A stretch of 64,000 nucleotides of DNA from Candidatus Saccharimonadota bacterium (GTDB lineage Bacteria; Patescibacteriota; Saccharimonadia; Saccharimonadales; UBA4665), in assembly GCA_028286345.1 (NCBI GenBank), contig JAQBRT010000001.1, forward strand, positions 372,001 to 436,000. The letters are read 5' to 3'. The notes under the pieces are model-generated. The model saw nothing but the letters and a program-made list of their open reading frames with translations, had not been told where the DNA came from and searched no databases. Shown piece by piece: positions 1 through 64,000 of this stretch. Numbering within the stretch: position 1 is the first letter of the stretch; each line of letters begins with the position of its first letter. The position numbers were made by a program, and so were the translations under genes.

Positions 1-96
1 TCGCTTCATCATGTTCTGGTAGCGACGGCAACTTATTAGCAATATGTTGAGGCGCTATCTGTTAATGAACTATAAAAAAAGTCTTGCAGTCTAACC

Positions 97-1521
97 ATGA
101 GCATGTTACGATTTACTCGGAAGTTACAAAAACAAAATTCAACGATGAAATACCTACCAATTAAACGATATAGCTATGCGATTACCGCGACACTCTTGTT
201 GCTGAGTGTCTTTTTCCCGCTTTTTAAGCCTGTACACGCTGGCGCATCCCAGTTAACCTCCCGTCGTATTACGATGAGTGACTCTGGTGCAAGTGGCCAA
301 GGTATATCGGGTGTTGGTGGTGGTGCTAGCGTGCAATACCAAGTTGCCTTTACCTTAACGACCAATGTTGACGCCCTGGTCATCGACTTTTGTGCCAACA
401 CGCCAATCATTGGCGACAACTGTAACGCTACCAGTGGTAGCATGAGCCTAACTAGCTTTACGGCTGCAAGTGCTGCCCTGACAACCGCACCAAACGATGC
501 CGGCCAAATCCGTAACTGGACATCTGTAACAGCCAGCCAATACCGAATCACCCTTGCTAAAGGTACGGGCGCCCAAGCAACTAGTGCCAGCCAGGTCTTT
601 ACCATCTCTGGTATTACCAACCCAAGTACCCGGGGTTCATTCTATGCCCGTATTTACACATATACAGCTGCTAACGCTGCTAGTTACTCCAGCCCAACTT
701 CGCTCGGAACCTATAGTGACTACGGCGGTATAGCCCTAGCAATCAACCAGATTATTCGTATCACGGCCCGAGTCCAGGAAACACTGTCATTCTGTGTCAC
801 CGGTTTGAACCCAAGCCTATGGACAACCAAAGACTGTACTGACGCCACCGCCACAGCTACGGCACCGTCCCTTGTGCTAGGGCATGGTACGCCAACGGCG
901 ACGTTGGATGCCAGTCAGGACGACTCCGGAACAGTGTTCTCGCAGTTATCGACAAATGCTTCTAGTGGCGCCGCGATTGCCATGCGCAACAATAATAATG
1001 CCAACTCTTGTACTAACGGTGGCTTGAGTGCCGACTTTGGCCAGACCTGTGCTATTCCTGGTGTTGGTTCGACTGCTGCGCTGATCGTCCCTGGTATTGC
1101 TAACTTTGGCCTCTACGTATGGAACAGTGAAGCTGCTGATGCCAGCAGCGTCGGTACCGTTGCGCCAGCCGCACTCTATCGCACCACTGCGCACACGACC
1201 TTTACAACGACTGCCGGTGCCAGCCTTACAGCCTTCACCTCAGCCGCCAGTGCTTCTTCGGGTTCAAACAACTCAGGTGATATTTTCCCAGATGCCACTA
1301 ATGTATTTTATGGCATGGATGCCTCAACCGGTGGCGTAACCCCATCAGCTGTCTCACCATACAACAACGTCCTGACGACCTTTGGTCACGTCGTTGCCGC
1401 TTGTACCGCCCCAGTCTATAAGATCAATAATGCCTACACCTTTACGGCTACAGCCGCACTAACTACGCCAGCCGGTATCTATACCGCAAACCTCGACCTA
1501 ATTGCCACCGGTACGTTCTAA
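97..1521 (+). CDS. Secreted protein of unknown function, Cys-containing, paralogue of the next gene
   Basis: I recognise no family. Residues 17-49 form a signal peptide (basic MKYLPIKR start, hydrophobic ITATLLLLSVFFPLF, cleavage near VHA-GAS), so an internal ATG at 145 is a good alternative start. The mature protein is rich in Ser, Thr, Ala and Asn with beta-type spacing and scattered Cys residues (for example DFCANTP, SFCVTG, KDCTD, NSCTNG, AACTAP) that could form disulfides outside the cell. There is no C-terminal anchor. It shares a pattern with the next gene: a Cys near 'FCxN/S-DxP', a 'NPSxxGSFYxRI' segment and a 'SDYGGIAxAI' segment. It begins a run of four exported proteins ending at 4601, which suggests one surface structure. 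Certain as a gene; function unknown. Confidence 0.85.
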   Translation: MSMLRFTRKLQKQNSTMKYLPIKRYSYAITATLLLLSVFFPLFKPVHAGASQLTSRRITMSDSGASGQGISGVGGGASVQYQVAFTLTTNVDALVIDFCANTPIIGDNCNATSGSMSLTSFTAASAALTTAPNDAGQIRNWTSVTASQYRITLAKGTGAQATSASQVFTISGITNPSTRGSFYARIYTYTAANAASYSSPTSLGTYSDYGGIALAINQIIRITARVQETLSFCVTGLNPSLWTTKDCTDATATATAPSLVLGHGTPTATLDASQDDSGTVFSQLSTNASSGAAIAMRNNNNANSCTNGGLSADFGQTCAIPGVGSTAALIVPGIANFGLYVWNSEAADASSVGTVAPAALYRTTAHTTFTTTAGASLTAFTSAASASSGSNNSGDIFPDATNVFYGMDASTGGVTPSAVSPYNNVLTTFGHVVAACTAPVYKINNAYTFTATAALTTPAGIYTANLDLIATGTF

Positions 1522-1533
1522 GGCCTCCCGTCC

Positions 1534-2598
1534 ATGAAGTGGGTGACGCGCCACACTCAGCGGCCAACGCCAGCTATGCTGCTTGGTTGCGGGCTAGTGA
1601 TTGTAGGGTTAGTGCTCAACCTGCTTTTTGGCTCTGTCTCGGGCGCTCAGCTCGGCAACCGTAGCCTAACGCTCAGTCATAACCAGGCCTCGGCCCAATC
1701 GGTTTACCGGGCTGGCTTTACTACTGTCAGTAATGGTCTGCTGGGATCTGTTACCTTTGAGTTCTGCTCAAATGACCCATTCCCCGAAGACCCCTGTACG
1801 GCACCAACTGGCTTAGACGTAAGTGCTGTAACTTTGACTGACCAGACGGGTGCCACAGGCTTTACCATCGGCGGCGGCACAGATGCCAATCACATTATGT
1901 TAACGCGAGGCCAGCAAAATTTGGTACCAACCCCAGTAGTCTTTACGTTTGATGGCGCAGTTAACCCATCATCTCCAGGCTCATATTTTATGCGTATTCA
2001 GACATTTGCCACGAGTGATGCTAGTGGTACTGCTAGCGACTATGGGGGGCTGGCATTTGCCATAACTAACGCCATCTCAGTCAGTGCCGAAGTTCCACCG
2101 TACCTTATTTTTTGTACCGCGATTACTATATCCGGGCTTAACTGTGCCAGTGCTATTGGCACTAACTTTGATTTTGGTGAACTATCAGCCAAACATGCAA
2201 ACAGCGGGTCGTCGCAGATGCTGGCGGCCACTAATGCCCTCAATGGATATAGTATTACAATGGGCGGCCTCACGATGACTAGTGGTAACAATGCGGTAAA
2301 TGCCCTAACGGCCAGCGATGTTTCGCGGCCGGGAACTTCGCAATTTGGCCTCAATTTAGTACCCAATGTCAGTCCAAACGTTGGTTCTACCCCTAGTGGG
2401 CGCGGTGTTGCAGCGCCTCTGGCTAACTATGCGCAGCCAAACTTTTATCGTTTTGTGAGCGGGGAAACGCTGGTCAGCAACCCAACGACAGACGATGTCC
2501 GGCTATTTACAGTCAGTTATATTATCAATGTGCCGATCACCCAGGCCCCAGGGGTGTACGCCAGCACCATAACTTATGTCGCCTTGGCAAACTTCTAG
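1534..2598 (+). CDS. Secreted protein of unknown function, paralogue of the preceding gene
   Basis: 354 residues, 12 bases after the previous stop, so probably co-transcribed. An N-terminal hydrophobic segment (about residues 15-37, MLLGCGLVIVGLVLNLLFG, then SVSGA) is a signal peptide or anchor. The mature part repeats features of the preceding protein: an FEFCSNDPFPEDPC segment, 'NPSSPGSYFMRIQTF', 'SDYGGLAFAI' and a later FC...LNC pair. It is shorter than its paralogue (354 versus 474 residues). Both may be subunits of one extracellular assembly, given the DUF916-like and PKD-domain anchored proteins that follow; this is an inference from order alone. Some internal TTG/GTG codons could also serve as starts. 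Confidence 0.82.
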   Translation: MKWVTRHTQRPTPAMLLGCGLVIVGLVLNLLFGSVSGAQLGNRSLTLSHNQASAQSVYRAGFTTVSNGLLGSVTFEFCSNDPFPEDPCTAPTGLDVSAVTLTDQTGATGFTIGGGTDANHIMLTRGQQNLVPTPVVFTFDGAVNPSSPGSYFMRIQTFATSDASGTASDYGGLAFAITNAISVSAEVPPYLIFCTAITISGLNCASAIGTNFDFGELSAKHANSGSSQMLAATNALNGYSITMGGLTMTSGNNAVNALTASDVSRPGTSQFGLNLVPNVSPNVGSTPSGRGVAAPLANYAQPNFYRFVSGETLVSNPTTDDVRLFTVSYIINVPITQAPGVYASTITYVALANF

Positions 2599-2648
2599 CG
2601 CTTTGCTAGTATTAATGTAATAACTACAAAAAGAGGAAATAATATACA

Positions 2649-3668
2649 ATGACTGGCTACCGCGTACGAACCGCACTTATGGCTGTGGGGTTGGCAGCGC
2701 TCGTCTCTTTAGCAAATGTCTCTGGCGTCAGTGCAGCAACTGCGTCTAAAGCACCTGGTGCTGGTAACGGACTTCGGGTATCACCGGTGCGAAGCGATAT
2801 TACAATTAACCCGGGCAAATCCCAGGTTATCAACATTACAGTCAACAATATTACCTCGCAAGACGCCTACTTTCAGGTTGTTGCCAATGACTTTACTGCC
2901 AGCGCCGATGAAACCGGCAACCCGGCGATTGTCTTTGACACCTCAAAGCCAGTTACGGCTCACAGCCTCAAGCAGTTTGCCCAGCCGGTACAGCCATTCC
3001 TGCTGCATTCAGGTGAGCAAAAGTCTATCGCCGTCACTTTTAAGGTTCCGGCTAATGCCGTGGCCGGTGGCTACTATGGTGTGATCCGATTTGCACCAGC
3101 AAACCCCGACGGTAGTACCAATAAAAACCTGAGCTTGGCCGGTAGCGTTGGTTCACTAGTACTTCTAAAAGTTCCAGGCAACATTAAAGAACAGCTCAGC
3201 ATTGCTAGTTTTGATATCCGCGACAGTCAAAACCGTACCAGTAGCTTCTTTACTACAAATAAGAACCTAAACATCGTAGCTCGTTTCCAAAACCTCGGTG
3301 ACATCCAGGACCAGCCGTTCGGTAAGGTAATTATTAAGAACCACAGTGGTCAAACGCTCGGCTCCTACGAGATTAACAATAGCGACACCCCTGCAAACGT
3401 CCTGCCAGATAGCATCCGCCGTTTCACCATCCCCATCAAAGGTATTGGCAGTTTTGGGCAATACAAGGTTGAAGGAAACTTTGGCTACGGTAACGGTGGC
3501 CAGCTGCTAAGTGCCAGCACAACGTTCTATGTTATCCCGGTCTTGCTGATTGTGCTATTTGTGGGCATTGTAGCCGTTTTGGTCTTCTTGATCTTTGGCC
3601 TGCCACGAGTAATTGCAGCCTACAACCGCCGGGTTGTTGACCAATCACGCCACGGCCGCCGCTACTAA
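2649..3668 (+). CDS. DUF916-like (WxL-interacting type) membrane-anchored surface protein
   Basis: 339 residues. A signal peptide at residues 1-29 (VGLAALVSLANVSGVSAA) is followed by a two-part Ig-like body: 'LRVSPVRSDITINPGKSQVINITVNNIT' and 'KSIAVTFKVPANAVAGGYYGVIRF' resemble the N-terminal part of DUF916 proteins, which in Firmicutes work with WxL surface proteins. A C-terminal transmembrane helix (about 297-320, VLLIVLFVGIVAVLVFLIFGL) is followed by a short basic cytoplasmic tail with RR pairs. An AAGAGGAAA purine stretch lies 6-17 bases before the ATG as a ribosome binding site. Family assignment is by eye and moderately sure; the partner proteins would be the two secreted paralogues upstream, as inference. 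Confidence 0.78.
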   Translation: MTGYRVRTALMAVGLAALVSLANVSGVSAATASKAPGAGNGLRVSPVRSDITINPGKSQVINITVNNITSQDAYFQVVANDFTASADETGNPAIVFDTSKPVTAHSLKQFAQPVQPFLLHSGEQKSIAVTFKVPANAVAGGYYGVIRFAPANPDGSTNKNLSLAGSVGSLVLLKVPGNIKEQLSIASFDIRDSQNRTSSFFTTNKNLNIVARFQNLGDIQDQPFGKVIIKNHSGQTLGSYEINNSDTPANVLPDSIRRFTIPIKGIGSFGQYKVEGNFGYGNGGQLLSASTTFYVIPVLLIVLFVGIVAVLVFLIFGLPRVIAAYNRRVVDQSRHGRRY

Positions 3669-3713
3669 CTCTTGGCTCGGCCGCCGATTAAGGTTATGCT
3701 TAAGTAAATTACT

Positions 3714-4601
3714 ATGAGTCGTTTTGTGCGAAATTACTTGGTTTTGGGCGTCAGTATCATGGTCGCCGGGCTAGCTCTTGCTGCGGGCACGGCTCAAGCT
3801 GCAAATTATCCCCCGCAGCAGGAATCCGGTTCGATTGGCCTAGAAGGCAAAATCTCCACCGAACCCCCTAAACAAGGGGCCACTATCACCACGCCAAATA
3901 ACGGCGCTGTCTTTACGACCCTGCCGATTACCATCAACGGCCTCTGCCCTCAAGGCCTACTTGTTAAAGTCTTCTCCAACAACGTGTTTATTGGCTCAGC
4001 CAACTGTACAAACGGTAACTATTCGATTCAGACAGACCTGTTTAATGGTGTTAACCAGTTAGTAGCCCGGGTTTACGATTCCCTTGACCAATCTGGCCCG
4101 GACTCTAATACTGTAGCGGTCACCTTTAACAGCCCGCAGTTCCAGGGAGACGTTGAACAGCTATTTTTAACGAGCATTTATGCCCGGCGCGGCGCACCTC
4201 CTAGTTCAGAGATTCTCTGGCCGATTATTTTAACTGGCGGTATTGGCCCGTACGCCATCAGCGTTGACTGGGGTGATAACTCTACGCCGGATCTCCAAAG
4301 CCAATCCTTTGCGGGCACTTTTAACATTAAGCACACCTACAAAAACTCCGGCATCTACAAAGTAGTTATTAAAGTCACGGATAGTAAGGGCAATGTGGCG
4401 CTACTGCAGGTTAGTGCCATCGCCACCGGCGCTGTCAGTAAGGTCGATAGCTCTAAAGAAGGCAGTGCGACCGTCGTAAAGACTATTGTCATCTGGTGGC
4501 CACTAATTTTAATGGTTCCGCTAATTGTTGCCGCCTACTGGCTCGGCCGCCGTAGCGAACTCTATTCGCTCCGCAAAACCCTCGAAAATAGCCGCAAATA
4601 G
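3714..4601 (+). CDS. Membrane-anchored surface protein with Ig-like and PKD domains
   Basis: 295 residues. Signal peptide at 1-29 ending AAGTAQA-AN; an Ig-like domain around 55-140 with one Cys pair (GLCPQG and SANCTNG); a PKD-type domain around 155-235 with the typical 'SVDWGDNS...FNIKHTYKNSGIYKVVIKVTDSKGN' pattern; a transmembrane helix around 255-275 (IVIWWPLILMVPLIVAAYWLG) and a short basic tail. PKD domains usually mediate protein or polysaccharide contacts at the cell surface. The protein at 10721 has the same domain order and is a clear paralogue. Last of four exported proteins in a row. Confidence 0.85.
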   Translation: MSRFVRNYLVLGVSIMVAGLALAAGTAQAANYPPQQESGSIGLEGKISTEPPKQGATITTPNNGAVFTTLPITINGLCPQGLLVKVFSNNVFIGSANCTNGNYSIQTDLFNGVNQLVARVYDSLDQSGPDSNTVAVTFNSPQFQGDVEQLFLTSIYARRGAPPSSEILWPIILTGGIGPYAISVDWGDNSTPDLQSQSFAGTFNIKHTYKNSGIYKVVIKVTDSKGNVALLQVSAIATGAVSKVDSSKEGSATVVKTIVIWWPLILMVPLIVAAYWLGRRSELYSLRKTLENSRK

Positions 4602-4637
4602 GGCAATTAAGCTAAAATTTGATAAAATAGTACATAT

Positions 4638-5678
4638 ATGTCTAAAAAAGTATTCGTCGGTATGTCCGGTGGTGTTGATTCGTCGGTAACTGCAGCCCTC
4701 CTAAAAGAGCAGGGCTATGATGTCACGGGCGTCTATATGAAGAACTGGAGCCAGGACCTACCGGGCTTTACGTGCCCATGGAAAGAAGACTACCAGGACG
4801 CCAAGCGTGTGGCGGTGCAGCTCGGCATCGACTTTAAGATGTACGACTTTGAGAAAGAATACCGTGACAAGGTCGTAGACTACATGGTCGACGGCTACAA
4901 GGCCGGCTACACGCCCAACCCGGACATCATGTGTAACCAGGAAGTTAAGTTTAAACTATTCCTGGAGGCCGCCCTGGCCGACGGCGCCGATATGATTGCC
5001 ACTGGCCATTACGCTAGGATCCAGGACGGCTCATTGCTGGTTGGCGTTGATGGCAACAAGGACCAGTCGTACTTTTTGTACCGGGTTACCGAGGATGCAC
5101 TTACCAAATCACTGATGCCGATTGGGGAACTCGAAAAACCAGCAGTGCGTGAGCTGGCCAAGAAGTTCGGGCTAGCTACTGCTGACAAAAAAGACAGCCA
5201 AGGTATCTGCTTTGTAGGTAAGGTCGGCATTAAGGACTTTTTACTGGCTGAACTGGGCGTGCAGGAGCACGGTGCGATTGTTGACCAGCATGGCCGCGCC
5301 ATTGGCGAACATGATGGCGCACTGTTTTACACCATAGGCCAACGCCACGGCCTGGATGTGGGCGGCGGTCTGCCGTACTACGTTGTGGGTAAAGACATGT
5401 CTAAGAACGAGGTCTATGTGACCACTGAACTCAACGATGAGCGCCTGTGGCGCCGTGAGCTGGAGCTTACCAGCTTGCACTGGATTAATGGCGTACCGGC
5501 GTTAGGGGCACTCAAAGTCCGTACCCGTTACCGCGCGCCGCTCGTTGACTGTGAGCTGATGATTAGCGGCGATAAAGCCGTTTTGAAACTGGCTGAAGAT
5601 ATCCGGGCTATCACACCAGGACAATCGGCTGTGATCTACGACGGTGACCGCTGCCTAGGCGGCGGTATTGTTATCTAG
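4638..5678 (+). CDS. mnmA: tRNA-specific 2-thiouridylase MnmA
   Basis: MnmA makes 2-thiouridine at wobble position 34 of tRNA Lys, Glu and Gln. The 346-residue product has the PP-loop SGGVDSS at 10-16, the family's 'YMKNW' and 'TGHYA' segments, and the two catalytic cysteines in CNQEVK (Cys99) and GICFVG (Cys191). The C-terminal part (IGQRHGL, then the beta-barrel region) is complete. A -10-like TAAAAT at 4623-4628 ends 9 bases before the ATG, so the leader is very short. Its 3' end overlaps the convergent metallophosphoesterase gene by 8 bases. Confidence 0.97.
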   Translation: MSKKVFVGMSGGVDSSVTAALLKEQGYDVTGVYMKNWSQDLPGFTCPWKEDYQDAKRVAVQLGIDFKMYDFEKEYRDKVVDYMVDGYKAGYTPNPDIMCNQEVKFKLFLEAALADGADMIATGHYARIQDGSLLVGVDGNKDQSYFLYRVTEDALTKSLMPIGELEKPAVRELAKKFGLATADKKDSQGICFVGKVGIKDFLLAELGVQEHGAIVDQHGRAIGEHDGALFYTIGQRHGLDVGGGLPYYVVGKDMSKNEVYVTTELNDERLWRRELELTSLHWINGVPALGALKVRTRYRAPLVDCELMISGDKAVLKLAEDIRAITPGQSAVIYDGDRCLGGGIVI

Positions 5679-7542
5679 TCGAGGGTTTAGTAGCTGGTGC
5701 TCCAGCTGACTGGACGCTTAGGCTGGTTGGGTCATATTGGACCAGGTAGCTCAGTGGTTCGGTTAATGGCGTAACTTTGGCTGGCATCGGCTGCAACTTG
5801 AGCTGGCTAACCGATAAATCTTTGTGGCTGACAATATTAATAAAAAATTCCGGCTGTTTAGTCTCGTTATTAAAGATAAATATTGTGACAGGTGCGTCCC
5901 GGTTGATCGGGGCGTATTCGGTAAATTGGTCGTCGCCAACGCCGCTCGAAGTGCCTTGGTTGAAGATATATTCACCGCCGTAATTGGCAAAGATGCTTTG
6001 GCGGTGCAAGTGACCACTAAATGCAATGCTGGCGCAACGGCGCACTAGGCTGGCGTAGCTGGCTTTTTTATCATGGCTAAGCTCAATTGGCGCAATGCCA
6101 TTCTTTTTAGTAGCAGCACAGGCGGCATCTGCCAAGCTGGAACCCTGCTTGGCGATGGCTTTATTCTGGTCTTCTGGGCTATTGGGCTGTATTGGGGTAT
6201 TTGCGACGCTTTGGCGAGGGTCTGGGCTGCCAACAAATGTCAGGCCGTCGACTGTGGCAGTGAAGTTATTGCTTGAATCAAGCACACTGATTGGGCTGTG
6301 CTTTTTGCCGTTCAGGAGTTTATAGCTAATGCTGCGCATGTCCGGGGCGGTGCGCTTGGTGGAATCATGGTTGCCCATAACAGCCACCATATCGGTACCT
6401 TCTGGGTTATTACTGGTGGGTTTTAGGGCATCGCCGAGCGTGCTTATACAGTCGCTTTCGTAAGGCAGGGTGCCGGTACTAACTTCGGTATCGCCAGCGT
6501 TAATAAGGATTTTGACACCGAGGTTGTTGATAATAACTGGTAGCACGGTTTGCATCCAGCTGAGGTTGCAATGAATATCGGCAACAACGGCCGTGGTAGT
6601 GTAGTTGGGATTATTTAGGTAATTGGCAAAAACAGATGGGCTCAATTCTTTAATGCGCTCCGAAGTATTTTGGGCCACTGTGGCATTTTTGCGGTCTACA
6701 CCATTGATAAAATTAATGGCTTGCTCACCGCCATTATTAATAAGGAATTCGGCGGCTGTGCCATAGACTGTCGCACCGCGCAGGTCTTTTTCATCCAAAG
6801 CCACAACTTGTTCAGACACTGGCACGCCGCCATGGCTTTCTGGGATGGTTCGCTGCAAGGCATTCAGCGACAGAGTAGTGCCTAGAGCCATGATGCCCAA
6901 GCAAGCTGCCGCCTTTTGCAGGCGGCGCTGCTTTGGGGTGAACTCGAATAACGGATGGTGGCCCACAAGGGATGCAAGCGTCTCTATGATATGTGGGTCT
7001 TTAAAAACGCCAGCAGCTTGCAGGGCCTGCATATGCTTTTCTACTTTTTCTTCGTGGACACGGCGGCGTTTACGGGTGAAGGATAGTGCAAATACGCCGG
7101 CTTCAATGGCTAAACCTTCGCCAGCCGTGGCTACGAGCGCCCCAGTAATGGTATTCTTGCGGATTGCTTGAACAACTGGCTGGCGGATCGCCTTGTCTGG
7201 GTTGTGTTGTAGTGCGGCGTACTCTGTTAACTGCTTGCGATTGGGGTTTGCAATAGTAATGTGTTGGCCAAAGCTGACCTTAACTGACGTGTGGCCAATA
7301 AGAGGCAGTGTAGAGTGGATTTGCGGCAGGTCAAAACCACCAGCCACCCCAAGGTCAACATTAGATGTTGAACCAAGCTGTGGCGTTACTTCTGGCGTAA
7401 TACCAGGGGCAATTTCAACTTTAGCAGGGTGCGTTAAGCCCATAATTGCACCAGTTACCGGTGGTGTTAGGGCGGCGGCGCCCAAGAGGGCACCTTCGGC
7501 TATTCTCAGTGCATTCTGTTGCCAGCTTCGTTCCATTGGCAA
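5671..7542 (-). CDS. Membrane-associated calcineurin-like metallophosphoesterase
   Basis: 623 residues from a TTG at 7542; an ATG two codons later (7536) is an alternative. The C-terminal half carries the metallophosphoesterase signature in order: ADIH (about 321-324), GD-x-E (350-353), GNHD (390-393) and GHLH (510-513), so a two-metal phosphoesterase active site is likely. The N-terminal half has three hydrophobic segments (about 13-35, 131-153, 210-228) and a basic RKRRR stretch, a fusion I do not recognise. Substrate unknown. It is divergent from alaS across about 70 bases and convergent with mnmA. Topology would decide whether the enzyme faces in or out. Confidence 0.85.
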   Translation of the reverse strand: MPMERSWQQNALRIAEGALLGAAALTPPVTGAIMGLTHPAKVEIAPGITPEVTPQLGSTSNVDLGVAGGFDLPQIHSTLPLIGHTSVKVSFGQHITIANPNRKQLTEYAALQHNPDKAIRQPVVQAIRKNTITGALVATAGEGLAIEAGVFALSFTRKRRRVHEEKVEKHMQALQAAGVFKDPHIIETLASLVGHHPLFEFTPKQRRLQKAAACLGIMALGTTLSLNALQRTIPESHGGVPVSEQVVALDEKDLRGATVYGTAAEFLINNGGEQAINFINGVDRKNATVAQNTSERIKELSPSVFANYLNNPNYTTTAVVADIHCNLSWMQTVLPVIINNLGVKILINAGDTEVSTGTLPYESDCISTLGDALKPTSNNPEGTDMVAVMGNHDSTKRTAPDMRSISYKLLNGKKHSPISVLDSSNNFTATVDGLTFVGSPDPRQSVANTPIQPNSPEDQNKAIAKQGSSLADAACAATKKNGIAPIELSHDKKASYASLVRRCASIAFSGHLHRQSIFANYGGEYIFNQGTSSGVGDDQFTEYAPINRDAPVTIFIFNNETKQPEFFINIVSHKDLSVSQLKLQPMPAKVTPLTEPLSYLVQYDPTSLSVQSAGAPATKPSTR

Positions 7543-7600
7543 TCACTGTACCACTTTTATTTTGTATATGCACAAGCGCCATATGCTCCTCCTCATCTGT

Positions 7601-7606
7601 TATAAT
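7601..7606 (+). promoter_or_regulatory. -10 box of a leaderless alaS promoter
   Basis: A perfect TATAAT ends 7 bases before the alaS ATG at 7614. Transcription would start at or within a base or two of the start codon. There is no Shine-Dalgarno sequence in the gap (TACCGGG). A clear -35 is not visible. Confidence 0.6.
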
Positions 7607-7613
7607 TACCGGG

Positions 7614-9506
7614 ATGAATGCGCAACAAATCCGCAAAGCTTATTTAGACTTTTTTGTTGAACGTGGCCACTCCGTGATCCCGCGCGCCCTTTTAGTGCCG
7701 CAAAACGACCCAACCACGCTGTTTACCGGCTCCGGCATGCAGCCATTAATCCCATACCTGCTTGGCGAGCCGCACCAAAATGGTAACCGTTTAACTGATT
7801 CGCAGGCCTGCCTGCGTGCCCAAGACATTGAAGAAGTTGGCGACAACCGCCACACCACTTTCTTTGAAATGCTCGGCAACTGGTCGCTTGGCGACTATTT
7901 TAAAAATGAGCAGATCGACTGGATGTTTGAATTCTTAGTCGACGTCGTCGGGCTCGATAGCAACAAGTTATACGTCACCTGTTTCATTGGCGCGCCAGAG
8001 TTCGATATTCCTAAAGACAATTTCTCGGCCGAAAAATGGCAAAAGTTATTTGAGTCTAAAGGCCTGCAAGCTGATATTGCTGACATTGGTTCCGAAGAAG
8101 ATGGTTACAACCGCGGCATCAAACCCGGCGAGCGGGTGTTTTACTACGATGGCAGCAAGAACTGGTGGAACCGTGGCAAGACTGGCCCCGAAACCACACC
8201 GGTTGGTGACCCTTGCGGCCCAGACTCCGAAATGTTTTATGACTTTGGCACGCCGCACGATACCAAGTGGGGAGAGCACTGCCATCCAAACTGTGACTGT
8301 GGCCGCTTTATGGAAATTGGCAACAACGTTTTTATGGCCTACCGCAAAGTGGATGCCGGCAAGTTTGAGCCGCTAGAAAAACCAAACATCGACCACGGTT
8401 CAGGTTTGGAACGCATCGCTGCAGCCGCTATCAATAATCCCGACGCCTTCAAAATCAGCTTGCTGTGGCCAATTATCGAAAAGCTGGAAACAATTTCTGG
8501 CAAAAACTACGATAGCAACTTAGCCAGCATGCGCGTCATTGCCGACCACCTGCGTGCCGCGACTTTCTTGGCTGTTGATGGCGTGATTCCAAGCAACAAA
8601 GAGCAGGGCTACGTCATGCGCCGCTTGCTGCGCCGCGCCATCCGCTTTGCCTTTGAGCTTGGCGTTGAACAAAACTTCCTAGAACAGGTCGTCCCGATTA
8701 TCGCTGACCTCTACAAAGACGACTTCCCAGAGGTGGCCGAGCAGCGCCAGCATGTTATAGACATCCTTGTAAAAGAAGAGAAAGTTTTCCGCCAAACCCT
8801 CCGTGCTGGTGTTAAAGAGTTCGCCAAACTGTCAGCCGATGGCTTTAACGGTGAGGTTGCCTTTAAGCTCTACGATACTTTTGGCTTCCCGGTGGAACTC
8901 AGCCTCGAAGAAGCCTATAAACAAGAAGTAAACGTACCAGAAGATTGGCGCGCGCAGTTTGACGCCAAGATGACCGAGCAGCGCGAGCGCTCCCAAACCG
9001 CCAGCAAAGGCACCTTCAAGGGTGGCCTTGGCGGCCAAACTATGCAGCACAAGAAATACCACACTGCCACACACCTGATGTACCAAGCGCTGCGCCAGGT
9101 TCTCGGCGACCACGTCGTCCAGAACGGTTCCAACATTACTGAAGAACGCCTACGGTTTGACTTTAGTCACCCAGAAAAAGTCACCCGCGAGCAACTCGAT
9201 GAGGTGGAAAAAATCGTCAACGAACAGATCAGCAAAGACCTCAAAGTATCATTTGCCGAATACCCCACCAAGGTTGCAAGGGAAGAGATGGGCGCCCTCG
9301 GCCAGTTTGGTGATCGTTATGGCGAGACCGTCAAAGTCTACAAAATGATTGCCGACGGCGCCGACAAACCATTCAGCTTTGAAATCTGCGGCGGGCCACA
9401 TGTTGACCACACCCTGCAGCTCAGTGAAGAGAATAAAACGTTCAAGATTATAAAAGAAGAAGCCAGCTCAGCCGGCATCCGCCGGATTAAAGCGGTTCTT
9501 CAGTAG
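7614..9506 (+). CDS. alaS: Alanyl-tRNA synthetase, compact form without C-Ala domain
   Basis: Charges tRNA-Ala. The reading frame is open from 7446, but the protein begins at the ATG at 7614 (MNAQQIRKAYLDFF, the standard AlaRS start), preceded by TATAAT. The class II catalytic and tRNA-recognition domains fill residues 1 to about 440. The editing site is present: HTATH at 483-487 and CGGPH at 592-596, the four metal-ligand positions. At 630 residues it is about 240 shorter than a typical AlaRS. It ends right after the editing domain, so the C-Ala domain is absent, and the linker between catalytic and editing domains is also shorter than in E. coli. The 3' end overlaps the next gene, on the other strand, by 20 bases. 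Confidence 0.96.
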   Translation: MNAQQIRKAYLDFFVERGHSVIPRALLVPQNDPTTLFTGSGMQPLIPYLLGEPHQNGNRLTDSQACLRAQDIEEVGDNRHTTFFEMLGNWSLGDYFKNEQIDWMFEFLVDVVGLDSNKLYVTCFIGAPEFDIPKDNFSAEKWQKLFESKGLQADIADIGSEEDGYNRGIKPGERVFYYDGSKNWWNRGKTGPETTPVGDPCGPDSEMFYDFGTPHDTKWGEHCHPNCDCGRFMEIGNNVFMAYRKVDAGKFEPLEKPNIDHGSGLERIAAAAINNPDAFKISLLWPIIEKLETISGKNYDSNLASMRVIADHLRAATFLAVDGVIPSNKEQGYVMRRLLRRAIRFAFELGVEQNFLEQVVPIIADLYKDDFPEVAEQRQHVIDILVKEEKVFRQTLRAGVKEFAKLSADGFNGEVAFKLYDTFGFPVELSLEEAYKQEVNVPEDWRAQFDAKMTEQRERSQTASKGTFKGGLGGQTMQHKKYHTATHLMYQALRQVLGDHVVQNGSNITEERLRFDFSHPEKVTREQLDEVEKIVNEQISKDLKVSFAEYPTKVAREEMGALGQFGDRYGETVKVYKMIADGADKPFSFEICGGPHVDHTLQLSEENKTFKIIKEEASSAGIRRIKAVLQ

Positions 9507-10617
9507 GGCGGCGCGGGCGGCGGCGTTCGCGGATTTTCCAATAGCTTGCTTCGGCGGCATCAAGTTCTTTGTTGTTGCTTGCCGTCTCGACCACAGCCTG
9601 GATGATATCATGCAAAGCTAACGCTTCGTCGTTGCCAATCTCGATTGTTTCTGGGGTTTCTTGCTGGATTTTGCTTTCTAGATCGCTGTCCTCTGGATCA
9701 AATTTTCCAGTCCAGGTTGTTAGCTTCTGGAGCTTTTCTGAGGTTGGCATAAGCAGTGAGGCCGTTGAAAACCCGTCACCAGTACTGACAAAATCAGCGC
9801 TATAGCGCGTAATGGTGTCGTCACTGTCATCGTCTTGGTCGTTTTTTGTGAGCAGATGAATGAGCGTAAAATTGCGTTCCAGTGCATCATCTGAGCGGTT
9901 TTCGGTAAATACTAGCGAAGCATATTCGTTATATGGGTTACGCAGTGTGGATTCACCAATCTTAGCGGCAAGCCGGGCCCGACGTGTGGTGATAATGGAG
10001 CGCTCTGCCAAAAGGTCCAGCAGTAGCTCATATGCCCGCTCGTAGTTTATTTTTGTAGCTTCTGGTTGCGAATTAATCAGTTGGCCAATTTTTGGCTCAT
10101 CTGCCAGAGCGCTTAATAACCTGATCATGGCAGCTGGCTCCATCTTACCCAAACTGTCACCGTACTGGCTGCGAATATAGTGGTCGGGCTGGCTGATATC
10201 TTTGGTGATATCAACAGCAACCCGCCGCTCATCCCGTAGGTGCAAACGCATGGCTGTGCCGACGCCGTGTTGATACGAAATGCCACCAACAACATCAAGG
10301 CCATAGGCTCGAGTCGAACCTAATTGGGAGTCCCTAAATAACAGTTCCAGCAAGCCAACATCACTACCGTCATTCTCAGAGGGCGCATCAATCAGGGCAC
10401 CCATCGTAAAAGCGTTTTCAACGCCTGGGGGGAGCCCAGGCAGTTCACTAACACTTACTAAGGCCTGAACGTCAGTTAACCTAGTGTCTGCATATTTCAG
10501 CACAAGCTCAATTAGCGCATCATCATCACCCAGGCTTGCCAGATGGGCACGGGCGTCCATGAGGCGCTTTTGCTCTTCTGATGCAAGATGAGGGAAAGAT
10601 TTTGCATACTCTGACAT
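9487..10617 (-). CDS. Conserved-looking protein of unknown function
   Basis: 376 residues, soluble, acidic, no signal peptide or membrane helix. I recognise no domain. The N-terminal half includes 'LPPGVENAFTMGALIDAP' and a 'VAVDITKDISQPDHYIRSQYGD' segment; the C-terminal end is basic (RRRPRRPTEEPL). A TATAAT on the minus strand (10626-10631) ends 8 bases before the ATG with no Shine-Dalgarno, so the mRNA is probably leaderless. It is divergent from the PKD protein at 10721 and convergent with alaS. Confidence 0.8.
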   Translation of the reverse strand: MSEYAKSFPHLASEEQKRLMDARAHLASLGDDDALIELVLKYADTRLTDVQALVSVSELPGLPPGVENAFTMGALIDAPSENDGSDVGLLELLFRDSQLGSTRAYGLDVVGGISYQHGVGTAMRLHLRDERRVAVDITKDISQPDHYIRSQYGDSLGKMEPAAMIRLLSALADEPKIGQLINSQPEATKINYERAYELLLDLLAERSIITTRRARLAAKIGESTLRNPYNEYASLVFTENRSDDALERNFTLIHLLTKNDQDDDSDDTITRYSADFVSTGDGFSTASLLMPTSEKLQKLTTWTGKFDPEDSDLESKIQQETPETIEIGNDEALALHDIIQAVVETASNNKELDAAEASYWKIRERRRPRRPTEEPL

Positions 10618-10625
10618 ATTTGATA

Positions 10626-10631
10626 ATTATA
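10626..10631 (-). promoter_or_regulatory. -10 box of a leaderless promoter for the 9487-10617 gene
   Basis: TATAAT reading toward lower coordinates, 8 bases from the ATG at 10617. A TTGCTT lies 17 bases upstream as a possible -35. Confidence 0.55.
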
Positions 10632-10663
10632 CCATATTATGTCAAGTAAAGCAACCGTATCTG

Positions 10664-10690
10664 TTGACAAGGGGTGGAATGTGCTACAAT
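10664..10690 (+). promoter_or_regulatory. Promoter of the second PKD protein gene
   Basis: Consensus -35 TTGACA (10664-10669) and -10 TACAAT (10685-10690) with a short 15-base spacer. The expected start is near 10697, giving a leader of about 24 bases without an obvious Shine-Dalgarno sequence. Confidence 0.55.
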
Positions 10691-10720
10691 TAAAGCGTTA
10701 GCACAAAAACAAAAAACAGA

Positions 10721-11776
10721 ATGCAAAAACAGAGTAGCCAGCACGGCTTCAGCCCTCATCACCATACTGGACATGTCTTGCCTCGGCATCGCACGTCTTT
10801 TCCTGTATTAGCAATGATTTTGCTCTGTGTTGGCGTGCTGCTTGCGGGCTGGACGCGCCTGGTAACTGCTGACCCAGTTACTTACTCCAAATCCGACAGC
10901 TACGTAGTGCGCGCCAGTGTCCCCGGGCCAGCGCCTAGCGTGGCAGCCACAATTGATAACCCAACTGATAGCGAAAAGTTTACATCCACCCCCGTAAACG
11001 TCAGCGGCACCTGTCCGGATAGCACCTATGTTGTGCTATACCGCAACAATGTTATGAGCGGCGTGTCGCTGTGTGACACCACTGGCAACTGGCACGTTAC
11101 CTCTGATTTATTTGTTGGTTCAAACAAGCTTAAGGCGATTGATTACAGCTTTACTGATGTTGCGGGCCCAGATTCGGCAATCGTCGCGGTGAATTACCAG
11201 CCCTCGGTGCCTTCAGGCACGCTGTCCACTGAATCTAAGCCCACCGCTAGTTCAGGTTCGCCAGAAACCGTGCCAGCCGGAGCTACACCGCTGGTACTTA
11301 AGAGCGACTTCAGCTTCCAAGGCTACTATGTAGGCAGTGAAATCGAGTGGCAGCTGATTGTTGATGGCGGCAACGCCCCTTACGCCGTTGCAGTTGACTG
11401 GGGTGACGGAACGAATGGCCTGGTTAGCCGGCCAACAGCAGGCAGTTTTGTCTTCAAGCACACTTATAAAAAAACCGGTGGCTACCATGGCAGCTATGCA
11501 CCAATCTTTACGGCTACAGATGCCGATGGCCAGCAAACGGCGCTCCAACTGTTAGCAATTGTCAGTAACCGGCCTACTCCAAGCGCAGCAACCAGCACTG
11601 ACCAAGGCAATACATTTAGCGGCATGGCAGCCATCAGTGGCCAAAATATAGCACGATACCTGAAGTATGTTTGGCCAAGCTACTTCATCATTGTGCTCAT
11701 GCTCGTCAGTTACTGGCTCGGCGAGAACCGCGAATACCGCGTACTTAAGCCACGGCTACGTAAGACGGGGCACTAG
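10721..11776 (+). CDS. Membrane-anchored surface protein with Ig-like and PKD domains, paralogue of 3714-4601
   Basis: 351 residues. An N-terminal hydrophobic segment (about 27-47, FPVLAMILLCVGVLLAGWTRLV) serves as signal or anchor. An Ig-like domain with a Cys pair (SGTCPDS, VSLCDTTG) spans about 70-160 and ends in 'VAGPDSAIVAVNY', matching 'QSGPDSNTVAVTF' of the paralogue. A PKD domain follows (VDWGDGTN...FVFKHTYKKTGGYHG, about 220-280), then a transmembrane helix (about 312-332, YVWPSYFIIVLMLVSYWLG) and a basic tail. Here it stands 15 bases before the FtsA-like gene rather than in the surface-protein cluster, so it may belong to the envelope or division module. Confidence 0.85.
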   Translation: MQKQSSQHGFSPHHHTGHVLPRHRTSFPVLAMILLCVGVLLAGWTRLVTADPVTYSKSDSYVVRASVPGPAPSVAATIDNPTDSEKFTSTPVNVSGTCPDSTYVVLYRNNVMSGVSLCDTTGNWHVTSDLFVGSNKLKAIDYSFTDVAGPDSAIVAVNYQPSVPSGTLSTESKPTASSGSPETVPAGATPLVLKSDFSFQGYYVGSEIEWQLIVDGGNAPYAVAVDWGDGTNGLVSRPTAGSFVFKHTYKKTGGYHGSYAPIFTATDADGQQTALQLLAIVSNRPTPSAATSTDQGNTFSGMAAISGQNIARYLKYVWPSYFIIVLMLVSYWLGENREYRVLKPRLRKTGH

Positions 11777-11784
11777 GGGTATGG

Positions 11785-11790
11785 TAGAAT
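11785..11790 (+). promoter_or_regulatory. -10 box of a leaderless promoter for the FtsA-like gene
   Basis: TAGAAT ends 7 bases before the ATG at 11798. The earlier in-frame ATG at 11792 would lie upstream of the expected transcription start, which favours 11798. Confidence 0.5.
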
Positions 11791-11797
11791 AATGGAT

Positions 11798-13132
11798 ATG
11801 CTTGATAAGTTTAAAACCGCGGGCGGCCGCGTTACCAAGCGCGCACTTGAGGGTGCCGGCAAAGCCTCCGCCAGCGTTCGCGCCAAAGCCAACAAAAAGT
11901 CCAGTGACGAATATCTGGTCGCCCTTGATATTGGTACCGAATTTGTCAAAGCCCTGATTGGTAAGATTGGCCAAGACGGCGAGATCGAAATCATCGGTGT
12001 TGGCCGCGCCCATCAAGGCCTAAGCGACATGCAGGCCGGCGCTATTGCCGATATTGCCAGTGTCGTCGAAAATTGCGACAAGGCCTTAAATGAAGCCGAA
12101 AGCAAAGCCAACGTCAGCGTCCGCACGGCCATCATTGGCATCGCCGGCGAACTTGTTAAAGGTACAACCACCACTGTAAGGGTGTCGCGCAAAGAAGCCA
12201 GCAAGCCCCTAGACGTGGCCGAAATGGAAAAAGTTATCAACATGGTCCAACGCCGGGCCGAAACCCGTGCCAAAGAGCAGCTGGCATGGGAACTGGGCGG
12301 TAAGGCCGTTGAAGTCCGATTGGTCAACAGCGCCCTCGTCAGTATCGAAATCGATGGCTACCCCGTTACCAACCCGATTGGTTTCCAGGGCAAGGATGTT
12401 GTTGTCCAGCTTTACACCGCCTTTGCACCGATGATTCACATTGGCGCCTTAGAAAAAACCGCCCAAGAGCTTGATCTTGACCTGTTAGCCGTCGCGGCCG
12501 AGCCATTTGCCGTTGCCCGGGCCATTATCGGTAATAACCCCAACCAGAACCTCAGCGCCATCTTAATGGACGTTGGTGGTGGCACAACCGACATCGCCGT
12601 TATTAATGATGGTGGAGTCCAAGGTACCAAGATGTTTGGTATTGGCGGCCGGGCTTACACCCGCGCAATCGAACGCGAACTCGGCGTTGAGTTTGAACAG
12701 GCCGAAGAACTTAAGGTTGGCCTCAGCACCAATAAGGTACCATCGCAGAAGCGCCCCGCCATAGAGGGTGCGCTCAATAAAACTGCCGACACCTGGATTG
12801 CCGGGATCGAACTGGCGCTTGCCGAGTTTACTAAGCTAGACCACTTGCCGCACCGCATGTTCCTCTGTGGTGGTGGCTCATCACTCGACCTGCTCATGGA
12901 CCGCTTAGAGCAAGCTGAGTGGTACAAAACGCTGCCATTTACCCGCAAGCCAAGCGTCCACCTGATCAAGCCAGGCCAAGTTGCTGGCATCAAGGATACC
13001 ACCGATGAAGTTAACGACCACACCTTTATTACGGCCATGGGCCTATTGCGTGTTGGTATGGATACCTTGCAGTTTAGTAAGGCCAGTGGCGGATCAATTA
13101 AAGATAAACTAGATAAAATGTTAAGCGTATAA
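11798..13132 (+). CDS. FtsA/PilM-like actin-fold ATPase
   Basis: 444 residues from 11798 (446 from the ATG at 11792). Actin-fold motifs are clear: 'VALDIGTEFVKALIG' (phosphate 1), 'ILMDVGGGTTDIAVI' (phosphate 2) and 'MFLCGGGSSLDLLMDRL' (adenosine). The order and the SHS2-like 1C region fit FtsA and its relative PilM. The C-terminus, GGSIKDKLDKMLSV, looks like the amphipathic membrane-targeting helix of FtsA. In FtsA this protein ties FtsZ filaments to the membrane; in PilM it binds type IV pilus inner-membrane proteins. No ftsZ or pil genes adjoin it here; the next gene is the baseplate-J-like membrane protein. I therefore leave the symbol open. Confidence 0.88.
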   Translation: MLDKFKTAGGRVTKRALEGAGKASASVRAKANKKSSDEYLVALDIGTEFVKALIGKIGQDGEIEIIGVGRAHQGLSDMQAGAIADIASVVENCDKALNEAESKANVSVRTAIIGIAGELVKGTTTTVRVSRKEASKPLDVAEMEKVINMVQRRAETRAKEQLAWELGGKAVEVRLVNSALVSIEIDGYPVTNPIGFQGKDVVVQLYTAFAPMIHIGALEKTAQELDLDLLAVAAEPFAVARAIIGNNPNQNLSAILMDVGGGTTDIAVINDGGVQGTKMFGIGGRAYTRAIERELGVEFEQAEELKVGLSTNKVPSQKRPAIEGALNKTADTWIAGIELALAEFTKLDHLPHRMFLCGGGSSLDLLMDRLEQAEWYKTLPFTRKPSVHLIKPGQVAGIKDTTDEVNDHTFITAMGLLRVGMDTLQFSKASGGSIKDKLDKMLSV

Positions 13133-13134
13133 CC

Positions 13135-14868
13135 ATGACTGCAGCAGACAAAGACACCATTTACATCGACATCGATGACGAAATCACTGGCATTATCGAC
13201 AAGTTCAATGCTAGCGATGGCAAAATAGTTGCTCTTGTCCTGCCAAAGCGCGCTGCCGTTCTGCAAAGCATCGTCAATATGAAGCTTCTCAAGCGCGCCG
13301 CTGACCAAAGCAAGAAAAACCTAGTCCTAGTCACCACCGAAGCCAGCCTGATGCCACTTGCTGGTGCTGTTGGAGTGAACGTTGCTAAAACCCTGACTTC
13401 CAAACCAGAAGTCCCTTCGGCACCAGTCACGGATGACCGCGAAGAAACAGTTGATGAAGCTGAAGAAGACGGTGAAACCCCGGACTTTTCTAAATCAGCC
13501 GCCGCTGCAACAAGTGTTGGGGCTCTTTCAGGCATGCCACCAAAACCACCAGTCACCGATGATGTCGAAACGCTTGAACTCGACGATGACGACGTTGAAG
13601 ACGAAGACGCTGCCAAGGCTGCTGCCGGAGCCGGTGCAATCGCCACTGCCGCCAAGGTTAAAAAAGACAAGAAGCTGCACGTGCCAGATTTTGACCGCTT
13701 TAAGTGGATGCTTTTGTTGGCCGTTGTACTTGTCCCACTACTTGGCTACGGCCTGTTCTACGCCTTGGCCGTTGCGCCAAAAGCCGTTATTAACATCAGC
13801 ACCGACGCCGTGAACGTCAACGCCAACTTTGGCCTGACCGTAAGCACCACCGCCAAAACCGTCGATACCCAGCAAAACACCGTCCCAGGCAAGCTGCAAA
13901 CCATGTCTAAAACCTACACCTCTCAAGGCAGCTCAACGGGTCAAAAGAACCAGGGTGACAAGGCCAGCGGACAGGTCACCGTCACGAACTGTAGTGGCGA
14001 TGCTATTCAGATATCAGCCGGAACCGGCCTGAGCTCGGGTGGCCTGACATTTATTGCCCAAACAACAGTTGTGGTGCCCGACAGTAACTATAAATCGCCA
14101 CTACAAGGTGGTGCCTGCAAAAATGACGGCACAGCCAGTGTAACGGTTAAGGCCCAAGCAGGCGGGGCGTCTTACAACCTAAGTAGTGGCGCCAAGTTCA
14201 CCGTTAGCGGCGAGAGTTCCTCGACTGTAACTGGCGTTGGCGGGGCTATGACCGGCGGTACCGACAACATCATCAAAGTTGTTAGCCAAACAGATATAGA
14301 CAACGCCAAAGCTAAGATCAGTACCCAGGATGCAACTGTTAAGCAGACGCTGACTACGCAGCTGCAGCAGGCTGGATACTTTGCCATCAAATCTGCCTAC
14401 TCTGCCAGTGACCCAACTATTACCCCAACCGTACAGGTTGGCGACCAGGCAGAAAGCTTTACGGTTAATGAAACGATTACCTACAACATGTTTGGTGCTA
14501 AGAAAGCCGATCTGGCCAAACTGGTTGATAACGCCATTTCTAGCCAAATTGATACTACCAAGCAAACTATCCTCACCGAAGGCCTCGATACAGCCAGCTT
14601 TAACGTCACTAATATGGATGACAAGGGTGCAACCATAACTCTACAGACCGTAGCCACGGCTGGCCCGGGCTTGGACGTTAACACCATTAAACAGCAAGCG
14701 GCTGGCCAAAAAGCTGGTGGCATTAAGGGTTCGCTCGAATCACAGCCAGGTGTTACCAGTGTTGAAGTAAAACTTAGTCCATTCTGGGTAAGCAGTGTCC
14801 CTAAGAAGACCAGCAAGATTACCGTTAATATTTCTAAACCAACCTCTCCCGCAAAAAATGGTAACTAA
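13135..14868 (+). CDS. Baseplate J-like domain membrane protein
   Basis: 577 residues, 2 bases after the FtsA-like stop, so translationally linked. An N-terminal small domain (1-85) resembles the start of proteins annotated 'baseplate J/gp47 family' in candidate-phyla genomes (IYIDIDDEITGIIDKF, VALVLPKRAAVLQSIVNMKLLKR). A strongly acidic linker (about 100-165), one transmembrane helix (about 187-209, WMLLLAVVLVPLLGYGLFYALAV) and a large Thr/Ser/Val-rich exported beta domain follow. Known phage J proteins form baseplate wedges; in these bacteria the role is unknown. The cytoplasmic part could bind the FtsA-like partner. The last 11 bases overlap ruvX. Confidence 0.82.
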   Translation: MTAADKDTIYIDIDDEITGIIDKFNASDGKIVALVLPKRAAVLQSIVNMKLLKRAADQSKKNLVLVTTEASLMPLAGAVGVNVAKTLTSKPEVPSAPVTDDREETVDEAEEDGETPDFSKSAAAATSVGALSGMPPKPPVTDDVETLELDDDDVEDEDAAKAAAGAGAIATAAKVKKDKKLHVPDFDRFKWMLLLAVVLVPLLGYGLFYALAVAPKAVINISTDAVNVNANFGLTVSTTAKTVDTQQNTVPGKLQTMSKTYTSQGSSTGQKNQGDKASGQVTVTNCSGDAIQISAGTGLSSGGLTFIAQTTVVVPDSNYKSPLQGGACKNDGTASVTVKAQAGGASYNLSSGAKFTVSGESSSTVTGVGGAMTGGTDNIIKVVSQTDIDNAKAKISTQDATVKQTLTTQLQQAGYFAIKSAYSASDPTITPTVQVGDQAESFTVNETITYNMFGAKKADLAKLVDNAISSQIDTTKQTILTEGLDTASFNVTNMDDKGATITLQTVATAGPGLDVNTIKQQAAGQKAGGIKGSLESQPGVTSVEVKLSPFWVSSVPKKTSKITVNISKPTSPAKNGN

Positions 14869-15268
14869 CCTCCTTGCCCTCGATGTGGGTGGGGCACGGA
14901 TTGGCCTTGCCGTTGCATCGAGCATTGCCCGGATTCCGCACCCGCTTATCACGATCGACGCCAGTGGTGATGTGGTTGAGCAACTCCGCGGTATTATTAC
15001 TGACGAGGGAATTGGTATACTAGTAGTAGGCTTGCCGCGTAACTTAAGCGGTGAGGCAACGGCCCAAACGGCCACTGTCCAGGAGTTTGCATCGCAGCTT
15101 GAAGTACTTGGTTTACCCATGCATTTTCAGGATGAGGCGGTTACTTCAGCCCAGGCCGAGGCCGAGCTCCAGGCCCGTGGCAAACCATACGCCAAAGGCG
15201 ACATTGACGCCTTGGCCGCCACCTATATTCTTGACGATTTTCTACAAACTTTTGCGGAGACTAATTAA
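14858..15268 (+). CDS. ruvX: Putative pre-16S rRNA nuclease / Holliday junction resolvase YqgF (RuvX)
   Basis: 136 residues, RNase H-like fold: 'LLALDVGGARIGLAVA' (first catalytic Asp), 'VVGLPRNLSGEA', 'FQDEAVTSAQAEAEL' and 'KGDIDALAATYIL' (last Asp) are all in place. The frame is open upstream, but the ATG at 14858 gives the standard family start. It overlaps the previous gene by 11 bases, and its TAA shares a base with the mltG ATG, as in an operon. YqgF trims 16S rRNA precursors in E. coli; the resolvase role is less certain. Confidence 0.92.
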   Translation: MVTNLLALDVGGARIGLAVASSIARIPHPLITIDASGDVVEQLRGIITDEGIGILVVGLPRNLSGEATAQTATVQEFASQLEVLGLPMHFQDEAVTSAQAEAELQARGKPYAKGDIDALAATYILDDFLQTFAETN

Positions 15269-16326
15269 TGCCCGAATTCAGCCGACCACACTATAAGCGT
15301 AAAAAAGCCGCCATTCCCCGCCGGATTATCTTATTAATTATCGTATTACTCGTCTTAGTTTTTGGAGGTATGGTTGTGGTCCGACGCGCCTATAGCGACA
15401 AACTTCGCCCGGTTAGTACTAACCAGACAACCCAGATTTTTGAAATCCCCAGCGGTTCATCGGTTAAAACCATTGCCGCTAGCTTAGAAAGCAAGCATCT
15501 CATCCGCAGTGCCTGGGCACTCGAGCTATACGTGCACAGCAAAGAGCTTGGTGGTAAGTTCCAGGCCGGGAGCTATGCCTTGTCGCCAAGCCAGGGAACT
15601 AAGTCGATCATTGCCGTGCTCACCAAGGGTAAAGTGGCTACCCGCCTGGTCACCATTTTGCCGGGCCGCCGGATTGACCAAGTCCGGGCCGACCTAATTA
15701 ACGATGGTTTTACGCCAGCTGATGTTGATAGTGCGCTTGATCCAGCGCAGTATGCTGACCTGCCAGTTATCTCCTACAAACCGCTCAGTGTCACCACTCT
15801 CGAGGGCTTACTTTGGCCTGATTCCTACCAAAAAGATGCCAGTACTAGTGCCGCGGTTATTATCCGTGAATCCCTGGTCGCTATGGGCGAGCACCTAACG
15901 CCGGACATTCAGCAGGCATTTGCCAACCAGAACCTTAGTACCTACCAGGGCCTAATCGTTACTTCAATCGTGACCCAAGAAGTTAATAAGCCTGCCGACC
16001 AAGCCCAGGCAGCACAGGTCTTCCTGCTAAGGCTCAAACAGGGAATTATGCTCGGTTCTGACGTTACGGCGTTTTATGGTTCTGAGACAGCTGGTAAGGG
16101 CCAGAGTGTTACCTACGATACCACGTACAACACCCGTATCCACACCGGCTTGCCGCCGACCCCAATCAGTACCATCACCGCCAGCGCCCTCACCGCCACA
16201 GCCCACCCAGCAACTACTGACTGGCTGTTCTTTGTCGCTGGTGATGACGGCACCACCTACTTCTCGCACACTCAGGCAGAACACGACGCTTTGACCCAAA
16301 AATACTGTCATAAACTGTGTAATTAG
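15268..16326 (+). CDS. mltG: Endolytic murein transglycosylase MltG (YceG-like)
   Basis: 352 residues. A single N-terminal membrane helix (about 13-33, RRIILLIIVLLVLVFGGMVVV) anchors a periplasm-side catalytic domain. The LysM-like 'IPSGSSVKTIAASLESKHLI' and the family core 'TSIVTQEVNKPADQAQAAQVFLLRL' with the catalytic Glu at 238 are present, followed by 'YNTRIHTGLPPTPISTI' and 'FFVAGDDGTTYFSHTQAEH'. MltG cuts nascent glycan strands and so ends peptidoglycan polymerisation. It is grouped with the LysM-CHAP hydrolase. Confidence 0.96.
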   Translation: MPEFSRPHYKRKKAAIPRRIILLIIVLLVLVFGGMVVVRRAYSDKLRPVSTNQTTQIFEIPSGSSVKTIAASLESKHLIRSAWALELYVHSKELGGKFQAGSYALSPSQGTKSIIAVLTKGKVATRLVTILPGRRIDQVRADLINDGFTPADVDSALDPAQYADLPVISYKPLSVTTLEGLLWPDSYQKDASTSAAVIIRESLVAMGEHLTPDIQQAFANQNLSTYQGLIVTSIVTQEVNKPADQAQAAQVFLLRLKQGIMLGSDVTAFYGSETAGKGQSVTYDTTYNTRIHTGLPPTPISTITASALTATAHPATTDWLFFVAGDDGTTYFSHTQAEHDALTQKYCHKLCN

Positions 16327-16334
16327 CAAATTCT

Positions 16335-16344
16335 TAACAGGGGT
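16335..16344 (+). repeat. Copy of a TAACAGGGGT motif upstream of the LysM-CHAP gene
   Basis: TAACAGGGGT followed by AG. Three further exact copies lie at 17661-17670, 48442-48451 and, inverted, 48507-48516. This copy lies 17 bases upstream of a probable -35 (16362), as a regulator site might. Confidence 0.4.
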
Positions 16345-16361
16345 AGCGATTCCGCAAAAGC

Positions 16362-16390
16362 TTGAAAATAGTAGTCAATTTTGCTATGCT
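16362..16390 (+). promoter_or_regulatory. Promoter of the LysM-CHAP hydrolase gene
   Basis: -35 TTGAAA (16362-16367), 17-base spacer, -10 TATGCT (16385-16390). The resulting leader of about 90 bases contains several CTGTTARCG repeats of unknown meaning. Confidence 0.5.
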
Positions 16391-16483
16391 CTTATGGTAA
16401 CTGTGTGAATGGTTACCTCTGTTAACGCTTTTTTCCGTATCTGTTAGCGTAAATCGAGTAATATAGCTTAAATAGGAGCTTGT

Positions 16484-17623
16484 ATTAGTACAAACCCTAC
16501 AACTCAGACTAATCACTTAGTCGTTCCGGCTAGTATTGAGTCAACCAAGATGTATAAGCGCGTCCGCTCGCAGATGCGCCGTAAAACCGTGCGCCGCCGC
16601 GTTATTCGGGCCAGTTTGCTATTTGGTAACGTTGCTTTACTAGCCGTAATCCTGATGTTTGTTTTGCAAAAGCCCAATAAAGTCCCTCTGACTTCGCATG
16701 CCTCCCTAAGCAAGGCAGTCACCCAGTCTGCCATTAATCCACTCGACCAATTATCATCCAGCGATATTGCTGTGACTGCCGCCCGCCTGACAAGCCTGCC
16801 AGAAACCACGGCCATTACCAACCAAGCCGACTCCCAAGCCGCTGTGCTCACGTCTACCCAAACCAGTGGCGATGTTGTCACCAAGCCCCAGGTTGTTGCC
16901 ACAGCCACTAAGTCTAAAGCCGATATCACGAGCTATGTCGTTAAAGATGGCGACACCCTTGCCAGCATTGCCAGCCAATTTGGCGTTACCTCAGACAGTA
17001 TCCGTTGGTCAAATGGCATGAGCAGTACAGCTGTTACTGTTGGTAGCTCACTGACAATTCCTCCGGTAAGCGGCATTGTCTACACCGTAAAAGCTGGTGA
17101 TACCCCAGACACCTTGGCTACCAAATACAAGGCCAGCAAAGATAAGATCATTGCTTTTAACGACGCCGAAATCCGCGGCCTGCAAATTGGCGACGTCATT
17201 GTTATCCCCGATGCCACGCAGCAAGTTATCTTAACCACTGCCCAGGTCGCCGTCAGTTCTGCTGGCAGCGGCGGTGCAGCCTACGGTTGGGGTGGCGCTA
17301 CCTACGGTGGCAACGCTTACGCCTATGGCTACTGTACCTGGTACGCCGCCAGCCGCGCACCTGTTCCAAGCAACTGGGGCAATGCCAACACCTGGGACAA
17401 CTACGCCCCACTTAGCGGTTGGCAAAAAAGCCGCGTGCCAAAAGTTGGTGCCGTTGCCCAAACCGATGCTGGCTACGCCGGCCACGTCGCTATCGTCGAA
17501 GCTGTCTCTGACGACGGCTCCCAGATCAAGTACTCTGACATGAACGGCCTGGCTGGCTGGGGCCGCGTTGGCTACTCAGACTGGGTCTCAATCGACCACT
17601 TCCAGTGGTACCTCTACCAATAG
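16484..17623 (+). CDS. LysM-CHAP cell-wall hydrolase
   Basis: Cell-wall amidase or endopeptidase. The first ATG in frame is 16550 (357 residues), but it lacks a ribosome binding site. An AGGAG at 16474-16478 lies 5 bases before an in-frame ATT at 16484, which adds 22 residues; an in-frame TAA at 16469 bars any longer start. I mark the ATT start as likely but unproven. Counting from 16550: one membrane helix (about 22-40), two LysM repeats (about 125-172 and 178-223) for peptidoglycan binding, and a C-terminal CHAP domain with catalytic Cys262 (YGYCTWYAA) and His312 (GHVAIVE). Such enzymes act in growth, separation or attack on other cells. Confidence 0.9.
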   Translation: MSTNPTTQTNHLVVPASIESTKMYKRVRSQMRRKTVRRRVIRASLLFGNVALLAVILMFVLQKPNKVPLTSHASLSKAVTQSAINPLDQLSSSDIAVTAARLTSLPETTAITNQADSQAAVLTSTQTSGDVVTKPQVVATATKSKADITSYVVKDGDTLASIASQFGVTSDSIRWSNGMSSTAVTVGSSLTIPPVSGIVYTVKAGDTPDTLATKYKASKDKIIAFNDAEIRGLQIGDVIVIPDATQQVILTTAQVAVSSAGSGGAAYGWGGATYGGNAYAYGYCTWYAASRAPVPSNWGNANTWDNYAPLSGWQKSRVPKVGAVAQTDAGYAGHVAIVEAVSDDGSQIKYSDMNGLAGWGRVGYSDWVSIDHFQWYLYQ

Positions 17624-17660
17624 TACAGTTCTGTACACAAGCTTGGCACCCCTCAATAAA

Positions 17661-17670
17661 TAACAGGGGT
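17661..17670 (+). repeat. Copy of the TAACAGGGGT motif upstream of obgE
   Basis: TAACAGGGGTGG overlaps the probable obgE -35 (TGGACA, 17670-17675), which stands 17 bases before TAGAAT (17693-17698). A protein bound here would affect obgE transcription directly. Confidence 0.4.
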
Positions 17671-17707
17671 GGACAAATTGCGAAAAATCTTTTAGAATAT
17701 AGGTAAT

Positions 17708-18988
17708 ATGAGTTTTGTAGATAAAGTATTAGTTTCGGTGATCGCCGGTGACGGCGGCAATGGCAAGAAGAGTTTTCGCCATGAGAAATATATTGATAAG
17801 GGCGGCCCGGATGGCGGTGACGGCGGCAATGGCGCCGATGTTGTGCTGCTGGCCAGCCGTAACCAGAACACACTGGCAGCTTTCCGCTACCAAAAAGAAA
17901 TCAAGGCCGATCCAGGCAAACCTGGTGGTACTGTACGCAAACACGGGCGTAGCGCTAAGCACCTGATGGTTGCCGTTCCTGTTGGCACCGTCGCAATCAA
18001 CAACAAGGGCCAAATTATTGCCGACCTCATCGAAGACGGCCAAACTGCTGTTATCGCCAAGGGTGGCAAGGGCGGTTTTGGGAACGCCCACTTTGTTAGC
18101 TCTGTCCGCCAAGCACCTGGTTTTGCCGAAAAGGGCGAACCTGGCGAGCGCCTGGAACTAACCTTTGAACTAAAAATGATTGCCGATGTTGGGCTGGTTG
18201 GCCTGCCAAATGCCGGCAAGTCAACGCTGCTCAGCAAAATCAGTAATGCCCGCCCAGAAATTGCCGATTACCCTTTTACGACCTTGACGCCAAACTTGGG
18301 CGTTGTTGACATCGATAAAGACGTTAGCGTCTTGGTTGCCGATATCCCAGGCCTTATAGAGGGCGCTGCCGAAGGTAAGGGGTTGGGCCACGACTTCTTA
18401 CGCCACGTTGAGCGTACTTCAGTTATTTTGCACCTAATCGACTCCTACAACGAAGATGTTGCTAGTGTCTACCAAACAATCCGCACCGAACTCAAAGCTT
18501 ATCAGAAAGAACTGGCCACCCGCCCAGAAATAGTCGCGCTGACCAAAGTCGAAGGCCTGGACGAAGAAATTATTGCCGACCTCACCAAGCAGCTTAAAAC
18601 AGTCGTCAAGCGCGGCACCAAGATTATTGCTATCTCCTCACAATCTGGCTACAACTTGCCGGAGCTTCGCTATGCCATCAAGGACCTAGTTGTTAAAGCC
18701 CGTGCTAAGCATGCTGTAGAAGTCGAAGCCCAAGGTATCCCGGTTCTCACAATTGGTGACACAAGCGCCGAATGGACGGTCACCAAAGAGGGTAAGATGT
18801 TCTTGGTTGCCGGCCAGAAGATTGAGCAGTTTGCCCGCCGCACAGACTTCGAGAACGACGAGGGCGTCCAGCGCCTACGCGACATTATGCGCAAAACAGG
18901 TATTCTTAATGACCTGTCGCGTAAGGGTATAGAAGCTGGGCAGATTATCCAGGTTGGCCCAGATGAACACGCCCAATTTGAGTATTAG
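17708..18988 (+). CDS. obgE: GTPase ObgE/CgtA
   Basis: Ribosome-assembly GTPase. The Gly-rich Obg fold fills residues 1-157 (GDGGNG, GGPDGGDGGNGA, KGGKGGFGN). The G domain has G1 GLPNAGKST, G3 DIPGLIEGA and 'ALTKVEG' in the G4 position. A C-terminal OCT domain (about 350-426, EWTVTKEGKMFLVAGQKIEQFA, then GILNDLSRKGIEAGQII) is present as in many Gram-positive Obg proteins. A TAGAAT box ends 9 bases before the ATG, so the leader is minimal. Confidence 0.97.
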   Translation: MSFVDKVLVSVIAGDGGNGKKSFRHEKYIDKGGPDGGDGGNGADVVLLASRNQNTLAAFRYQKEIKADPGKPGGTVRKHGRSAKHLMVAVPVGTVAINNKGQIIADLIEDGQTAVIAKGGKGGFGNAHFVSSVRQAPGFAEKGEPGERLELTFELKMIADVGLVGLPNAGKSTLLSKISNARPEIADYPFTTLTPNLGVVDIDKDVSVLVADIPGLIEGAAEGKGLGHDFLRHVERTSVILHLIDSYNEDVASVYQTIRTELKAYQKELATRPEIVALTKVEGLDEEIIADLTKQLKTVVKRGTKIIAISSQSGYNLPELRYAIKDLVVKARAKHAVEVEAQGIPVLTIGDTSAEWTVTKEGKMFLVAGQKIEQFARRTDFENDEGVQRLRDIMRKTGILNDLSRKGIEAGQIIQVGPDEHAQFEY

Positions 18989-19029
18989 TTAAGAATAAGT
19001 TCATAACCTAGTGATAAACTGGTAGCTAC

Positions 19030-20478
19030 ATGGCTAGCAGTTTTTTCTTTTATGACCTTGAAACCACAGGGGTTGACCCGCGGAACGGCAGGATAATGCA
19101 GTTTGCCGGCCAACGTACCGATATGGCACTGAATCCAATCGGTGAGCCAGTTAACATGTTAATCAAATTGTCGCCAGATGTGTTACCAGAACCAGACGCC
19201 ATCTTAATCACCGGTATCACCCCACAACAGACTCTTCTAGAGGGCGTGACCGAAGCAGAATTCCTAGAGTTTTTCATGAAAGAAGTTGTCACGCCCGGAA
19301 CTATTTTTATGGGCTTTAATAGTGTGCGCTTTGATGATGAGTTTATGCGTTTCTTGCTATACCGCAACTTCTATGACGCCTACGAATGGCAATGGAAAGA
19401 CGAATGCACACGTTGGGACCTGCTGGATGTAGTGCGTATGACCCGCGCCCTCCGGCCAGATGGCATTGAGTGGCCGTTTGCCCCAGACGGCCGGCCTACT
19501 AACCGCCTTGAATTCCTGACTAAAGTAAACAAACTCGACCACTTTGCTGCCCATGATGCGCTTAGTGACGTCCACGCCACTATAGCTGTCGCTAAACTCA
19601 TCCGTGAAAAGCAAAAAGACCTGTTTGACTATCTGTTAAAGGGTCGTGAAAAGAAAGTTGCCAGCCAGCTGGTTTTGCAGGGTGCGCCGTTTATCTACAC
19701 TTCTGGCCGCTACCCAAGCGAAACCTATCACACTACGGCCGCCATCCTGCTCGCCAAAAACCCCCAAGGGGATGCTCTGGTTTATGACCTGCGCCATGAC
19801 CCAACTGCCTTTATGGCTATGTCGCCAGAGCAAATTGTTGAGGCCTGGAAGTATAAAAAAGACAGCACAGACCCGCGTCTGCCAGTTAAGACCCTCAAAT
19901 ATAACCGTTGCCCAGCCGTTGCACCACTTGGCGTTATTAAGGATGCTGCCACCCAAGAACGGATCGGCCTAACATTAGATACTGTAGCAGCCAACCTCGA
20001 TAAACTTAAGGGTAGCCACCAGGAATTTGCCAAAAAGGTTCTGGCCGCCGTTGACCTCATGGACAAAGACCGCAAAAAATCCCAAACCAGCCTAGTAGAT
20101 AATGAATTTACCGTTGATACCCGGCTGTACGATGGCTTTGTGGGTGACCAAGATAAAACTACAATGCGGGCCATCCGGACTGCCCAGCCACAAGAACTCG
20201 ACCAGCTGGCCAGCAACCTCAAAGATGAACGGCTGCAGAGCCTATTACCGCTATACAAAGCCCGCAATTACCCAGCTGCCCTAAGTAGCGACGAACGCCA
20301 GGCCTGGGACGAGTTCTGTGCCCACAAGCTTTTTGATGGCGGCAACCAGAGCCGCCTGGCTAAATACTTTGCGCGCTTGCAAGAGCTGGCGGCCACCCGC
20401 ACCAGCAGTAAAGACCAATACCTATTAGAAGAACTGCAATTATATGGGCAATCTATTATGCCCAGCGACGCCGGTTAG
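19030..20478 (+). CDS. sbcB: Exodeoxyribonuclease I
   Basis: 482 residues, full family length. DEDD exonuclease motifs: 'FFFYDLETTGVDPRNGRIMQFA' (Asp, Glu), 'GFNSVRFDDEFMRFLLYRNFYDAYEWQWKD', and 'AAHDALSDVHATIAVAKLI'. The C-terminal SH3-like and helical parts are recognisable ('RCPAVAPLGVI', 'LLPLYKARNYP'). It degrades single-stranded DNA 3' to 5' and acts in recombination and repair. A TAAACT box lies 9-14 bases before the ATG. Confidence 0.96.
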   Translation: MASSFFFYDLETTGVDPRNGRIMQFAGQRTDMALNPIGEPVNMLIKLSPDVLPEPDAILITGITPQQTLLEGVTEAEFLEFFMKEVVTPGTIFMGFNSVRFDDEFMRFLLYRNFYDAYEWQWKDECTRWDLLDVVRMTRALRPDGIEWPFAPDGRPTNRLEFLTKVNKLDHFAAHDALSDVHATIAVAKLIREKQKDLFDYLLKGREKKVASQLVLQGAPFIYTSGRYPSETYHTTAAILLAKNPQGDALVYDLRHDPTAFMAMSPEQIVEAWKYKKDSTDPRLPVKTLKYNRCPAVAPLGVIKDAATQERIGLTLDTVAANLDKLKGSHQEFAKKVLAAVDLMDKDRKKSQTSLVDNEFTVDTRLYDGFVGDQDKTTMRAIRTAQPQELDQLASNLKDERLQSLLPLYKARNYPAALSSDERQAWDEFCAHKLFDGGNQSRLAKYFARLQELAATRTSSKDQYLLEELQLYGQSIMPSDAG

Positions 20479-20675
20479 GAGAGGCGAGTGTGAAGCTGGG
20501 CTGCGTGAAGCGGTGAGCGGGTTCTAATTGCCTCAGAGATGGCCAAGCGGTGCGTGCGGATGTAGTGGCTGGCCAGAACGACCACAGCTAAAACGGTGGC
20601 ACAATCGAGCCACAGCTGGAAGCTAATTTGGATGTCTGTGCCTGGAATAATACCGAGCACTAGCAGGGAATACAC
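20475..20675 (-). CDS. Small membrane protein of unknown function
   Basis: 66 residues from a GTG at 20675. One hydrophobic segment (IQISFQLWLDCATVLAVVVLASHYI, about 17-41) and a basic C-terminal part. The reading frame overlaps the sbcB stop by 4 bases. A strong promoter points at it (20704-20731), and its leader starts with a hairpin (CCTCTCAC/GTGAGG). The protein-like composition and promoter favour a real gene, but a small RNA remains possible. Confidence 0.55.
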   Translation of the reverse strand: MYSLLVLGIIPGTDIQISFQLWLDCATVLAVVVLASHYIRTHRLAISEAIRTRSPLHAAQLHTRLS

Positions 20676-20703
20676 GCCTTAAAACCTCACTTATGTGAGA
20701 GGC

Positions 20704-20731
20704 ATTATACATTTAATTGCTAATCTGTCAA
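20704..20731 (-). promoter_or_regulatory. Consensus sigma70-type promoter, minus strand
   Basis: TTGACA (20726-20731), 16-base spacer, TATAAT (20704-20709). The transcript would start near 20697 and open with a small stem-loop (about 20685-20702) immediately before the GTG at 20675. Confidence 0.75.
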
Positions 20732-20740
20732 TTGTATTGT

Positions 20741-21148
20741 TTATTTGCGCTTACGCTTGAAGCGGAGATAACGCTCGCGGTTCATAGCGGCTACAAAGAG
20801 TGAACCAAAGAACAAGCCAATTGCGACACTAATCTCCCAGATGGCAGCGTGGCGGTGGGCCAGGTATGTAGCGAGGACGAGTAACTCAATAACAAGAATG
20901 TCATATAGGACCTGAACCATGGCCCGCGGCGGGAAAAGTATTTGGACAGCTTTACCGCCATGTTTGAGCAGGTAGTCGCGCAGGCGGGCCGCCCACTCAT
21001 TATTAATCGATAAAAGGCCAAGTCCAGCCAGGATTAGCGGGATGCCACCAGGCCCGGGCAGCCAGCCAAATGCAACGCCGCCAAGAATCAATAAGTAGCC
21101 CAAAACATCGGTGGCAATGCGCTTAGCGTGCTTCTGGAAATAGTTCAT
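20741..21148 (-). CDS. PGPGW-motif membrane protein
   Basis: 135 residues from the ATG at 21148 (MNYFQKHAKR); the frame is open back to 21220. The 'GWLPGPGGIPLILAGLGLLSINNEWAARLRDYLL' segment is the mark of the small PGPGW transmembrane family, whose function is unknown. Four hydrophobic segments are visible (about residues 16-30, 35-48, 81-99, 103-118), followed by a basic tail (RYLRFKRKRK). It is divergent from the helicase leader. Confidence 0.8.
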   Translation of the reverse strand: MNYFQKHAKRIATDVLGYLLILGGVAFGWLPGPGGIPLILAGLGLLSINNEWAARLRDYLLKHGGKAVQILFPPRAMVQVLYDILVIELLVLATYLAHRHAAIWEISVAIGLFFGSLFVAAMNRERYLRFKRKRK

Positions 21149-21193
21149 GTTGTGATAATAGTTACGTTTACTTTTAATTCCGGCAAGCGGTGC

Positions 21194-21199
21194 TATTAT
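21194..21199 (+). promoter_or_regulatory. Extended -10 promoter for the helicase leader
   Basis: TGC-TATTAT (21191-21199) has the TGn extension of an extended -10 promoter. The start would be near 21206. The spacing to any -35 is poor. Confidence 0.45.
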
Positions 21200-21205
21200 G
21201 ATAAC

Positions 21206-21416
21206 AGAAACACTAAACAAAGAACGTTATGTTTCAAAATTTGGGGACACAATCGGGGGTTCAGAACGGCAGCAATTTTGTTGCCGGCTGCATGAACAGT
21301 TTTGCCGGCAGAGGACTCTGCGCCGGGCATCTAGCCGACGGCGCCATCACAAATGAAACAAACAAAAGAGAGCTCGTATGTTACGGGCTCTTTTTCTTTA
21401 TAAGGGAGGAAGCAGC
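21206..21416 (+). ncRNA. Structured leader of the HrpA-like helicase gene, possible attenuator
   Basis: About 210 bases separate the promoter from the helicase start. The stretch holds a stem GGCAGCAA/TTGTTGCC (about 21272-21290), a long GC-rich hairpin around GCAGAG-GA-CTCTGC (about 21302-21330) and a full intrinsic terminator (21367-21399). A 63-codon frame (ATG 21229) runs through all of it, and its TGA overlaps the helicase GTG (GTGA at 21417-21420). This fits a leader in which translation or a ligand decides readthrough. I match it to no known riboswitch class. Confidence 0.45.
21367..21399 (+). terminator. Intrinsic terminator inside the helicase leader
   Basis: Stem GAGCTCG/CGGGCTC with a 7-base loop, extended by A-T pairs, followed by TTTTTCTTT. 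It ends only 5 bases before the helicase ribosome binding site, so it would work as an attenuator. Confidence 0.65.
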
Positions 21417-24400
21417 GTGAGCGGATTCGAAGCAATTGATAATGATGCTGACCTTATGGCTCTCAACCGTGATGCCATATTTCCATTTGCCGGCCAAAAT
21501 GTCTTCGGGTCCATGCCACTCAAGCCATGGCCCGAGCAATGGGCGCCAAGCGCCGAATTCCCTACGCCACAGTCGGTAGGTGGTGATGAGTTCAGCCAAG
21601 TAGCCAACGACGCTTACTCCTTTCACCGTGCACCAGCACAATACCGGCTTGGTGAATCAACCCTACCGGTCGCACCGTACCGTGAACACTTCCTTGATGT
21701 CGTAGCCAGAAACCAGAGCACTGTCGTTAGCAGTGAAACTGGCTCGGGTAAAAGTAGCCAATTGGGACTATACCTACTCGAAGCTGGTGCTTCCAGGGTT
21801 TTCGTAACGCAGCCCCGAATTATTGCTACCCGTGAACTGGCCGAGAGAGCCCGCTTTAGCCTGGGTCCTGACTACAAAAACCTAGCAGGGTACTTAACTG
21901 GTAACGCAGCTGATTCAGATTGTAGCCCAGAGGCCCAACTAGTATACGTAACCGAACACCTACTCTTTAAAATGGCAAACCGCGGCGACCTTAACCCTGA
22001 TGACGTTGTTATTAGTGATGAAGCCCATGAACGAACAGCGCCAACCGATTTTTTCCTGGGCCGGATGAAAGAACTGCAACAAGATAACCCGTACCTACGG
22101 CTTATCGTGAGTAGCGCGACCATTAATACGGATAAGTTTGCCCGCTACTTAGCGCATCCATTAGATGAAAGCCTGGCGCCAGTGCTCATTTTGCCGGGAC
22201 GAACGCACCCTATAAAGCACATCGAAACCGATGAATCAGTGGTTGATGCTGTCCGCCGCTATATGGATGGCGGTAAAAACGTGTTGGCATTCGAGCCAGG
22301 CGTTACCCGCATGAAGAAAACCCATTTAAAAGCCCAAAGCCGTCGCAGCGAGCACACAGTACACCTGCTATACGGTGACCAGTCACCAACCGAACAAAAA
22401 GCAGCCCTAAACCCAGACGATAGTAATCACATTATTGCGACCCGTATCGGTGAAACTAGTATTACTCCGCTTGGCAAAGATGTTGTAATCGACAGTGGTT
22501 TATCGAATGTTGGGGGCTACAAAGAGGGCGTACGCTCACTTACAACGGTCTTTTCAAGCAAAGATACCATGTACCAGCGCCGGGGCCGGGTTGGCCGGAC
22601 CAAGCCAGGTGTATACGTCCAGGCTGTCCCAGATGAAGCCCCACCACCACCACTTTATGAAGATCGGCCGGACTATGAAGACCCCGCAATCCAAAACAGC
22701 AGTGTTGCCAGTTTTATTGCTGAGCTGCTCAGCCAAGGCCGGAGGGTCGAAGATCTTGACCTGATTGATAGGCCAAACCCGGAAAACCTCAAACATGACT
22801 ATCTGGTTTTGAAGCGCCTGGGGGCAATAACAATCAACGGCGATGCCATGGAACTTACAGCAATCGGCGAAGCGATCATCAATTTGCCGCTCGATGTATC
22901 ACTGGCTCGCATGGTCGTTGAAGCCCGCCGTATAGAGTTTGGCGATGATGCAGAGCACGACCGTGATTTACTGATCTTGCAAGTGGCTGCAGTTGCGGCA
23001 ATACAACAAGTAAATGGGATTCTGGACGGTGGCCAGCTTAGCAGCCGGCGCTATCTCAAAAATGTGCCAAATAAGGAGCGCTTTTCTAACGAGCAGCTAT
23101 CTGACGTATTGTTTGAACTCGATGTTTTTGCCACGCTCTTCAAAAAGCAGCAAGAGGCTATAGAAAAAGGCCCCGCAGCAGAAGCCCAATTTGACAGGTT
23201 TTTGATCATTAACGACATTTTGCCCAACCGCTATTACAAAGCTGTCCGCACCTTTGAGGAATTGGCCCGCCGTGAGGGCGTCACTGCCCTTAATCTAGAA
23301 AAACCTGACGGTGAACAGCGCCAACGAGTCCTTGAGTGCCAGATTGCTGGCGCTGAAGAAATATTTGTTAGGCGTAGCAAACGAATGTATCACGACATAC
23401 GTGGCGACAGCCGGACAATGGGACGCAAAAGTGTCTTGGCTGTTCCGGCAGCGCAACTAGTCATGGGCAGCGCCTTTGACTTTAGTGGCATGAGGAGTAA
23501 TGGCCGGCAAATGCGCCGCTTTATATCGGGAGCAAGCTTAGTAACCCTGGAGCAATTACGAGAACGCACACCGCATCGGCTCACTGAGCGCAGTTCGGGC
23601 TATGCTATCTCAAGAAAAGGCACCTTTGTTGAAAAGAAAACGTTCTTTTTTGACGGCGAACTCAACATTGGAGACATAGAAGAAACGCCATCACCAACCC
23701 GGGAAACGCGCGATGCATTGGTACGCGCAATGATGACGGGTGCTGGGCCAAGTGCCCAGAATTTGAATGAAGTCTTACCCTACAAGCCCGGGACACCTAA
23801 CGCCACGCAAGCCATTAACCAGTGGCAATCTGCCCAAAAGTTAGAGCACCGCGCAGGGGTAAACTTAAATATCGCCAAACGCTACGAAAGCCTGATTAAA
23901 AAAATCGTGCGCGAATCGTTAGATACAGTTCCACTTGATGTCACCAAACCAGAGCAGCTTGACCACCTGATTCCAAGAATTTACCTGAGTTCGCTAGTAC
24001 GCCCAACCCGCAAAAAGCACCTGCCGGAAATTATCAGGAAGTCACCCGACGCCTTGCACGTAGATGGTGAGCAAAAAGAATACATCCCGATTAATTACAA
24101 AAATAACATCGCCTATATAACACTGACGCGCGACCAGCTATCACTTATTGGCCGTGACAATTTTGTAGGATTGCTCCAGAACCACGATGTTAAGCTGAGG
24201 ATCGGAACAGGCAAGTACCAGCACTTTGACGCTGCATTTACCCGCATTGACGAAATTCTAAAGGCAAAAGCCGAAAAGAAAGAACGCCGCGAACGGGACA
24301 GGCAAATGCTTACAGAAGCTAAATCAGTCACCAATAACCCACCCGTAGAGCGTAAGCGCCCACCCATGGAAGCAGAAGTAAAAGAGGCACGGATAAAAGG

Positions 24401-24485
24401 CATTAATATGCGCGCTTTCCGCCGCCGGCAGCGCCGGACGGCAAAGCAGCTGGCGATGCGTGGCAGTACTGGCGATAACGACTAG
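21417..24485 (+). CDS. DEAH-box ATP-dependent helicase, HrpA-like
   Basis: 1022 residues from the GTG at 21417, which has GGGAGGA at 21404-21410 as ribosome binding site; an in-frame ATG at 21378 lies inside the terminator and is unlikely. Walker A ETGSGKSS (107-114), DEAH (201-204), SAT (233-235) and motif VI 'QRRGRVGRTKPG' place it with HrpA/HrpB RNA helicases. The middle has the helicase-associated winged-helix region ('LSQGRRVEDLDLIDRP...LGAITING'). The end is strongly basic (RRRQRRTAKQ), typical of RNA binding. HrpA acts on ribosomes or mRNA in E. coli. The N-terminal 90 residues have no match I know. Confidence 0.9.
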   Translation: MSGFEAIDNDADLMALNRDAIFPFAGQNVFGSMPLKPWPEQWAPSAEFPTPQSVGGDEFSQVANDAYSFHRAPAQYRLGESTLPVAPYREHFLDVVARNQSTVVSSETGSGKSSQLGLYLLEAGASRVFVTQPRIIATRELAERARFSLGPDYKNLAGYLTGNAADSDCSPEAQLVYVTEHLLFKMANRGDLNPDDVVISDEAHERTAPTDFFLGRMKELQQDNPYLRLIVSSATINTDKFARYLAHPLDESLAPVLILPGRTHPIKHIETDESVVDAVRRYMDGGKNVLAFEPGVTRMKKTHLKAQSRRSEHTVHLLYGDQSPTEQKAALNPDDSNHIIATRIGETSITPLGKDVVIDSGLSNVGGYKEGVRSLTTVFSSKDTMYQRRGRVGRTKPGVYVQAVPDEAPPPPLYEDRPDYEDPAIQNSSVASFIAELLSQGRRVEDLDLIDRPNPENLKHDYLVLKRLGAITINGDAMELTAIGEAIINLPLDVSLARMVVEARRIEFGDDAEHDRDLLILQVAAVAAIQQVNGILDGGQLSSRRYLKNVPNKERFSNEQLSDVLFELDVFATLFKKQQEAIEKGPAAEAQFDRFLIINDILPNRYYKAVRTFEELARREGVTALNLEKPDGEQRQRVLECQIAGAEEIFVRRSKRMYHDIRGDSRTMGRKSVLAVPAAQLVMGSAFDFSGMRSNGRQMRRFISGASLVTLEQLRERTPHRLTERSSGYAISRKGTFVEKKTFFFDGELNIGDIEETPSPTRETRDALVRAMMTGAGPSAQNLNEVLPYKPGTPNATQAINQWQSAQKLEHRAGVNLNIAKRYESLIKKIVRESLDTVPLDVTKPEQLDHLIPRIYLSSLVRPTRKKHLPEIIRKSPDALHVDGEQKEYIPINYKNNIAYITLTRDQLSLIGRDNFVGLLQNHDVKLRIGTGKYQHFDAAFTRIDEILKAKAEKKERRERDRQMLTEAKSVTNNPPVERKRPPMEAEVKEARIKGINMRAFRRRQRRTAKQLAMRGSTGDND

Positions 24486-24558
24486 CAGTACCAGGCGCTA
24501 GGGTCTCGACTTTTCCCCTGTTTCCGTGTATACTTAGCGGCCTAAAGGGAGAGTAGAA

Positions 24559-27369
24559 TTGTCCGATTACATTGTTGTTAAGGGTGCGCGCGAGCATAAC
24601 TTACAGAATATTGACGTTACGATTCCTCGTAACCAATTAGTGGTTATTACCGGCTTAAGCGGGTCAGGCAAATCTAGCCTAGCTTTTGATACGATTTACG
24701 CCGAAGGCCAACGCCGCTATGTAGAATCACTCTCTAGCTACGCCCGCCAGTTCCTTGGCCTTATGGAAAAGCCAGATGTAGACCAAATTGACGGCCTCAG
24801 CCCGGCTATCTCTATTGACCAAAAGTCCACCTCGCGCAACCCACGCTCGACAGTGGCCACCGTGACCGAAATCTACGATTACCTACGTCTGCTTTATGCG
24901 CGGATTGGCGTGCCGCACTGTCCGGTTGATGGCAGCGCCGTGGTCCGCCAAACCACCAATGGCATTATTGACCAGATAATCTCCACTACTACCAGCAAGC
25001 GCATCATGGTCTTAGCACCAGTCGTCATTGATAAAAAGGGCGCCTTTGAGCACATCCCCGAGCAGTACCAGCGTGCCGGTTTTGCCCGCGTCCGGGTTGA
25101 CGGCGTAGTCTACGCTTTAGACGAATTCCCGGAGCTCGACAAAAGCTACCGCCACCGCATAGAAGTCGTTGTTGACCGCTTAGTTAATAACGAAGAAAGC
25201 CGCAGCCGCCTCGTCCAGAGCGTTGAGCAAGCACTAGAAGTTGCCGAAGGCAAGGTGGTCATTTTAGATGCTGACAGCGAGGAGACTTGGACACACAGCC
25301 TAATGTACGCCTGCCCAGAGCACCCAGAAATTGCCATTCCAGAACTAGAACCACGGACCTTTAGTTTTAACAGCCCCCATGGTGCCTGCCCAGTTTGTAC
25401 CGGTATTGGTTCCCGCCTAGAAGTTGACCCGGAGCTGGTCATTCCAAACGGTAAACTGACTATTGCCGAGGGTGCAATCCGCCCTTACAACCGCATCAAC
25501 GTCGACAACTGGTATATGAAAAAGCTCCAAGCAGTTGCTGATAGGTACGGCTTTAGCCTGCACGTGCCAACCGGCGAACTCACACAAGAACAGCTCAACA
25601 TGATCATGTACGGCACCGGCAAAGAAACCTTTAAGGTCAGCTTAGGTTTGGGTCGTACCTTTGAAACGACCTATGAAGGCGTTGTTCCAAACCTGGAGCG
25701 CCGCCACAAAGAAACCGATAGCGACTTTATCCGCCGCGACATTGAACGCTTTATGCAAGAAAAACCCTGTCACGCCTGCCAAGGCCGGCGCCTCAAGCCC
25801 GAAGTCTTAGCAATTACTGTTGGAACCGAATCAATCATGGACGTCTGTATGCTCTCAATCGACGAAGCCCTCGACTGGTTTCAGGGCCTAAAGCTCGACA
25901 GCAAAGAAACTACCATTGCCGAGATGATCCTCAAAGAAATTGGTGCCCGCCTACAGTTCTTGCAAGACGTTGGCCTCAACTACCTCAACTTATTGCGTAG
26001 TGCTACCACATTGTCCGGCGGCGAAGCCCAGCGCATCCGCTTGGCCACCCAAATTGGTTCTGGCCTAATGGGCGTGCTTTATGTCTTGGACGAACCAAGC
26101 ATTGGCCTGCACCAGCGCGATAACGCGCGCCTGATCAAGACGCTCAAGCACCTGCGTGAACTCGGCAACACCGTCCTGGTTGTGGAGCACGACGAAGAAA
26201 CTATCCGTACCGCCGACTACCTGCTAGACATTGGCCCCGGCGCTGGTGTTCATGGTGGTAAGGTCGTGGCAGCTGGTACGCCAAGCGAAGTCGAAAAAGT
26301 AAAAGACAGCATTACCGCCCAATACCTCTCCGGCACTAAATCTATCCCGGTTCCCAAAAAGCGCCGTGCCGGCAACGGTAAGTCGTTAATCATTAAGGGT
26401 GCCCGCGAGAATAACCTGCGTGATATTACCGCCGAAATCCCACTTGGCAAACTGGTCGTTGTCAGCGGTGTCAGCGGTTCTGGTAAATCCAGCCTCATCA
26501 ACGACATTCTCGCTAAAGAATTGCTGGCCCGTTTGCACCGCGCCAGTACTGTTCCCGGCCGCCACGAAGAAATCGTCGGCATCAAGCAGCTCGACAAAGC
26601 CATTATTATTGACCAGTCGCCAATTGGACGTACACCGCGCTCCAACCCGGCAACCTACACCGGCCTGTTTACACCGATCCGTGAACTGTTTGCCCAAATG
26701 CCCGAAGCCAAACTGCGCGGTTACAGTGCCGGCCGTTTCAGCTTTAACGTCAAAGGTGGCCGCTGTGAAAACTGTGCCGGTGATGGCATCATCAAGATCG
26801 AAATGCACTTCCTGCCCGATGTCTACGTGCCCTGCGAAGTCTGTCATGGCAAGCGTTACAACCGCGAAGCCCTAGAGATCCACTACAAAGGCAAAACCAT
26901 TAGCGACATCCTAGAACTGACCTGTGAGCAGGCCCTCGAATTCTTTGGCAACATCCCAAGCATTGCCCGCAAGTTGCAGACATTGGTAGATGTAGGGCTC
27001 GGCTACATTGCCCTTGGCCAATCAGCCACCACACTATCCGGCGGCGAAGCCCAGCGCATTAAACTGTCAACCGAACTATCACGGCGCCCAACTGGCCGCA
27101 CGCTCTACATTCTCGACGAACCAACTACCGGCTTGCACATGGCCGATGTTGATAAGCTGCTTAATATGCTGCACGCCCTAGTTGATGCTGGCAACAGCAT
27201 GGTGGTCATCGAACACAACCTTGACGTCATTAAAAATGCCGACTGGGTTATTGACATGGGTCCAGAAGGCGGCAGTGGCGGGGGCCAAATCATTGCCGAA
27301 GGCACGCCAGAACAGATTGCCAAAGTAGCCGATAGCTACACCGGCCAGTATCTCAAGCACATGCTCTAG
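24559..27369 (+). CDS. uvrA: Excinuclease ABC subunit A
   Basis: 936 residues from a TTG at 24559, with AAGGGAGAG about 7 bases upstream. DNA-damage recognition ATPase of nucleotide excision repair. Two ABC ATPase modules: Walker A GLSGSGKSS (about 31-39) and GVSGSGKSS (about 636-644), signatures 'LSGGEAQRIRLATQ' and 'LSGGEAQRIKLSTE'. Zinc-binding segments: CPVC, CHAC and the CENCAGDG...CEVCHGKRYN module. UvrC is encoded at 39961 and both are complete enough to work together. Confidence 0.98.
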   Translation: MSDYIVVKGAREHNLQNIDVTIPRNQLVVITGLSGSGKSSLAFDTIYAEGQRRYVESLSSYARQFLGLMEKPDVDQIDGLSPAISIDQKSTSRNPRSTVATVTEIYDYLRLLYARIGVPHCPVDGSAVVRQTTNGIIDQIISTTTSKRIMVLAPVVIDKKGAFEHIPEQYQRAGFARVRVDGVVYALDEFPELDKSYRHRIEVVVDRLVNNEESRSRLVQSVEQALEVAEGKVVILDADSEETWTHSLMYACPEHPEIAIPELEPRTFSFNSPHGACPVCTGIGSRLEVDPELVIPNGKLTIAEGAIRPYNRINVDNWYMKKLQAVADRYGFSLHVPTGELTQEQLNMIMYGTGKETFKVSLGLGRTFETTYEGVVPNLERRHKETDSDFIRRDIERFMQEKPCHACQGRRLKPEVLAITVGTESIMDVCMLSIDEALDWFQGLKLDSKETTIAEMILKEIGARLQFLQDVGLNYLNLLRSATTLSGGEAQRIRLATQIGSGLMGVLYVLDEPSIGLHQRDNARLIKTLKHLRELGNTVLVVEHDEETIRTADYLLDIGPGAGVHGGKVVAAGTPSEVEKVKDSITAQYLSGTKSIPVPKKRRAGNGKSLIIKGARENNLRDITAEIPLGKLVVVSGVSGSGKSSLINDILAKELLARLHRASTVPGRHEEIVGIKQLDKAIIIDQSPIGRTPRSNPATYTGLFTPIRELFAQMPEAKLRGYSAGRFSFNVKGGRCENCAGDGIIKIEMHFLPDVYVPCEVCHGKRYNREALEIHYKGKTISDILELTCEQALEFFGNIPSIARKLQTLVDVGLGYIALGQSATTLSGGEAQRIKLSTELSRRPTGRTLYILDEPTTGLHMADVDKLLNMLHALVDAGNSMVVIEHNLDVIKNADWVIDMGPEGGSGGGQIIAEGTPEQIAKVADSYTGQYLKHML

Positions 27370-27395
27370 ATAAACATGAGCATTGACAGCAGTGA

Positions 27396-27401
27396 TATAA
27401 T
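27396..27401 (+). promoter_or_regulatory. -10 box of a leaderless promoter
   Basis: TATAAT ends 7 bases before the ATG at 27409. This puts the start of the next gene at 27409 rather than the in-frame ATG at 27376. Confidence 0.55.
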
Positions 27402-27408
27402 ATTATAT

Positions 27409-27927
27409 ATGAATAAGCTAGAAATCCTTGGTACAACCTTTGACCAGCTAGTTGCCGCAAGCAAAATGCGGACTATTCTGCACATGTTCAATGTGATCCA
27501 GAACCCTGAGCCATATATTGCCAGTATCACCCCAGACGATATCGAGCAAAACTATTTTTTCTTACCTGAGTTTGATTTATTTCGTCCAGAGCTAGGCATC
27601 AGCGACCGCACGCGTAACCTGACGCTCTATCTTGGTGACATGGCAACACAGTTTGCACCTGACCGCGGTGAACCCCTCAGGAAAGCACTCGTCACTTTTG
27701 GCGATGCGGTAACCGACAAGCGTTATGACCGTCCGTATTTTGTTGATACTAAGGGGCGGCAACTTACCGCAAACCAAATACTACCTGAGCCCGTCATATT
27801 AGAAAGTGCCGTTAATGCCATGCTTCTTGATAAAAGCCCAACACTACTCAACATTTATGTTGAACAATCGATTGCACGGCTTGGCGACCGTGTACCGCAG
27901 CTGCCTGGCCTTACTGATCCCGCTTAG
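27409..27927 (+). CDS. Protein of unknown function
   Basis: 172 residues from 27409 (MNKLEILGTTFDQLV). Soluble, mixed alpha/beta composition, no signal peptide, no motif I recognise ('FLPEFDLFRPELGISDRTRNLTLYLGDMA' is the most distinctive segment). Convergent with the dedA gene and overlapping its end by 17 bases. Frame openness for the whole stretch and the promoter support it as a gene. Confidence 0.72.
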   Translation: MNKLEILGTTFDQLVAASKMRTILHMFNVIQNPEPYIASITPDDIEQNYFFLPEFDLFRPELGISDRTRNLTLYLGDMATQFAPDRGEPLRKALVTFGDAVTDKRYDRPYFVDTKGRQLTANQILPEPVILESAVNAMLLDKSPTLLNIYVEQSIARLGDRVPQLPGLTDPA

Positions 27928-28522
27928 CGGCTCGCCTGCGTAGGTGTAATTTTCCGGCATGGTAGATTGCTGGTAGCACCGAGAAAGCAATCGCTGCGCC
28001 AATAATTATCAAAATATAGGTGTCGATGTTAGGAATCCGGCTGCCTACATAATAGCCGACGAGCGTAATAGATACAGCCCAGGAAATATCACCAATGGTA
28101 TTGAATAGTACAAATCGCCGGTATTCCATCTGGCCAACCCCGGCCAATAGTGGCGTAAAGCTGCGCACGATTGGCAAGAAATGTGAAACTAGTAATGTCT
28201 TGGCGCCATAGCGTTCAAAGAACTTTTCTGAGGTATTAATGTGGCTTTTATTAAAAATAACTCCATCGGGCTTTGTGAAAACTGCTGGACCAAGCTTGCG
28301 GCCAATAAAGTAACCGGTGTTATCACCCAAAATAGCAGCAATGGCGGCTACGATGATAACGCCAAGAATAGGCAAGTGACCCTGGTGGGCATAGATACCG
28401 GCGGCGATTAGCAGGGTGTCGCCTGGTAAGAAAAAGCCCAAAAACAGCCCGGCTTCGGCGTATAAAATGAAGGCTAGCAGTGGTAAACCGCCGGCTTGAA
28501 TAAGGTGTGTAACGTTTAACAT
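27911..28522 (-). CDS. DedA-family membrane protein (VTT domain)
   Basis: 203 residues. The family's 'FFLPGDTLLIAAGIYA' and 'GRKLGPAVF...SEKFFERYGAKTLLVSHFLPIVRSFTPLLAGVGQMEYRRFVLFNTIGDISW' are all present, including the conserved 'F.P..R' element. DedA proteins are inner-membrane proteins linked to lipid flipping (polyprenyl phosphate or phospholipid) and envelope homeostasis. Four to five membrane helices; basic C-terminus (KLHLRRRAAKRDQ). Confidence 0.92.
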   Translation of the reverse strand: MLNVTHLIQAGGLPLLAFILYAEAGLFLGFFLPGDTLLIAAGIYAHQGHLPILGVIIVAAIAAILGDNTGYFIGRKLGPAVFTKPDGVIFNKSHINTSEKFFERYGAKTLLVSHFLPIVRSFTPLLAGVGQMEYRRFVLFNTIGDISWAVSITLVGYYVGSRIPNIDTYILIIIGAAIAFSVLPAIYHAGKLHLRRRAAKRDQ

Positions 28523-28579
28523 CCCACTAGCTTACAAGATTCTGCTATAATTACATAGTACCAACGGAGGTAAATGACC

Positions 28580-29305
28580 ATGACACAAGATACTATTTCA
28601 CTGAACCTCGAGCCACGCACTATTTCAGGCAAAGCCGTAAAGCACCTGCGCCGCGATGGACATGTGCCTGCAGTCATTCATGACCACGGCAAAGATTCGC
28701 TCAATGTCCAGGCCAGTTACACCGATATGCTAAAGGTCTGGCAGCTCGCCGGCAAGCACCACCCGGTCAATATTAAGACCGATGGTAAGAGCATGACGGC
28801 CCTTATTAAAAGTGCTACGTTTGACCCACAAAAGCACATGCTGACACACGTAGTTTTTAATGCCGTTAACGCCAACCAAACTGTCGAAGCCGAGATCCCG
28901 ATTCATCCTAAGTACGATGAAGGCAATGAGGCCTCACCAGCCGAACGCACCGGTTACATTGTTCTGAGCCAGCTTGAAACTGTAGCTGTTGAAGCCACGC
29001 CAAGCCACCTGCCTGACATGCTGTACTACGATGCCGAAAAGCTGGTAAACATTGGTGACCACGCTACGGTTGCAGATCTGGTTGTCCCTGCAGGCGTTGA
29101 AGTTAAAACTGATGCCGGGCACGCTATTGCTACCGTCTTTGAACCAAGCGCCCTGGCCGCAGCCAACGACGCAGCTGGTGGTGACGCCGAACCAGAAGAC
29201 GCTGAAGAAGTTGAATCCGAACACGAGAGTGGCACCGTGGAAGGTGACCAAGCCGAAGAAAACCGCCCAGGCGGCAAAAAAGAATTCGAAGCCAAAGGCG
29301 AATAG
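28580..29305 (+). CDS. rplY: 50S ribosomal protein L25/general stress protein Ctc
   Basis: L25 binds 5S rRNA. Two ATGs are possible: 28574 and 28580. The GGAGG at 28565-28569 is only 4 bases from the first and 10 from the second, so I choose 28580 (MTQDTISLNLEPRT). The 241-residue product has the L25 domain (about 1-90: ISGKAVKHLRRDGHVPAVIH) and the TL5/CTC C-terminal beta domain (about 98-190). A long acidic tail (DAEPEDAEEVESEHESG) follows, common in the CTC form. A TATAAT lies at about 28546. Confidence 0.94.
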   Translation: MTQDTISLNLEPRTISGKAVKHLRRDGHVPAVIHDHGKDSLNVQASYTDMLKVWQLAGKHHPVNIKTDGKSMTALIKSATFDPQKHMLTHVVFNAVNANQTVEAEIPIHPKYDEGNEASPAERTGYIVLSQLETVAVEATPSHLPDMLYYDAEKLVNIGDHATVADLVVPAGVEVKTDAGHAIATVFEPSALAAANDAAGGDAEPEDAEEVESEHESGTVEGDQAEENRPGGKKEFEAKGE

Positions 29306-29306
29306 C

Positions 29307-31082
29307 CTAGTCTTCTATGAACCCGCCGCTTTGGTGCTGCCAAAGCATAGCGTAGATACCTTTGTGCTTAAGCAGGTGTTCATGGCTGCCTTGTTCAACA
29401 ATCTTGCCATTGTCCATAACCACAATCCGGTCCATGTTGCGGAGTGTTGAAAGGCGGTGGGCAATAGCAATGACAGTCTTGTCTTGCCAAAGTGCCTCAA
29501 GAGCGCGCTGAATTAAGACTTCGCTTTCGCTGTCGAGCGCGCTGGTGGCTTCGTCCATGATTAAAATCGGCTTATTATCTAGGTACGCACGGGCGATTGC
29601 AATGCGCTGTCGCTGACCAGCCGAAAGCTTGACGCCACGCTCACCGACCATGGCATCATATCTTTCGGGGATTTTTTGAATGAACTCATCAGCGTGGGCG
29701 CGTTTGGCGGCTACAATAACTTCCTCAAGTGTCACATCGCGGTCTGTTGCGTAGGCAATATTTTCGGCAATGGTGCGGTGGAAGAGACTGGTATCCTGTG
29801 GCACGAATGAAATCAGGTCAACTAGGGCACTCCCTGTCAATGCTTTCCCGTCGACACGTAAACTGCCCTCAGCAGAATCGTAGTAACCAAGCAGTAATTT
29901 GGTCAGGGTTGACTTGCCGCTACCGCTTTTACCAACAATACCCACTTTTTCGCCCTTAGCTACGGATAGCTTAATAGCGGACAGTACTGGTATGTCCGGG
30001 TTATCGGGATAGGCAAAGCTGAGATCATGGACGTCTAGTTGCTTTTTAAGTTCGGGCACGCTTTTGAGTTTTACCGTTTCAGGCGACAAGGCGCCAACGT
30101 TTTCGCTACCAAACAGATAGTTATGAGCTTCTTCTATACGCGAAAAACGTAAGCTAAACTGTGATACGTTCCAAACAACTTCCCAAATAAAGTTTGAGAA
30201 TAACAAGATAGTTGAAAGCAACGCAGCAAAGTCTCCCAAACTGATCTGGTGGTGTTTGAAGAGGTAGAAGTTATAGGCGATAGTCACCGGCCATATCACA
30301 TTGCGCACAAAGAACGACATACTACCCCAGAAGAGTATGCTCCAGATGAATGATCTGCGGCTGGCTTCGAGGGTGATGGCTTGTTCTTGGCCTACTGCCG
30401 ATGCTTCTTTAGCCTCTGTGCGGAACGATTTTACGTTGGTAAAGTTAGCAATAATGTCAATGACACGGGCATTTTTGGTGGACTGGGCATCGGTGAATGT
30501 CTTTTCGGCAAGGTTATTGCGACGAATAAGAATTCGTCCAACTACGATCATTAAGATGATATTTGCAATAAAGATCAGCCCAGTTTGCACATTAATGGTT
30601 AGCAAAATGCCAATCACCGTAATCATGGTGACGAATTCGCTCGTATAGTTCCAGAACAATGCTTCAAGCAGGTCGCGAAACTCTTTTCCTAAATTGGAAG
30701 TGTAAGACGACAGTTTACCGGTGAACTTATCAACAAAGTAAGGGTATGGTTTGCTTACAAGTTGTTTAAAAACCAGGGTTTCGTAAGCAAAACTCAACGG
30801 GTTAATCAGACGCATGTAGAGGAATTCGCCGAGTCGCCACACCCAATCGTGCAAAGTGCTCAGGGCAATGAGCACGATAACGTACACCAGTCCCATATGG
30901 TAGTTTGCGGGCACTTGCGACAGACTACCAATAAGACGGCCAATGAACAGCGGCACTAATGCTAATGCAACGTTAGCAATAACGAAAGTTATGAATACAG
31001 GCACGAAACGCCAACGATACTGTTTGGCAAAGCTCACGAATGAACGCATGCCGTAATTGGTTACTGATTGTTTAGTCTTCAA
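29307..31082 (-). CDS. ABC exporter half-transporter, second of a pair
   Basis: 591 residues. I set the start at a TTG (31082-31080) with AGGAGG 5 bases upstream; the frame remains open to 31187 but those codons lie inside the previous gene. An N-terminal six-helix membrane domain is followed by the ATPase: Walker A GKSGSGKST, Q-loop 'SFVPQDTSLF', Walker B 'ILIMDEATSALDS', H-loop 'AHRLS'. The signature is LSAGQ instead of LSGGQ. It overlaps the end of the upstream half-transporter by 11 bases, so the two are made together and are likely a heterodimeric exporter for lipid, peptide or drug. Both proteins end in QSGGFIED, showing they are paralogues. Confidence 0.92.
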   Translation of the reverse strand: MKTKQSVTNYGMRSFVSFAKQYRWRFVPVFITFVIANVALALVPLFIGRLIGSLSQVPANYHMGLVYVIVLIALSTLHDWVWRLGEFLYMRLINPLSFAYETLVFKQLVSKPYPYFVDKFTGKLSSYTSNLGKEFRDLLEALFWNYTSEFVTMITVIGILLTINVQTGLIFIANIILMIVVGRILIRRNNLAEKTFTDAQSTKNARVIDIIANFTNVKSFRTEAKEASAVGQEQAITLEASRRSFIWSILFWGSMSFFVRNVIWPVTIAYNFYLFKHHQISLGDFAALLSTILLFSNFIWEVVWNVSQFSLRFSRIEEAHNYLFGSENVGALSPETVKLKSVPELKKQLDVHDLSFAYPDNPDIPVLSAIKLSVAKGEKVGIVGKSGSGKSTLTKLLLGYYDSAEGSLRVDGKALTGSALVDLISFVPQDTSLFHRTIAENIAYATDRDVTLEEVIVAAKRAHADEFIQKIPERYDAMVGERGVKLSAGQRQRIAIARAYLDNKPILIMDEATSALDSESEVLIQRALEALWQDKTVIAIAHRLSTLRNMDRIVVMDNGKIVEQGSHEHLLKHKGIYAMLWQHQSGGFIED

Positions 31083-32862
31083 TGAAGCCTCCTGATTGGC
31101 GGTTCCATAACCTGGCGTACATGCCGTTCTGGCCAAGTAGGTCTTTATGGCTGCCTTGTTCAACAATAGCACCCTTGTCGAGCACAATAATGCGGTCCAT
31201 TTTCTGAATGGTACTCAAGCGGTGGGCAATGATGATGGCAGTTTTATCTTCCATTAGGCGCCACAGGGCATCCTGAATTAAAGCTTCACTTTCGCTATCG
31301 AGGGCCGAAGTCGCCTCGTCCAAAATTAGGATTGGGGCGTTTTTGAGCATGGCACGGGCAATTGCCACGCGCTGCCGCTGGCCACCACTCAATTTGACGC
31401 CGCGCTCACCGACCAGGGTCTTGTAGCCTTCGCTGAGGTTCTCGATGAACTCGTGGGCATGGGCCATTTTAGCGACCGCTTCAATCTCTTTCTGGCTAGC
31501 CTCTGGCCGGCCATAGGCAATGTTGTCAGCGATGCTGCGGTGGAATAGCATTGGTTCCTGTGGTACTAGGCTGGTAGCCCGCCGGACGTCTTCTAGGCGC
31601 ATGTCAGCAATATTATGGCCATCAATAGTAATGGCACCGCTATCGATATCCATTTCTCGCTGCAACAGTTTGGTAATGGTAGTCTTACCGCCACCGCTGA
31701 CGCCAACTAGGCCAATCTTTTCGCCGGGTTTAATCTTTAAGTTTAAGTGGTCAAAAATTGGCTGTTTGCTCTTAGTTTGGTAACGGAAGACCACGTCTTT
31801 GAAAGCCACTTCACCGCGGTGGGCAGTAAAGCTCTCGGCTCCAGGTTTTTCTTGGACCTCTGGTTGCTGGTCAAGGATCTCGACCATAGTTGCCGAATCG
31901 CCAAGGGCGCGGTTTATGTTAACTACCACGCGGTTCGATTCCCACAATCGGCGGGACAAACTCATGGTGTAGTTAATGGCCAGGAATAAGACACCGAGCG
32001 GTGCATGAAAAACGCTGAGCACGGCGACGCCGCCGGCAAATGCCAGTACACTGACACCATTTGTGCCAACATGGCTTATCGTTTGGTTGATCATGATGCT
32101 CTTAAGGAGACGTATGTAATGGCCGACCGTGTCACTGGTCTGCTTATAGAACAATCTGTTTTCATGTTCTTCTGCAGCAAAACTACGGATAGTTGCGACA
32201 TTAGTAATACTATCTGCTAGCTTGGCAGTCCGCAGGCTTTCGCTATCGGCTAAAGCGCGGTCGTAAGGCATTTGCCGTAAGGTACGACGGCCCATCACAA
32301 GCAGGTAAATGATTGAAAATGCACCAAGGCCAAAGGCATACGGCAGCGATACCGTAGCCAACACCACTACTGAGGCGAGCAATGCAGTTAAGCCAGTTAG
32401 CACTGACCACATGAGCTCGTCGGCAACTTTCTCGTATGCCGCAGTAAACTTGTTGGCCTGGGAAACTAAGGCGCCGCCAAAATTGTCCGCATGAAACCGG
32501 CTACTTTGGCGCTGTATATGGTTGAACAGGTAGTTCATGATGTCGCGCTCGCCGTGGATTTCGAACCACCAACCAAAAACACCTTGGACACGCCAAAAAA
32601 CTATTGATATAAGCATTAAGGCGATATATGTGACGATGTAGGTTTTTAGGCCATGTACAGTTATCTCACCGCCACTGGCATAGAGGTCCTGGATTTTGTT
32701 GAAAGCCCGTGATATGACATAGGGTGCCAAAATATCTTGGCTCAACGTAGAAATCACTGCTAAAGCCAGCGCAATAAAGAAGATTAATTTTCGGGGTTTG
32801 GTGAAGTGCCAGTACCAATGCAGGATGCGCCGGACTGGCAGGGATTTTCGGTTATGTTTCAT
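31072..32862 (-). CDS. ABC exporter half-transporter, first of a pair
   Basis: 596 residues, ATG at 32862 with AGGAGG about 8 bases upstream (CAGGAGGCGGTGTCCT-ATG). A basic start, a six-helix exporter domain (about 25-320), then the ATPase domain: Walker A GVSGGGKTT, Q-loop 'SLVPQEPMLF', signature LSGGQ, Walker B 'ILILDEATSALDS', 'AHRLS'. Its signature motif is canonical, unlike that of its partner, a usual sign of an asymmetric heterodimer. Substrate cannot be read from sequence. Confidence 0.93.
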   Translation of the reverse strand: MKHNRKSLPVRRILHWYWHFTKPRKLIFFIALALAVISTLSQDILAPYVISRAFNKIQDLYASGGEITVHGLKTYIVTYIALMLISIVFWRVQGVFGWWFEIHGERDIMNYLFNHIQRQSSRFHADNFGGALVSQANKFTAAYEKVADELMWSVLTGLTALLASVVVLATVSLPYAFGLGAFSIIYLLVMGRRTLRQMPYDRALADSESLRTAKLADSITNVATIRSFAAEEHENRLFYKQTSDTVGHYIRLLKSIMINQTISHVGTNGVSVLAFAGGVAVLSVFHAPLGVLFLAINYTMSLSRRLWESNRVVVNINRALGDSATMVEILDQQPEVQEKPGAESFTAHRGEVAFKDVVFRYQTKSKQPIFDHLNLKIKPGEKIGLVGVSGGGKTTITKLLQREMDIDSGAITIDGHNIADMRLEDVRRATSLVPQEPMLFHRSIADNIAYGRPEASQKEIEAVAKMAHAHEFIENLSEGYKTLVGERGVKLSGGQRQRVAIARAMLKNAPILILDEATSALDSESEALIQDALWRLMEDKTAIIIAHRLSTIQKMDRIIVLDKGAIVEQGSHKDLLGQNGMYARLWNRQSGGFIED

Positions 32863-33092
32863 AGGACACCGCCTCCTGCAGTGTGTTTAGTGAATTGATT
32901 GTAAATATTTGTGTAAAAAGTTTCGAAGCTCGAGATTAGCACACCGTAAAGACGGCGCAGGGTTTTGGTAGTGTTGGTGTGGTTCGCATTGCCGCCTCCA
33001 GGTTACATGCATCGGTGATACAAGTTGCTAAATAGTGTTTTTTATCATATACTAAGCTGTTCATAATTGCAAGCAACGTAAGCAATATCACG

Positions 33093-34490
33093 ATGGAAAA
33101 TTCACCAACTGGTCCACAAACACCCGAGTCAGGCGATTCAAAAGAATCGAAAGACTCAAAAGACTCTAAAAAAACAAAAAGCGCAGAAGCCCTGGGCGCC
33201 TTTATCATTGAACCTAAAGCCGAAAAGGCTGACGACAAGCCCCAGAGCATACTTGAACGCTTAACCGGTAATAAAGACCGCGAAGCACCTAAAGAAGCTG
33301 ATGAAGAAGCGCCACTCGAACACATCAGCGACGAAGAGCGCCAGTATGTAGAAACTGAGTTAGTGGGCACCGCACGCCAAGAATCACCTGCCAATCCCAG
33401 TGCGGACCCTGAAACAGTTGCTGCCGAAGCTGCCGTAAATAACTTCCGCGACAAAATTGAAGATGGTGAAGATTCTGAAACGGCCTTTACTGAAACCCTA
33501 GATGAAATTGCCCAAGAAGAACAACCGCCAGCTGAAGAGTCTTTTGTTGACCTGCGTAATGAAGACGACATGCCAGAACCGATTGTGCTGGGCGGCACCG
33601 GCACGCCGCCATTACCTGGGCCTGAAGACGTGCCAAGTGAACGGACAACGATTATCGAACGCCGGGCACCTGGTGAATTTTTTGCTGGCAATGCTGTAGG
33701 CTATCTTGTTGGCCGCCGCAGTGGCCGGATTAAGACCGAGAAGCAGCTGCTACCCGTTCAAAAGAAGCTGGAGAAGCAGGTTACCGCACTCAAGACTGAA
33801 CTTGAGCGCAAAGAAGAAGTCATCCGGACGGTCGCCGTCGAAAAGCTTCGCGTCCAAAATGGCGAAGTAGTGGCTCCGCTGCAAAGCCTAGAGAAACGCC
33901 AGCCAAGCAAAGCAGTGCCGCTAGAGCGTATAGGCAAGGTCGTAGTGGACGCCGAAACGGTCGCTGCCGTGGCCTCAAGCCGCGAGGCTCAGCCTAAACG
34001 TGTCTCGCCAATTGAAGGCCTGACAGAAAAGGATATCGTCACCCTAAATCGCCAAGAACTACTGACGGTCAGTGAAAAAATAATTATCGAAGGCACTTCG
34101 CTGCGCCACATTTACGAAACCAACCTGGTAGGCGAAAAAGGCCTGCGCCGCCTGGTCGCCGAATTCCTGCGTGGCGGCAACCTCAACAAAGCCCTAAAGC
34201 GCGAGCTAGTCGAAAAAGAAATCGACTTTGAGCGTGACCCGATCCTGCGTGATAAAAACCGCGGCGGTGGTACTGATGGTGGTGGCACGCACCTAGAAGC
34301 CCTGCTGAAAAAAGTCGACAATTTGCCCGGTGGGGACAGTGGTGAAATGGCTGTACTCAAAGCCCGTGCCGCCCACGAAGCAGCCGGACAAGCTAAGCGC
34401 CAACAGCGCCGCAAAACCGCCGACATCTCGATCGCTGCTATTATTGCTATCCTGTTGGCCGCCATCACAACCTTACTAATCAGCCGTTAA
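33093..34490 (+). CDS. Acidic tail-anchored protein of unknown function
   Basis: 465 residues. The first 200 are very acidic and low in complexity, opening with repeated KESKDSKDSKK units. A helix-rich basic middle (about 210-275, KTEKQLLPVQKKLEKQVTALKTELERKEEVI) looks like a coiled coil. A single membrane helix sits at the very C-terminus (IAAIIAILLAAITTLLISR), so the bulk is cytoplasmic. No family recognised. A large minus-strand frame here is a shadow. A TATACT lies at about 33045-33050. Confidence 0.82.
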   Translation: MENSPTGPQTPESGDSKESKDSKDSKKTKSAEALGAFIIEPKAEKADDKPQSILERLTGNKDREAPKEADEEAPLEHISDEERQYVETELVGTARQESPANPSADPETVAAEAAVNNFRDKIEDGEDSETAFTETLDEIAQEEQPPAEESFVDLRNEDDMPEPIVLGGTGTPPLPGPEDVPSERTTIIERRAPGEFFAGNAVGYLVGRRSGRIKTEKQLLPVQKKLEKQVTALKTELERKEEVIRTVAVEKLRVQNGEVVAPLQSLEKRQPSKAVPLERIGKVVVDAETVAAVASSREAQPKRVSPIEGLTEKDIVTLNRQELLTVSEKIIIEGTSLRHIYETNLVGEKGLRRLVAEFLRGGNLNKALKRELVEKEIDFERDPILRDKNRGGGTDGGGTHLEALLKKVDNLPGGDSGEMAVLKARAAHEAAGQAKRQQRRKTADISIAAIIAILLAAITTLLISR

Positions 34491-34495
34491 GCAGG

Positions 34496-34501
34496 TATAC
34501 T
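34496..34501 (+). promoter_or_regulatory. -10 box of a leaderless trhO promoter
   Basis: TATACT ends 7 bases before the trhO ATG at 34509; no Shine-Dalgarno lies between. Confidence 0.55.
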
Positions 34502-34508
34502 AGAACAG

Positions 34509-35393
34509 ATGCAAAAGGTGATTTTATACTACAAGTTTATGCCCATAAGCGACCCCGATGTGGTTCGCTTGTGGCAGCGCGCCCTATGCGAAAAACTCAA
34601 CCTGAAAGGTCGGATTTTAATCTCAAAGCACGGCATTAACGGCACGGTCGGTGGCGATATTGATGACGTTAAAGCTTACGTTAAGGAAACAAAAAGCTAT
34701 TTTAAGGGCATAACGTTTAAGTGGAGCGACGGCTCACGCGATAATTTTCCCAAATTAGCCGTCAAGGTCCGCGATGAGATAGTCACTTTTGGCGCAGCCG
34801 ACGAAATAGAGGTGAATGAACACGGCATTATTGGTGGCGGTAAGCACCTCAAGCCAGCCCAGGTGCATGAGCTGGTTGAAAAATATGGCGACGATGTCAT
34901 CTTTTTTGATGGCCGCAATGCCTATGAAGCAGCCGTCGGCAAATTTAAGGACGCTGTTATACCAGAGATCGGGCACACCCGGGACTTTGGCAAAGAGCTG
35001 GAAGACCCCAAGTACAATGACATCAAAGACAAGCCAGTTGTAACCTACTGTACTGGTGGCATTCGCTGCGAAGTCCTTAGTATGATGATGAAAAAGCGCG
35101 GTTTTAAAGACGTCTACCAAATGGACGGCGGCATCGTAAAATACGGCGAAACTTACAAAGACGATGGCCTATGGGAAGGCTCACTCTACATCTTTGACGA
35201 CCGTATGGGCATGAAATTTAGCGACAATGCCAAAGACATTGGTAGCTGCATCCACTGCTTGGGCAAAACCAGCAACTACGAAAACTGTGCCAACAAACTG
35301 TGCAACAAACTAGTCCTGATTTGCGAAAATTGCCGTAACGACAACCAATACTGCACCGACTGTTCCCCTGTGGGCAGCACAGTAAGACAATAA
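34509..35393 (+). CDS. trhO: tRNA uridine(34) hydroxylase TrhO (rhodanese family, YceA)
   Basis: Oxygen-dependent 5-hydroxyuridine formation at position 34 of tRNA. 294 residues: an N-terminal acylphosphatase-like domain ('[16 protein letters not shown]'), a rhodanese domain with the active-site loop CTGGIRCE (Cys181), and '[13 protein letters not shown]'. The C-terminal Cys-rich part ([22 protein letters not shown]) probably binds zinc. Together with mnmA it gives this genome two wobble-uridine modifications. Confidence 0.94.
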
Positions 35394-35458
35394 AACACTT
35401 GAAAAAACAATCCCACGGGAGTAGGCTGGGAATATATTGTAAGTTATGGAGCTAGTCT

Positions 35459-36208
35459 ATGTCAGATATGTCATTTGAGGGCGCACATGCAGAAACGCCC
35501 AGCCCAATTGCGCTGCCGCCTCGTGTAGAGGCTCGTAAGGAAGTGCCCAGAAGCCCAAATTATTTTAAACGGCTTGGGGCAGGCCTTGGTCTTGTTGCCG
35601 TGCTTGGTGGAACCTGGTTTGTTGGCGATAAGGCCAATAGCTATGAACAAGGTCAACGCAACAAGAAGCTAGCTAGCTTCCAAGCTATCGAAGAAACACA
35701 GATTGGTAACGCCCGTAAAGTACCAGTCAAATTGTCCCAGAACGTTATCCTGCTTGAGGCAGGTGTTGTCTACCGCGATACGCCATTCTCAATTAACGAT
35801 AGTAAGCACTTTGGATTCATTAGCCTTAAAGGCAATGTTGCAGGCAAGGTTGCTGAAAGGCAGGAACAAGTGGTCACTAAGCCCGAGGTTTACACTGACC
35901 AGCTCAATAATACCTGGCTTGGCTTTACCTTTACAGATGGCAAGTCGAGCAAGGCTACAAAGTCAACTGCGGAAGTGGCCAGTGACATGGTCTGGGTTAA
36001 TGCCAGCAAGCTTGGTCCAGACGACGCCAAGATTGTTTCGCGCAAGAGCGATAGATCGCTGCCATTTAGTGTAGCAACTGTGCTTGAACACCTGCAGGAA
36101 TCAACGCTGGATGACCACGGCCAGTTCATGAGCGAAGCCGGCAACCCTATTGCCTGGGCTCCAGAAACGCTGACGTTTGAGATTGCTCACCGCGCTGAAC
36201 TAGCATAA
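35459..36208 (+). CDS. Membrane-anchored protein of unknown function
   Basis: 249 residues. A cytoplasmic N-terminal stretch of about 40 residues, one hydrophobic segment (about 42-58, LGAGLGLVAVLGGTWFVG), then a soluble domain on the outside with no motif I recognise ('VYRDTPFSINDSKHFGFISLKGN', 'QLNNTWLGFTFTDGKS'). It opens a run of four genes of unknown function (35459-39928) with similar style, probably one envelope module. Confidence 0.75.
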   Translation: MSDMSFEGAHAETPSPIALPPRVEARKEVPRSPNYFKRLGAGLGLVAVLGGTWFVGDKANSYEQGQRNKKLASFQAIEETQIGNARKVPVKLSQNVILLEAGVVYRDTPFSINDSKHFGFISLKGNVAGKVAERQEQVVTKPEVYTDQLNNTWLGFTFTDGKSSKATKSTAEVASDMVWVNASKLGPDDAKIVSRKSDRSLPFSVATVLEHLQESTLDDHGQFMSEAGNPIAWAPETLTFEIAHRAELA

Positions 36209-36222
36209 AGCATAACCAAATA

Positions 36223-36251
36223 TTGACATATTTAACTATATAAAGTATAAT
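36223..36251 (+). promoter_or_regulatory. Perfect consensus sigma70-type promoter
   Basis: TTGACA (36223-36228), exactly 17 bases, TATAAT (36246-36251). Transcription should start near 36258, about 93 bases before the next gene, and meets a terminator first. Confidence 0.85.
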
Positions 36252-36257
36252 ATACCT

Positions 36258-36312
36258 AATTGTTGCATGACATGAAGGTATGACAGGAGGGTTTCACGCC
36301 CTCCTGTTTTTG
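36258..36312 (+). ncRNA. Short terminated leader or small RNA
   Basis: About 55 bases from the expected start of the consensus promoter to an intrinsic terminator. Three tiny frames are nested in it: ATG-ACA-TGA, ATG-AAG-GTA-TGA, and an 11-codon frame starting at 36280 that runs through the terminator (MTGGFHALLFL). It could be a free small RNA or an attenuator of the gene at 36351. Confidence 0.45.
36283..36312 (+). terminator. Intrinsic terminator
   Basis: Nine-pair stem ACAGGAGGG/CCCTCCTGT with loop TTTCACG, then TTTTTG. It stands between a consensus promoter and the gene at 36351. Confidence 0.8.
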
Positions 36313-36350
36313 TAATAACTGAGTAAGTTTGTAACCGAAAGGAAATTGCC

Positions 36351-37298
36351 ATGTCACGAAACCACGAACAAGCGCCATCACTTGCCAAGCGCACAAGCCG
36401 AAAAGTTGCTGCCGCCGGAGTTGCCGGGGCTGTGCTGGTGGGTGCTGGCTATGTTGCCTACAATCACGATTGGCTTCACATGCCTGGTTTTGGTACGCCG
36501 GACCGCAAAAACCAAATTGACGCAAAGGTTACCAAGCTTGACCCGATTGCTTTAGCTTGCCGTACCTACATGGAAGCTGAGGTTAAGGGATACTTGCACA
36601 GCAAACTTTTAAATACTCCTGGTACCGGCTATGTCAGTGATTTGCACGGTAAAAAGGGTGATTTTGGTAAAACCGAGTCACTTGGCTGTATGCCAGATCC
36701 TGACGTTGTCATTACTACCGCCAAAGATGGTAAGCACCAGCAAGTTGCCGTCAATCTTGCTAAGTTCAGCCTGTTTACCCGCATCGATGAAAGCGTTACT
36801 CGTATCACCAACCCACATCCAGCTATATCTTCTATGGGCGAAGGTCTTAGCGGCTTTGCCGGCGGCATCAGCAAGGCGCTGACTGGTGGTTCGGTTAATG
36901 CCGACATATTTGAAGGCACGGTTTCCGGGCACGAAGCAGACCTCAATGCTATTAATGCGCAACTCGTAGTTAACAAAGTCGATACCGAATGTGCCACAAC
37001 AGTAACCGACCAAATCAAAGCGGTAATTACCCGCAGCTATGTCCAGGAAGAAGCTAGTAAATTCCACCTGAGCGAAACCGATGCTGCCGGCTACGTCGCC
37101 GTTAGTTTTGTTGACACACCAAACTTTACAGCAACTTACGACCCATTCAGTGACTACAGCAACACCTGGTACAAACTCGACCAGCAAGATATCCGCCAGC
37201 CAAAGTGTACTGTTGCTGAAAGTGTCATGAATGACCCTGGCATCAGTGCCTATCAACCTGGGGCTGCAGTTCCACATAACTTGTTAGGCAAGGACTAA
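36351..37298 (+). CDS. Membrane-anchored protein of unknown function
   Basis: 315 residues, with GAAAGGAAA as ribosome binding site about 6 bases upstream. A short basic N-terminus, one hydrophobic segment (about 20-37, AAAGVAGAVLVGAGYVAYN), then an extracytoplasmic domain with four or more Cys residues (LACRTY, LGCMPD, TECATT, PKCTVA) that could pair. No family recognised. The next gene starts after a 1-base gap, so they are co-translated. Confidence 0.78.
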   Translation: MSRNHEQAPSLAKRTSRKVAAAGVAGAVLVGAGYVAYNHDWLHMPGFGTPDRKNQIDAKVTKLDPIALACRTYMEAEVKGYLHSKLLNTPGTGYVSDLHGKKGDFGKTESLGCMPDPDVVITTAKDGKHQQVAVNLAKFSLFTRIDESVTRITNPHPAISSMGEGLSGFAGGISKALTGGSVNADIFEGTVSGHEADLNAINAQLVVNKVDTECATTVTDQIKAVITRSYVQEEASKFHLSETDAAGYVAVSFVDTPNFTATYDPFSDYSNTWYKLDQQDIRQPKCTVAESVMNDPGISAYQPGAAVPHNLLGKD

Positions 37299-37299
37299 G

Positions 37300-39519
37300 A
37301 TGACAACCGTCCGCACCCCAGATATGATGGTCGACCCTGAACGCCTATGGCTGGCTCATGCTGTACAAAATAGCATGACGGATGAAGAATTTATCCAAGA
37401 TCCCAAGTACAACCCGGTAATTATTAAGGAAGCGGCTCGTGACACGCTGCTTGCATACCACTACGGACAGGTTGGTGAACGGATTGCCGAACTTCGTGAA
37501 GAGACCGCTGCTTTACGTGCTGCCCAAATGCCTCCAACGGCACTTGAACAATTCGCAGACAGGCTCGATAACCGTTTAGAACAAGTCGGTGATCGGATAT
37601 TTGCTGGCGCTGATAAATTAGAGGAACGTGTTCGGACTGTCATTGATACGACGGCCACGGCTATTACAGAAAGCACGCCGCAACAGCGTGTGGCTGGCGC
37701 ACTACTGTTTGCTATCGGTGCAACTGGCCTTGGCCAACATATTGGCAAGCAGGCAGCCGAGCACCAACCAAGCGTTACTGTTGTAAGCCAAACCGTTATA
37801 CCCGTATCTACGATTGAAGCACCTGCAGTACCGCATATTGAAGCACGTGTTCCACAAAAACACCGCCAGGAAGCTGTAGGTAAACTGACCAGTATGATAA
37901 CTGGCTTTCAAGAACAACTCGGCCCTTACACCTCGGCTCGTGGCCGCGAGCTAGGAAACGCCCAAGCAGAAGCCCTCGTAGCAGCCATGCAGCACCCGGA
38001 TGAGCTTCAGTCATTTGATGTTGAGAGCTTTAAGAAAAGCCTGAGCGCCTCACAGCTGGCAGACGCCAAGCGTCTTAGCAAAAGCTTAGCGCCGGAGTTT
38101 TCTCAGCTTTCGAACAAGGAACAAGCAACACTTCCCCTCATGCTGGCTTTGGTTTTTGATAGCTATAGCTTACCTCCAGAACACCACCAGCCGGTAAAAC
38201 ATACTGCGGTGCCAAAGCACGAAGGCCGCCACGCCAAGCCACACGCTGTCATTAAGCCACACATTGATGCTAAACCCCGCGTTGCTGCAAAGGGCCGCCA
38301 CGAAAGCGATATTAATATAGAAGCCTACACCGGCATTGGTTGGACTAAAGAAGATTTATTAAAGGTTCGTGCTAACGAAGCAGTCTACAAGCACGCTGCT
38401 GCAGCCTACGATTTGCCATGGCAAATGCTACCAGTTTTCCATAAACGTGAGCACAACCTTGCCAAGACCAACCCAGATAATAGGCAAGGCATATATCAAG
38501 ATACCCATGCCAACTATGCTCCAGGTCCGGTAAGTGATGCAGAGTTCTTGGCTCAGACCATGAAGCTTGCTAAGCAAATCCGCGATGATTATTCCCAGCG
38601 GGGCATGCGCGGCGTCGAGCTAACGGCCAAATCAATTGATGCCCAAAAAGTTATGGATACGTTTGGTCGTTACAACGGCATCCCAAAACTCTACCGCCGC
38701 CAAGCACGAGCCCTCGGCTACAGTTCACACCAGTCCTTTATGGGCTCACCATATGTAGTTAACATGTTAAGTGAAGCCCAAAACAGTCATGCTAACAGCC
38801 ATTGGCTCCAGTACCGCAGTGACGGCAAAAACGTTAAACTGGCAAACCAACAGCCTGGTGCCTGGGTTATGTTTAAGGATTTGGTTATCATCTCTGGTGA
38901 TTACGGCAAACTGCACAACCAAATTCAGCTACCAACCGCACCAGCGACCCATGTAACGCATGCTGAGCATGAAGCCAACTTGCCACTGCCAGCAAAATTC
39001 TCAGACGGTACAATTTACTACTCTCAATATGATAAGCGTTGGTCACACAAAATATATGCCAAACCAGGCCGCAGCCAGACTATTGCTGCCAGTGGTTGTG
39101 CGCCAACAACAGAAGCAGCAGTCATTACTACTTTAACTGGCGACACCAAAACTCCAGATGAGCTTGCTGCATGGAATATAGACCATGGTTTCCGTACCGA
39201 CAATAGCGGCACTGATCACACTTCTTTTGAAGCAGCCCCAGAAGCTTTTGGCCTCCAAGCAACTAACGTTACCGGTAATGCCGAAGCTATTAAATCTACT
39301 CTCCAAGACGGCGGTATGGTCATCATGAACGTCAAAGACACAGACCCTAACCTACCAGGCACCAGTAGCGGCCATGTCATTGCACTACGCGGGATGACCG
39401 ATGGCGGTGAAGTTCAGGTCATGGATCCAAACAGCCTTGAAATGAGTCAAAAAACCTTTGACCTGAACCGGTTATTGCAAGACTCGCACTCGACAGACCA
39501 GGTCGCCGTCCAAAAGTAG
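37300..39519 (+). CDS. Lysozyme-like / C39-like peptidase fusion, putative cell-wall hydrolase
   Basis: 739 residues. A predicted coiled coil (about 57-115) and a weak hydrophobic segment (131-146) lead to a linker rich in His, Lys and Pro (about 297-335). Residues about 340-500 resemble a lysozyme-like transglycosylase: 'YDLPWQMLPVFHKREHNL' with a candidate catalytic Glu384, 'NPDNRQGIYQ', and 'FGRYNG'. Residues about 565-739 resemble a C39-type cysteine peptidase: Cys600 (ASGCAPTTEA), His692 (SGHVIALRG) and Asp in 'VQVMDPNS'. Two activities on peptidoglycan, glycan and peptide, would fit. The assignment is by pattern and moderately sure. Confidence 0.75.
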   Translation: MTTVRTPDMMVDPERLWLAHAVQNSMTDEEFIQDPKYNPVIIKEAARDTLLAYHYGQVGERIAELREETAALRAAQMPPTALEQFADRLDNRLEQVGDRIFAGADKLEERVRTVIDTTATAITESTPQQRVAGALLFAIGATGLGQHIGKQAAEHQPSVTVVSQTVIPVSTIEAPAVPHIEARVPQKHRQEAVGKLTSMITGFQEQLGPYTSARGRELGNAQAEALVAAMQHPDELQSFDVESFKKSLSASQLADAKRLSKSLAPEFSQLSNKEQATLPLMLALVFDSYSLPPEHHQPVKHTAVPKHEGRHAKPHAVIKPHIDAKPRVAAKGRHESDINIEAYTGIGWTKEDLLKVRANEAVYKHAAAAYDLPWQMLPVFHKREHNLAKTNPDNRQGIYQDTHANYAPGPVSDAEFLAQTMKLAKQIRDDYSQRGMRGVELTAKSIDAQKVMDTFGRYNGIPKLYRRQARALGYSSHQSFMGSPYVVNMLSEAQNSHANSHWLQYRSDGKNVKLANQQPGAWVMFKDLVIISGDYGKLHNQIQLPTAPATHVTHAEHEANLPLPAKFSDGTIYYSQYDKRWSHKIYAKPGRSQTIAASGCAPTTEAAVITTLTGDTKTPDELAAWNIDHGFRTDNSGTDHTSFEAAPEAFGLQATNVTGNAEAIKSTLQDGGMVIMNVKDTDPNLPGTSSGHVIALRGMTDGGEVQVMDPNSLEMSQKTFDLNRLLQDSHSTDQVAVQK

Positions 39520-39559
39520 TCTAAGCATAACCACTATTGCGTAAACGTAACTTTTATGC

Positions 39560-39565
39560 TATTAT
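39560..39565 (+). promoter_or_regulatory. -10 box of a leaderless promoter
   Basis: TATTAT, 17 bases after TTGCGT (39537-39542), ending 6 bases before the ATG at 39572. Confidence 0.55.
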
Positions 39566-39571
39566 TTGTTT

Positions 39572-39928
39572 ATGATCGAATCTGCCCCACCACTTAATCC
39601 AGAAGATTGGCAGATACCTTACAACGAGGTAGCTGAGCCTGCCCATACCCCCCAGGCTGGCAAACCGGGCTTTATTGGCCCGCTTACTCCTGAACAGGCT
39701 GACAACCTTGAGAAACATATCCAAGAACTTGAAATGTCTTACTTGCCCTCAAGTATGTCGCCTCATGCTAAAGCCATCATGCACGCCCGCATCCTAGAGA
39801 AGCAAGAGAAGATTGCTACCGTCCAGGCAATTACCACACACGAAGCCACCCCTGTTCCTACCACCCTTGAAGAGCGCCTCCAACAGCGTCACGCCATACT
39901 CGGCCGAATGATCCGTAGCCGTCGTTAG
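39572..39928 (+). CDS. Small protein of unknown function
   Basis: 118 residues from the ATG at 39572 (MIESAPPLNPEDWQ); a TTG two codons upstream lies closer to the -10 box and is less likely. Soluble, Pro-rich at the start, helical later ('LTPEQADNLEKHIQELEMSYL', 'EERLQQRHAILGRMIRSRR'). No family recognised. It closes the block of unknown envelope genes. Confidence 0.7.
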   Translation: MIESAPPLNPEDWQIPYNEVAEPAHTPQAGKPGFIGPLTPEQADNLEKHIQELEMSYLPSSMSPHAKAIMHARILEKQEKIATVQAITTHEATPVPTTLEERLQQRHAILGRMIRSRR

Positions 39929-39960
39929 ATCGGCTATACTAGAGACAAACAGGAGGAACT

Positions 39961-41463
39961 GTGCCACTATCCGCACGCTTGCAATCACGCTTAGACGACC
40001 TGCCAAAAGAGCCGGGCGTCTATTTCCATAAAGACGCCAAAGGCGAGATTATTTATGTAGGCAAAGCCGCAGTACTGCGTAACCGCGTCCGCCAATACTT
40101 CCAAAAATCCCGCGGCCGTGACCCCAAGACAGAAGCCCTGGTGCGCGAGATTGCTGACGTTGACTGGATGGTGGTAGAAAGCGAAATTGAAGCGCTATTT
40201 TTAGAGGCCGAAATGATCCGGCGCTACATGCCGCGCTACAACATCCTGTTGCGCGATGATAAGGCTATGAGTTACATCCGGATCGACTATGATTCTAGCT
40301 ATCCTACTGTTAGCACCACCCGCCGGCCGCTCGATGATGGTGCGCGTTACTTTGGGCCGTACAACAGTACCCAAACCATCCGCCAAGCACTTAAGCTATT
40401 ACGCCGTGTGTTCCCATACGCCACCCGTCAGGTTGCCGGCCAGAAACGGGCAACGCTGCATTATCACCTTGGGCTGGATCCGGGCTTAGAAGAAGGCCAC
40501 ACCACTCTCGAGGCCTACCGGGCCAACCTGCGCAAGCTCATGGCAATAATTGAAGGTAAGCGCCCAGCCATAGAGAAAGAACTCGAAAAAGAAATGAAGC
40601 GGGCAGCCAAAAAAGCCGATTTTGAACAGGCTGCCAAGATCCGTAATCAGTTATTTGCGCTTAAAGGCTTAACACGTCAAGTATTATTTAGTGATAAAGA
40701 GTTCATGGATATCAGCAAAGATCACGCACTTAACGAGTTAATTAACTTGTTAAGTATTACTGACTACCCCTATAGAATTGAAGGATACGACATTAGCCAC
40801 ATGCAGGGCACCGATGCGGTAGCCAGCATGGTGGTCTTTACTAACGGTGTTAGCAACAAGAGCGAATACCGTAAGTTCAAAACTAAAATCAACCACAACA
40901 ATGACTTTTACAATATGAACGAAACGCTCAAGCGCCGCCTCAGCGAAAAAAACCGCAAAGGCTGGGGCCTACCAAACCTTGTACTAATAGATGGTGGTAA
41001 AGGCCAGCTTGATGCGGCCATCCAGGCCCGGGATGAACAAGGTTGCGACAAGCTACCATTTGTGGGCCTTGCAAAAAGGGAAGAGCAGATCGTTATTCAT
41101 AAAGCCAAAAGCAATGTCAGCCTTAATGAAGCGGAGCTCCACCGGTTAGGCGGATTTGCTACTGAAAGTGATGACTTTATCCTGGTAAATGTACCTCACA
41201 ACACCAATGTTATTAAGCTACTACAAAGAATCCGCGACGAAAGCCACCGGTTTGCTGTCAGCTACCACAGTGTGCTCAAAAGCAAACGCCAAACGCAGTC
41301 AATCCTAGAAGAAATACCAGGGATTGGCGTAATGACAAAAAAGGTACTGCTCAGGACTTTTGGAAGCCTAAAAGGCGTAACCGAAGCCAGCGAACAGGAA
41401 CTGGCGGATATCATTGGCAAGAGCAAAGCCAAAGTCGTCAAACGCTACCTCAGTAACGCATAA
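39961..41463 (+). CDS. uvrC: Excinuclease ABC subunit C
   Basis: Dual-incision nuclease of excision repair. GTG start with AGGAGG 5 bases upstream. GIY-YIG domain at about 15-90 ('GVYFHKDAKGEIIYVGKA', 'NRVRQYF'), UVR helical hairpin around 200-235 ('KKADFEQAAKIRNQL'), RNase H-like half with 'YDISHMQGTDAVASMVVF' and 'LVLIDGGKGQLDAA', and C-terminal helix-hairpin-helix ('LEEIPGIGVMTKKVLLRTFGS'). At 500 residues it is about 100 shorter than usual, mostly in the middle. The Cys-rich stretch of many UvrC proteins between GIY-YIG and UVR is missing. Confidence 0.97.
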   Translation: MPLSARLQSRLDDLPKEPGVYFHKDAKGEIIYVGKAAVLRNRVRQYFQKSRGRDPKTEALVREIADVDWMVVESEIEALFLEAEMIRRYMPRYNILLRDDKAMSYIRIDYDSSYPTVSTTRRPLDDGARYFGPYNSTQTIRQALKLLRRVFPYATRQVAGQKRATLHYHLGLDPGLEEGHTTLEAYRANLRKLMAIIEGKRPAIEKELEKEMKRAAKKADFEQAAKIRNQLFALKGLTRQVLFSDKEFMDISKDHALNELINLLSITDYPYRIEGYDISHMQGTDAVASMVVFTNGVSNKSEYRKFKTKINHNNDFYNMNETLKRRLSEKNRKGWGLPNLVLIDGGKGQLDAAIQARDEQGCDKLPFVGLAKREEQIVIHKAKSNVSLNEAELHRLGGFATESDDFILVNVPHNTNVIKLLQRIRDESHRFAVSYHSVLKSKRQTQSILEEIPGIGVMTKKVLLRTFGSLKGVTEASEQELADIIGKSKAKVVKRYLSNA

Positions 41464-41496
41464 GCGGCTTGATTTGTTATACTGAGACACTGAATT

Positions 41497-42729
41497 ATGA
41501 AATCTCACTTTACGAGCGAGTTTTTCTCGGGTAACCGTCAAAAACTACGCGAACTATTTACGGGTACGGCACCGATTGTGTTGACGGCCAATGGCTTACT
41601 GCAACGCGGTGGCGACAGTACCTATGCGTTCTCACAGGACGCTAACTTTTGGTACTTTACGGGTATTGATGATCCAGACATCATCCTGGTTATGGACAAA
41701 GACAAAGAATATTTGATTGTTCCAGACCGCGATGCCAACCGCACGGCCTTTGATGGCGATGTGTCGTTTGAGCATTTAACAGAGCGGTCGGGCATAAAGA
41801 CTGTACTTGGTGAAAAAGAAGGCTGGGACCAGCTGGCTGGGCGGCTAAGGAAAGTGAAACATGTTGCCATTCTTGCCGCTCCACCGGCCTACATAGAACG
41901 CTACGGTATGTACACCAACCCGGCACGGGCCCGGTTGATGGCCAAGATAAAAGAGCTGAACGAGCAGCTAGAGCTTCTAGACCTCAGTATGCACGCCGTC
42001 CGGCTGCGCATGGTTAAGCAACAGCCCGAATTGGCTGCTATCCAAGAAGCAATCGACATCACTGCGGCAACCATCAAAAAAGCAACTAGCCCGGCTAAAC
42101 GTGCCAAATACCAGCATGAATATGAGTTAGAAGCCGCTATCAGCCATGGTTTTCGCAGCCATGGCACAACCGGGCACAGTTTTGAGCCAATTGTGGCTGG
42201 CGGCGAGCGGGCTTGTACGCTGCACAATGTAGCTAATGCCGGCACGTTTGGTAAGCATGACCTGGTAGTAATTGACGTTGGCGCCGAAGTTGAACATTAT
42301 GCCGCCGACATTACCCGTACAATTGCCCTGAACCACCCAAGCAAGCGCCAGCAAGCAGTTTACGCTGCCGTGCTTGATGTTCAAGAGTATGCCTTTAGTT
42401 TGCTCCGTCCAGGCATCCTGCTCAAAGAGTACGAACACGCCATTGAACTCTATATGGGCGAAAAGTTGCGTGAGCTTGGTTTAATTAAGATTATTGAGCA
42501 CGATGCAGTCAGGAAATACTTCCCACATGCTACGTCGCACTTCTTAGGGCTAAATGTGCACGATGTGGGCGACTACGACCGTCCGTTAGAGGCCGGCAAT
42601 GTGATTACAGTCGAACCTGGTATCTACATACCAGAAGAGGGCATTGGCATACGCATTGAAGACGACGTTGTAATTACCCAGAAGGGTGTAAAAATACTGA
42701 GCCGTAAATTGCCGCGGGTATTAGCATAA
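41497..42729 (+). CDS. pepP: Xaa-Pro aminopeptidase (M24 family)
   Basis: 410 residues. N-terminal creatinase-like domain, C-terminal pita-bread domain with the metal ligands Asp260 (VVIDVG), Asp271 (AADITRT), His348 (ATSHFLGLNVHD), a Glu in 'ITVEPGIYIPEEG' and a Glu in 'GIRIEDDVVIT'. It removes N-terminal residues ahead of proline. A TATACT box lies about 20 bases before the ATG. Confidence 0.94.
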   Translation: MKSHFTSEFFSGNRQKLRELFTGTAPIVLTANGLLQRGGDSTYAFSQDANFWYFTGIDDPDIILVMDKDKEYLIVPDRDANRTAFDGDVSFEHLTERSGIKTVLGEKEGWDQLAGRLRKVKHVAILAAPPAYIERYGMYTNPARARLMAKIKELNEQLELLDLSMHAVRLRMVKQQPELAAIQEAIDITAATIKKATSPAKRAKYQHEYELEAAISHGFRSHGTTGHSFEPIVAGGERACTLHNVANAGTFGKHDLVVIDVGAEVEHYAADITRTIALNHPSKRQQAVYAAVLDVQEYAFSLLRPGILLKEYEHAIELYMGEKLRELGLIKIIEHDAVRKYFPHATSHFLGLNVHDVGDYDRPLEAGNVITVEPGIYIPEEGIGIRIEDDVVITQKGVKILSRKLPRVLA

Positions 42730-42738
42730 CCTCTGTGG

Positions 42739-42744
42739 TACACT
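42739..42744 (+). promoter_or_regulatory. -10 box of a leaderless promoter
   Basis: TACACT ends 8 bases before the ATG at 42753, just after the pepP stop. Confidence 0.45.
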
Positions 42745-42752
42745 GGTAAGCA

Positions 42753-43124
42753 ATGAATCGTCCCCTGTACCGTTTTCTCGTTCGTTGGCTGGTTTGCAGC
42801 CTTGGCCTATGGATTGCCGCTGGCTTCCTGAGCAGTAGCATCACCTATGATAATAAGCTGCGTGTGATCATCCTTGCCGGCCTGATGCTGGCAGTTATCA
42901 ATATCGTACTGAAACCGGCGCTGATTATTTTGTCATTGCCGGCCATTCTATTTTCGCTGGGTTTGTTCATGATTATCATCAATGGCGCGACGGTATTTAT
43001 TGCCAGTAAGCTCTATACGCCGCTGCATATTACTAATTTCTGGGCTGCGGTGTTTGCAGGAATGGTCATCGGCCTAGTAAACTATCTAGTAACAGCTATT
43101 TTAGAGGATGTGAAGAAAACATGA
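42753..43124 (+). CDS. Phage-holin-4-like / YvlD-type small membrane protein
   Basis: 123 residues with four membrane helices. 'LRVIILAGLMLAVINIVLKPALIILSLPAILFSLGLFMIIINGATVFIASKL' matches the family annotated 'phage holin family' in many bacteria, which are chromosomal proteins of unknown role and not lysis proteins. Its stop overlaps the secG start (ATGA). Confidence 0.85.
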   Translation: MNRPLYRFLVRWLVCSLGLWIAAGFLSSSITYDNKLRVIILAGLMLAVINIVLKPALIILSLPAILFSLGLFMIIINGATVFIASKLYTPLHITNFWAAVFAGMVIGLVNYLVTAILEDVKKT

Positions 43125-43336
43125 GCATTTATAACTACGTAACAATTATTTCCATGGTGCTTTTGAGCGCCCTTATTCTAATCCAGACCCGTGGTGCCAG
43201 TCTTGGTGCCGGCCTTGGTGGTGCTGGTGAAGTTAACACTACGCGCCGTGGTACCGATAAAACTATTTTCCAGATCACCATTGTAGTCGCTTTAGTATTT
43301 TCGCTATCGATTATCCTGGGTGTGATCGTAAAGTAG
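43121..43336 (+). CDS. secG: Preprotein translocase subunit SecG
   Basis: 71 residues, two membrane helices with the typical Gly-rich loop between ('LILIQTRGASLGAGLGGAGEVNTTRRGTDK') and 'FQITIVVALVFSLSIILG'. Part of the SecYEG export channel that serves the many exported proteins in this window. Starts at ATGA overlap with the preceding gene. Confidence 0.94.
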   Translation: MSIYNYVTIISMVLLSALILIQTRGASLGAGLGGAGEVNTTRRGTDKTIFQITIVVALVFSLSIILGVIVK

Positions 43337-43355
43337 GGGGGCTTTACTTCTCGTT

Positions 43356-45134
43356 ATGCGTTTTCGCTTGCTTCGCTTGAAGTTTCACCGCCGTTTGCGT
43401 AAGGCAGAACGGCAAGTTGAGGGTATGAGCCAAACGGCCGAGCAGAACATTGAGCAGCACGTCTTTAAACGCTTTGGCCGCCTCCGCGAAGTGCGCCGTT
43501 TTGTCTTTAGCTGGCTTGGTTTGGTGGGCGTGCTCATTATTGGTGCGGCCATCCAAAGCATCGCCTTGAGCGGTTACTTCCAAACCCTAAAACCTGTACC
43601 TGGCGGCATTTACAGCGAGGGTATTACCGGCACTTTTACCGGGGCCAACCCGCTCTATGCTACCAACGATGTCGACCAATCTGTTTCCCGGCTGATTTTT
43701 GCCGGCTTGTTTAAGCACGACACTCGCAATAACCTGGTTGGTGACCTGGCATCTGATTATAGTGTTGATGCCAAAGGCACGACATATACTGTCCATCTCA
43801 AACCCAACCTGACCTGGCAGGATGGCCAGCCCCTAACCAGTGATGACGTGGTTTTTACTTATCAGTCAATCCAAAACCCGGATGCCCAGTCGCCGCTACG
43901 CTCTAGCTGGCAGGGAATTACCGTGAGTGCGCCAGATAGCCGCACAGTAGTCTTTAAGCTGCCCAGCACGTTAGCATCTTTCCCATACAACATGACAAAT
44001 GGCATTGTGCCAAAGCATATCCTAGCTACAGTGGCGATGACCGACCTGCGTACTATCGACTTTAATACGATTCAGCCAATTGGCGCCGGGCCATTCCAAT
44101 GGCGCACAATCCAGGTTAGCGGCACCGATCCGACTAACGCCGAAGAACAGATTGCACTTGAGCCATTTGCCGGCTACAACGGCGGCAAACCCAAGCTGTC
44201 GAGTTTTATCATCCATGCTTTTGCTGACCAAAAACAGCTATTGCATGCCTTCCGTTCTGGCGAGGTCCGGGCCATGCAAGGCTTAAGCGAGCTGCCACCA
44301 CAGGTTAACGCCAAAACCGTTGAACAGCATAACTTCTTGTACACCGCTGGGACGTACGTCTTCTTTAAGACCAGTGAGGGGGTGTTGGCAAACGCTAATG
44401 TCCGCCAAGCCCTGGTTAGGGCCACCGACCAAAAAGCCATCATCAGCCACCTTGGTTATTCTACTCACGGGGTAAACGGGCCGCTGCTAACTGGGCAGCA
44501 AGGCTATGACCGCGCCTACGACCAGGCCCCATTTGACCTCAAAGCCGCCAAAGCCATACTAGATAGCGACGGCTGGCTACTTGGCAAAGACGGCTACCGC
44601 CACAAAGACAAGGCCACGCTCGGTTTTAGTTTGGCCGCCGGTAACAGTGCCGAGTATGAAGGGGTTAGCAGCCAACTTAAAAGGCAATGGGCCGCCTTGG
44701 GCGTAAAACTAGATGTCCGCCTGCAAAGCCAGGACGAACTGCAATACAACTTATCACACCATGCCTATGATGCTGTACTCTACGGCATCTCCATTGGCCA
44801 GGACCCCGATGTATTTGTCTATTGGGACAGCTCGCAAGCTAACGTCTTATCAGACAACCGCCTAAACTTCTCAGAATATAAAAATGCCGCCGCCGACACT
44901 GCCCTAGAATCAGGCCGCACCCGCCTCGACCCAGCCATACGTGCCGTTAAGTACAAACCGTTCTTCCAGGCCTGGCAGCAAGATGCGCCAGCCATCGGCC
45001 TTTACCAGCCGCGCATGCTCTACATAACTAAAGGCTTGGTCTTTGGCCTTGATGACCAAATGATTAACGTTGCCACAGAACGTTATAATAACGTCCAAAA
45101 CTGGCAAATCCGCGAAGCCCGCGTCACCAACTAG
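43356..45134 (+). CDS. Membrane-anchored oligopeptide-binding protein (ABC transporter family 5 SBP)
   Basis: 592 residues. A basic cytoplasmic N-terminus of about 50 residues, one membrane helix (about 49-70, FVFSWLGLVGVLIIGAAIQSIAL), then a solute-binding domain: 'SEGITGTFTGANPLYATNDVDQSVSRLIFAGLFKHD', 'LKPNLTWQDGQPLTSDDVVFTYQSI', 'PIGAGPFQWRTI', and 'NANVRQALVRATDQKAII'. It would capture peptides for uptake, important to a cell that makes few amino acids. No permease or ATPase genes lie next to it. An anchor by a helix rather than a lipid is typical for these bacteria. Confidence 0.93.
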   Translation: MRFRLLRLKFHRRLRKAERQVEGMSQTAEQNIEQHVFKRFGRLREVRRFVFSWLGLVGVLIIGAAIQSIALSGYFQTLKPVPGGIYSEGITGTFTGANPLYATNDVDQSVSRLIFAGLFKHDTRNNLVGDLASDYSVDAKGTTYTVHLKPNLTWQDGQPLTSDDVVFTYQSIQNPDAQSPLRSSWQGITVSAPDSRTVVFKLPSTLASFPYNMTNGIVPKHILATVAMTDLRTIDFNTIQPIGAGPFQWRTIQVSGTDPTNAEEQIALEPFAGYNGGKPKLSSFIIHAFADQKQLLHAFRSGEVRAMQGLSELPPQVNAKTVEQHNFLYTAGTYVFFKTSEGVLANANVRQALVRATDQKAIISHLGYSTHGVNGPLLTGQQGYDRAYDQAPFDLKAAKAILDSDGWLLGKDGYRHKDKATLGFSLAAGNSAEYEGVSSQLKRQWAALGVKLDVRLQSQDELQYNLSHHAYDAVLYGISIGQDPDVFVYWDSSQANVLSDNRLNFSEYKNAAADTALESGRTRLDPAIRAVKYKPFFQAWQQDAPAIGLYQPRMLYITKGLVFGLDDQMINVATERYNNVQNWQIREARVTN

Positions 45135-45138
45135 CCTC

Positions 45139-45167
45139 TTGAGTTTTTGGCTCAAAACAGATAAGAT
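45139..45167 (+). promoter_or_regulatory. Promoter of tRNA-Leu(CAG)
   Basis: -35 TTGAGT (45139-45144), 17-base spacer, -10 TAAGAT (45162-45167). It shares the 16-base core TCAAAACAGATAAGAT with the promoter of the other tRNA-Leu (57030-57058). Confidence 0.7.
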
Positions 45168-45183
45168 AGACTGGTTTTACTGC

Positions 45184-45267
45184 GCGGATGTGGTGAAATG
45201 GTATACACGCTAGTTTCAGGTACTAGTGCCGCAAGGCGTGGAGGTTCAAGTCCTCTCATCCGCACCA
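45184..45267 (+). tRNA. tRNA-Leu(CAG)
   Basis: 84 bases with encoded CCA. Acceptor stem GCGGATG/CATCCGC, anticodon stem CTAGT/ACTAG with loop TTCAGGT, a long variable arm (GCCGCAAGGC), and T arm GGAGG-TTCAAGT-CCTCT. Its 3' end is the attachment site of the element that follows, and stays intact after integration. The serine recombinase frame runs antisense into it. Confidence 0.97.
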
Positions 45268-46829
45268 GAAGACATTTCAATAGCCTTTACGAGGCTTGCA
45301 AAGGGTTCTTTCCAGATTGGGAAGACCCTTTTTTCATTGTCTACGGTTAGGTTCAAGAACAAAATGCGTGCAACACGGTCTTTCTCAACTGCTGAACCTG
45401 CTTTCATCTTGTCAGGTGCTAATTTTACGAGGTTCAAGAACTGCTCTTTGGTTAGTTTGATTTTACTTGGATTTGCTATTTTTTCTTTGAGCTTGCCTAT
45501 ATCCTCATCTAGCTCTTGGGTATCAGTAGCAAGCTGTTCAATTTTGTTCTCGTTGATTGCGTATGCTGGCGAGCTACGGTTGATTTTACCAAGACCAAGG
45601 GATAAATCATCAAGCTCTTTTTTCTTGTGAGCATACGCACCTCTTTTACTGGCAATATCTTCTTTAATCTTGATAATCTTCTCGTCTGTGAAGCTGTCTA
45701 TACGCTTGCTGTAACGCTCATACGCTTCGTCTGAGAGTTGCAGTTTCTCTAATAGCTCATAGATTGCATCAAAGATATAGAACGCTCTAATCGACTTAAC
45801 GGTGCGAGTACAATTTTTGTTATCGCAACGATATGAAAGAACACGAAACTTGCTTCCGCCAGGCTTGTTTTTACCAGCTTGCATCCACCTAACATCATTG
45901 CATACACCACAGAAAACCATGTGAGTAAGTGGCTTGAATTCTAATCTTTTCTTGGAGCTGGTATCACGCTTCCTAGTATAAGCTAGAGCTTGGACCTGAT
46001 TATAAATATCTTGGTCAATCATTGGCTCAAAATCCAGTTGAATAGTGCTTAGCTCAATGGATTGTTCTGTTTGTTCAAGTATCCCGAAATAAAAAGGATC
46101 ACGGAACATCTGACCTACGCTCTTTTCGGTAGGCACTATCTTCTTGCTAAATTTATTCTTCCTAGAAACTTTTGTCATACGGTGGTAACCCTTTTCAAGC
46201 AAATACTCCAGCACTGCCATGTTAGTAGCACCCCTAGCCCTCATATACCAAGCCTCTTGAACATCATCAAACCATTCGTTAGGTCGGTAACGTCCATCTG
46301 GTTCTCGTTCATAACCCCATTTAGGCTGACCCCCTGATTTACCGTCTTCCCAGTTACCAGATACCCCTCTACGAACTTTTTGAGATAAGTCGTCGGAAAA
46401 GTGTTTAGAGATAGAGAACATGATTCCGAGTGTGAGTTTTCCCGATGGGTCGTTAGTAAAGTGATGAGTCGGGAATTGCAGGTCTTTTATCTTGCCCTCA
46501 TCGAGCATGTTAATGATTTGCCCACCATCTAACATATTGCGTGATAGTCTATCTGGTGCGTATGAGAGTATAGCGTCATACTTGCCACCACTCTCAATTT
46601 CCTCAAGTATGTCGTAGAACTTTTTTCTTACCTTTTTGTCGGCTTTTTTGGCAGACCCATTTTCTTCAATGGTGTCTACTATGTTTAAGCCACCTAATTT
46701 AGCATGACGTTTGCAGTATTTAATTTGGTCGGGAACAGAACGAACCTGACTACCCTCATCAGTCGTAGACTTACGAGCATACAGCACATAACGCAATTTG
46801 GTGCGGTCAATTTCTTCGTCAAGTATCAT
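45246..46829 (-). CDS. Large serine recombinase (site-specific integrase)
   Basis: 527 residues. N-terminal resolvase domain with the catalytic Ser in 'VLYARKSTTDEGSQVRSVPDQI' and 'YAPDRLSRNMLDGG'; 'Recombinase' domain around 170-270 ('KWGYEREPDGRYRPNEWFDDV'); zinc-ribbon Cys pattern 'FCGVCND...YRCDNKNC' around 310-345; coiled coil around 390-450. The gene points at the tRNA, and its last six codons plus stop (GADERT) are antisense to the tRNA 3' end. The natural C-terminus is thus lost on integration; see 49503-49637. Clear family; att function inferred. Confidence 0.93.
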   Translation of the reverse strand: MILDEEIDRTKLRYVLYARKSTTDEGSQVRSVPDQIKYCKRHAKLGGLNIVDTIEENGSAKKADKKVRKKFYDILEEIESGGKYDAILSYAPDRLSRNMLDGGQIINMLDEGKIKDLQFPTHHFTNDPSGKLTLGIMFSISKHFSDDLSQKVRRGVSGNWEDGKSGGQPKWGYEREPDGRYRPNEWFDDVQEAWYMRARGATNMAVLEYLLEKGYHRMTKVSRKNKFSKKIVPTEKSVGQMFRDPFYFGILEQTEQSIELSTIQLDFEPMIDQDIYNQVQALAYTRKRDTSSKKRLEFKPLTHMVFCGVCNDVRWMQAGKNKPGGSKFRVLSYRCDNKNCTRTVKSIRAFYIFDAIYELLEKLQLSDEAYERYSKRIDSFTDEKIIKIKEDIASKRGAYAHKKKELDDLSLGLGKINRSSPAYAINENKIEQLATDTQELDEDIGKLKEKIANPSKIKLTKEQFLNLVKLAPDKMKAGSAVEKDRVARILFLNLTVDNEKRVFPIWKEPFASLVKAIEMSSGADERT

Positions 46830-46848
46830 GTAATGATTTTACCCTGAT

Positions 46849-47025
46849 TTACAAGTAGATACGACCACCATTGTTATCTGATATGGAAATTGCATTTTCT
46901 TTTGCTAGAGGACCATTCTCGTCTATCACCTCTAAGGCTTCCATATATTCCACTAACCCGTCATCTGTGTTTGCTTCACCTTGTTTTTTGTTTAATAGAA
47001 CTTGTAGTAAGTTACTGTTACTCAC
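46849..47025 (-). CDS. Small 58-residue protein upstream of the recombinase
   Basis: A short frame starting with GTG at 47025 and ending 19 bases before the recombinase ATG. The product is acidic and protein-like in composition (MSNSNLLQVLLNKKQ at the start, SDNNGGRIYL at the end), with no membrane helix. A 16-codon frame (GTG at 47073) ends in TAA overlapping its GTG start, so translation may be coupled. It is driven by the consensus promoter at 47194-47222 together with the recombinase. No family recognised; a recombination directionality factor or recombinase helper is one possibility, inferred only from position. Confidence 0.6.
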   Translation of the reverse strand: MSNSNLLQVLLNKKQGEANTDDGLVEYMEALEVIDENGPLAKENAISISDNNGGRIYL

Positions 47026-47111
47026 ACTGTATCCGTCTTTGACCAGTGAAGTGTTTTAAGTTCTTCACCTCCCAAGAGTTTCAGTGTGATAGTTGTATTA
47101 GTTCACCGAGG

Positions 47112-47186
47112 CTTGCAAGCTGTCTAAAATCAAAATAGACGGCGTGCAAGAAGCCTCTCTCTGAAAGGACTCTTGCTTGCCGTCTA
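47112..47186. repeat. Array of three operator-like 15-base repeats
   Basis: CTTGCAAGCTGTCTA (47112-47126), its inverted variant TAGACGGCGTGCAAG (47136-47150), and CTTGCTTGCCGTCTA (47172-47186). Consensus CTTGCnnGCYGTCTA. The first two also form a longer imperfect palindrome with flanking GAGGC/GCCTC. The third copy sits exactly at the expected transcription start of the recombinase operon. Likely operators for a repressor or binding sites for the recombinase. Confidence 0.65.
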
Positions 47187-47193
47187 TCCTTTA

Positions 47194-47222
47194 ATTATAC
47201 GCTTTAACATAAGCATTGTCAA
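47194..47222 (-). promoter_or_regulatory. Consensus promoter of the recombinase operon
   Basis: TTGACA (47217-47222), 17 bases, TATAAT (47194-47199), reading toward lower coordinates. Start expected near 47187, next to operator copy 47172-47186. The leader to the small gene is about 160 bases. Confidence 0.85.
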
Positions 47223-47286
47223 GTTGAAATGCTGTTTTTGAGATAATAAGAAGAGAGGTAACGCAGAAAAAACAAAAGGAGGAGTG

Positions 47287-47532
47287 ATGATTAAAAAATC
47301 TAACGGAAGACCGTCAGTAATCACCATCAGTACGATGGATAAAATAGCTGACGCTATTCAGAATAATTACAATGTAACCGACGCTTGTCGTTACGCTAAA
47401 GTAAGTAGAGATACGTTCTATCGCTACTTACATTCCGAGCCTTTATTTACTGAGAAGATAATCGCAGCATACGAAAATCAGAGCACGTTTGTTTTGTGTC
47501 ATTTATGCACTGGTACTTATCGGACAATGTAA
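47287..47532 (+). CDS. Small HTH protein, possibly frameshifted at its end
   Basis: 81 residues from the ATG at 47287, with AGGAGG (47277-47282) as ribosome binding site. 'GRPSVITISTMDKIADAIQNNYNVTDACRYAKVSRDTFYRYL' is a helix-turn-helix of the kind found in phage terminase small subunits and transposase-like regulators. It is divergent from the recombinase operon, so it may bind the 15-base repeats. The last 15 residues (CHLCTGTYRTM) look unlike a natural end. In the +1 frame an open stretch reaches 47659 with a protein-like basic end (NENLYAFTRFIKSLGVRQG), suggesting a frameshift or decayed 3' part. Confidence 0.65.
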   Translation: MIKKSNGRPSVITISTMDKIADAIQNNYNVTDACRYAKVSRDTFYRYLHSEPLFTEKIIAAYENQSTFVLCHLCTGTYRTM

Positions 47533-47784
47533 CGAAAACTTGTACGCTTTCACTCGGTTCATTAAGAGTTTAGGCGTAAGACAAGGTAAAGATAATGTAC
47601 GGCGGAAAACGGCGTTAGCAGGTAAAAAATTGGGAAAAAGAAGCAGCGACGGTAGATAGGGTAACAGCTCGTACAAATAGTGAACGACTATCCCTGTTAA
47701 ATATACCCTCTGGAACGCACAGAGAGCGTCTAGGACAAGGTTTCAGGCTTAATTGCTAATATCCTGCTACTCCTCTGTTATTAT
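47533..47784. other. Gene-free stretch of the element
   Basis: About 250 bases. The first half keeps an open +1 frame to 47659 that may be the shifted end of the HTH gene. An inverted near-match to the TAACAGGGGT motif (TAACAGGGAT) is at 47690-47699. Nothing else is recognised. Confidence 0.4.
47779..47784 (+). promoter_or_regulatory. -10 box of a leaderless promoter in the element
   Basis: TATTAT ends 6 bases before the ATG at 47791. Confidence 0.5.
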
Positions 47785-47790
47785 GTGGTT

Positions 47791-48432
47791 ATGAACGATT
47801 GGACAAGAGGTGATTATTTAGCTTTGGCAGGAATAATAGTATCTGGTTTTATTGCGATAGCTATCTACCTGCTACAACGAAGGCTGTCTGACAAACAAAG
47901 AGTAGAGAACCGTCTGGAGGTAGAGGAAAAAGCCAGACTTAAGCTGTACGATATTCAGTACAAAGACCACTCTAGCAAGATCCATCTGTATAACGCAAAG
48001 CTCCTGAATAAGAAGTACTTCTCCCAGAATAAAAGGGATATTATCTGGGGTTATCCTTATCATGCTGCTGAATTATATTCTGCTAACTTTGATGGGCTTG
48101 AGTTCGTTGTAGGGATAGAAGAATGGGATAAGAAAAAGTATTACAGGGTTGGTGTCATACCATACGAAAACATTCTAGGAGTTAGACCAGAGGGTGATGG
48201 TTCATTCAACGGCATGATTATATATATTAAGCCTCGACTACTTCAGAAAGACAAATACTCAATAGCTTACAAATCATTCCGCTACTATCCAATCAAAAAT
48301 AAATATGGAAGTAGTACCGCAAAACCACTACACCTTAAAGTGCTTGATATACTAAAACAAGTTCCTGTAAAGCTCAGATACCACTTTTACTATAAATGGA
48401 AACAAAAAAGACAAAAACGTAATGTGTCATAA
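47791..48432 (+). CDS. Membrane-anchored protein of unknown function, element cargo
   Basis: 213 residues from the ATG at 47791 (a GTG two codons upstream abuts the -10 box). One N-terminal membrane helix (about 9-28, YLALAGIIVSGFIAIAIYLL), a basic helical stretch, then a cytoplasmic domain rich in Tyr and Lys ('HSSKIHLYNAKLLNKKYFSQNKRDIIWGYPYHAAELY', 'YYRVGVIPYENILGVRPEGDGSF') and a very basic end. No family recognised. Codon use is AT-rich compared with the chromosome. Confidence 0.7.
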   Translation: MNDWTRGDYLALAGIIVSGFIAIAIYLLQRRLSDKQRVENRLEVEEKARLKLYDIQYKDHSSKIHLYNAKLLNKKYFSQNKRDIIWGYPYHAAELYSANFDGLEFVVGIEEWDKKKYYRVGVIPYENILGVRPEGDGSFNGMIIYIKPRLLQKDKYSIAYKSFRYYPIKNKYGSSTAKPLHLKVLDILKQVPVKLRYHFYYKWKQKRQKRNVS

Positions 48433-48441
48433 TATGTTTAT

Positions 48442-48516
48442 TAACAGGGGTGGGAAATTTTGTTGTCACACTTGACAAAGCAGTATGACGGCGAAAAACA
48501 AGCTCTACCCCTGTTA
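48442..48516. repeat. Inverted pair of TAACAGGGGT motifs
   Basis: TAACAGGGGT at 48442-48451 and its exact reverse complement at 48507-48516, 55 bases apart, between the membrane protein and the hydrolase. The same decamer occurs on the chromosome at 16335 and 17661. Arms could form a long hairpin or bind one protein twice. Confidence 0.5.
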
Positions 48517-48537
48517 GGGTATGACGTAGAATAAGTA

Positions 48538-48565
48538 TTGTGCGACACCATTGCTTTGATATTAT
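48538..48565 (+). promoter_or_regulatory. Promoter of the alpha/beta hydrolase, leaderless
   Basis: TTGTGC (48538-48543), 16 bases, TATTAT (48560-48565), ending 7 bases before the ATG at 48573. Confidence 0.5.
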
Positions 48566-48572
48566 TAGTCTA

Positions 48573-49463
48573 ATGAAACTACGACACAAGCTAACCCAGA
48601 CCTACCTGACACGTGCTACAAGAAAGTTCACGCTTAGTGACTTACAGCAAGCTAGGAAGTGGTTTGACACTGCTTCAAATAATAAAGTGAAGCTAAAAGT
48701 TAGAACCGTCAAAGACTTGACTACAACAAATGGAATTAGATTAAGGTACTATCGCAATAATGCCACTAATAACAAACTTCCTGTAGTTCTGTATTTTCAC
48801 GGTGGTGGTTTTGCACTCGGAAGTATTGAGTCACACGATTCAGTATGTCGTTATCTAGCTAAGTTTACAGATTGCATTGTGCTGTCAGTAGAGTATAGCC
48901 TAGCACCAGAAGCTACCTACCCTGTTCCAATCGAGCAAGGACTAGCAGTAGTCAAATGGCTGCAAAGTAGCGATGAAATTGAGGACGCAGAAAGGTCCAG
49001 CATTTTTCTTGCAGGTGATAGTGCAGGTGGCAATATAGCACTAGCTATGGCTGTCAATCCTAAATTAGATTGCAAGCTAAAAGGACTGGTACTAATTTAC
49101 CCTGCATTGGATCCTCGTCTTGCAACTCAATCTATGGAGCAATACTCAACAGGTCATTTCCTGACTAAGCAAATGCTTGTTAAGTTTTGGAGTTTGTATC
49201 TTACGAACGGTCACAAGTACGCCTTACCTACTAAATCAGAACTTAAGTTACTTCCGCCTGTTCTTGTTATTGCTGCTGAGAAGGACGTATTAAAAGATGA
49301 GGGTCTAGAGTTTGTTGAACAAATGTATGCCGCAGGGAAAGAAGTAGAGTACGAATGCTACGATGAGATGCTTCATGGCTTTGTGCAGTTTCCTAGAGTA
49401 GCTAGTAGGAAAGTAAAAGCGTTTAGACGAATAGCTAAATTTGTGCACAGTAACCGCGAATAG
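48573..49463 (+). CDS. Alpha/beta hydrolase, hormone-sensitive-lipase type, element cargo
   Basis: 296 residues from the ATG at 48573; an upstream in-frame start at 48540 lies before the expected transcription start. Oxyanion motif HGGGF ('VVLYFHGGGFALGSIESHD'), nucleophile elbow GDSAGG, then Asp in 'EKDVLKDEG' and His in 'EMLHGFVQFP' complete the triad. Such enzymes hydrolyse short-chain esters. No signal peptide. Its presence as cargo suggests a trait such as ester or antibiotic detoxification, which is only a guess. Confidence 0.9.
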   Translation: MKLRHKLTQTYLTRATRKFTLSDLQQARKWFDTASNNKVKLKVRTVKDLTTTNGIRLRYYRNNATNNKLPVVLYFHGGGFALGSIESHDSVCRYLAKFTDCIVLSVEYSLAPEATYPVPIEQGLAVVKWLQSSDEIEDAERSSIFLAGDSAGGNIALAMAVNPKLDCKLKGLVLIYPALDPRLATQSMEQYSTGHFLTKQMLVKFWSLYLTNGHKYALPTKSELKLLPPVLVIAAEKDVLKDEGLEFVEQMYAAGKEVEYECYDEMLHGFVQFPRVASRKVKAFRRIAKFVHSNRE

Positions 49464-49502
49464 GTTCAAACGCCTTCTAGCGAGAGTAATAACAAGCACT
49501 TA

Positions 49503-49637
49503 TCAGAGTTGATACTGTGGCACGAACCCAGACAGAGAGGCGTTCCTAAGCTGTAAAACCCAGTCTATATCTGGACTACTTAGTAGCCAATCAGATATAC
49601 TCTCTAAAGGTTCAAGACATCTGTCATCAGGTGCACC
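49503..49637 (-). other. Displaced C-terminal coding tail of the serine recombinase
   Basis: If the element is circularised by joining the two GCACCA copies, the recombinase frame passes the junction in frame and continues for 44 codons here (from GAPDDRCLEP to GFVPQYQL) before a TGA at 49503-49505, instead of stopping after GADERT. The excised form would give a 565-residue recombinase. The same stretch mimics the tRNA 3' end, as an attP should. Confidence 0.5.
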
Positions 49638-49638
49638 A
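49608..49638. repeat. Candidate attR, tRNA-Leu 3'-end mimic
   Basis: AGGTTCAAG, then TCATC, then GCACCA, with small insertions relative to AGGTTCAAG-TCCTCTCATCC-GCACCA of tRNA-Leu(CAG). It does not fold as a tRNA. Confidence 0.55.
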
Positions 49639-49646
49639 AACTAAGA

Positions 49647-49670
49647 AGATCTCCGCAAGGAGGTCTTTTT
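49647..49670 (+). terminator. Intrinsic terminator, probably the original tRNA-Leu terminator
   Basis: Stem AGATCTCC/GGAGGTCT with a GCAA tetraloop and TTTTT. It lies 9 bases past the right GCACCA, the place expected for the terminator of tRNA-Leu before the element came in. Confidence 0.75.
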
Positions 49671-51174
49671 AGTAGCCAGAGAAGTGGTCTGTTTTGACTT
49701 TGCTGCCGGTTACGCCGAGGCAGTGAAGATGGTGTTTGGTGCCGTCGACCATGTTGTTTGGCCCAGAGATGTAAAAGGTGCGCTCAGCATAATCGGGGAC
49801 AAGCTTGGAGATAAGGTCGGCAGTAACTTTTGCAGTAACAACCCCAGGTGCTTGGTAGGACAGGTTGGTGACGACCGGTATGGCTTTGACCCCTACTGGC
49901 AAAGCTTCGCGGATTTGCTGGGTGTAGGCAAATTCCTGGGGGTCGCTGACGACGTACAGCAAGGTGATGTCGGACTGGATGTTTTTGTCAGTGATGTACT
50001 TAAGCATGCTACGGAATGGCGTAATGCCAATACCGCCAGCAATGAAAGCGAGTTTTTGGGTTTCGTTGCCCGAGAGGGTAAAATTGCCGGCCAGCTGGCT
50101 GGCGTAAATGCTGTCCCCGGGTTTAAGGTCAAAGAAGGCTGCCTTAAAGGTACTGGCAGGCTCGTAGTATTTGAGGCCAAGGTGGACATCTGGCTCAGTC
50201 GGCGACGAAGCGATAGTAAAGGTACGGCGATTACCGCGGCTGTCGTAGGGAATGTTAGCCAGTGTCCACTCCATGTACTGTCCAGGCTGAAAAGTAAACG
50301 GCCTCTCGGGCTGGAATATGTAATTGTAGACATGGTCAGATATCTTCTGGACCTCTTTAAGCTGCATGCGCATCCTGAACTTTGGCGAAACCGCATAGGC
50401 AAAGAGATTGCCCAGCAGCAAGGCAATTTCTGGGTGGATAATGAATGGGCCAACCTCCCAGGCAGTAACGTACAGCATAGCTACCAGGGCGCCAAAAACC
50501 ATTTGGAGGTTACGGCGCGGTGGCATGGTAGCTGGTTCGGTTAGCATGATGGTGCCCAGGAAGATCAGTGGCGAAGCCAGCAGGGCATGCTTCATGTTTA
50601 TGACAAGGGGCTGATGGCCATGGATGAACAGCGCGAGCTGCAGGGCAATACTGACTGCTGCGAATGTTGCCAGCAGCGGCATACGGCGGATTTTCCAGAC
50701 GACAGCCACTCCCAGTACAAGTGCGAATGGCCAGAGCACTGAACTACCAACCCACCAGGTGACTGCCTGCAGGCCGCTGATGCTAAGCAGGGCAGCCGCC
50801 AAGGCCGCCGGGTTGAAGATATGCTTGCCGTTCCAAGCGAGTAGAAATTTAGACGCACTGGAAACGGCGCCAGCCAGTGCCAAGCTAAACCCTGCTCCCA
50901 GCGAATGGGCCGGACTGACGATTAAAAATAGGATCAGTGCCGTGATGAGTGAAGATTCCATATTGGTAGGGACACGGAAAATACGGCCAAACAATCGGTC
51001 AGTGACATACGCGGAGGTGAGTATCAAACTAAGCGACACGATCAGCGATGTTGGGCTAGAAGAAAGTCGGCCCAGGAATGAAAATACCAATGCTAGCCCG
51101 ACGAGTATGCTCAGGGAATAGACTACAAGGCGGTACATGGTTACGCTATTTAGAAATCTTTCGATGATATTCAT
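49669..51174 (-). CDS. RnfD/NqrB-like membrane domain fused to ferredoxin-NADP reductase-like domain
   Basis: 501 residues. The first 255 or so form about eight to ten membrane helices with the RnfD/NqrB hallmarks 'GKHIFNPAALAAAL' and 'GTIMLTEPATMPPRRN', whose Thr stands where FMN is covalently attached in that family. From about 265 a soluble flavin reductase module follows: 'FTFQPGQYMEW', FAD-binding 'RRTFTIASSP', NAD(P)-binding 'LAFIAGGIGITPFRSML' and a 'ISGPNNMVD' end. This would move electrons from NAD(P)H through FAD and FMN across the membrane. It starts 4 bases into the end of the apbE frame, so the three genes form an operon. Confidence 0.88.
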   Translation of the reverse strand: MNIIERFLNSVTMYRLVVYSLSILVGLALVFSFLGRLSSSPTSLIVSLSLILTSAYVTDRLFGRIFRVPTNMESSLITALILFLIVSPAHSLGAGFSLALAGAVSSASKFLLAWNGKHIFNPAALAAALLSISGLQAVTWWVGSSVLWPFALVLGVAVVWKIRRMPLLATFAAVSIALQLALFIHGHQPLVINMKHALLASPLIFLGTIMLTEPATMPPRRNLQMVFGALVAMLYVTAWEVGPFIIHPEIALLLGNLFAYAVSPKFRMRMQLKEVQKISDHVYNYIFQPERPFTFQPGQYMEWTLANIPYDSRGNRRTFTIASSPTEPDVHLGLKYYEPASTFKAAFFDLKPGDSIYASQLAGNFTLSGNETQKLAFIAGGIGITPFRSMLKYITDKNIQSDITLLYVVSDPQEFAYTQQIREALPVGVKAIPVVTNLSYQAPGVVTAKVTADLISKLVPDYAERTFYISGPNNMVDGTKHHLHCLGVTGSKVKTDHFSGY

Positions 51175-52055
51175 GCCTTTTCCTCAAAAAAGCTAGCTGC
51201 TAAATCTTTTGACCGCTGGATACTCATATCTTTATACAGCACTGCAAATGAGAAGTTGAAGCGTTGCGAAAGGCTGTCTGGGCTGGTGAAAAATAAAGCT
51301 GTCGCCAGGCCATCAGCGAGCATGGTGGTGTCGGCGATTACCCAGGTGGCAATTACTTCGCTTGGTGACTGCAGGTCTATGGGGTCAATAATGTGGTGAA
51401 ACTTGCCCCATTTCCGCCTGCTCCCGGCTGAAGCGCAGAGGCTGCGGTTGTGTAACTGCACAATACCAACGGCTTCGGTGGTATCGACTGGGTTTTCTAG
51501 GCCGACTTCCAGAGCTGTTGTATCTGATGTCCGGTGTAGGATGTCGCCGCCTGCATTAATGGTGTAAGAATGAATATCAGCCTGGTCTATAAGGTCGCCT
51601 ACAATGTCGATCAAGTAGCCTTTACCGGCAGCTCCAAAGTCGAGTAAAGCTGGCCGCTTCACTTCTATCGAGTGCTTGTCGAACGACAGTGCATCCTCCC
51701 ATAGTGGCGGATGGTGCAAGGTTTTTTCTTTAAATGAATAGTTCGCATCATAGCCGGCATCAGACAGGGCTTGGCCTATGAGCGGGGTGACTTTACCCTG
51801 GGTTGCTTCGTACAATTGCTTATAAAACGTCAGCATGTCAAACCCATCCGGAGGCAGCTCGTATGTGCCCGGCGTGCCAGACATATAGGTCACAAGTGAA
51901 TCGGAACGGAAGCGGGAGTAAGCCTTGTCGAACGCTTGTATACGCAGGTAGATTTTTTGTATGAGCTCAAACCAGGCATCGTCTTTGATGGCATCTTTGA
52001 TGGTTATATCCCAGCGTGTTCCAATTGCTTCAAAGCTCGAAGTGCGTCCTGTCAT
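51171..52055 (-). CDS. apbE: FAD:protein FMN transferase ApbE
   Basis: 294 residues. ApbE attaches FMN to Thr or Ser of target proteins, using FAD. Family segments: 'DKAYSRFRSDSLVTYMS', 'LDFGAAGKGYLIDIVGDLI', 'YTINAGGDILHRT' and 'VIADTTMLADGLATALFF'. No signal peptide is obvious, so it may act in the cytoplasm or at the membrane. It stands between its two likely targets: the FMN-binding protein upstream and the RnfD-like protein downstream. Confidence 0.95.
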   Translation of the reverse strand: MTGRTSSFEAIGTRWDITIKDAIKDDAWFELIQKIYLRIQAFDKAYSRFRSDSLVTYMSGTPGTYELPPDGFDMLTFYKQLYEATQGKVTPLIGQALSDAGYDANYSFKEKTLHHPPLWEDALSFDKHSIEVKRPALLDFGAAGKGYLIDIVGDLIDQADIHSYTINAGGDILHRTSDTTALEVGLENPVDTTEAVGIVQLHNRSLCASAGSRRKWGKFHHIIDPIDLQSPSEVIATWVIADTTMLADGLATALFFTSPDSLSQRFNFSFAVLYKDMSIQRSKDLAASFFEEKA

Positions 52056-52062
52056 GGGTGTT

Positions 52063-52581
52063 TTAGGCTTTGGCTTTAGATGAAATCTGGCTCAAAGCGT
52101 CCACGAAGCCCTGCGTCGTGTCGGAGGCACCGGCGATCACGCCCAACTGGAGGCCGCTAATCTTTTTGCCGACGACATAACTTTTATAAACTGACGCAAA
52201 ATCTTGTTGGTAACTGGCCGATACATTGTCGCCTTCGCTGTTCTGGATTGAAGCACTGGTTATGACGCCGTCTTTGAGCTCTACGTTGACCTGGATCGAC
52301 TCGTTACCATGAGGCACGTTGTAACTGCTGCTGCCCGAGTAGTTGCCGTCTGTGTAGCCGCTGGAGGCTGTTGCGGCTGTGCTTGGGGTAGCTGGTGCCG
52401 GAGTTGATTGAGTTGCCGGAGTTGCTTGAGTTGGTTGGCTGGTGGGGATAGTAGTTGCCGCGCTCACCGTGTTTTTTGCCTTAAAGTGATCAGCAAATAC
52501 AATACTGCCTGCAATAACTACTATCGATAGCAGGGTGGCTGCTAATTTTCGTTTGGAGTGTTGTTCGTATGTATCTAGCAT
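52063..52581 (-). CDS. Exported FMN-binding domain protein
   Basis: 172 residues. N-terminal membrane helix (about 13-31, LAATLLSIVVIAGSIVFADHF), a Pro/Thr/Ala-rich linker (about 43-70), then an FMN-bind domain (about 75-170): 'DGNYSGSSSYNVPHGNESIQVNVELKDGVITSASI' and the flavin-attachment region 'IAGASDTTQGFVDAL', in which the GAS-D-T motif takes the place of the usual S/T-G-A-T/S. FMN would be linked on the outer face of the membrane. First gene of the flavin electron-transfer operon, with TATAAT about 10 bases before the ATG. Confidence 0.88.
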   Translation of the reverse strand: MLDTYEQHSKRKLAATLLSIVVIAGSIVFADHFKAKNTVSAATTIPTSQPTQATPATQSTPAPATPSTAATASSGYTDGNYSGSSSYNVPHGNESIQVNVELKDGVITSASIQNSEGDNVSASYQQDFASVYKSYVVGKKISGLQLGVIAGASDTTQGFVDALSQISSKAKA

Positions 52582-52787
52582 CTCAATGCCTATTATAAAA
52601 AACGGAACCTTAAATTTTCTTTAAAGCGGGCTGTCAGTCGGCCCGGGCGGCTATAATAACGCATTATAGGTCATTGGTGCATATACTTCCTAAGCACAAC
52701 CGCTATTGACAACCATTGTATAAATTGCAATGATTCAGGTAGACAAAACATTAACGGCTTAGTTGAGATGTTAAAAAGGGTAAAACA

Positions 52788-55343
52788 ATGAACGACGAAC
52801 CCGATAGTGATATTCCTGTTATTCATGCAGGGCCAAGCAAAAAACCAAGAACCAAGAAGATAAAACTGGATAACGCGTCCTTTAAAAAGCCACCGATGCT
52901 AGTGTTTGTGGCTTTGTTTTCTATGGCCGGCGTCTATTTTATTGTAAACAGCTTGGCTGCGACTTCAACGCTCACCAAAACGTGGGCCACGCTTTCTGAT
53001 TGGAGCTCGGGTACCCTAAGCAGTACGGCTATTACAAACAATGCCGTGGCATTGGCTACAACTTCTAACGGTACTAGTTCCTCGACTGCTACCACACCTA
53101 GTTCGACAACTAATTTAGCACTTGGCAAGCCAGCTACGGCATCGTCGACCAACACCGATGGCACTGGCACCAGCCTGCCCGCAAGCTACGCTACAGATGG
53201 CAATGCGTCTACCCGCTGGGGAAGCCAATACAGTGACCCTCAGTACATTACCGTCGACCTTGGTGCTAATTACAGTATTGGTGAAGTCAAACTCAACTGG
53301 GAAACTGCCTATGCATCAGCCTACATTATTGAAGTTTCGCCGGATAACAGCACCTGGAGTACCATTTATCGCACCAGTACCGGTGATGGCGGCCTTGATG
53401 ACTTGACAGGTCTAAGTGGCACCGGCCGGTACATCCGTATGTATGGCTCAGTGCGGGCTACAGGATGGGGTTACTCACTCTACGAGTTCCAGGTCTTTGG
53501 TGCAGTAAGTGCCACCTCTGGCAACTTGGCTATCAGTAAACCAATCAGCGCATCTTCAACTGGCAGCATTACTACTGGCGGCAAGGGCAAGCGCGTCCAG
53601 ACACAATCACAGCCGGCATCTAATGCCAATGATGGCAATGCATCTAGCCGTTGGTTAAGTAGTTCTAATGATACACAGTGGATTTACATGGACCTTGGCA
53701 CGGCCAGAAACATTAATGAAGTTAAGCTAAGCTGGGATGCCAATTACGCTAAGGCCTACCAAATCCAATTTTCTAATGACGCAAGCAGCTGGACTTCAGT
53801 CTACTCAACGACCGGTGGTGATGGCGGCATAGACGATATAACGTCACTGACCGGCACCGCCCGTTACGTACGGCTGTATTCAACAGCACGGGCTTCGACC
53901 TCATCTGGCTATTCGTTATTTGAGATTGAGGTGTATGGTGCTTCAACGGCCGTCACGACCGCTTATGTTCCAAACGGCAACATTGTCCTTGGTTACGACG
54001 GGGATAGCGGCACAGTATCGACTAGCCCGGTTAGTTGGACTTCAATTGCCCCAACAGCATCAATTCCCGCCGGTACTTCTATTGCTTATGAGGCACGCAC
54101 CAGTAGCGACAATGCTAACTGGTCAGCCTGGACTAGCGTTTCTGACAGCCTTTTGGGGCTACCGGCTAGCCGTTACTTGCAGTTGCGGGCAACCCTAGCG
54201 ACCACTGACGCCGCTGCTACACCACTGCTTCAGAAATTAGCCCTGACATACGTCGTTACTACGCCAGATGCAGCCCCGGCACCAACTGTTAGCTTCTCGG
54301 CTTCGCCAACCTCAGTTGTTTCTGGCAGCGCCTCAACGCTTGCTTGGAGTTCAACAAACGCTACCTCGTGTACGGCTACTGGCTCATGGTCTGGCTCAAA
54401 GGCAACAGCCGGTTCAGCATCAACTGGTGCCGTGACTGCTAATTCTAGCTACGGCTTGAGCTGTACTGGCTCTGGTGGCACGGCCAGCGCTAATGCTACA
54501 GTTACGGTTACAGCTCCTCCGGCTGGCAGCACTGCGCCATCGGGTGTTGATATGCCAACAGGGGACGTTACCAGTGGTGGCCATACTTGGCACCAAGTTG
54601 TTAAGGAAGACTTTACCAAAAACCTTGCGCTTGGCTCGTGGACCGACAGCGGCACAACCACCTCCTGCCCATCTAACGCTGACGCAGTGCAGTACACCGG
54701 CAATGAGGGCGCAAGCTGGACCTCGTACCCTAAGTGTTACCTCAACACAGACCATGTACACCACTACCGTTCAGACCAGGCCTTGAGTGTTCACGATGGT
54801 ACTCTCGACTTCTGGCTGCACTCGGTTAATGGCACCCCAACCTCAGCCAGCCCAGGCCCAGTCATGCCTGACGGTACCCGCTACCAAACCTATGGCCGCT
54901 ACGAAGTCCGTTTCAAGACCACATCCCACACCATGAACGAATTCTATGTTGCTTGGTTGCTATGGACCAGAGACGATACCAAGTGGACCTGCTCCGAAAG
55001 TGACTTCCCGGAAAGTAACCTTGGTTCAACTAGTGTTAACGCTTTTGCGCACTACAACTCAGACACAGTTAACTGCCCAGATACCAACCGCTCACAAGAT
55101 GCCTACAGTAAGTCCGTAGACTTCACAGGCTGGCACACTTACACCCAGGAATGGATGCCTGGCAAGCGCAATTACTACCTTGATGGTGTCCTGATTGGTT
55201 CCTCAACTAACTATGTCTACGCCAACCCAGAGCGCTGGCAGTTGCAAACCGAGATCACCTCTAGCTGTGACAGCGGCTCAACCAACACCTGTACCCAAGA
55301 TGGGCACTTGCTCGTCGACTGGGCAGTTGTATACTCCTACTAA
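52788..55343 (+). CDS. Surface GH16-family glycoside hydrolase with two discoidin-like domains
   Basis: 851 residues. A membrane helix at about 35-55 anchors the protein. Two F5/8 type C (discoidin, CBM32-like) domains follow at about 100-245 and 250-385 ('ASSTNTDGTGTSLPASYATDGNASTRWGS', 'YITVDLGA', 'VKLNWETAYASAY'), then an Ig-like Ser/Thr-rich part (about 500-580). Residues about 605-851 resemble GH16: the catalytic pattern E-S-D-F-P-E with Glu737, Asp739 and Glu742 fits the family's ExDxxE, plus 'YGRYEVRFKTT' and 'GWHTYTQEWMPGKRNYYLDG'. Members cut beta-glucans, agar or related glycans. It could act on host or biofilm polysaccharide. Confidence 0.85.
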   Translation: MNDEPDSDIPVIHAGPSKKPRTKKIKLDNASFKKPPMLVFVALFSMAGVYFIVNSLAATSTLTKTWATLSDWSSGTLSSTAITNNAVALATTSNGTSSSTATTPSSTTNLALGKPATASSTNTDGTGTSLPASYATDGNASTRWGSQYSDPQYITVDLGANYSIGEVKLNWETAYASAYIIEVSPDNSTWSTIYRTSTGDGGLDDLTGLSGTGRYIRMYGSVRATGWGYSLYEFQVFGAVSATSGNLAISKPISASSTGSITTGGKGKRVQTQSQPASNANDGNASSRWLSSSNDTQWIYMDLGTARNINEVKLSWDANYAKAYQIQFSNDASSWTSVYSTTGGDGGIDDITSLTGTARYVRLYSTARASTSSGYSLFEIEVYGASTAVTTAYVPNGNIVLGYDGDSGTVSTSPVSWTSIAPTASIPAGTSIAYEARTSSDNANWSAWTSVSDSLLGLPASRYLQLRATLATTDAAATPLLQKLALTYVVTTPDAAPAPTVSFSASPTSVVSGSASTLAWSSTNATSCTATGSWSGSKATAGSASTGAVTANSSYGLSCTGSGGTASANATVTVTAPPAGSTAPSGVDMPTGDVTSGGHTWHQVVKEDFTKNLALGSWTDSGTTTSCPSNADAVQYTGNEGASWTSYPKCYLNTDHVHHYRSDQALSVHDGTLDFWLHSVNGTPTSASPGPVMPDGTRYQTYGRYEVRFKTTSHTMNEFYVAWLLWTRDDTKWTCSESDFPESNLGSTSVNAFAHYNSDTVNCPDTNRSQDAYSKSVDFTGWHTYTQEWMPGKRNYYLDGVLIGSSTNYVYANPERWQLQTEITSSCDSGSTNTCTQDGHLLVDWAVVYSY

Positions 55344-55389
55344 ACCGTAAGCGTCACCCCATCAGATGTGCTATCATACGAGGTAGCAT

Positions 55390-57027
55390 ATGAGTAAAGT
55401 TGCGCAGTACCTCCAAGAGCATTTGGTCGGCGAAGTCATGACCAGCGTTGACGCCCGCCGTTACTTCGCTACGGATAGCAGTATCTTTTCGCTGCCACCA
55501 GCCCTGGTTGTCTATCCGCGCAGTGAAAACGATGTCCGCAAAACCGCCCGTTTTACCTGGCAGCTAGCTGAGCGTGGCCGAGTCATCCCCATGACCTCCC
55601 GCGGTTCCGGTACCGACCAAACTGGCGCCGCCCTAGGGACGGGCATTGTAATTGTTTTTCCGGCGCACATGCACCGTATTTTGGAACTCGACACCAAGGC
55701 TAACACCGTAACTGTAGAGCCAGGTATTAACTACGGCAAACTTCAGCAAACCCTGCATACCCACCACCGTTTCTTGCCGCCTTTCCCAGCCTCAATGGAA
55801 TATTCAACCGTTGGCGGGGCTGTGGCCAACAACGCCAGCGGCGAAAAATCCGTCAAATATGGCGATACCCGCAACTTTGTTACATCTTTACGGGTAGTGC
55901 TGGCTAACGGCGAAGTTATTGAGACTAGCCGCCTCAGCAAGCGTGACCTTAATAAAAAGCTCGGCCTGGCCAGCTTTGAAGGCGAAATCTACCGCCAACT
56001 GGACACTCTCCTAGAAGAAAACAAGCCACTTGTCAGCAAAACCCTGCGCAACGTTACGCGCAATAACGCCGGCTACCACTTAATAGATGTACTGCGTGGT
56101 GATGGCTCATTTGACCTCACGCCGCTGTTCTTAGGAAGCCAAGGCACCCTAGGCATTATTACCGAAATCAGCCTCGACACCGAAGCCTACAACCCAAGCA
56201 CCACGCTACTACTGGCCAGCTTTGACAGCCTTGAGCAGACCCAGGCTGCCGTTTTGGCTCTGCGTGCTTTGCCAGATGTGCCAAGCGCCATTGAGCTGGT
56301 CGACGGCCACTTACTCGACCTGGTCCAAGCCCGTAACCCCAACTTGCTGCGAGAAGTTATGCCCCAGCCGTTCCCAACCGCGGTGCTGCTAGTTGAGTTT
56401 GACAATGCCAACGAGCGCAGCCTTAAACGGGCCGTCCGGAGAGCTAATAAAATCTTTGAGCAGTATGCCTCTAGCCTTCATACAGAAACCGACCCAGAAC
56501 GCCAAAACAACTTTTGGAAAATCCGCCAAGCTTCCAGCACTTTGTTGGCCAACAATGAAGGTCATGACCGTGCCGTACCGCTGATTGATGATGCCACCAT
56601 TCCACCCGACCAGATCAAAAACTACATGCAAGCCGTCTACGCCTTACTAGAAAAAAATAACCTCCCGATTGCCGTTTGGGGCCATGCCGGTGACGGCACC
56701 TTCCGTGTCCAGCCCGCCCTCAACTTGAGTTTGGTCGGCGACCGCCAGACTGCTTTCCGCCTAATGGATGAATACTACAAATTAGTTATTAGCCTCGGCG
56801 GCACAGTTAGCGGCGAACGCAATGATGGCCGCCTCCGCGCACCATACGCCGAACTCCAATACGGCCCAGAAGTAACCGCGCTTTTCCGCAAGGTCAAACA
56901 GATATTTGACCCCTACGGCACCCTCAATCCTGGCGTCAAAGTCGGTGTTTCGCTAGACGACATCCGCGCCCTCGTCCGCCCCGATTACTCGCTAGATCAT
57001 CTCTACGACCATTTACCCCGTAGCTAA
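55390..57027 (+). CDS. FAD-linked oxidase, GlcD/D-lactate dehydrogenase type
   Basis: 545 residues. N-terminal FAD-binding domain (PCMH type, about 35-215): 'VIPMTSRGSGTDQTGAALGTGIVIVF', 'VEPGINYGKLQQTL', 'GGAVANNASGEKSVKYGDTRNFV'. C-terminal FAD-oxidase domain with 'WGHAGDGTFRVQPALNL' and an end 'IFDPYGTLNPGVKVG'. Oxidises D-lactate, glycolate or a like 2-hydroxy acid, passing electrons to a quinone, cytochrome or other carrier. No Fe-S domain is fused. Substrate cannot be read. A possible electron source for the nearby flavin chain, but this is only a suggestion. Confidence 0.92.
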   Translation: MSKVAQYLQEHLVGEVMTSVDARRYFATDSSIFSLPPALVVYPRSENDVRKTARFTWQLAERGRVIPMTSRGSGTDQTGAALGTGIVIVFPAHMHRILELDTKANTVTVEPGINYGKLQQTLHTHHRFLPPFPASMEYSTVGGAVANNASGEKSVKYGDTRNFVTSLRVVLANGEVIETSRLSKRDLNKKLGLASFEGEIYRQLDTLLEENKPLVSKTLRNVTRNNAGYHLIDVLRGDGSFDLTPLFLGSQGTLGIITEISLDTEAYNPSTTLLLASFDSLEQTQAAVLALRALPDVPSAIELVDGHLLDLVQARNPNLLREVMPQPFPTAVLLVEFDNANERSLKRAVRRANKIFEQYASSLHTETDPERQNNFWKIRQASSTLLANNEGHDRAVPLIDDATIPPDQIKNYMQAVYALLEKNNLPIAVWGHAGDGTFRVQPALNLSLVGDRQTAFRLMDEYYKLVISLGGTVSGERNDGRLRAPYAELQYGPEVTALFRKVKQIFDPYGTLNPGVKVGVSLDDIRALVRPDYSLDHLYDHLPRS

Positions 57028-57029
57028 CC

Positions 57030-57058
57030 TTGAAATTTTGCGTCAAAACAGATAAGAT
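57030..57058 (+). promoter_or_regulatory. Promoter of the tRNA-Leu(GAG)/tRNA-Val pair
   Basis: -35 TTGAAA (57030-57035), 17 bases, -10 TAAGAT (57053-57058), containing the same TCAAAACAGATAAGAT core as the promoter of tRNA-Leu(CAG). Confidence 0.7.
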
Positions 57059-57076
57059 GTAACGGTTATTTATCAC

Positions 57077-57161
57077 GCGGACGTGGTGAAATTGGTATAC
57101 ACGCTACCTTGAGGTGGTAGTGCCGAAAGGTGTGGAGGTTCAAGTCCTCTCGTCCGCACCA
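57077..57161 (+). tRNA. tRNA-Leu(GAG)
   Basis: 85 bases with encoded CCA. Acceptor GCGGACG/CGTCCGC, anticodon stem CTACC/GGTAG with loop TTGAGGT, variable arm GCCGAAAGGT, T arm identical to that of tRNA-Leu(CAG). It has no inserted element although its 3' end differs from the occupied site at one position only. Confidence 0.97.
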
Positions 57162-57189
57162 AATAACCTTGTGATACAATCGCAAGCGT

Positions 57190-57266
57190 GGGTGATTAGC
57201 TCAGTTGGCTAGAGCACCTCGTTTACACCGAGGGGGTCGGGGGTTCGAGCCCCTCATCACCCACCA
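57190..57266 (+). tRNA. tRNA-Val(TAC)
   Basis: 77 bases with encoded CCA. Acceptor GGGTGAT/ATCACCC, anticodon stem CCTCG/CGAGG with loop TTTACAC, T arm GGGGG-TTCGAGC-CCCTC. It follows tRNA-Leu(GAG) by 28 bases and is co-transcribed with it. Confidence 0.97.
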
Positions 57267-57281
57267 GAAAGTACAATCTTC

Positions 57282-57307
57282 AAAACCCCGACGCGTTCGG
57301 GGTTTTT
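57282..57307 (+). terminator. Intrinsic terminator of the tRNA operon
   Basis: Ten-pair stem AAAACCCCGA/TCGGGGTTTT with loop CGCGT and a T run, 15 bases after tRNA-Val. Confidence 0.85.
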
Positions 57308-57364
57308 GCTTTTGCTTGCAAAGTTGGCGCGCCGTCATATACTACAGATATAAGCGAGGTGAAC

Positions 57365-57943
57365 ATGTCTGCATTTAGTGATCCTGAATTTTCTCAGCAT
57401 ATAGAACGGTGGCGCCAATCAAGTGCCGGACAGACTAGCGCCAGAAGTGCGGCTGAGCTATTGGCCCAAGATCGTATGGAAGCTGAACGGCAAAGGACGA
57501 TGAGGCTACTGACCAACGCCCGGGAAGTTGCACGAATTATAAACGGCCAGCTTCAGCCTAATCTCCAGCTCCGCAGGGCAGTGCCGAACACCATATTCAA
57601 GCGCATACTGAGCGGTAACCGCGAGGTGGCAAGTGATTCAGTCACGCCAACGTGGAAGCTTGTAGACACTATGTCTTCGCAGTATAACGTTACGCGCGGC
57701 GAGTACTCATATAGTGGTGCCGATGGCCTTGCCCTTGGAATGACAGGGCGCCTTTTTACGTACAATGTTCAAAGTATAGGGAATATTATTACCCGTGACT
57801 TGGCAACTCCAGAGGCACTCACTGAGAGTTTTAGCCTCCCTGGTTTTGGATCAGATGATTTCCATAAACCAGTTGAACATGTCGCGTCTCATAACCGTGC
57901 AATCGAATTTTATTTAGCTAAATTTGTCGCCGAAAAACTATAG
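57365..57943 (+). CDS. Protein of unknown function
   Basis: 192 residues from the ATG at 57365, with GAGG 5 bases upstream and a TATACT at 57339-57344. Soluble; a helical N-terminal half rich in Arg ('EAERQRTMRLLTNAREVARIING'), then a beta-rich half ('SQYNVTRGEYSYSGADGLALGMTGRLFTYNV'). No domain recognised. Stands alone between the tRNA terminator and the convergent carboxypeptidase gene. Confidence 0.75.
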   Translation: MSAFSDPEFSQHIERWRQSSAGQTSARSAAELLAQDRMEAERQRTMRLLTNAREVARIINGQLQPNLQLRRAVPNTIFKRILSGNREVASDSVTPTWKLVDTMSSQYNVTRGEYSYSGADGLALGMTGRLFTYNVQSIGNIITRDLATPEALTESFSLPGFGSDDFHKPVEHVASHNRAIEFYLAKFVAEKL

Positions 57944-57981
57944 TAGCTCAGGTTGTGTCCAGGGCTGAGGATGGTACGCCT

Positions 57982-59214
57982 CTAGTGATATAGCGGGTGC
58001 GTTAAGCGCCACCAAGTTGATGGTTTTGTTGGTGGTGATTGAAGTACGGCATCAATCGATTTGCTGCCGGCAAGCAGTGACTTTTCGGCGGTGATTGTGC
58101 CAACTACTTCGCCGGCTTTGGCATTCTGAGAAATGGGCTTTAGTGATATGGTAACCGGCACGGCCAAACCTTTCCAACTGAGGACGCTAACCCCGCTCTG
58201 GGCTATAGCTTGCGGGCCATTGCCCCACGGCTGATGATAGGTGCCAACAGCGGCACCGGTGCTCATAAGCGTGGTGTTATCAAAGTTTTTCTGGGCAGCA
58301 GTGGTGAGCGGCTTGGTGTCTATTAAGGCCGTATCAAGGTTTGGGGCACCGGCCACGGCTGTAACAATTGTTACCGGCTTGTTGTTGATGCTGGTTTTGG
58401 ATGCTCCCAAGAAAACGCCACCAGCCTGAAGGGTATTGCCGGTTTTGATGCCCACAATGCCGTTGGTGCCTAGCAGTGAGTTGACGTTATAAATCCGTCC
58501 AGCAACTGGTACGTCAGCTGCATCGGGCAGGGCGACAATTTTGGCGATTACCGGGTTGTCCATGGCCGCCTGGCCAAGCTTTACCAAGTCACGGGTGGTG
58601 CTGGTTGTGGTTGGGTCGTAGCCGCTGGCATCGGTGCCAATATGGGTGTTAATCAGCCCGATCTGCTTAATGTAGCTAGTGGCAAACTGGTTGTAGGCTT
58701 TGAGCGAGCCAAAAGCCCAAATGGCCATGCTATCGGCGATGTTATTGGCGGAGGGCAGTAGCACTGCTTCAAGCATCTGGTACTCGGTGATTGATTCGCC
58801 GTTATTAACTGGTGTGACCGAGCCTTCTTTGGCAACGTACGCGTCGTAGAGGGCGATGTCGGCGCTACTGAGTTTGATAGTGGGGCCTTGTTCGCCAGGT
58901 GCCAGCGGCTTTTTCTGTAAAACGGCCAGGGAAGTTATAACTTTAGCGACGCTGGCAATTGGCACTGGAGTTTGTTTGCCATGCTGGGCAACAACATCGG
59001 CACCCAAAATGCCTACTGCAGCCTGTCCGTACGCTGGCCATGGCAAGTCACCGGTTAAGGTATGGGTTGATAATGTAATCTTGGCCAGTTCAGGCTTAAT
59101 AACAGGCAGTGGCTGCTGCAAAATCCAGAAACTGTAGCCGCCTAAGACAAGCAGCAATAGAAACAGGCGTAGTACGCGCCAGATATGGCGTTTTGGTTTG
59201 GTATCCATAGGCAC
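57982..59214 (-). CDS. dacA: D-alanyl-D-alanine carboxypeptidase (S11 family)
   Basis: 410 residues from a GTG at 59214; an ATG at 59208 is as likely. N-terminal membrane helix (about 12-28, LRLFLLLLVLGGYSFWI) and an outward serine peptidase domain with the three active-site motifs: SVAK (SxxK), SAN (SxN) and KTGN (KTG). It trims the terminal D-Ala of peptidoglycan stem peptides and sets cross-linking. The C-terminal anchor helix of E. coli PBP5 is absent. Divergent from lemA. Confidence 0.93.
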   Translation of the reverse strand: MPMDTKPKRHIWRVLRLFLLLLVLGGYSFWILQQPLPVIKPELAKITLSTHTLTGDLPWPAYGQAAVGILGADVVAQHGKQTPVPIASVAKVITSLAVLQKKPLAPGEQGPTIKLSSADIALYDAYVAKEGSVTPVNNGESITEYQMLEAVLLPSANNIADSMAIWAFGSLKAYNQFATSYIKQIGLINTHIGTDASGYDPTTTSTTRDLVKLGQAAMDNPVIAKIVALPDAADVPVAGRIYNVNSLLGTNGIVGIKTGNTLQAGGVFLGASKTSINNKPVTIVTAVAGAPNLDTALIDTKPLTTAAQKNFDNTTLMSTGAAVGTYHQPWGNGPQAIAQSGVSVLSWKGLAVPVTISLKPISQNAKAGEVVGTITAEKSLLAGSKSIDAVLQSPPTKPSTWWRLTHPLYH

Positions 59215-59273
59215 ACTCTATGATACAACGTAACCAATTTGGTATATACTATAAGCGTTACTAAGGAGATTAT

Positions 59274-59840
59274 ATGTCCACCGTTCTTATTGTAGTTATT
59301 GTCCTTGTTGTCATCGCTGTCATTCTGGCTGGCATGTACAACGGCCTCGTCCGTCTCAACCAGCAAGCTAAAGAAGCTTGGAGCGATATCACTGTACAAC
59401 TCAAGCGCCGAGCCGACCTGATCCCAAACCTCGTTAACACCGTTAAGGGTTACGCCAGCCACGAAAAGGGCGTGTTTGAAGAAGTTACTAAAGCCCGTGC
59501 CGCCAGCTTAAGCGCACAGAGCGTTGAAGAAGTCAGCAAAGCCGAAAACCAATTCCAACAGACCATGAAAAGCCTGTTTGCCGTTGCCGAGGCCTACCCA
59601 GACCTCAAAGCCTCACAAAACTTCCAGGAGTTACAGGCCGAACTGACCGACACCGAAGACAAAGTCCAAGCCTCACGCCGCTTTTATAACGGTGTAGTCC
59701 GTGACTTTAATACCAAGCGCACCACGTTCCCAACCAATATTTTTGCTAATATGCTCGGCTTTAAAGAAGATAAGCCATTCTTCGAACTCGATGAAGCTGC
59801 CACGGCCGCTATCCAAGAGCCAGTAGAAGTTAAATTTTAG
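59274..59840 (+). CDS. lemA: LemA family protein
   Basis: 188 residues; AAGGAG 7 bases before the ATG. One N-terminal membrane helix (about 3-22) and a helical-bundle domain: 'YNGLVRLNQQAKEAWSDITVQLKRRADLIPNLVNTVKGYASHEKGVFEEVTKARA' and 'FYNGVVRDFNTKRTTFPTNIFANMLGF'. Often paired with HtpX, as here; exact role unknown. Confidence 0.95.
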   Translation: MSTVLIVVIVLVVIAVILAGMYNGLVRLNQQAKEAWSDITVQLKRRADLIPNLVNTVKGYASHEKGVFEEVTKARAASLSAQSVEEVSKAENQFQQTMKSLFAVAEAYPDLKASQNFQELQAELTDTEDKVQASRRFYNGVVRDFNTKRTTFPTNIFANMLGFKEDKPFFELDEAATAAIQEPVEVKF

Positions 59841-59858
59841 TTTAAGGTAGGCTGTACG

Positions 59859-60737
59859 ATGTATAGCGATATTGCTGCTAATAAACGCAAAACAGTCATC
59901 ATTATGGCGGTTTTCCTGGCGTTCCTGGCACTGCTAGTATGGATTTTTGACAAGTATGTTGGTGGTAGCACCGGTGTATTTTATGGCGGCCTGATCGGCT
60001 CGCTTGTCTACGTCATTTTTAGCTACTTTGCCGGTGCCAAAATGGCCTTGGCCGTTAATGCTGCCCATGAAATCACCAAGAGGGATAATCCTCGCTTGTG
60101 GCGGATCGTCGAAAATTTGTCGATCACCAATGGGATGCCAATGCCGCGGGTATATATTATGGATGACCCGGCGCCCAATGCTTTTGCCACTGGCCGTGAC
60201 CCAAAACATGCCGCGGTCTGTGCCACCTCCGGTATCCTGGACATCATGAACGACACCGAGCTAGAAGGCGTTATTGCCCACGAGCTTGGCCATGTTAAAA
60301 ACTACGATATCCGCGTTACCATGATTGCTTTTGCGCTTAGCTCAATCATCTCGCTGATTGCCGATGTGATCCTGCGTATGACCTGGTTCCGCAGCAATGA
60401 GGAGCGCGAAAACAACCAGCTATTTATGGTCCTGGGCATTGTGGCTGCTATTGTGGCGCCAATTGTCGCTACCTTGATCCAGCTAGCTGTCTCACGCCAA
60501 CGCGAATACCTAGCCGATGCTACCGGTGCCCTAACCACCCGCTATCCAGAGGGCTTGGCAAGTGCGCTAGAAAAAATTGCCGAATATGGCAGCAGTTTGC
60601 AGCGCCAAAATACAGCCACCGCGCATTTGTTTTTTGCCAACCCACTCAAAGCTGGCAACTTAGCTGGTTTGTTTAGTACCCACCCACCAATCGAAGAGCG
60701 GATTGCCCGCTTACGGAAAATGGAGCAACACGCCTAA
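59859..60737 (+). CDS. htpX: Protease HtpX homologue (M48 zinc metalloprotease)
   Basis: 292 residues, 18 bases after lemA. Two N-terminal membrane helices (about 12-30, 36-55), zinc motif HELGHV with His141, Glu142 and His145, two further helices (about 156-175, 190-213) and 'REYLADATGAL' with the third ligand Glu. The protease removes misfolded membrane proteins. Confidence 0.95.
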   Translation: MYSDIAANKRKTVIIMAVFLAFLALLVWIFDKYVGGSTGVFYGGLIGSLVYVIFSYFAGAKMALAVNAAHEITKRDNPRLWRIVENLSITNGMPMPRVYIMDDPAPNAFATGRDPKHAAVCATSGILDIMNDTELEGVIAHELGHVKNYDIRVTMIAFALSSIISLIADVILRMTWFRSNEERENNQLFMVLGIVAAIVAPIVATLIQLAVSRQREYLADATGALTTRYPEGLASALEKIAEYGSSLQRQNTATAHLFFANPLKAGNLAGLFSTHPPIEERIARLRKMEQHA

Positions 60738-60743
60738 AGGACG

Positions 60744-60749
60744 TATACT
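60744..60749 (+). promoter_or_regulatory. -10 box of a leaderless promoter
   Basis: TATACT ends 6 bases before the ATG at 60756, just past the htpX stop. Confidence 0.5.
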
Positions 60750-60755
60750 AAATCT

Positions 60756-64000
<3,245 letters not shown>

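Follow-up and report, generated by a model that had tools for sequence, protein, structure and literature searches.

Ultra-small bacteria are considered poor in redox metabolism of their own. The stretch of DNA analysed here (64,000 nucleotides of a Candidatus Saccharimonadota contig, called the window below) carries a three-gene operon on the minus strand, at 49669-52581, which raises the question of what kind of flavin-based electron-transfer system it encodes, how its outer flavin is attached and where its electrons go. The operon very probably (at roughly four chances in five) represents a two-subunit flavin electron-transfer system of the NQR/RNF-like type together with the enzyme for its maturation, and its probable function is the transfer of electrons from NAD(P)H through the membrane to a flavin-carrying protein on the outside. 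It adds to a described but experimentally little-studied class of electron-transfer systems in ultra-small bacteria.

Gene identities and the class of the operon

The genes are arranged in the order FMN-type protein, apbE and fusion gene, with a gap of 7 nt between the first two and a 4-nt ATGA overlap at the junction of apbE and the fusion gene. The features are the following:

52063..52581, minus strand: FMN_bind-like (RnfG/NqrC-type) protein, 172 aa, family membership via operon homologues
51171..52055, minus strand: ApbE FAD:protein FMN transferase, 294 aa, without signal peptide (PF02424)
49669..51174, minus strand: fusion protein, 501 aa, with an NqrB/RnfD-like membrane domain and a FAD/NAD(P)H flavin-reductase domain
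50521..50541, minus strand: codons of T-E-P-A-T-M-P (fusion residues 212-218), aligned with TDPV of NqrB/RnfD

The three gene identities and the tight operon proposed in a first-pass annotation of this DNA were confirmed by the location of the genes, by the domain matches and by the survey of operon conservation that it had suggested. After profile iteration, the order FMN gene-apbE-fusion was found to be kept in about 33 of 39 Patescibacteria loci from several candidate phyla, a recurrence which excludes chance for the operon. The exceptions are mostly situated near contig ends, and in L064 no apbE is present between the other two genes. The fusion was found in 23 out of 60 sampled relatives (two cut by contig ends counted) and in 59 out of 380 sampled Patescibacteria (rows covering the whole model). 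It was also found in 15 additional contigs, whose labels mostly name candidate phyla (Gracili-, Uhr-, Woese-, Blackburn-, Wildermuth- and Saccharibacteria). On one Wildermuthbacteria contig (L044:5542-5991) a cupredoxin-like protein with a membrane anchor stands before the fusion in place of the FMN protein and apbE, possibly as an alternative outer electron carrier. The same three genes are also localized on a Mesorhizobium plasmid and on NZ_CP081947.1 (L096, H2), deposited as a Pseudomonas plasmid. The latter carries argS and lysA beside the operon, and since this gene content looks actinobacterial, the deposited label is probably wrong and the record has the appearance of a piece of actinobacterial chromosome.

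The C-terminal half of the fusion protein (residues 265-501) is a cytosolic FAD/NAD(P)H reductase domain matching NAD_binding_1 (PF00175; E=2e-10, 41.8 bits), in agreement with the earlier assumption that NAD(P)H enters via an FNR-type FAD domain. Many flavin-reductase relatives of this half are present in NCBIfam and PDB, and the FNR residues RxxFTxxS, GGxGxTP and a C-terminal FxGY are invariant in the fusions. The structure model (mean pLDDT 86) matched flavin reductase and NqrF structures with its C-terminal half, which dominates the Foldseek results, so these speak for that half only. For the membrane half (residues 1-262), the match to NQR2_RnfD_RnfE (PF03116; E=5.7e-6, 26.3 bits) lies 1.4 bits under the 27.7-bit cut-off, and its profile matched NqrB and RnfD chains.

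An FMN on the Thr of TEPATMP in the membrane half had also been proposed. T212 and T216 are indeed conserved in 34 of 36 fusions, but the profile sets TEPATMP on ATDPVSA of NqrB and ATDPVTSP of RnfD, and by this alignment with TDPV the Thr is not a flavin site. In NqrB, the Thr that carries FMN (Thr236 in Vibrio cholerae) is situated inside a stretch of 73 residues (207-279) that faces only about 25 profile positions of the fusion membrane half. A [ST]G[AS][ST] acceptor motif was found in the membrane half of none of 40 fusions. Because the acceptor stretch is mostly without counterpart, because the motif is missing and because Huang 2024 (PMC11334425) reports no covalent flavin site in the membrane subunit of the NQR/RNF-like class, a flavin in the membrane half, if present, would be non-covalent.

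The 'NQR/RNF-like system' was described by Meheust 2021 (PMC8238504) and modelled by Huang 2024 (PMC11334425), and it was reported mainly from the candidate phyla radiation (CPR) and Actinobacteria. It shares with the window two subunits plus ApbE, an NqrB/RnfD N-terminal half fused to a PF00175 C-terminal half, and a membrane subunit without covalent FMN site. The operon is of this kind described in 2021, and its compact fused form is not new; the view that this form is unusual had to be abandoned, as it already appears in Meheust 2021 and in the 59 Patescibacteria mentioned above. The window differs from the described system in belonging to a divergent group (group B, below) with a Ser-type acceptor, an FMN subunit that Pfam does not detect and an ApbE of the long kind. 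RNF and Na+-NQR have in common with it the RnfD/NqrB-like membrane domain, the RnfG/NqrC-like FMN subunit and the NqrF-like FAD/NAD domain, whereas the window lacks the RnfA/E or NqrD/E core, Fe-S subunits in the operon and the covalent membrane FMN site. A check for rnf and nqr genes elsewhere in the genome, which was searched one protein family at a time, gave no PF02508 match to this core, while control matches were obtained in four genomes. As far as can be seen, the window system is not an ion pump.

The FMN subunit and two groups of predicted acceptor sites

The FMN proteins carry a hydrophobic N-terminal anchor behind a short basic tail. In the 172-aa protein of the window, the anchor (about residues 13-31) is followed by an Ala/Thr/Pro-rich linker and an FMN_bind-like domain, with A-G-A-S (Ser153) as the predicted FMN acceptor site. 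Searched alone, this protein showed no FMN_bind match in Pfam or NCBIfam; Med13_C and the YidC N-terminus were returned as chance matches and rejected. Its assignment is based on the homologues. Out of 21 proteins from the FMN-gene position of the operon set, 16 matched PF04205 (FMN_bind), a joint profile of the operon-position proteins matched FMN-binding domains in PDB (8p2a at E=3e-15; RnfG weakly), and the window protein aligns with the operon homologues throughout, including DGxYxG...GAS.T. Its structure model reached a pLDDT of 70 only, and Foldseek gave nothing at E<=0.001 for it; the FMN_bind-type structure 3o6u ranked at the top (5e-3), with lipoyltransferase and IscU/SufU folds close to it and 8p2a, NqrC and RnfG lower.

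Compared with the FMN_bind motif [DN]xx[ST]G[AS]Tx[ST], the window site GVIAGASDT deviates at -6, at -3 and at the acceptor, and the operons fall into two groups. In group A, whose members match PF04205, the site is the canonical [ST]GA[ST], in almost all cases with Thr, and the ApbE is short (about 245 aa). In group B (window, L031, L034, L051, L058, L070, L071 and L096), the site reads [SA]G[AS]S, Ser being the predicted acceptor, Asp/Asn is missing at -6, and the ApbE is long (about 295 aa). In the tree of the fusions, a branch supported at 96/95 separates group B from the rest. Since group A extends to the Mesorhizobium copy and group B to the actinobacterium-like contig, the split either predates these phyla or moved between them. 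The use of Ser and the missing Asp at -6 suggest that flavinylation in group B may be weak or may take place on the Thr at +2 instead. Of the externally attached FMN claimed previously, the FMN-carrying outer subunit is upheld by the homologues, but the AGAS site is a Ser-type variant.

The location of this subunit outside the membrane is supported mainly by a lipobox (LAGTVAGC) in the FMN protein of the actinobacterium-like contig, by the homology to RnfG/NqrC and by the linker; the charge flanking the anchor is by itself not decisive for topology.

An ApbE without export signal

The ApbE of the window matched PF02424 (E=4e-37) and contains the active-site residues D139, K145, G146, GGD, H221, D248 and T252. 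The metal-binding and catalytic residues, whose loss would have refuted the first-pass annotation, are intact in 36 out of 36 ApbEs, and the enzyme is predicted to attach the outer FMN, taking it from FAD.

An export signal was found in none of the 52 ApbEs examined, comprising 34 operon ApbEs, 16 other ApbEs of relatives and those of two outgroup operons. Leaders were judged by a hydrophobicity scan (the most hydrophobic 17-residue stretch near the N-terminus) and not by SignalP. All 34 operon ApbEs start more or less directly at the enzyme domain, and their N-terminal hydrophobicity is clearly lower than that of the FMN proteins. A leader missed through a wrong start codon was rejected, as in 27 of the 34 the reading frame can be extended upstream by 14 codons at most until a stop is reached (by 12 for the window ApbE), leaving no room in most of them. 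The recurrence in relatives and outgroups also disproves that the missing leader is peculiar to the window.

Most of the 16 other leaderless ApbEs belong to two other flavinylation-type clusters. A second cluster in the relatives (L079-L088, L091, L092, L094) encodes an FNR-type protein (about 345-400 aa), a leaderless ApbE (about 300-330 aa) and, in addition, a membrane protein of 4-6 helices with the motif SWPWYxxRA.G; judged by the ApbE count, it is not present in the genome of the window, which has one ApbE. In a third arrangement (L089, L090, L093), an FMN-type protein and a leaderless ApbE face, in convergent orientation, a multi-helix protein (about 430 aa) that may be MsrQ/ferric-reductase-like. 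A second FMN_bind-like domain was not found in the genome; two weak extra matches span only the anchor and linker of the model.

Sec-exported proteins are usually held to need a cofactor supply on the outside (PMC9973259), and known leaderless ApbEs act on cytosolic targets (PMC12052999). The cytosolic ApbE of Klebsiella pneumoniae, like that of the window, has no signal peptide, but its target is a soluble cytosolic fumarate reductase (PMC12052999), while the target in the window is membrane-anchored and predicted to be outside. TatC is absent from this genome. With a leaderless ApbE, an anchored or lipoprotein target and no TatC, the simplest reading is FMN attachment in the cytosol followed by Sec export; attachment would most likely be cytosolic, before or during export, as the enzyme lacks a leader. 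Extended to the whole class found in Patescibacteria, on the Mesorhizobium plasmid and on the actinobacterium-like contig, the proposal that a leaderless ApbE flavinylates in the cytosol and that the unfolded, FMN-bearing chain passes through Sec is tentative, with the odds somewhat against it. If true, it would contradict the accepted rule that flavinylated proteins exported by Sec require an exported ApbE and a FAD exporter. Locating the flavin attachment would point either to Sec export of a cofactor-bearing chain or to an unseen export route for ApbE.

The flavin-based extracellular electron transfer (EET) of the Listeria type (Ndh2, DmkA/B, EetA/B, FmnA/B, PplA) resembles the window in the ApbE-type flavinylation of an exported FMN protein and in the NADH donor. 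In contrast to it, the window operon has no Ndh2-quinone route, its reductase is fused to the NqrB/RnfD domain, and no FAD exporter would be needed since its ApbE is not exported. Genes for Ndh2, DMK synthesis, EetA/B and PplA were found neither in the operon nor in the scanned neighbours.

Both halves of RibF, the flavokinase (PF01687) and the FAD synthetase (PF06574), were also not found in the genome, which encodes several flavoproteins; since neither half was detected, FAD may be imported. The resulting maturation paradox, a leaderless transferase for an outside target in a genome with no Tat and no recognisable FAD synthase, is a useful new point of this analysis. The consulted parts of Meheust 2021 (PMC8238504) and Huang 2024 (PMC11334425) contain no discussion of leaderless ApbE.

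Proposed electron route, possible acceptor and genome context

Based on fold and motifs, NAD(P)H would reduce the FAD of the cytosolic reductase domain. By homology and according to the published model, electrons would then go singly via a non-covalent flavin in the NqrB/RnfD-like membrane domain. The conserved site indicates as the next carrier an FMN predicted to be covalent on the membrane-anchored outer subunit, and this FMN would finally reduce an extracytosolic acceptor. The published model (PMC8238504, PMC11334425) is likewise a one-way transfer from NAD(P)H to the outside FMN. The reverse flow, in which the outer FMN takes electrons from an external donor and NAD(P)+ is reduced inside as in the RnfG-RnfD-RnfC output branch, appears quite improbable. 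The step from RnfG/NqrC to RnfD/NqrB is inward in RNF and NQR (PMC12174285), and FNR-type domains are reversible, but no low-potential outside donor system was seen, and for NAD+ reduction either a donor with a potential under about -320 mV or a supply of energy would be needed, in a genome without pump subunits.

For the outward route, the first-pass annotation had pointed to the lack of an obvious respiratory chain, with NADH possibly being reoxidised on an outside acceptor or on the host. This lack holds inside the window only. A cyoABCDE-type heme-copper oxidase operon (subunits II, I, III, IV and CyoE-like; subunit I identified by Pfam, the others by reading) is located elsewhere in the genome, at about 675.5-680.7 kb of G000:C2. 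COX1 is present in 44 of 60 relatives, namely in 19 of 23 with the fusion and 25 of 37 without it, which gives no sign of replacement, and replacement of oxygen respiration by the operon was rejected on these grounds. A respiratory-type NADH sink is permitted by the topology, which is compatible with NAD(P)H being oxidised and electrons flowing outward; the fusion is present without COX1 in a few relatives that are fairly complete (G035, G053), and a flavin-based reduction of iron by CPR has been put forward (PMC12153355). It is nevertheless unlikely in view of the oxidase data, and no recurrent terminal reductase gene adjoins the operon. The operon would act alongside the oxidase of the cell and not in place of a respiratory chain.

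The gene neighbourhoods in relatives point to another role, an assimilatory or protective one, in which a small, two-component-switched reductase would serve ferric iron or oxidised envelope parts. The Mesorhizobium copy adjoins a member of the VIT family and a sensor kinase/response regulator, 10-11 loci, almost all from group A, have a two-component system next to the operon, and a Fur-like regulator with glutaredoxin (by reading) is present in three loci, two of them near-identical. Six such clusters with VIT1 are reported by Meheust 2021 (PMC8238504). None of these neighbours adjoins the window operon, however, and co-location is indirect, so that this role is given just short of even odds. 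Because VIT iron transporters and redox regulators adjoin the operon in relatives, ferric iron or a general envelope redox partner would be the leading guess for the acceptor.

The divergent gene beside the window operon encodes a secreted glycoside-hydrolase-like protein (by reading). Next after it, at 55390-57027 on the plus strand, a FAD-linked oxidase of the D-lactate dehydrogenase/GlcD type is encoded (PF01565 and PF02913), which may supply the quinol oxidase with electrons. A serine-recombinase-like gene (527 aa) at 45246-46829 on the minus strand, about 3 kb away from the operon, possibly marks an integrated element. A stand-alone paralogue of the reductase half of the fusion is localized at G000:C2:522893-523549 (L075:3882-4823, minus strand), near a thioredoxin reductase and a glutaredoxin-like gene, and similar copies are present in many relatives.
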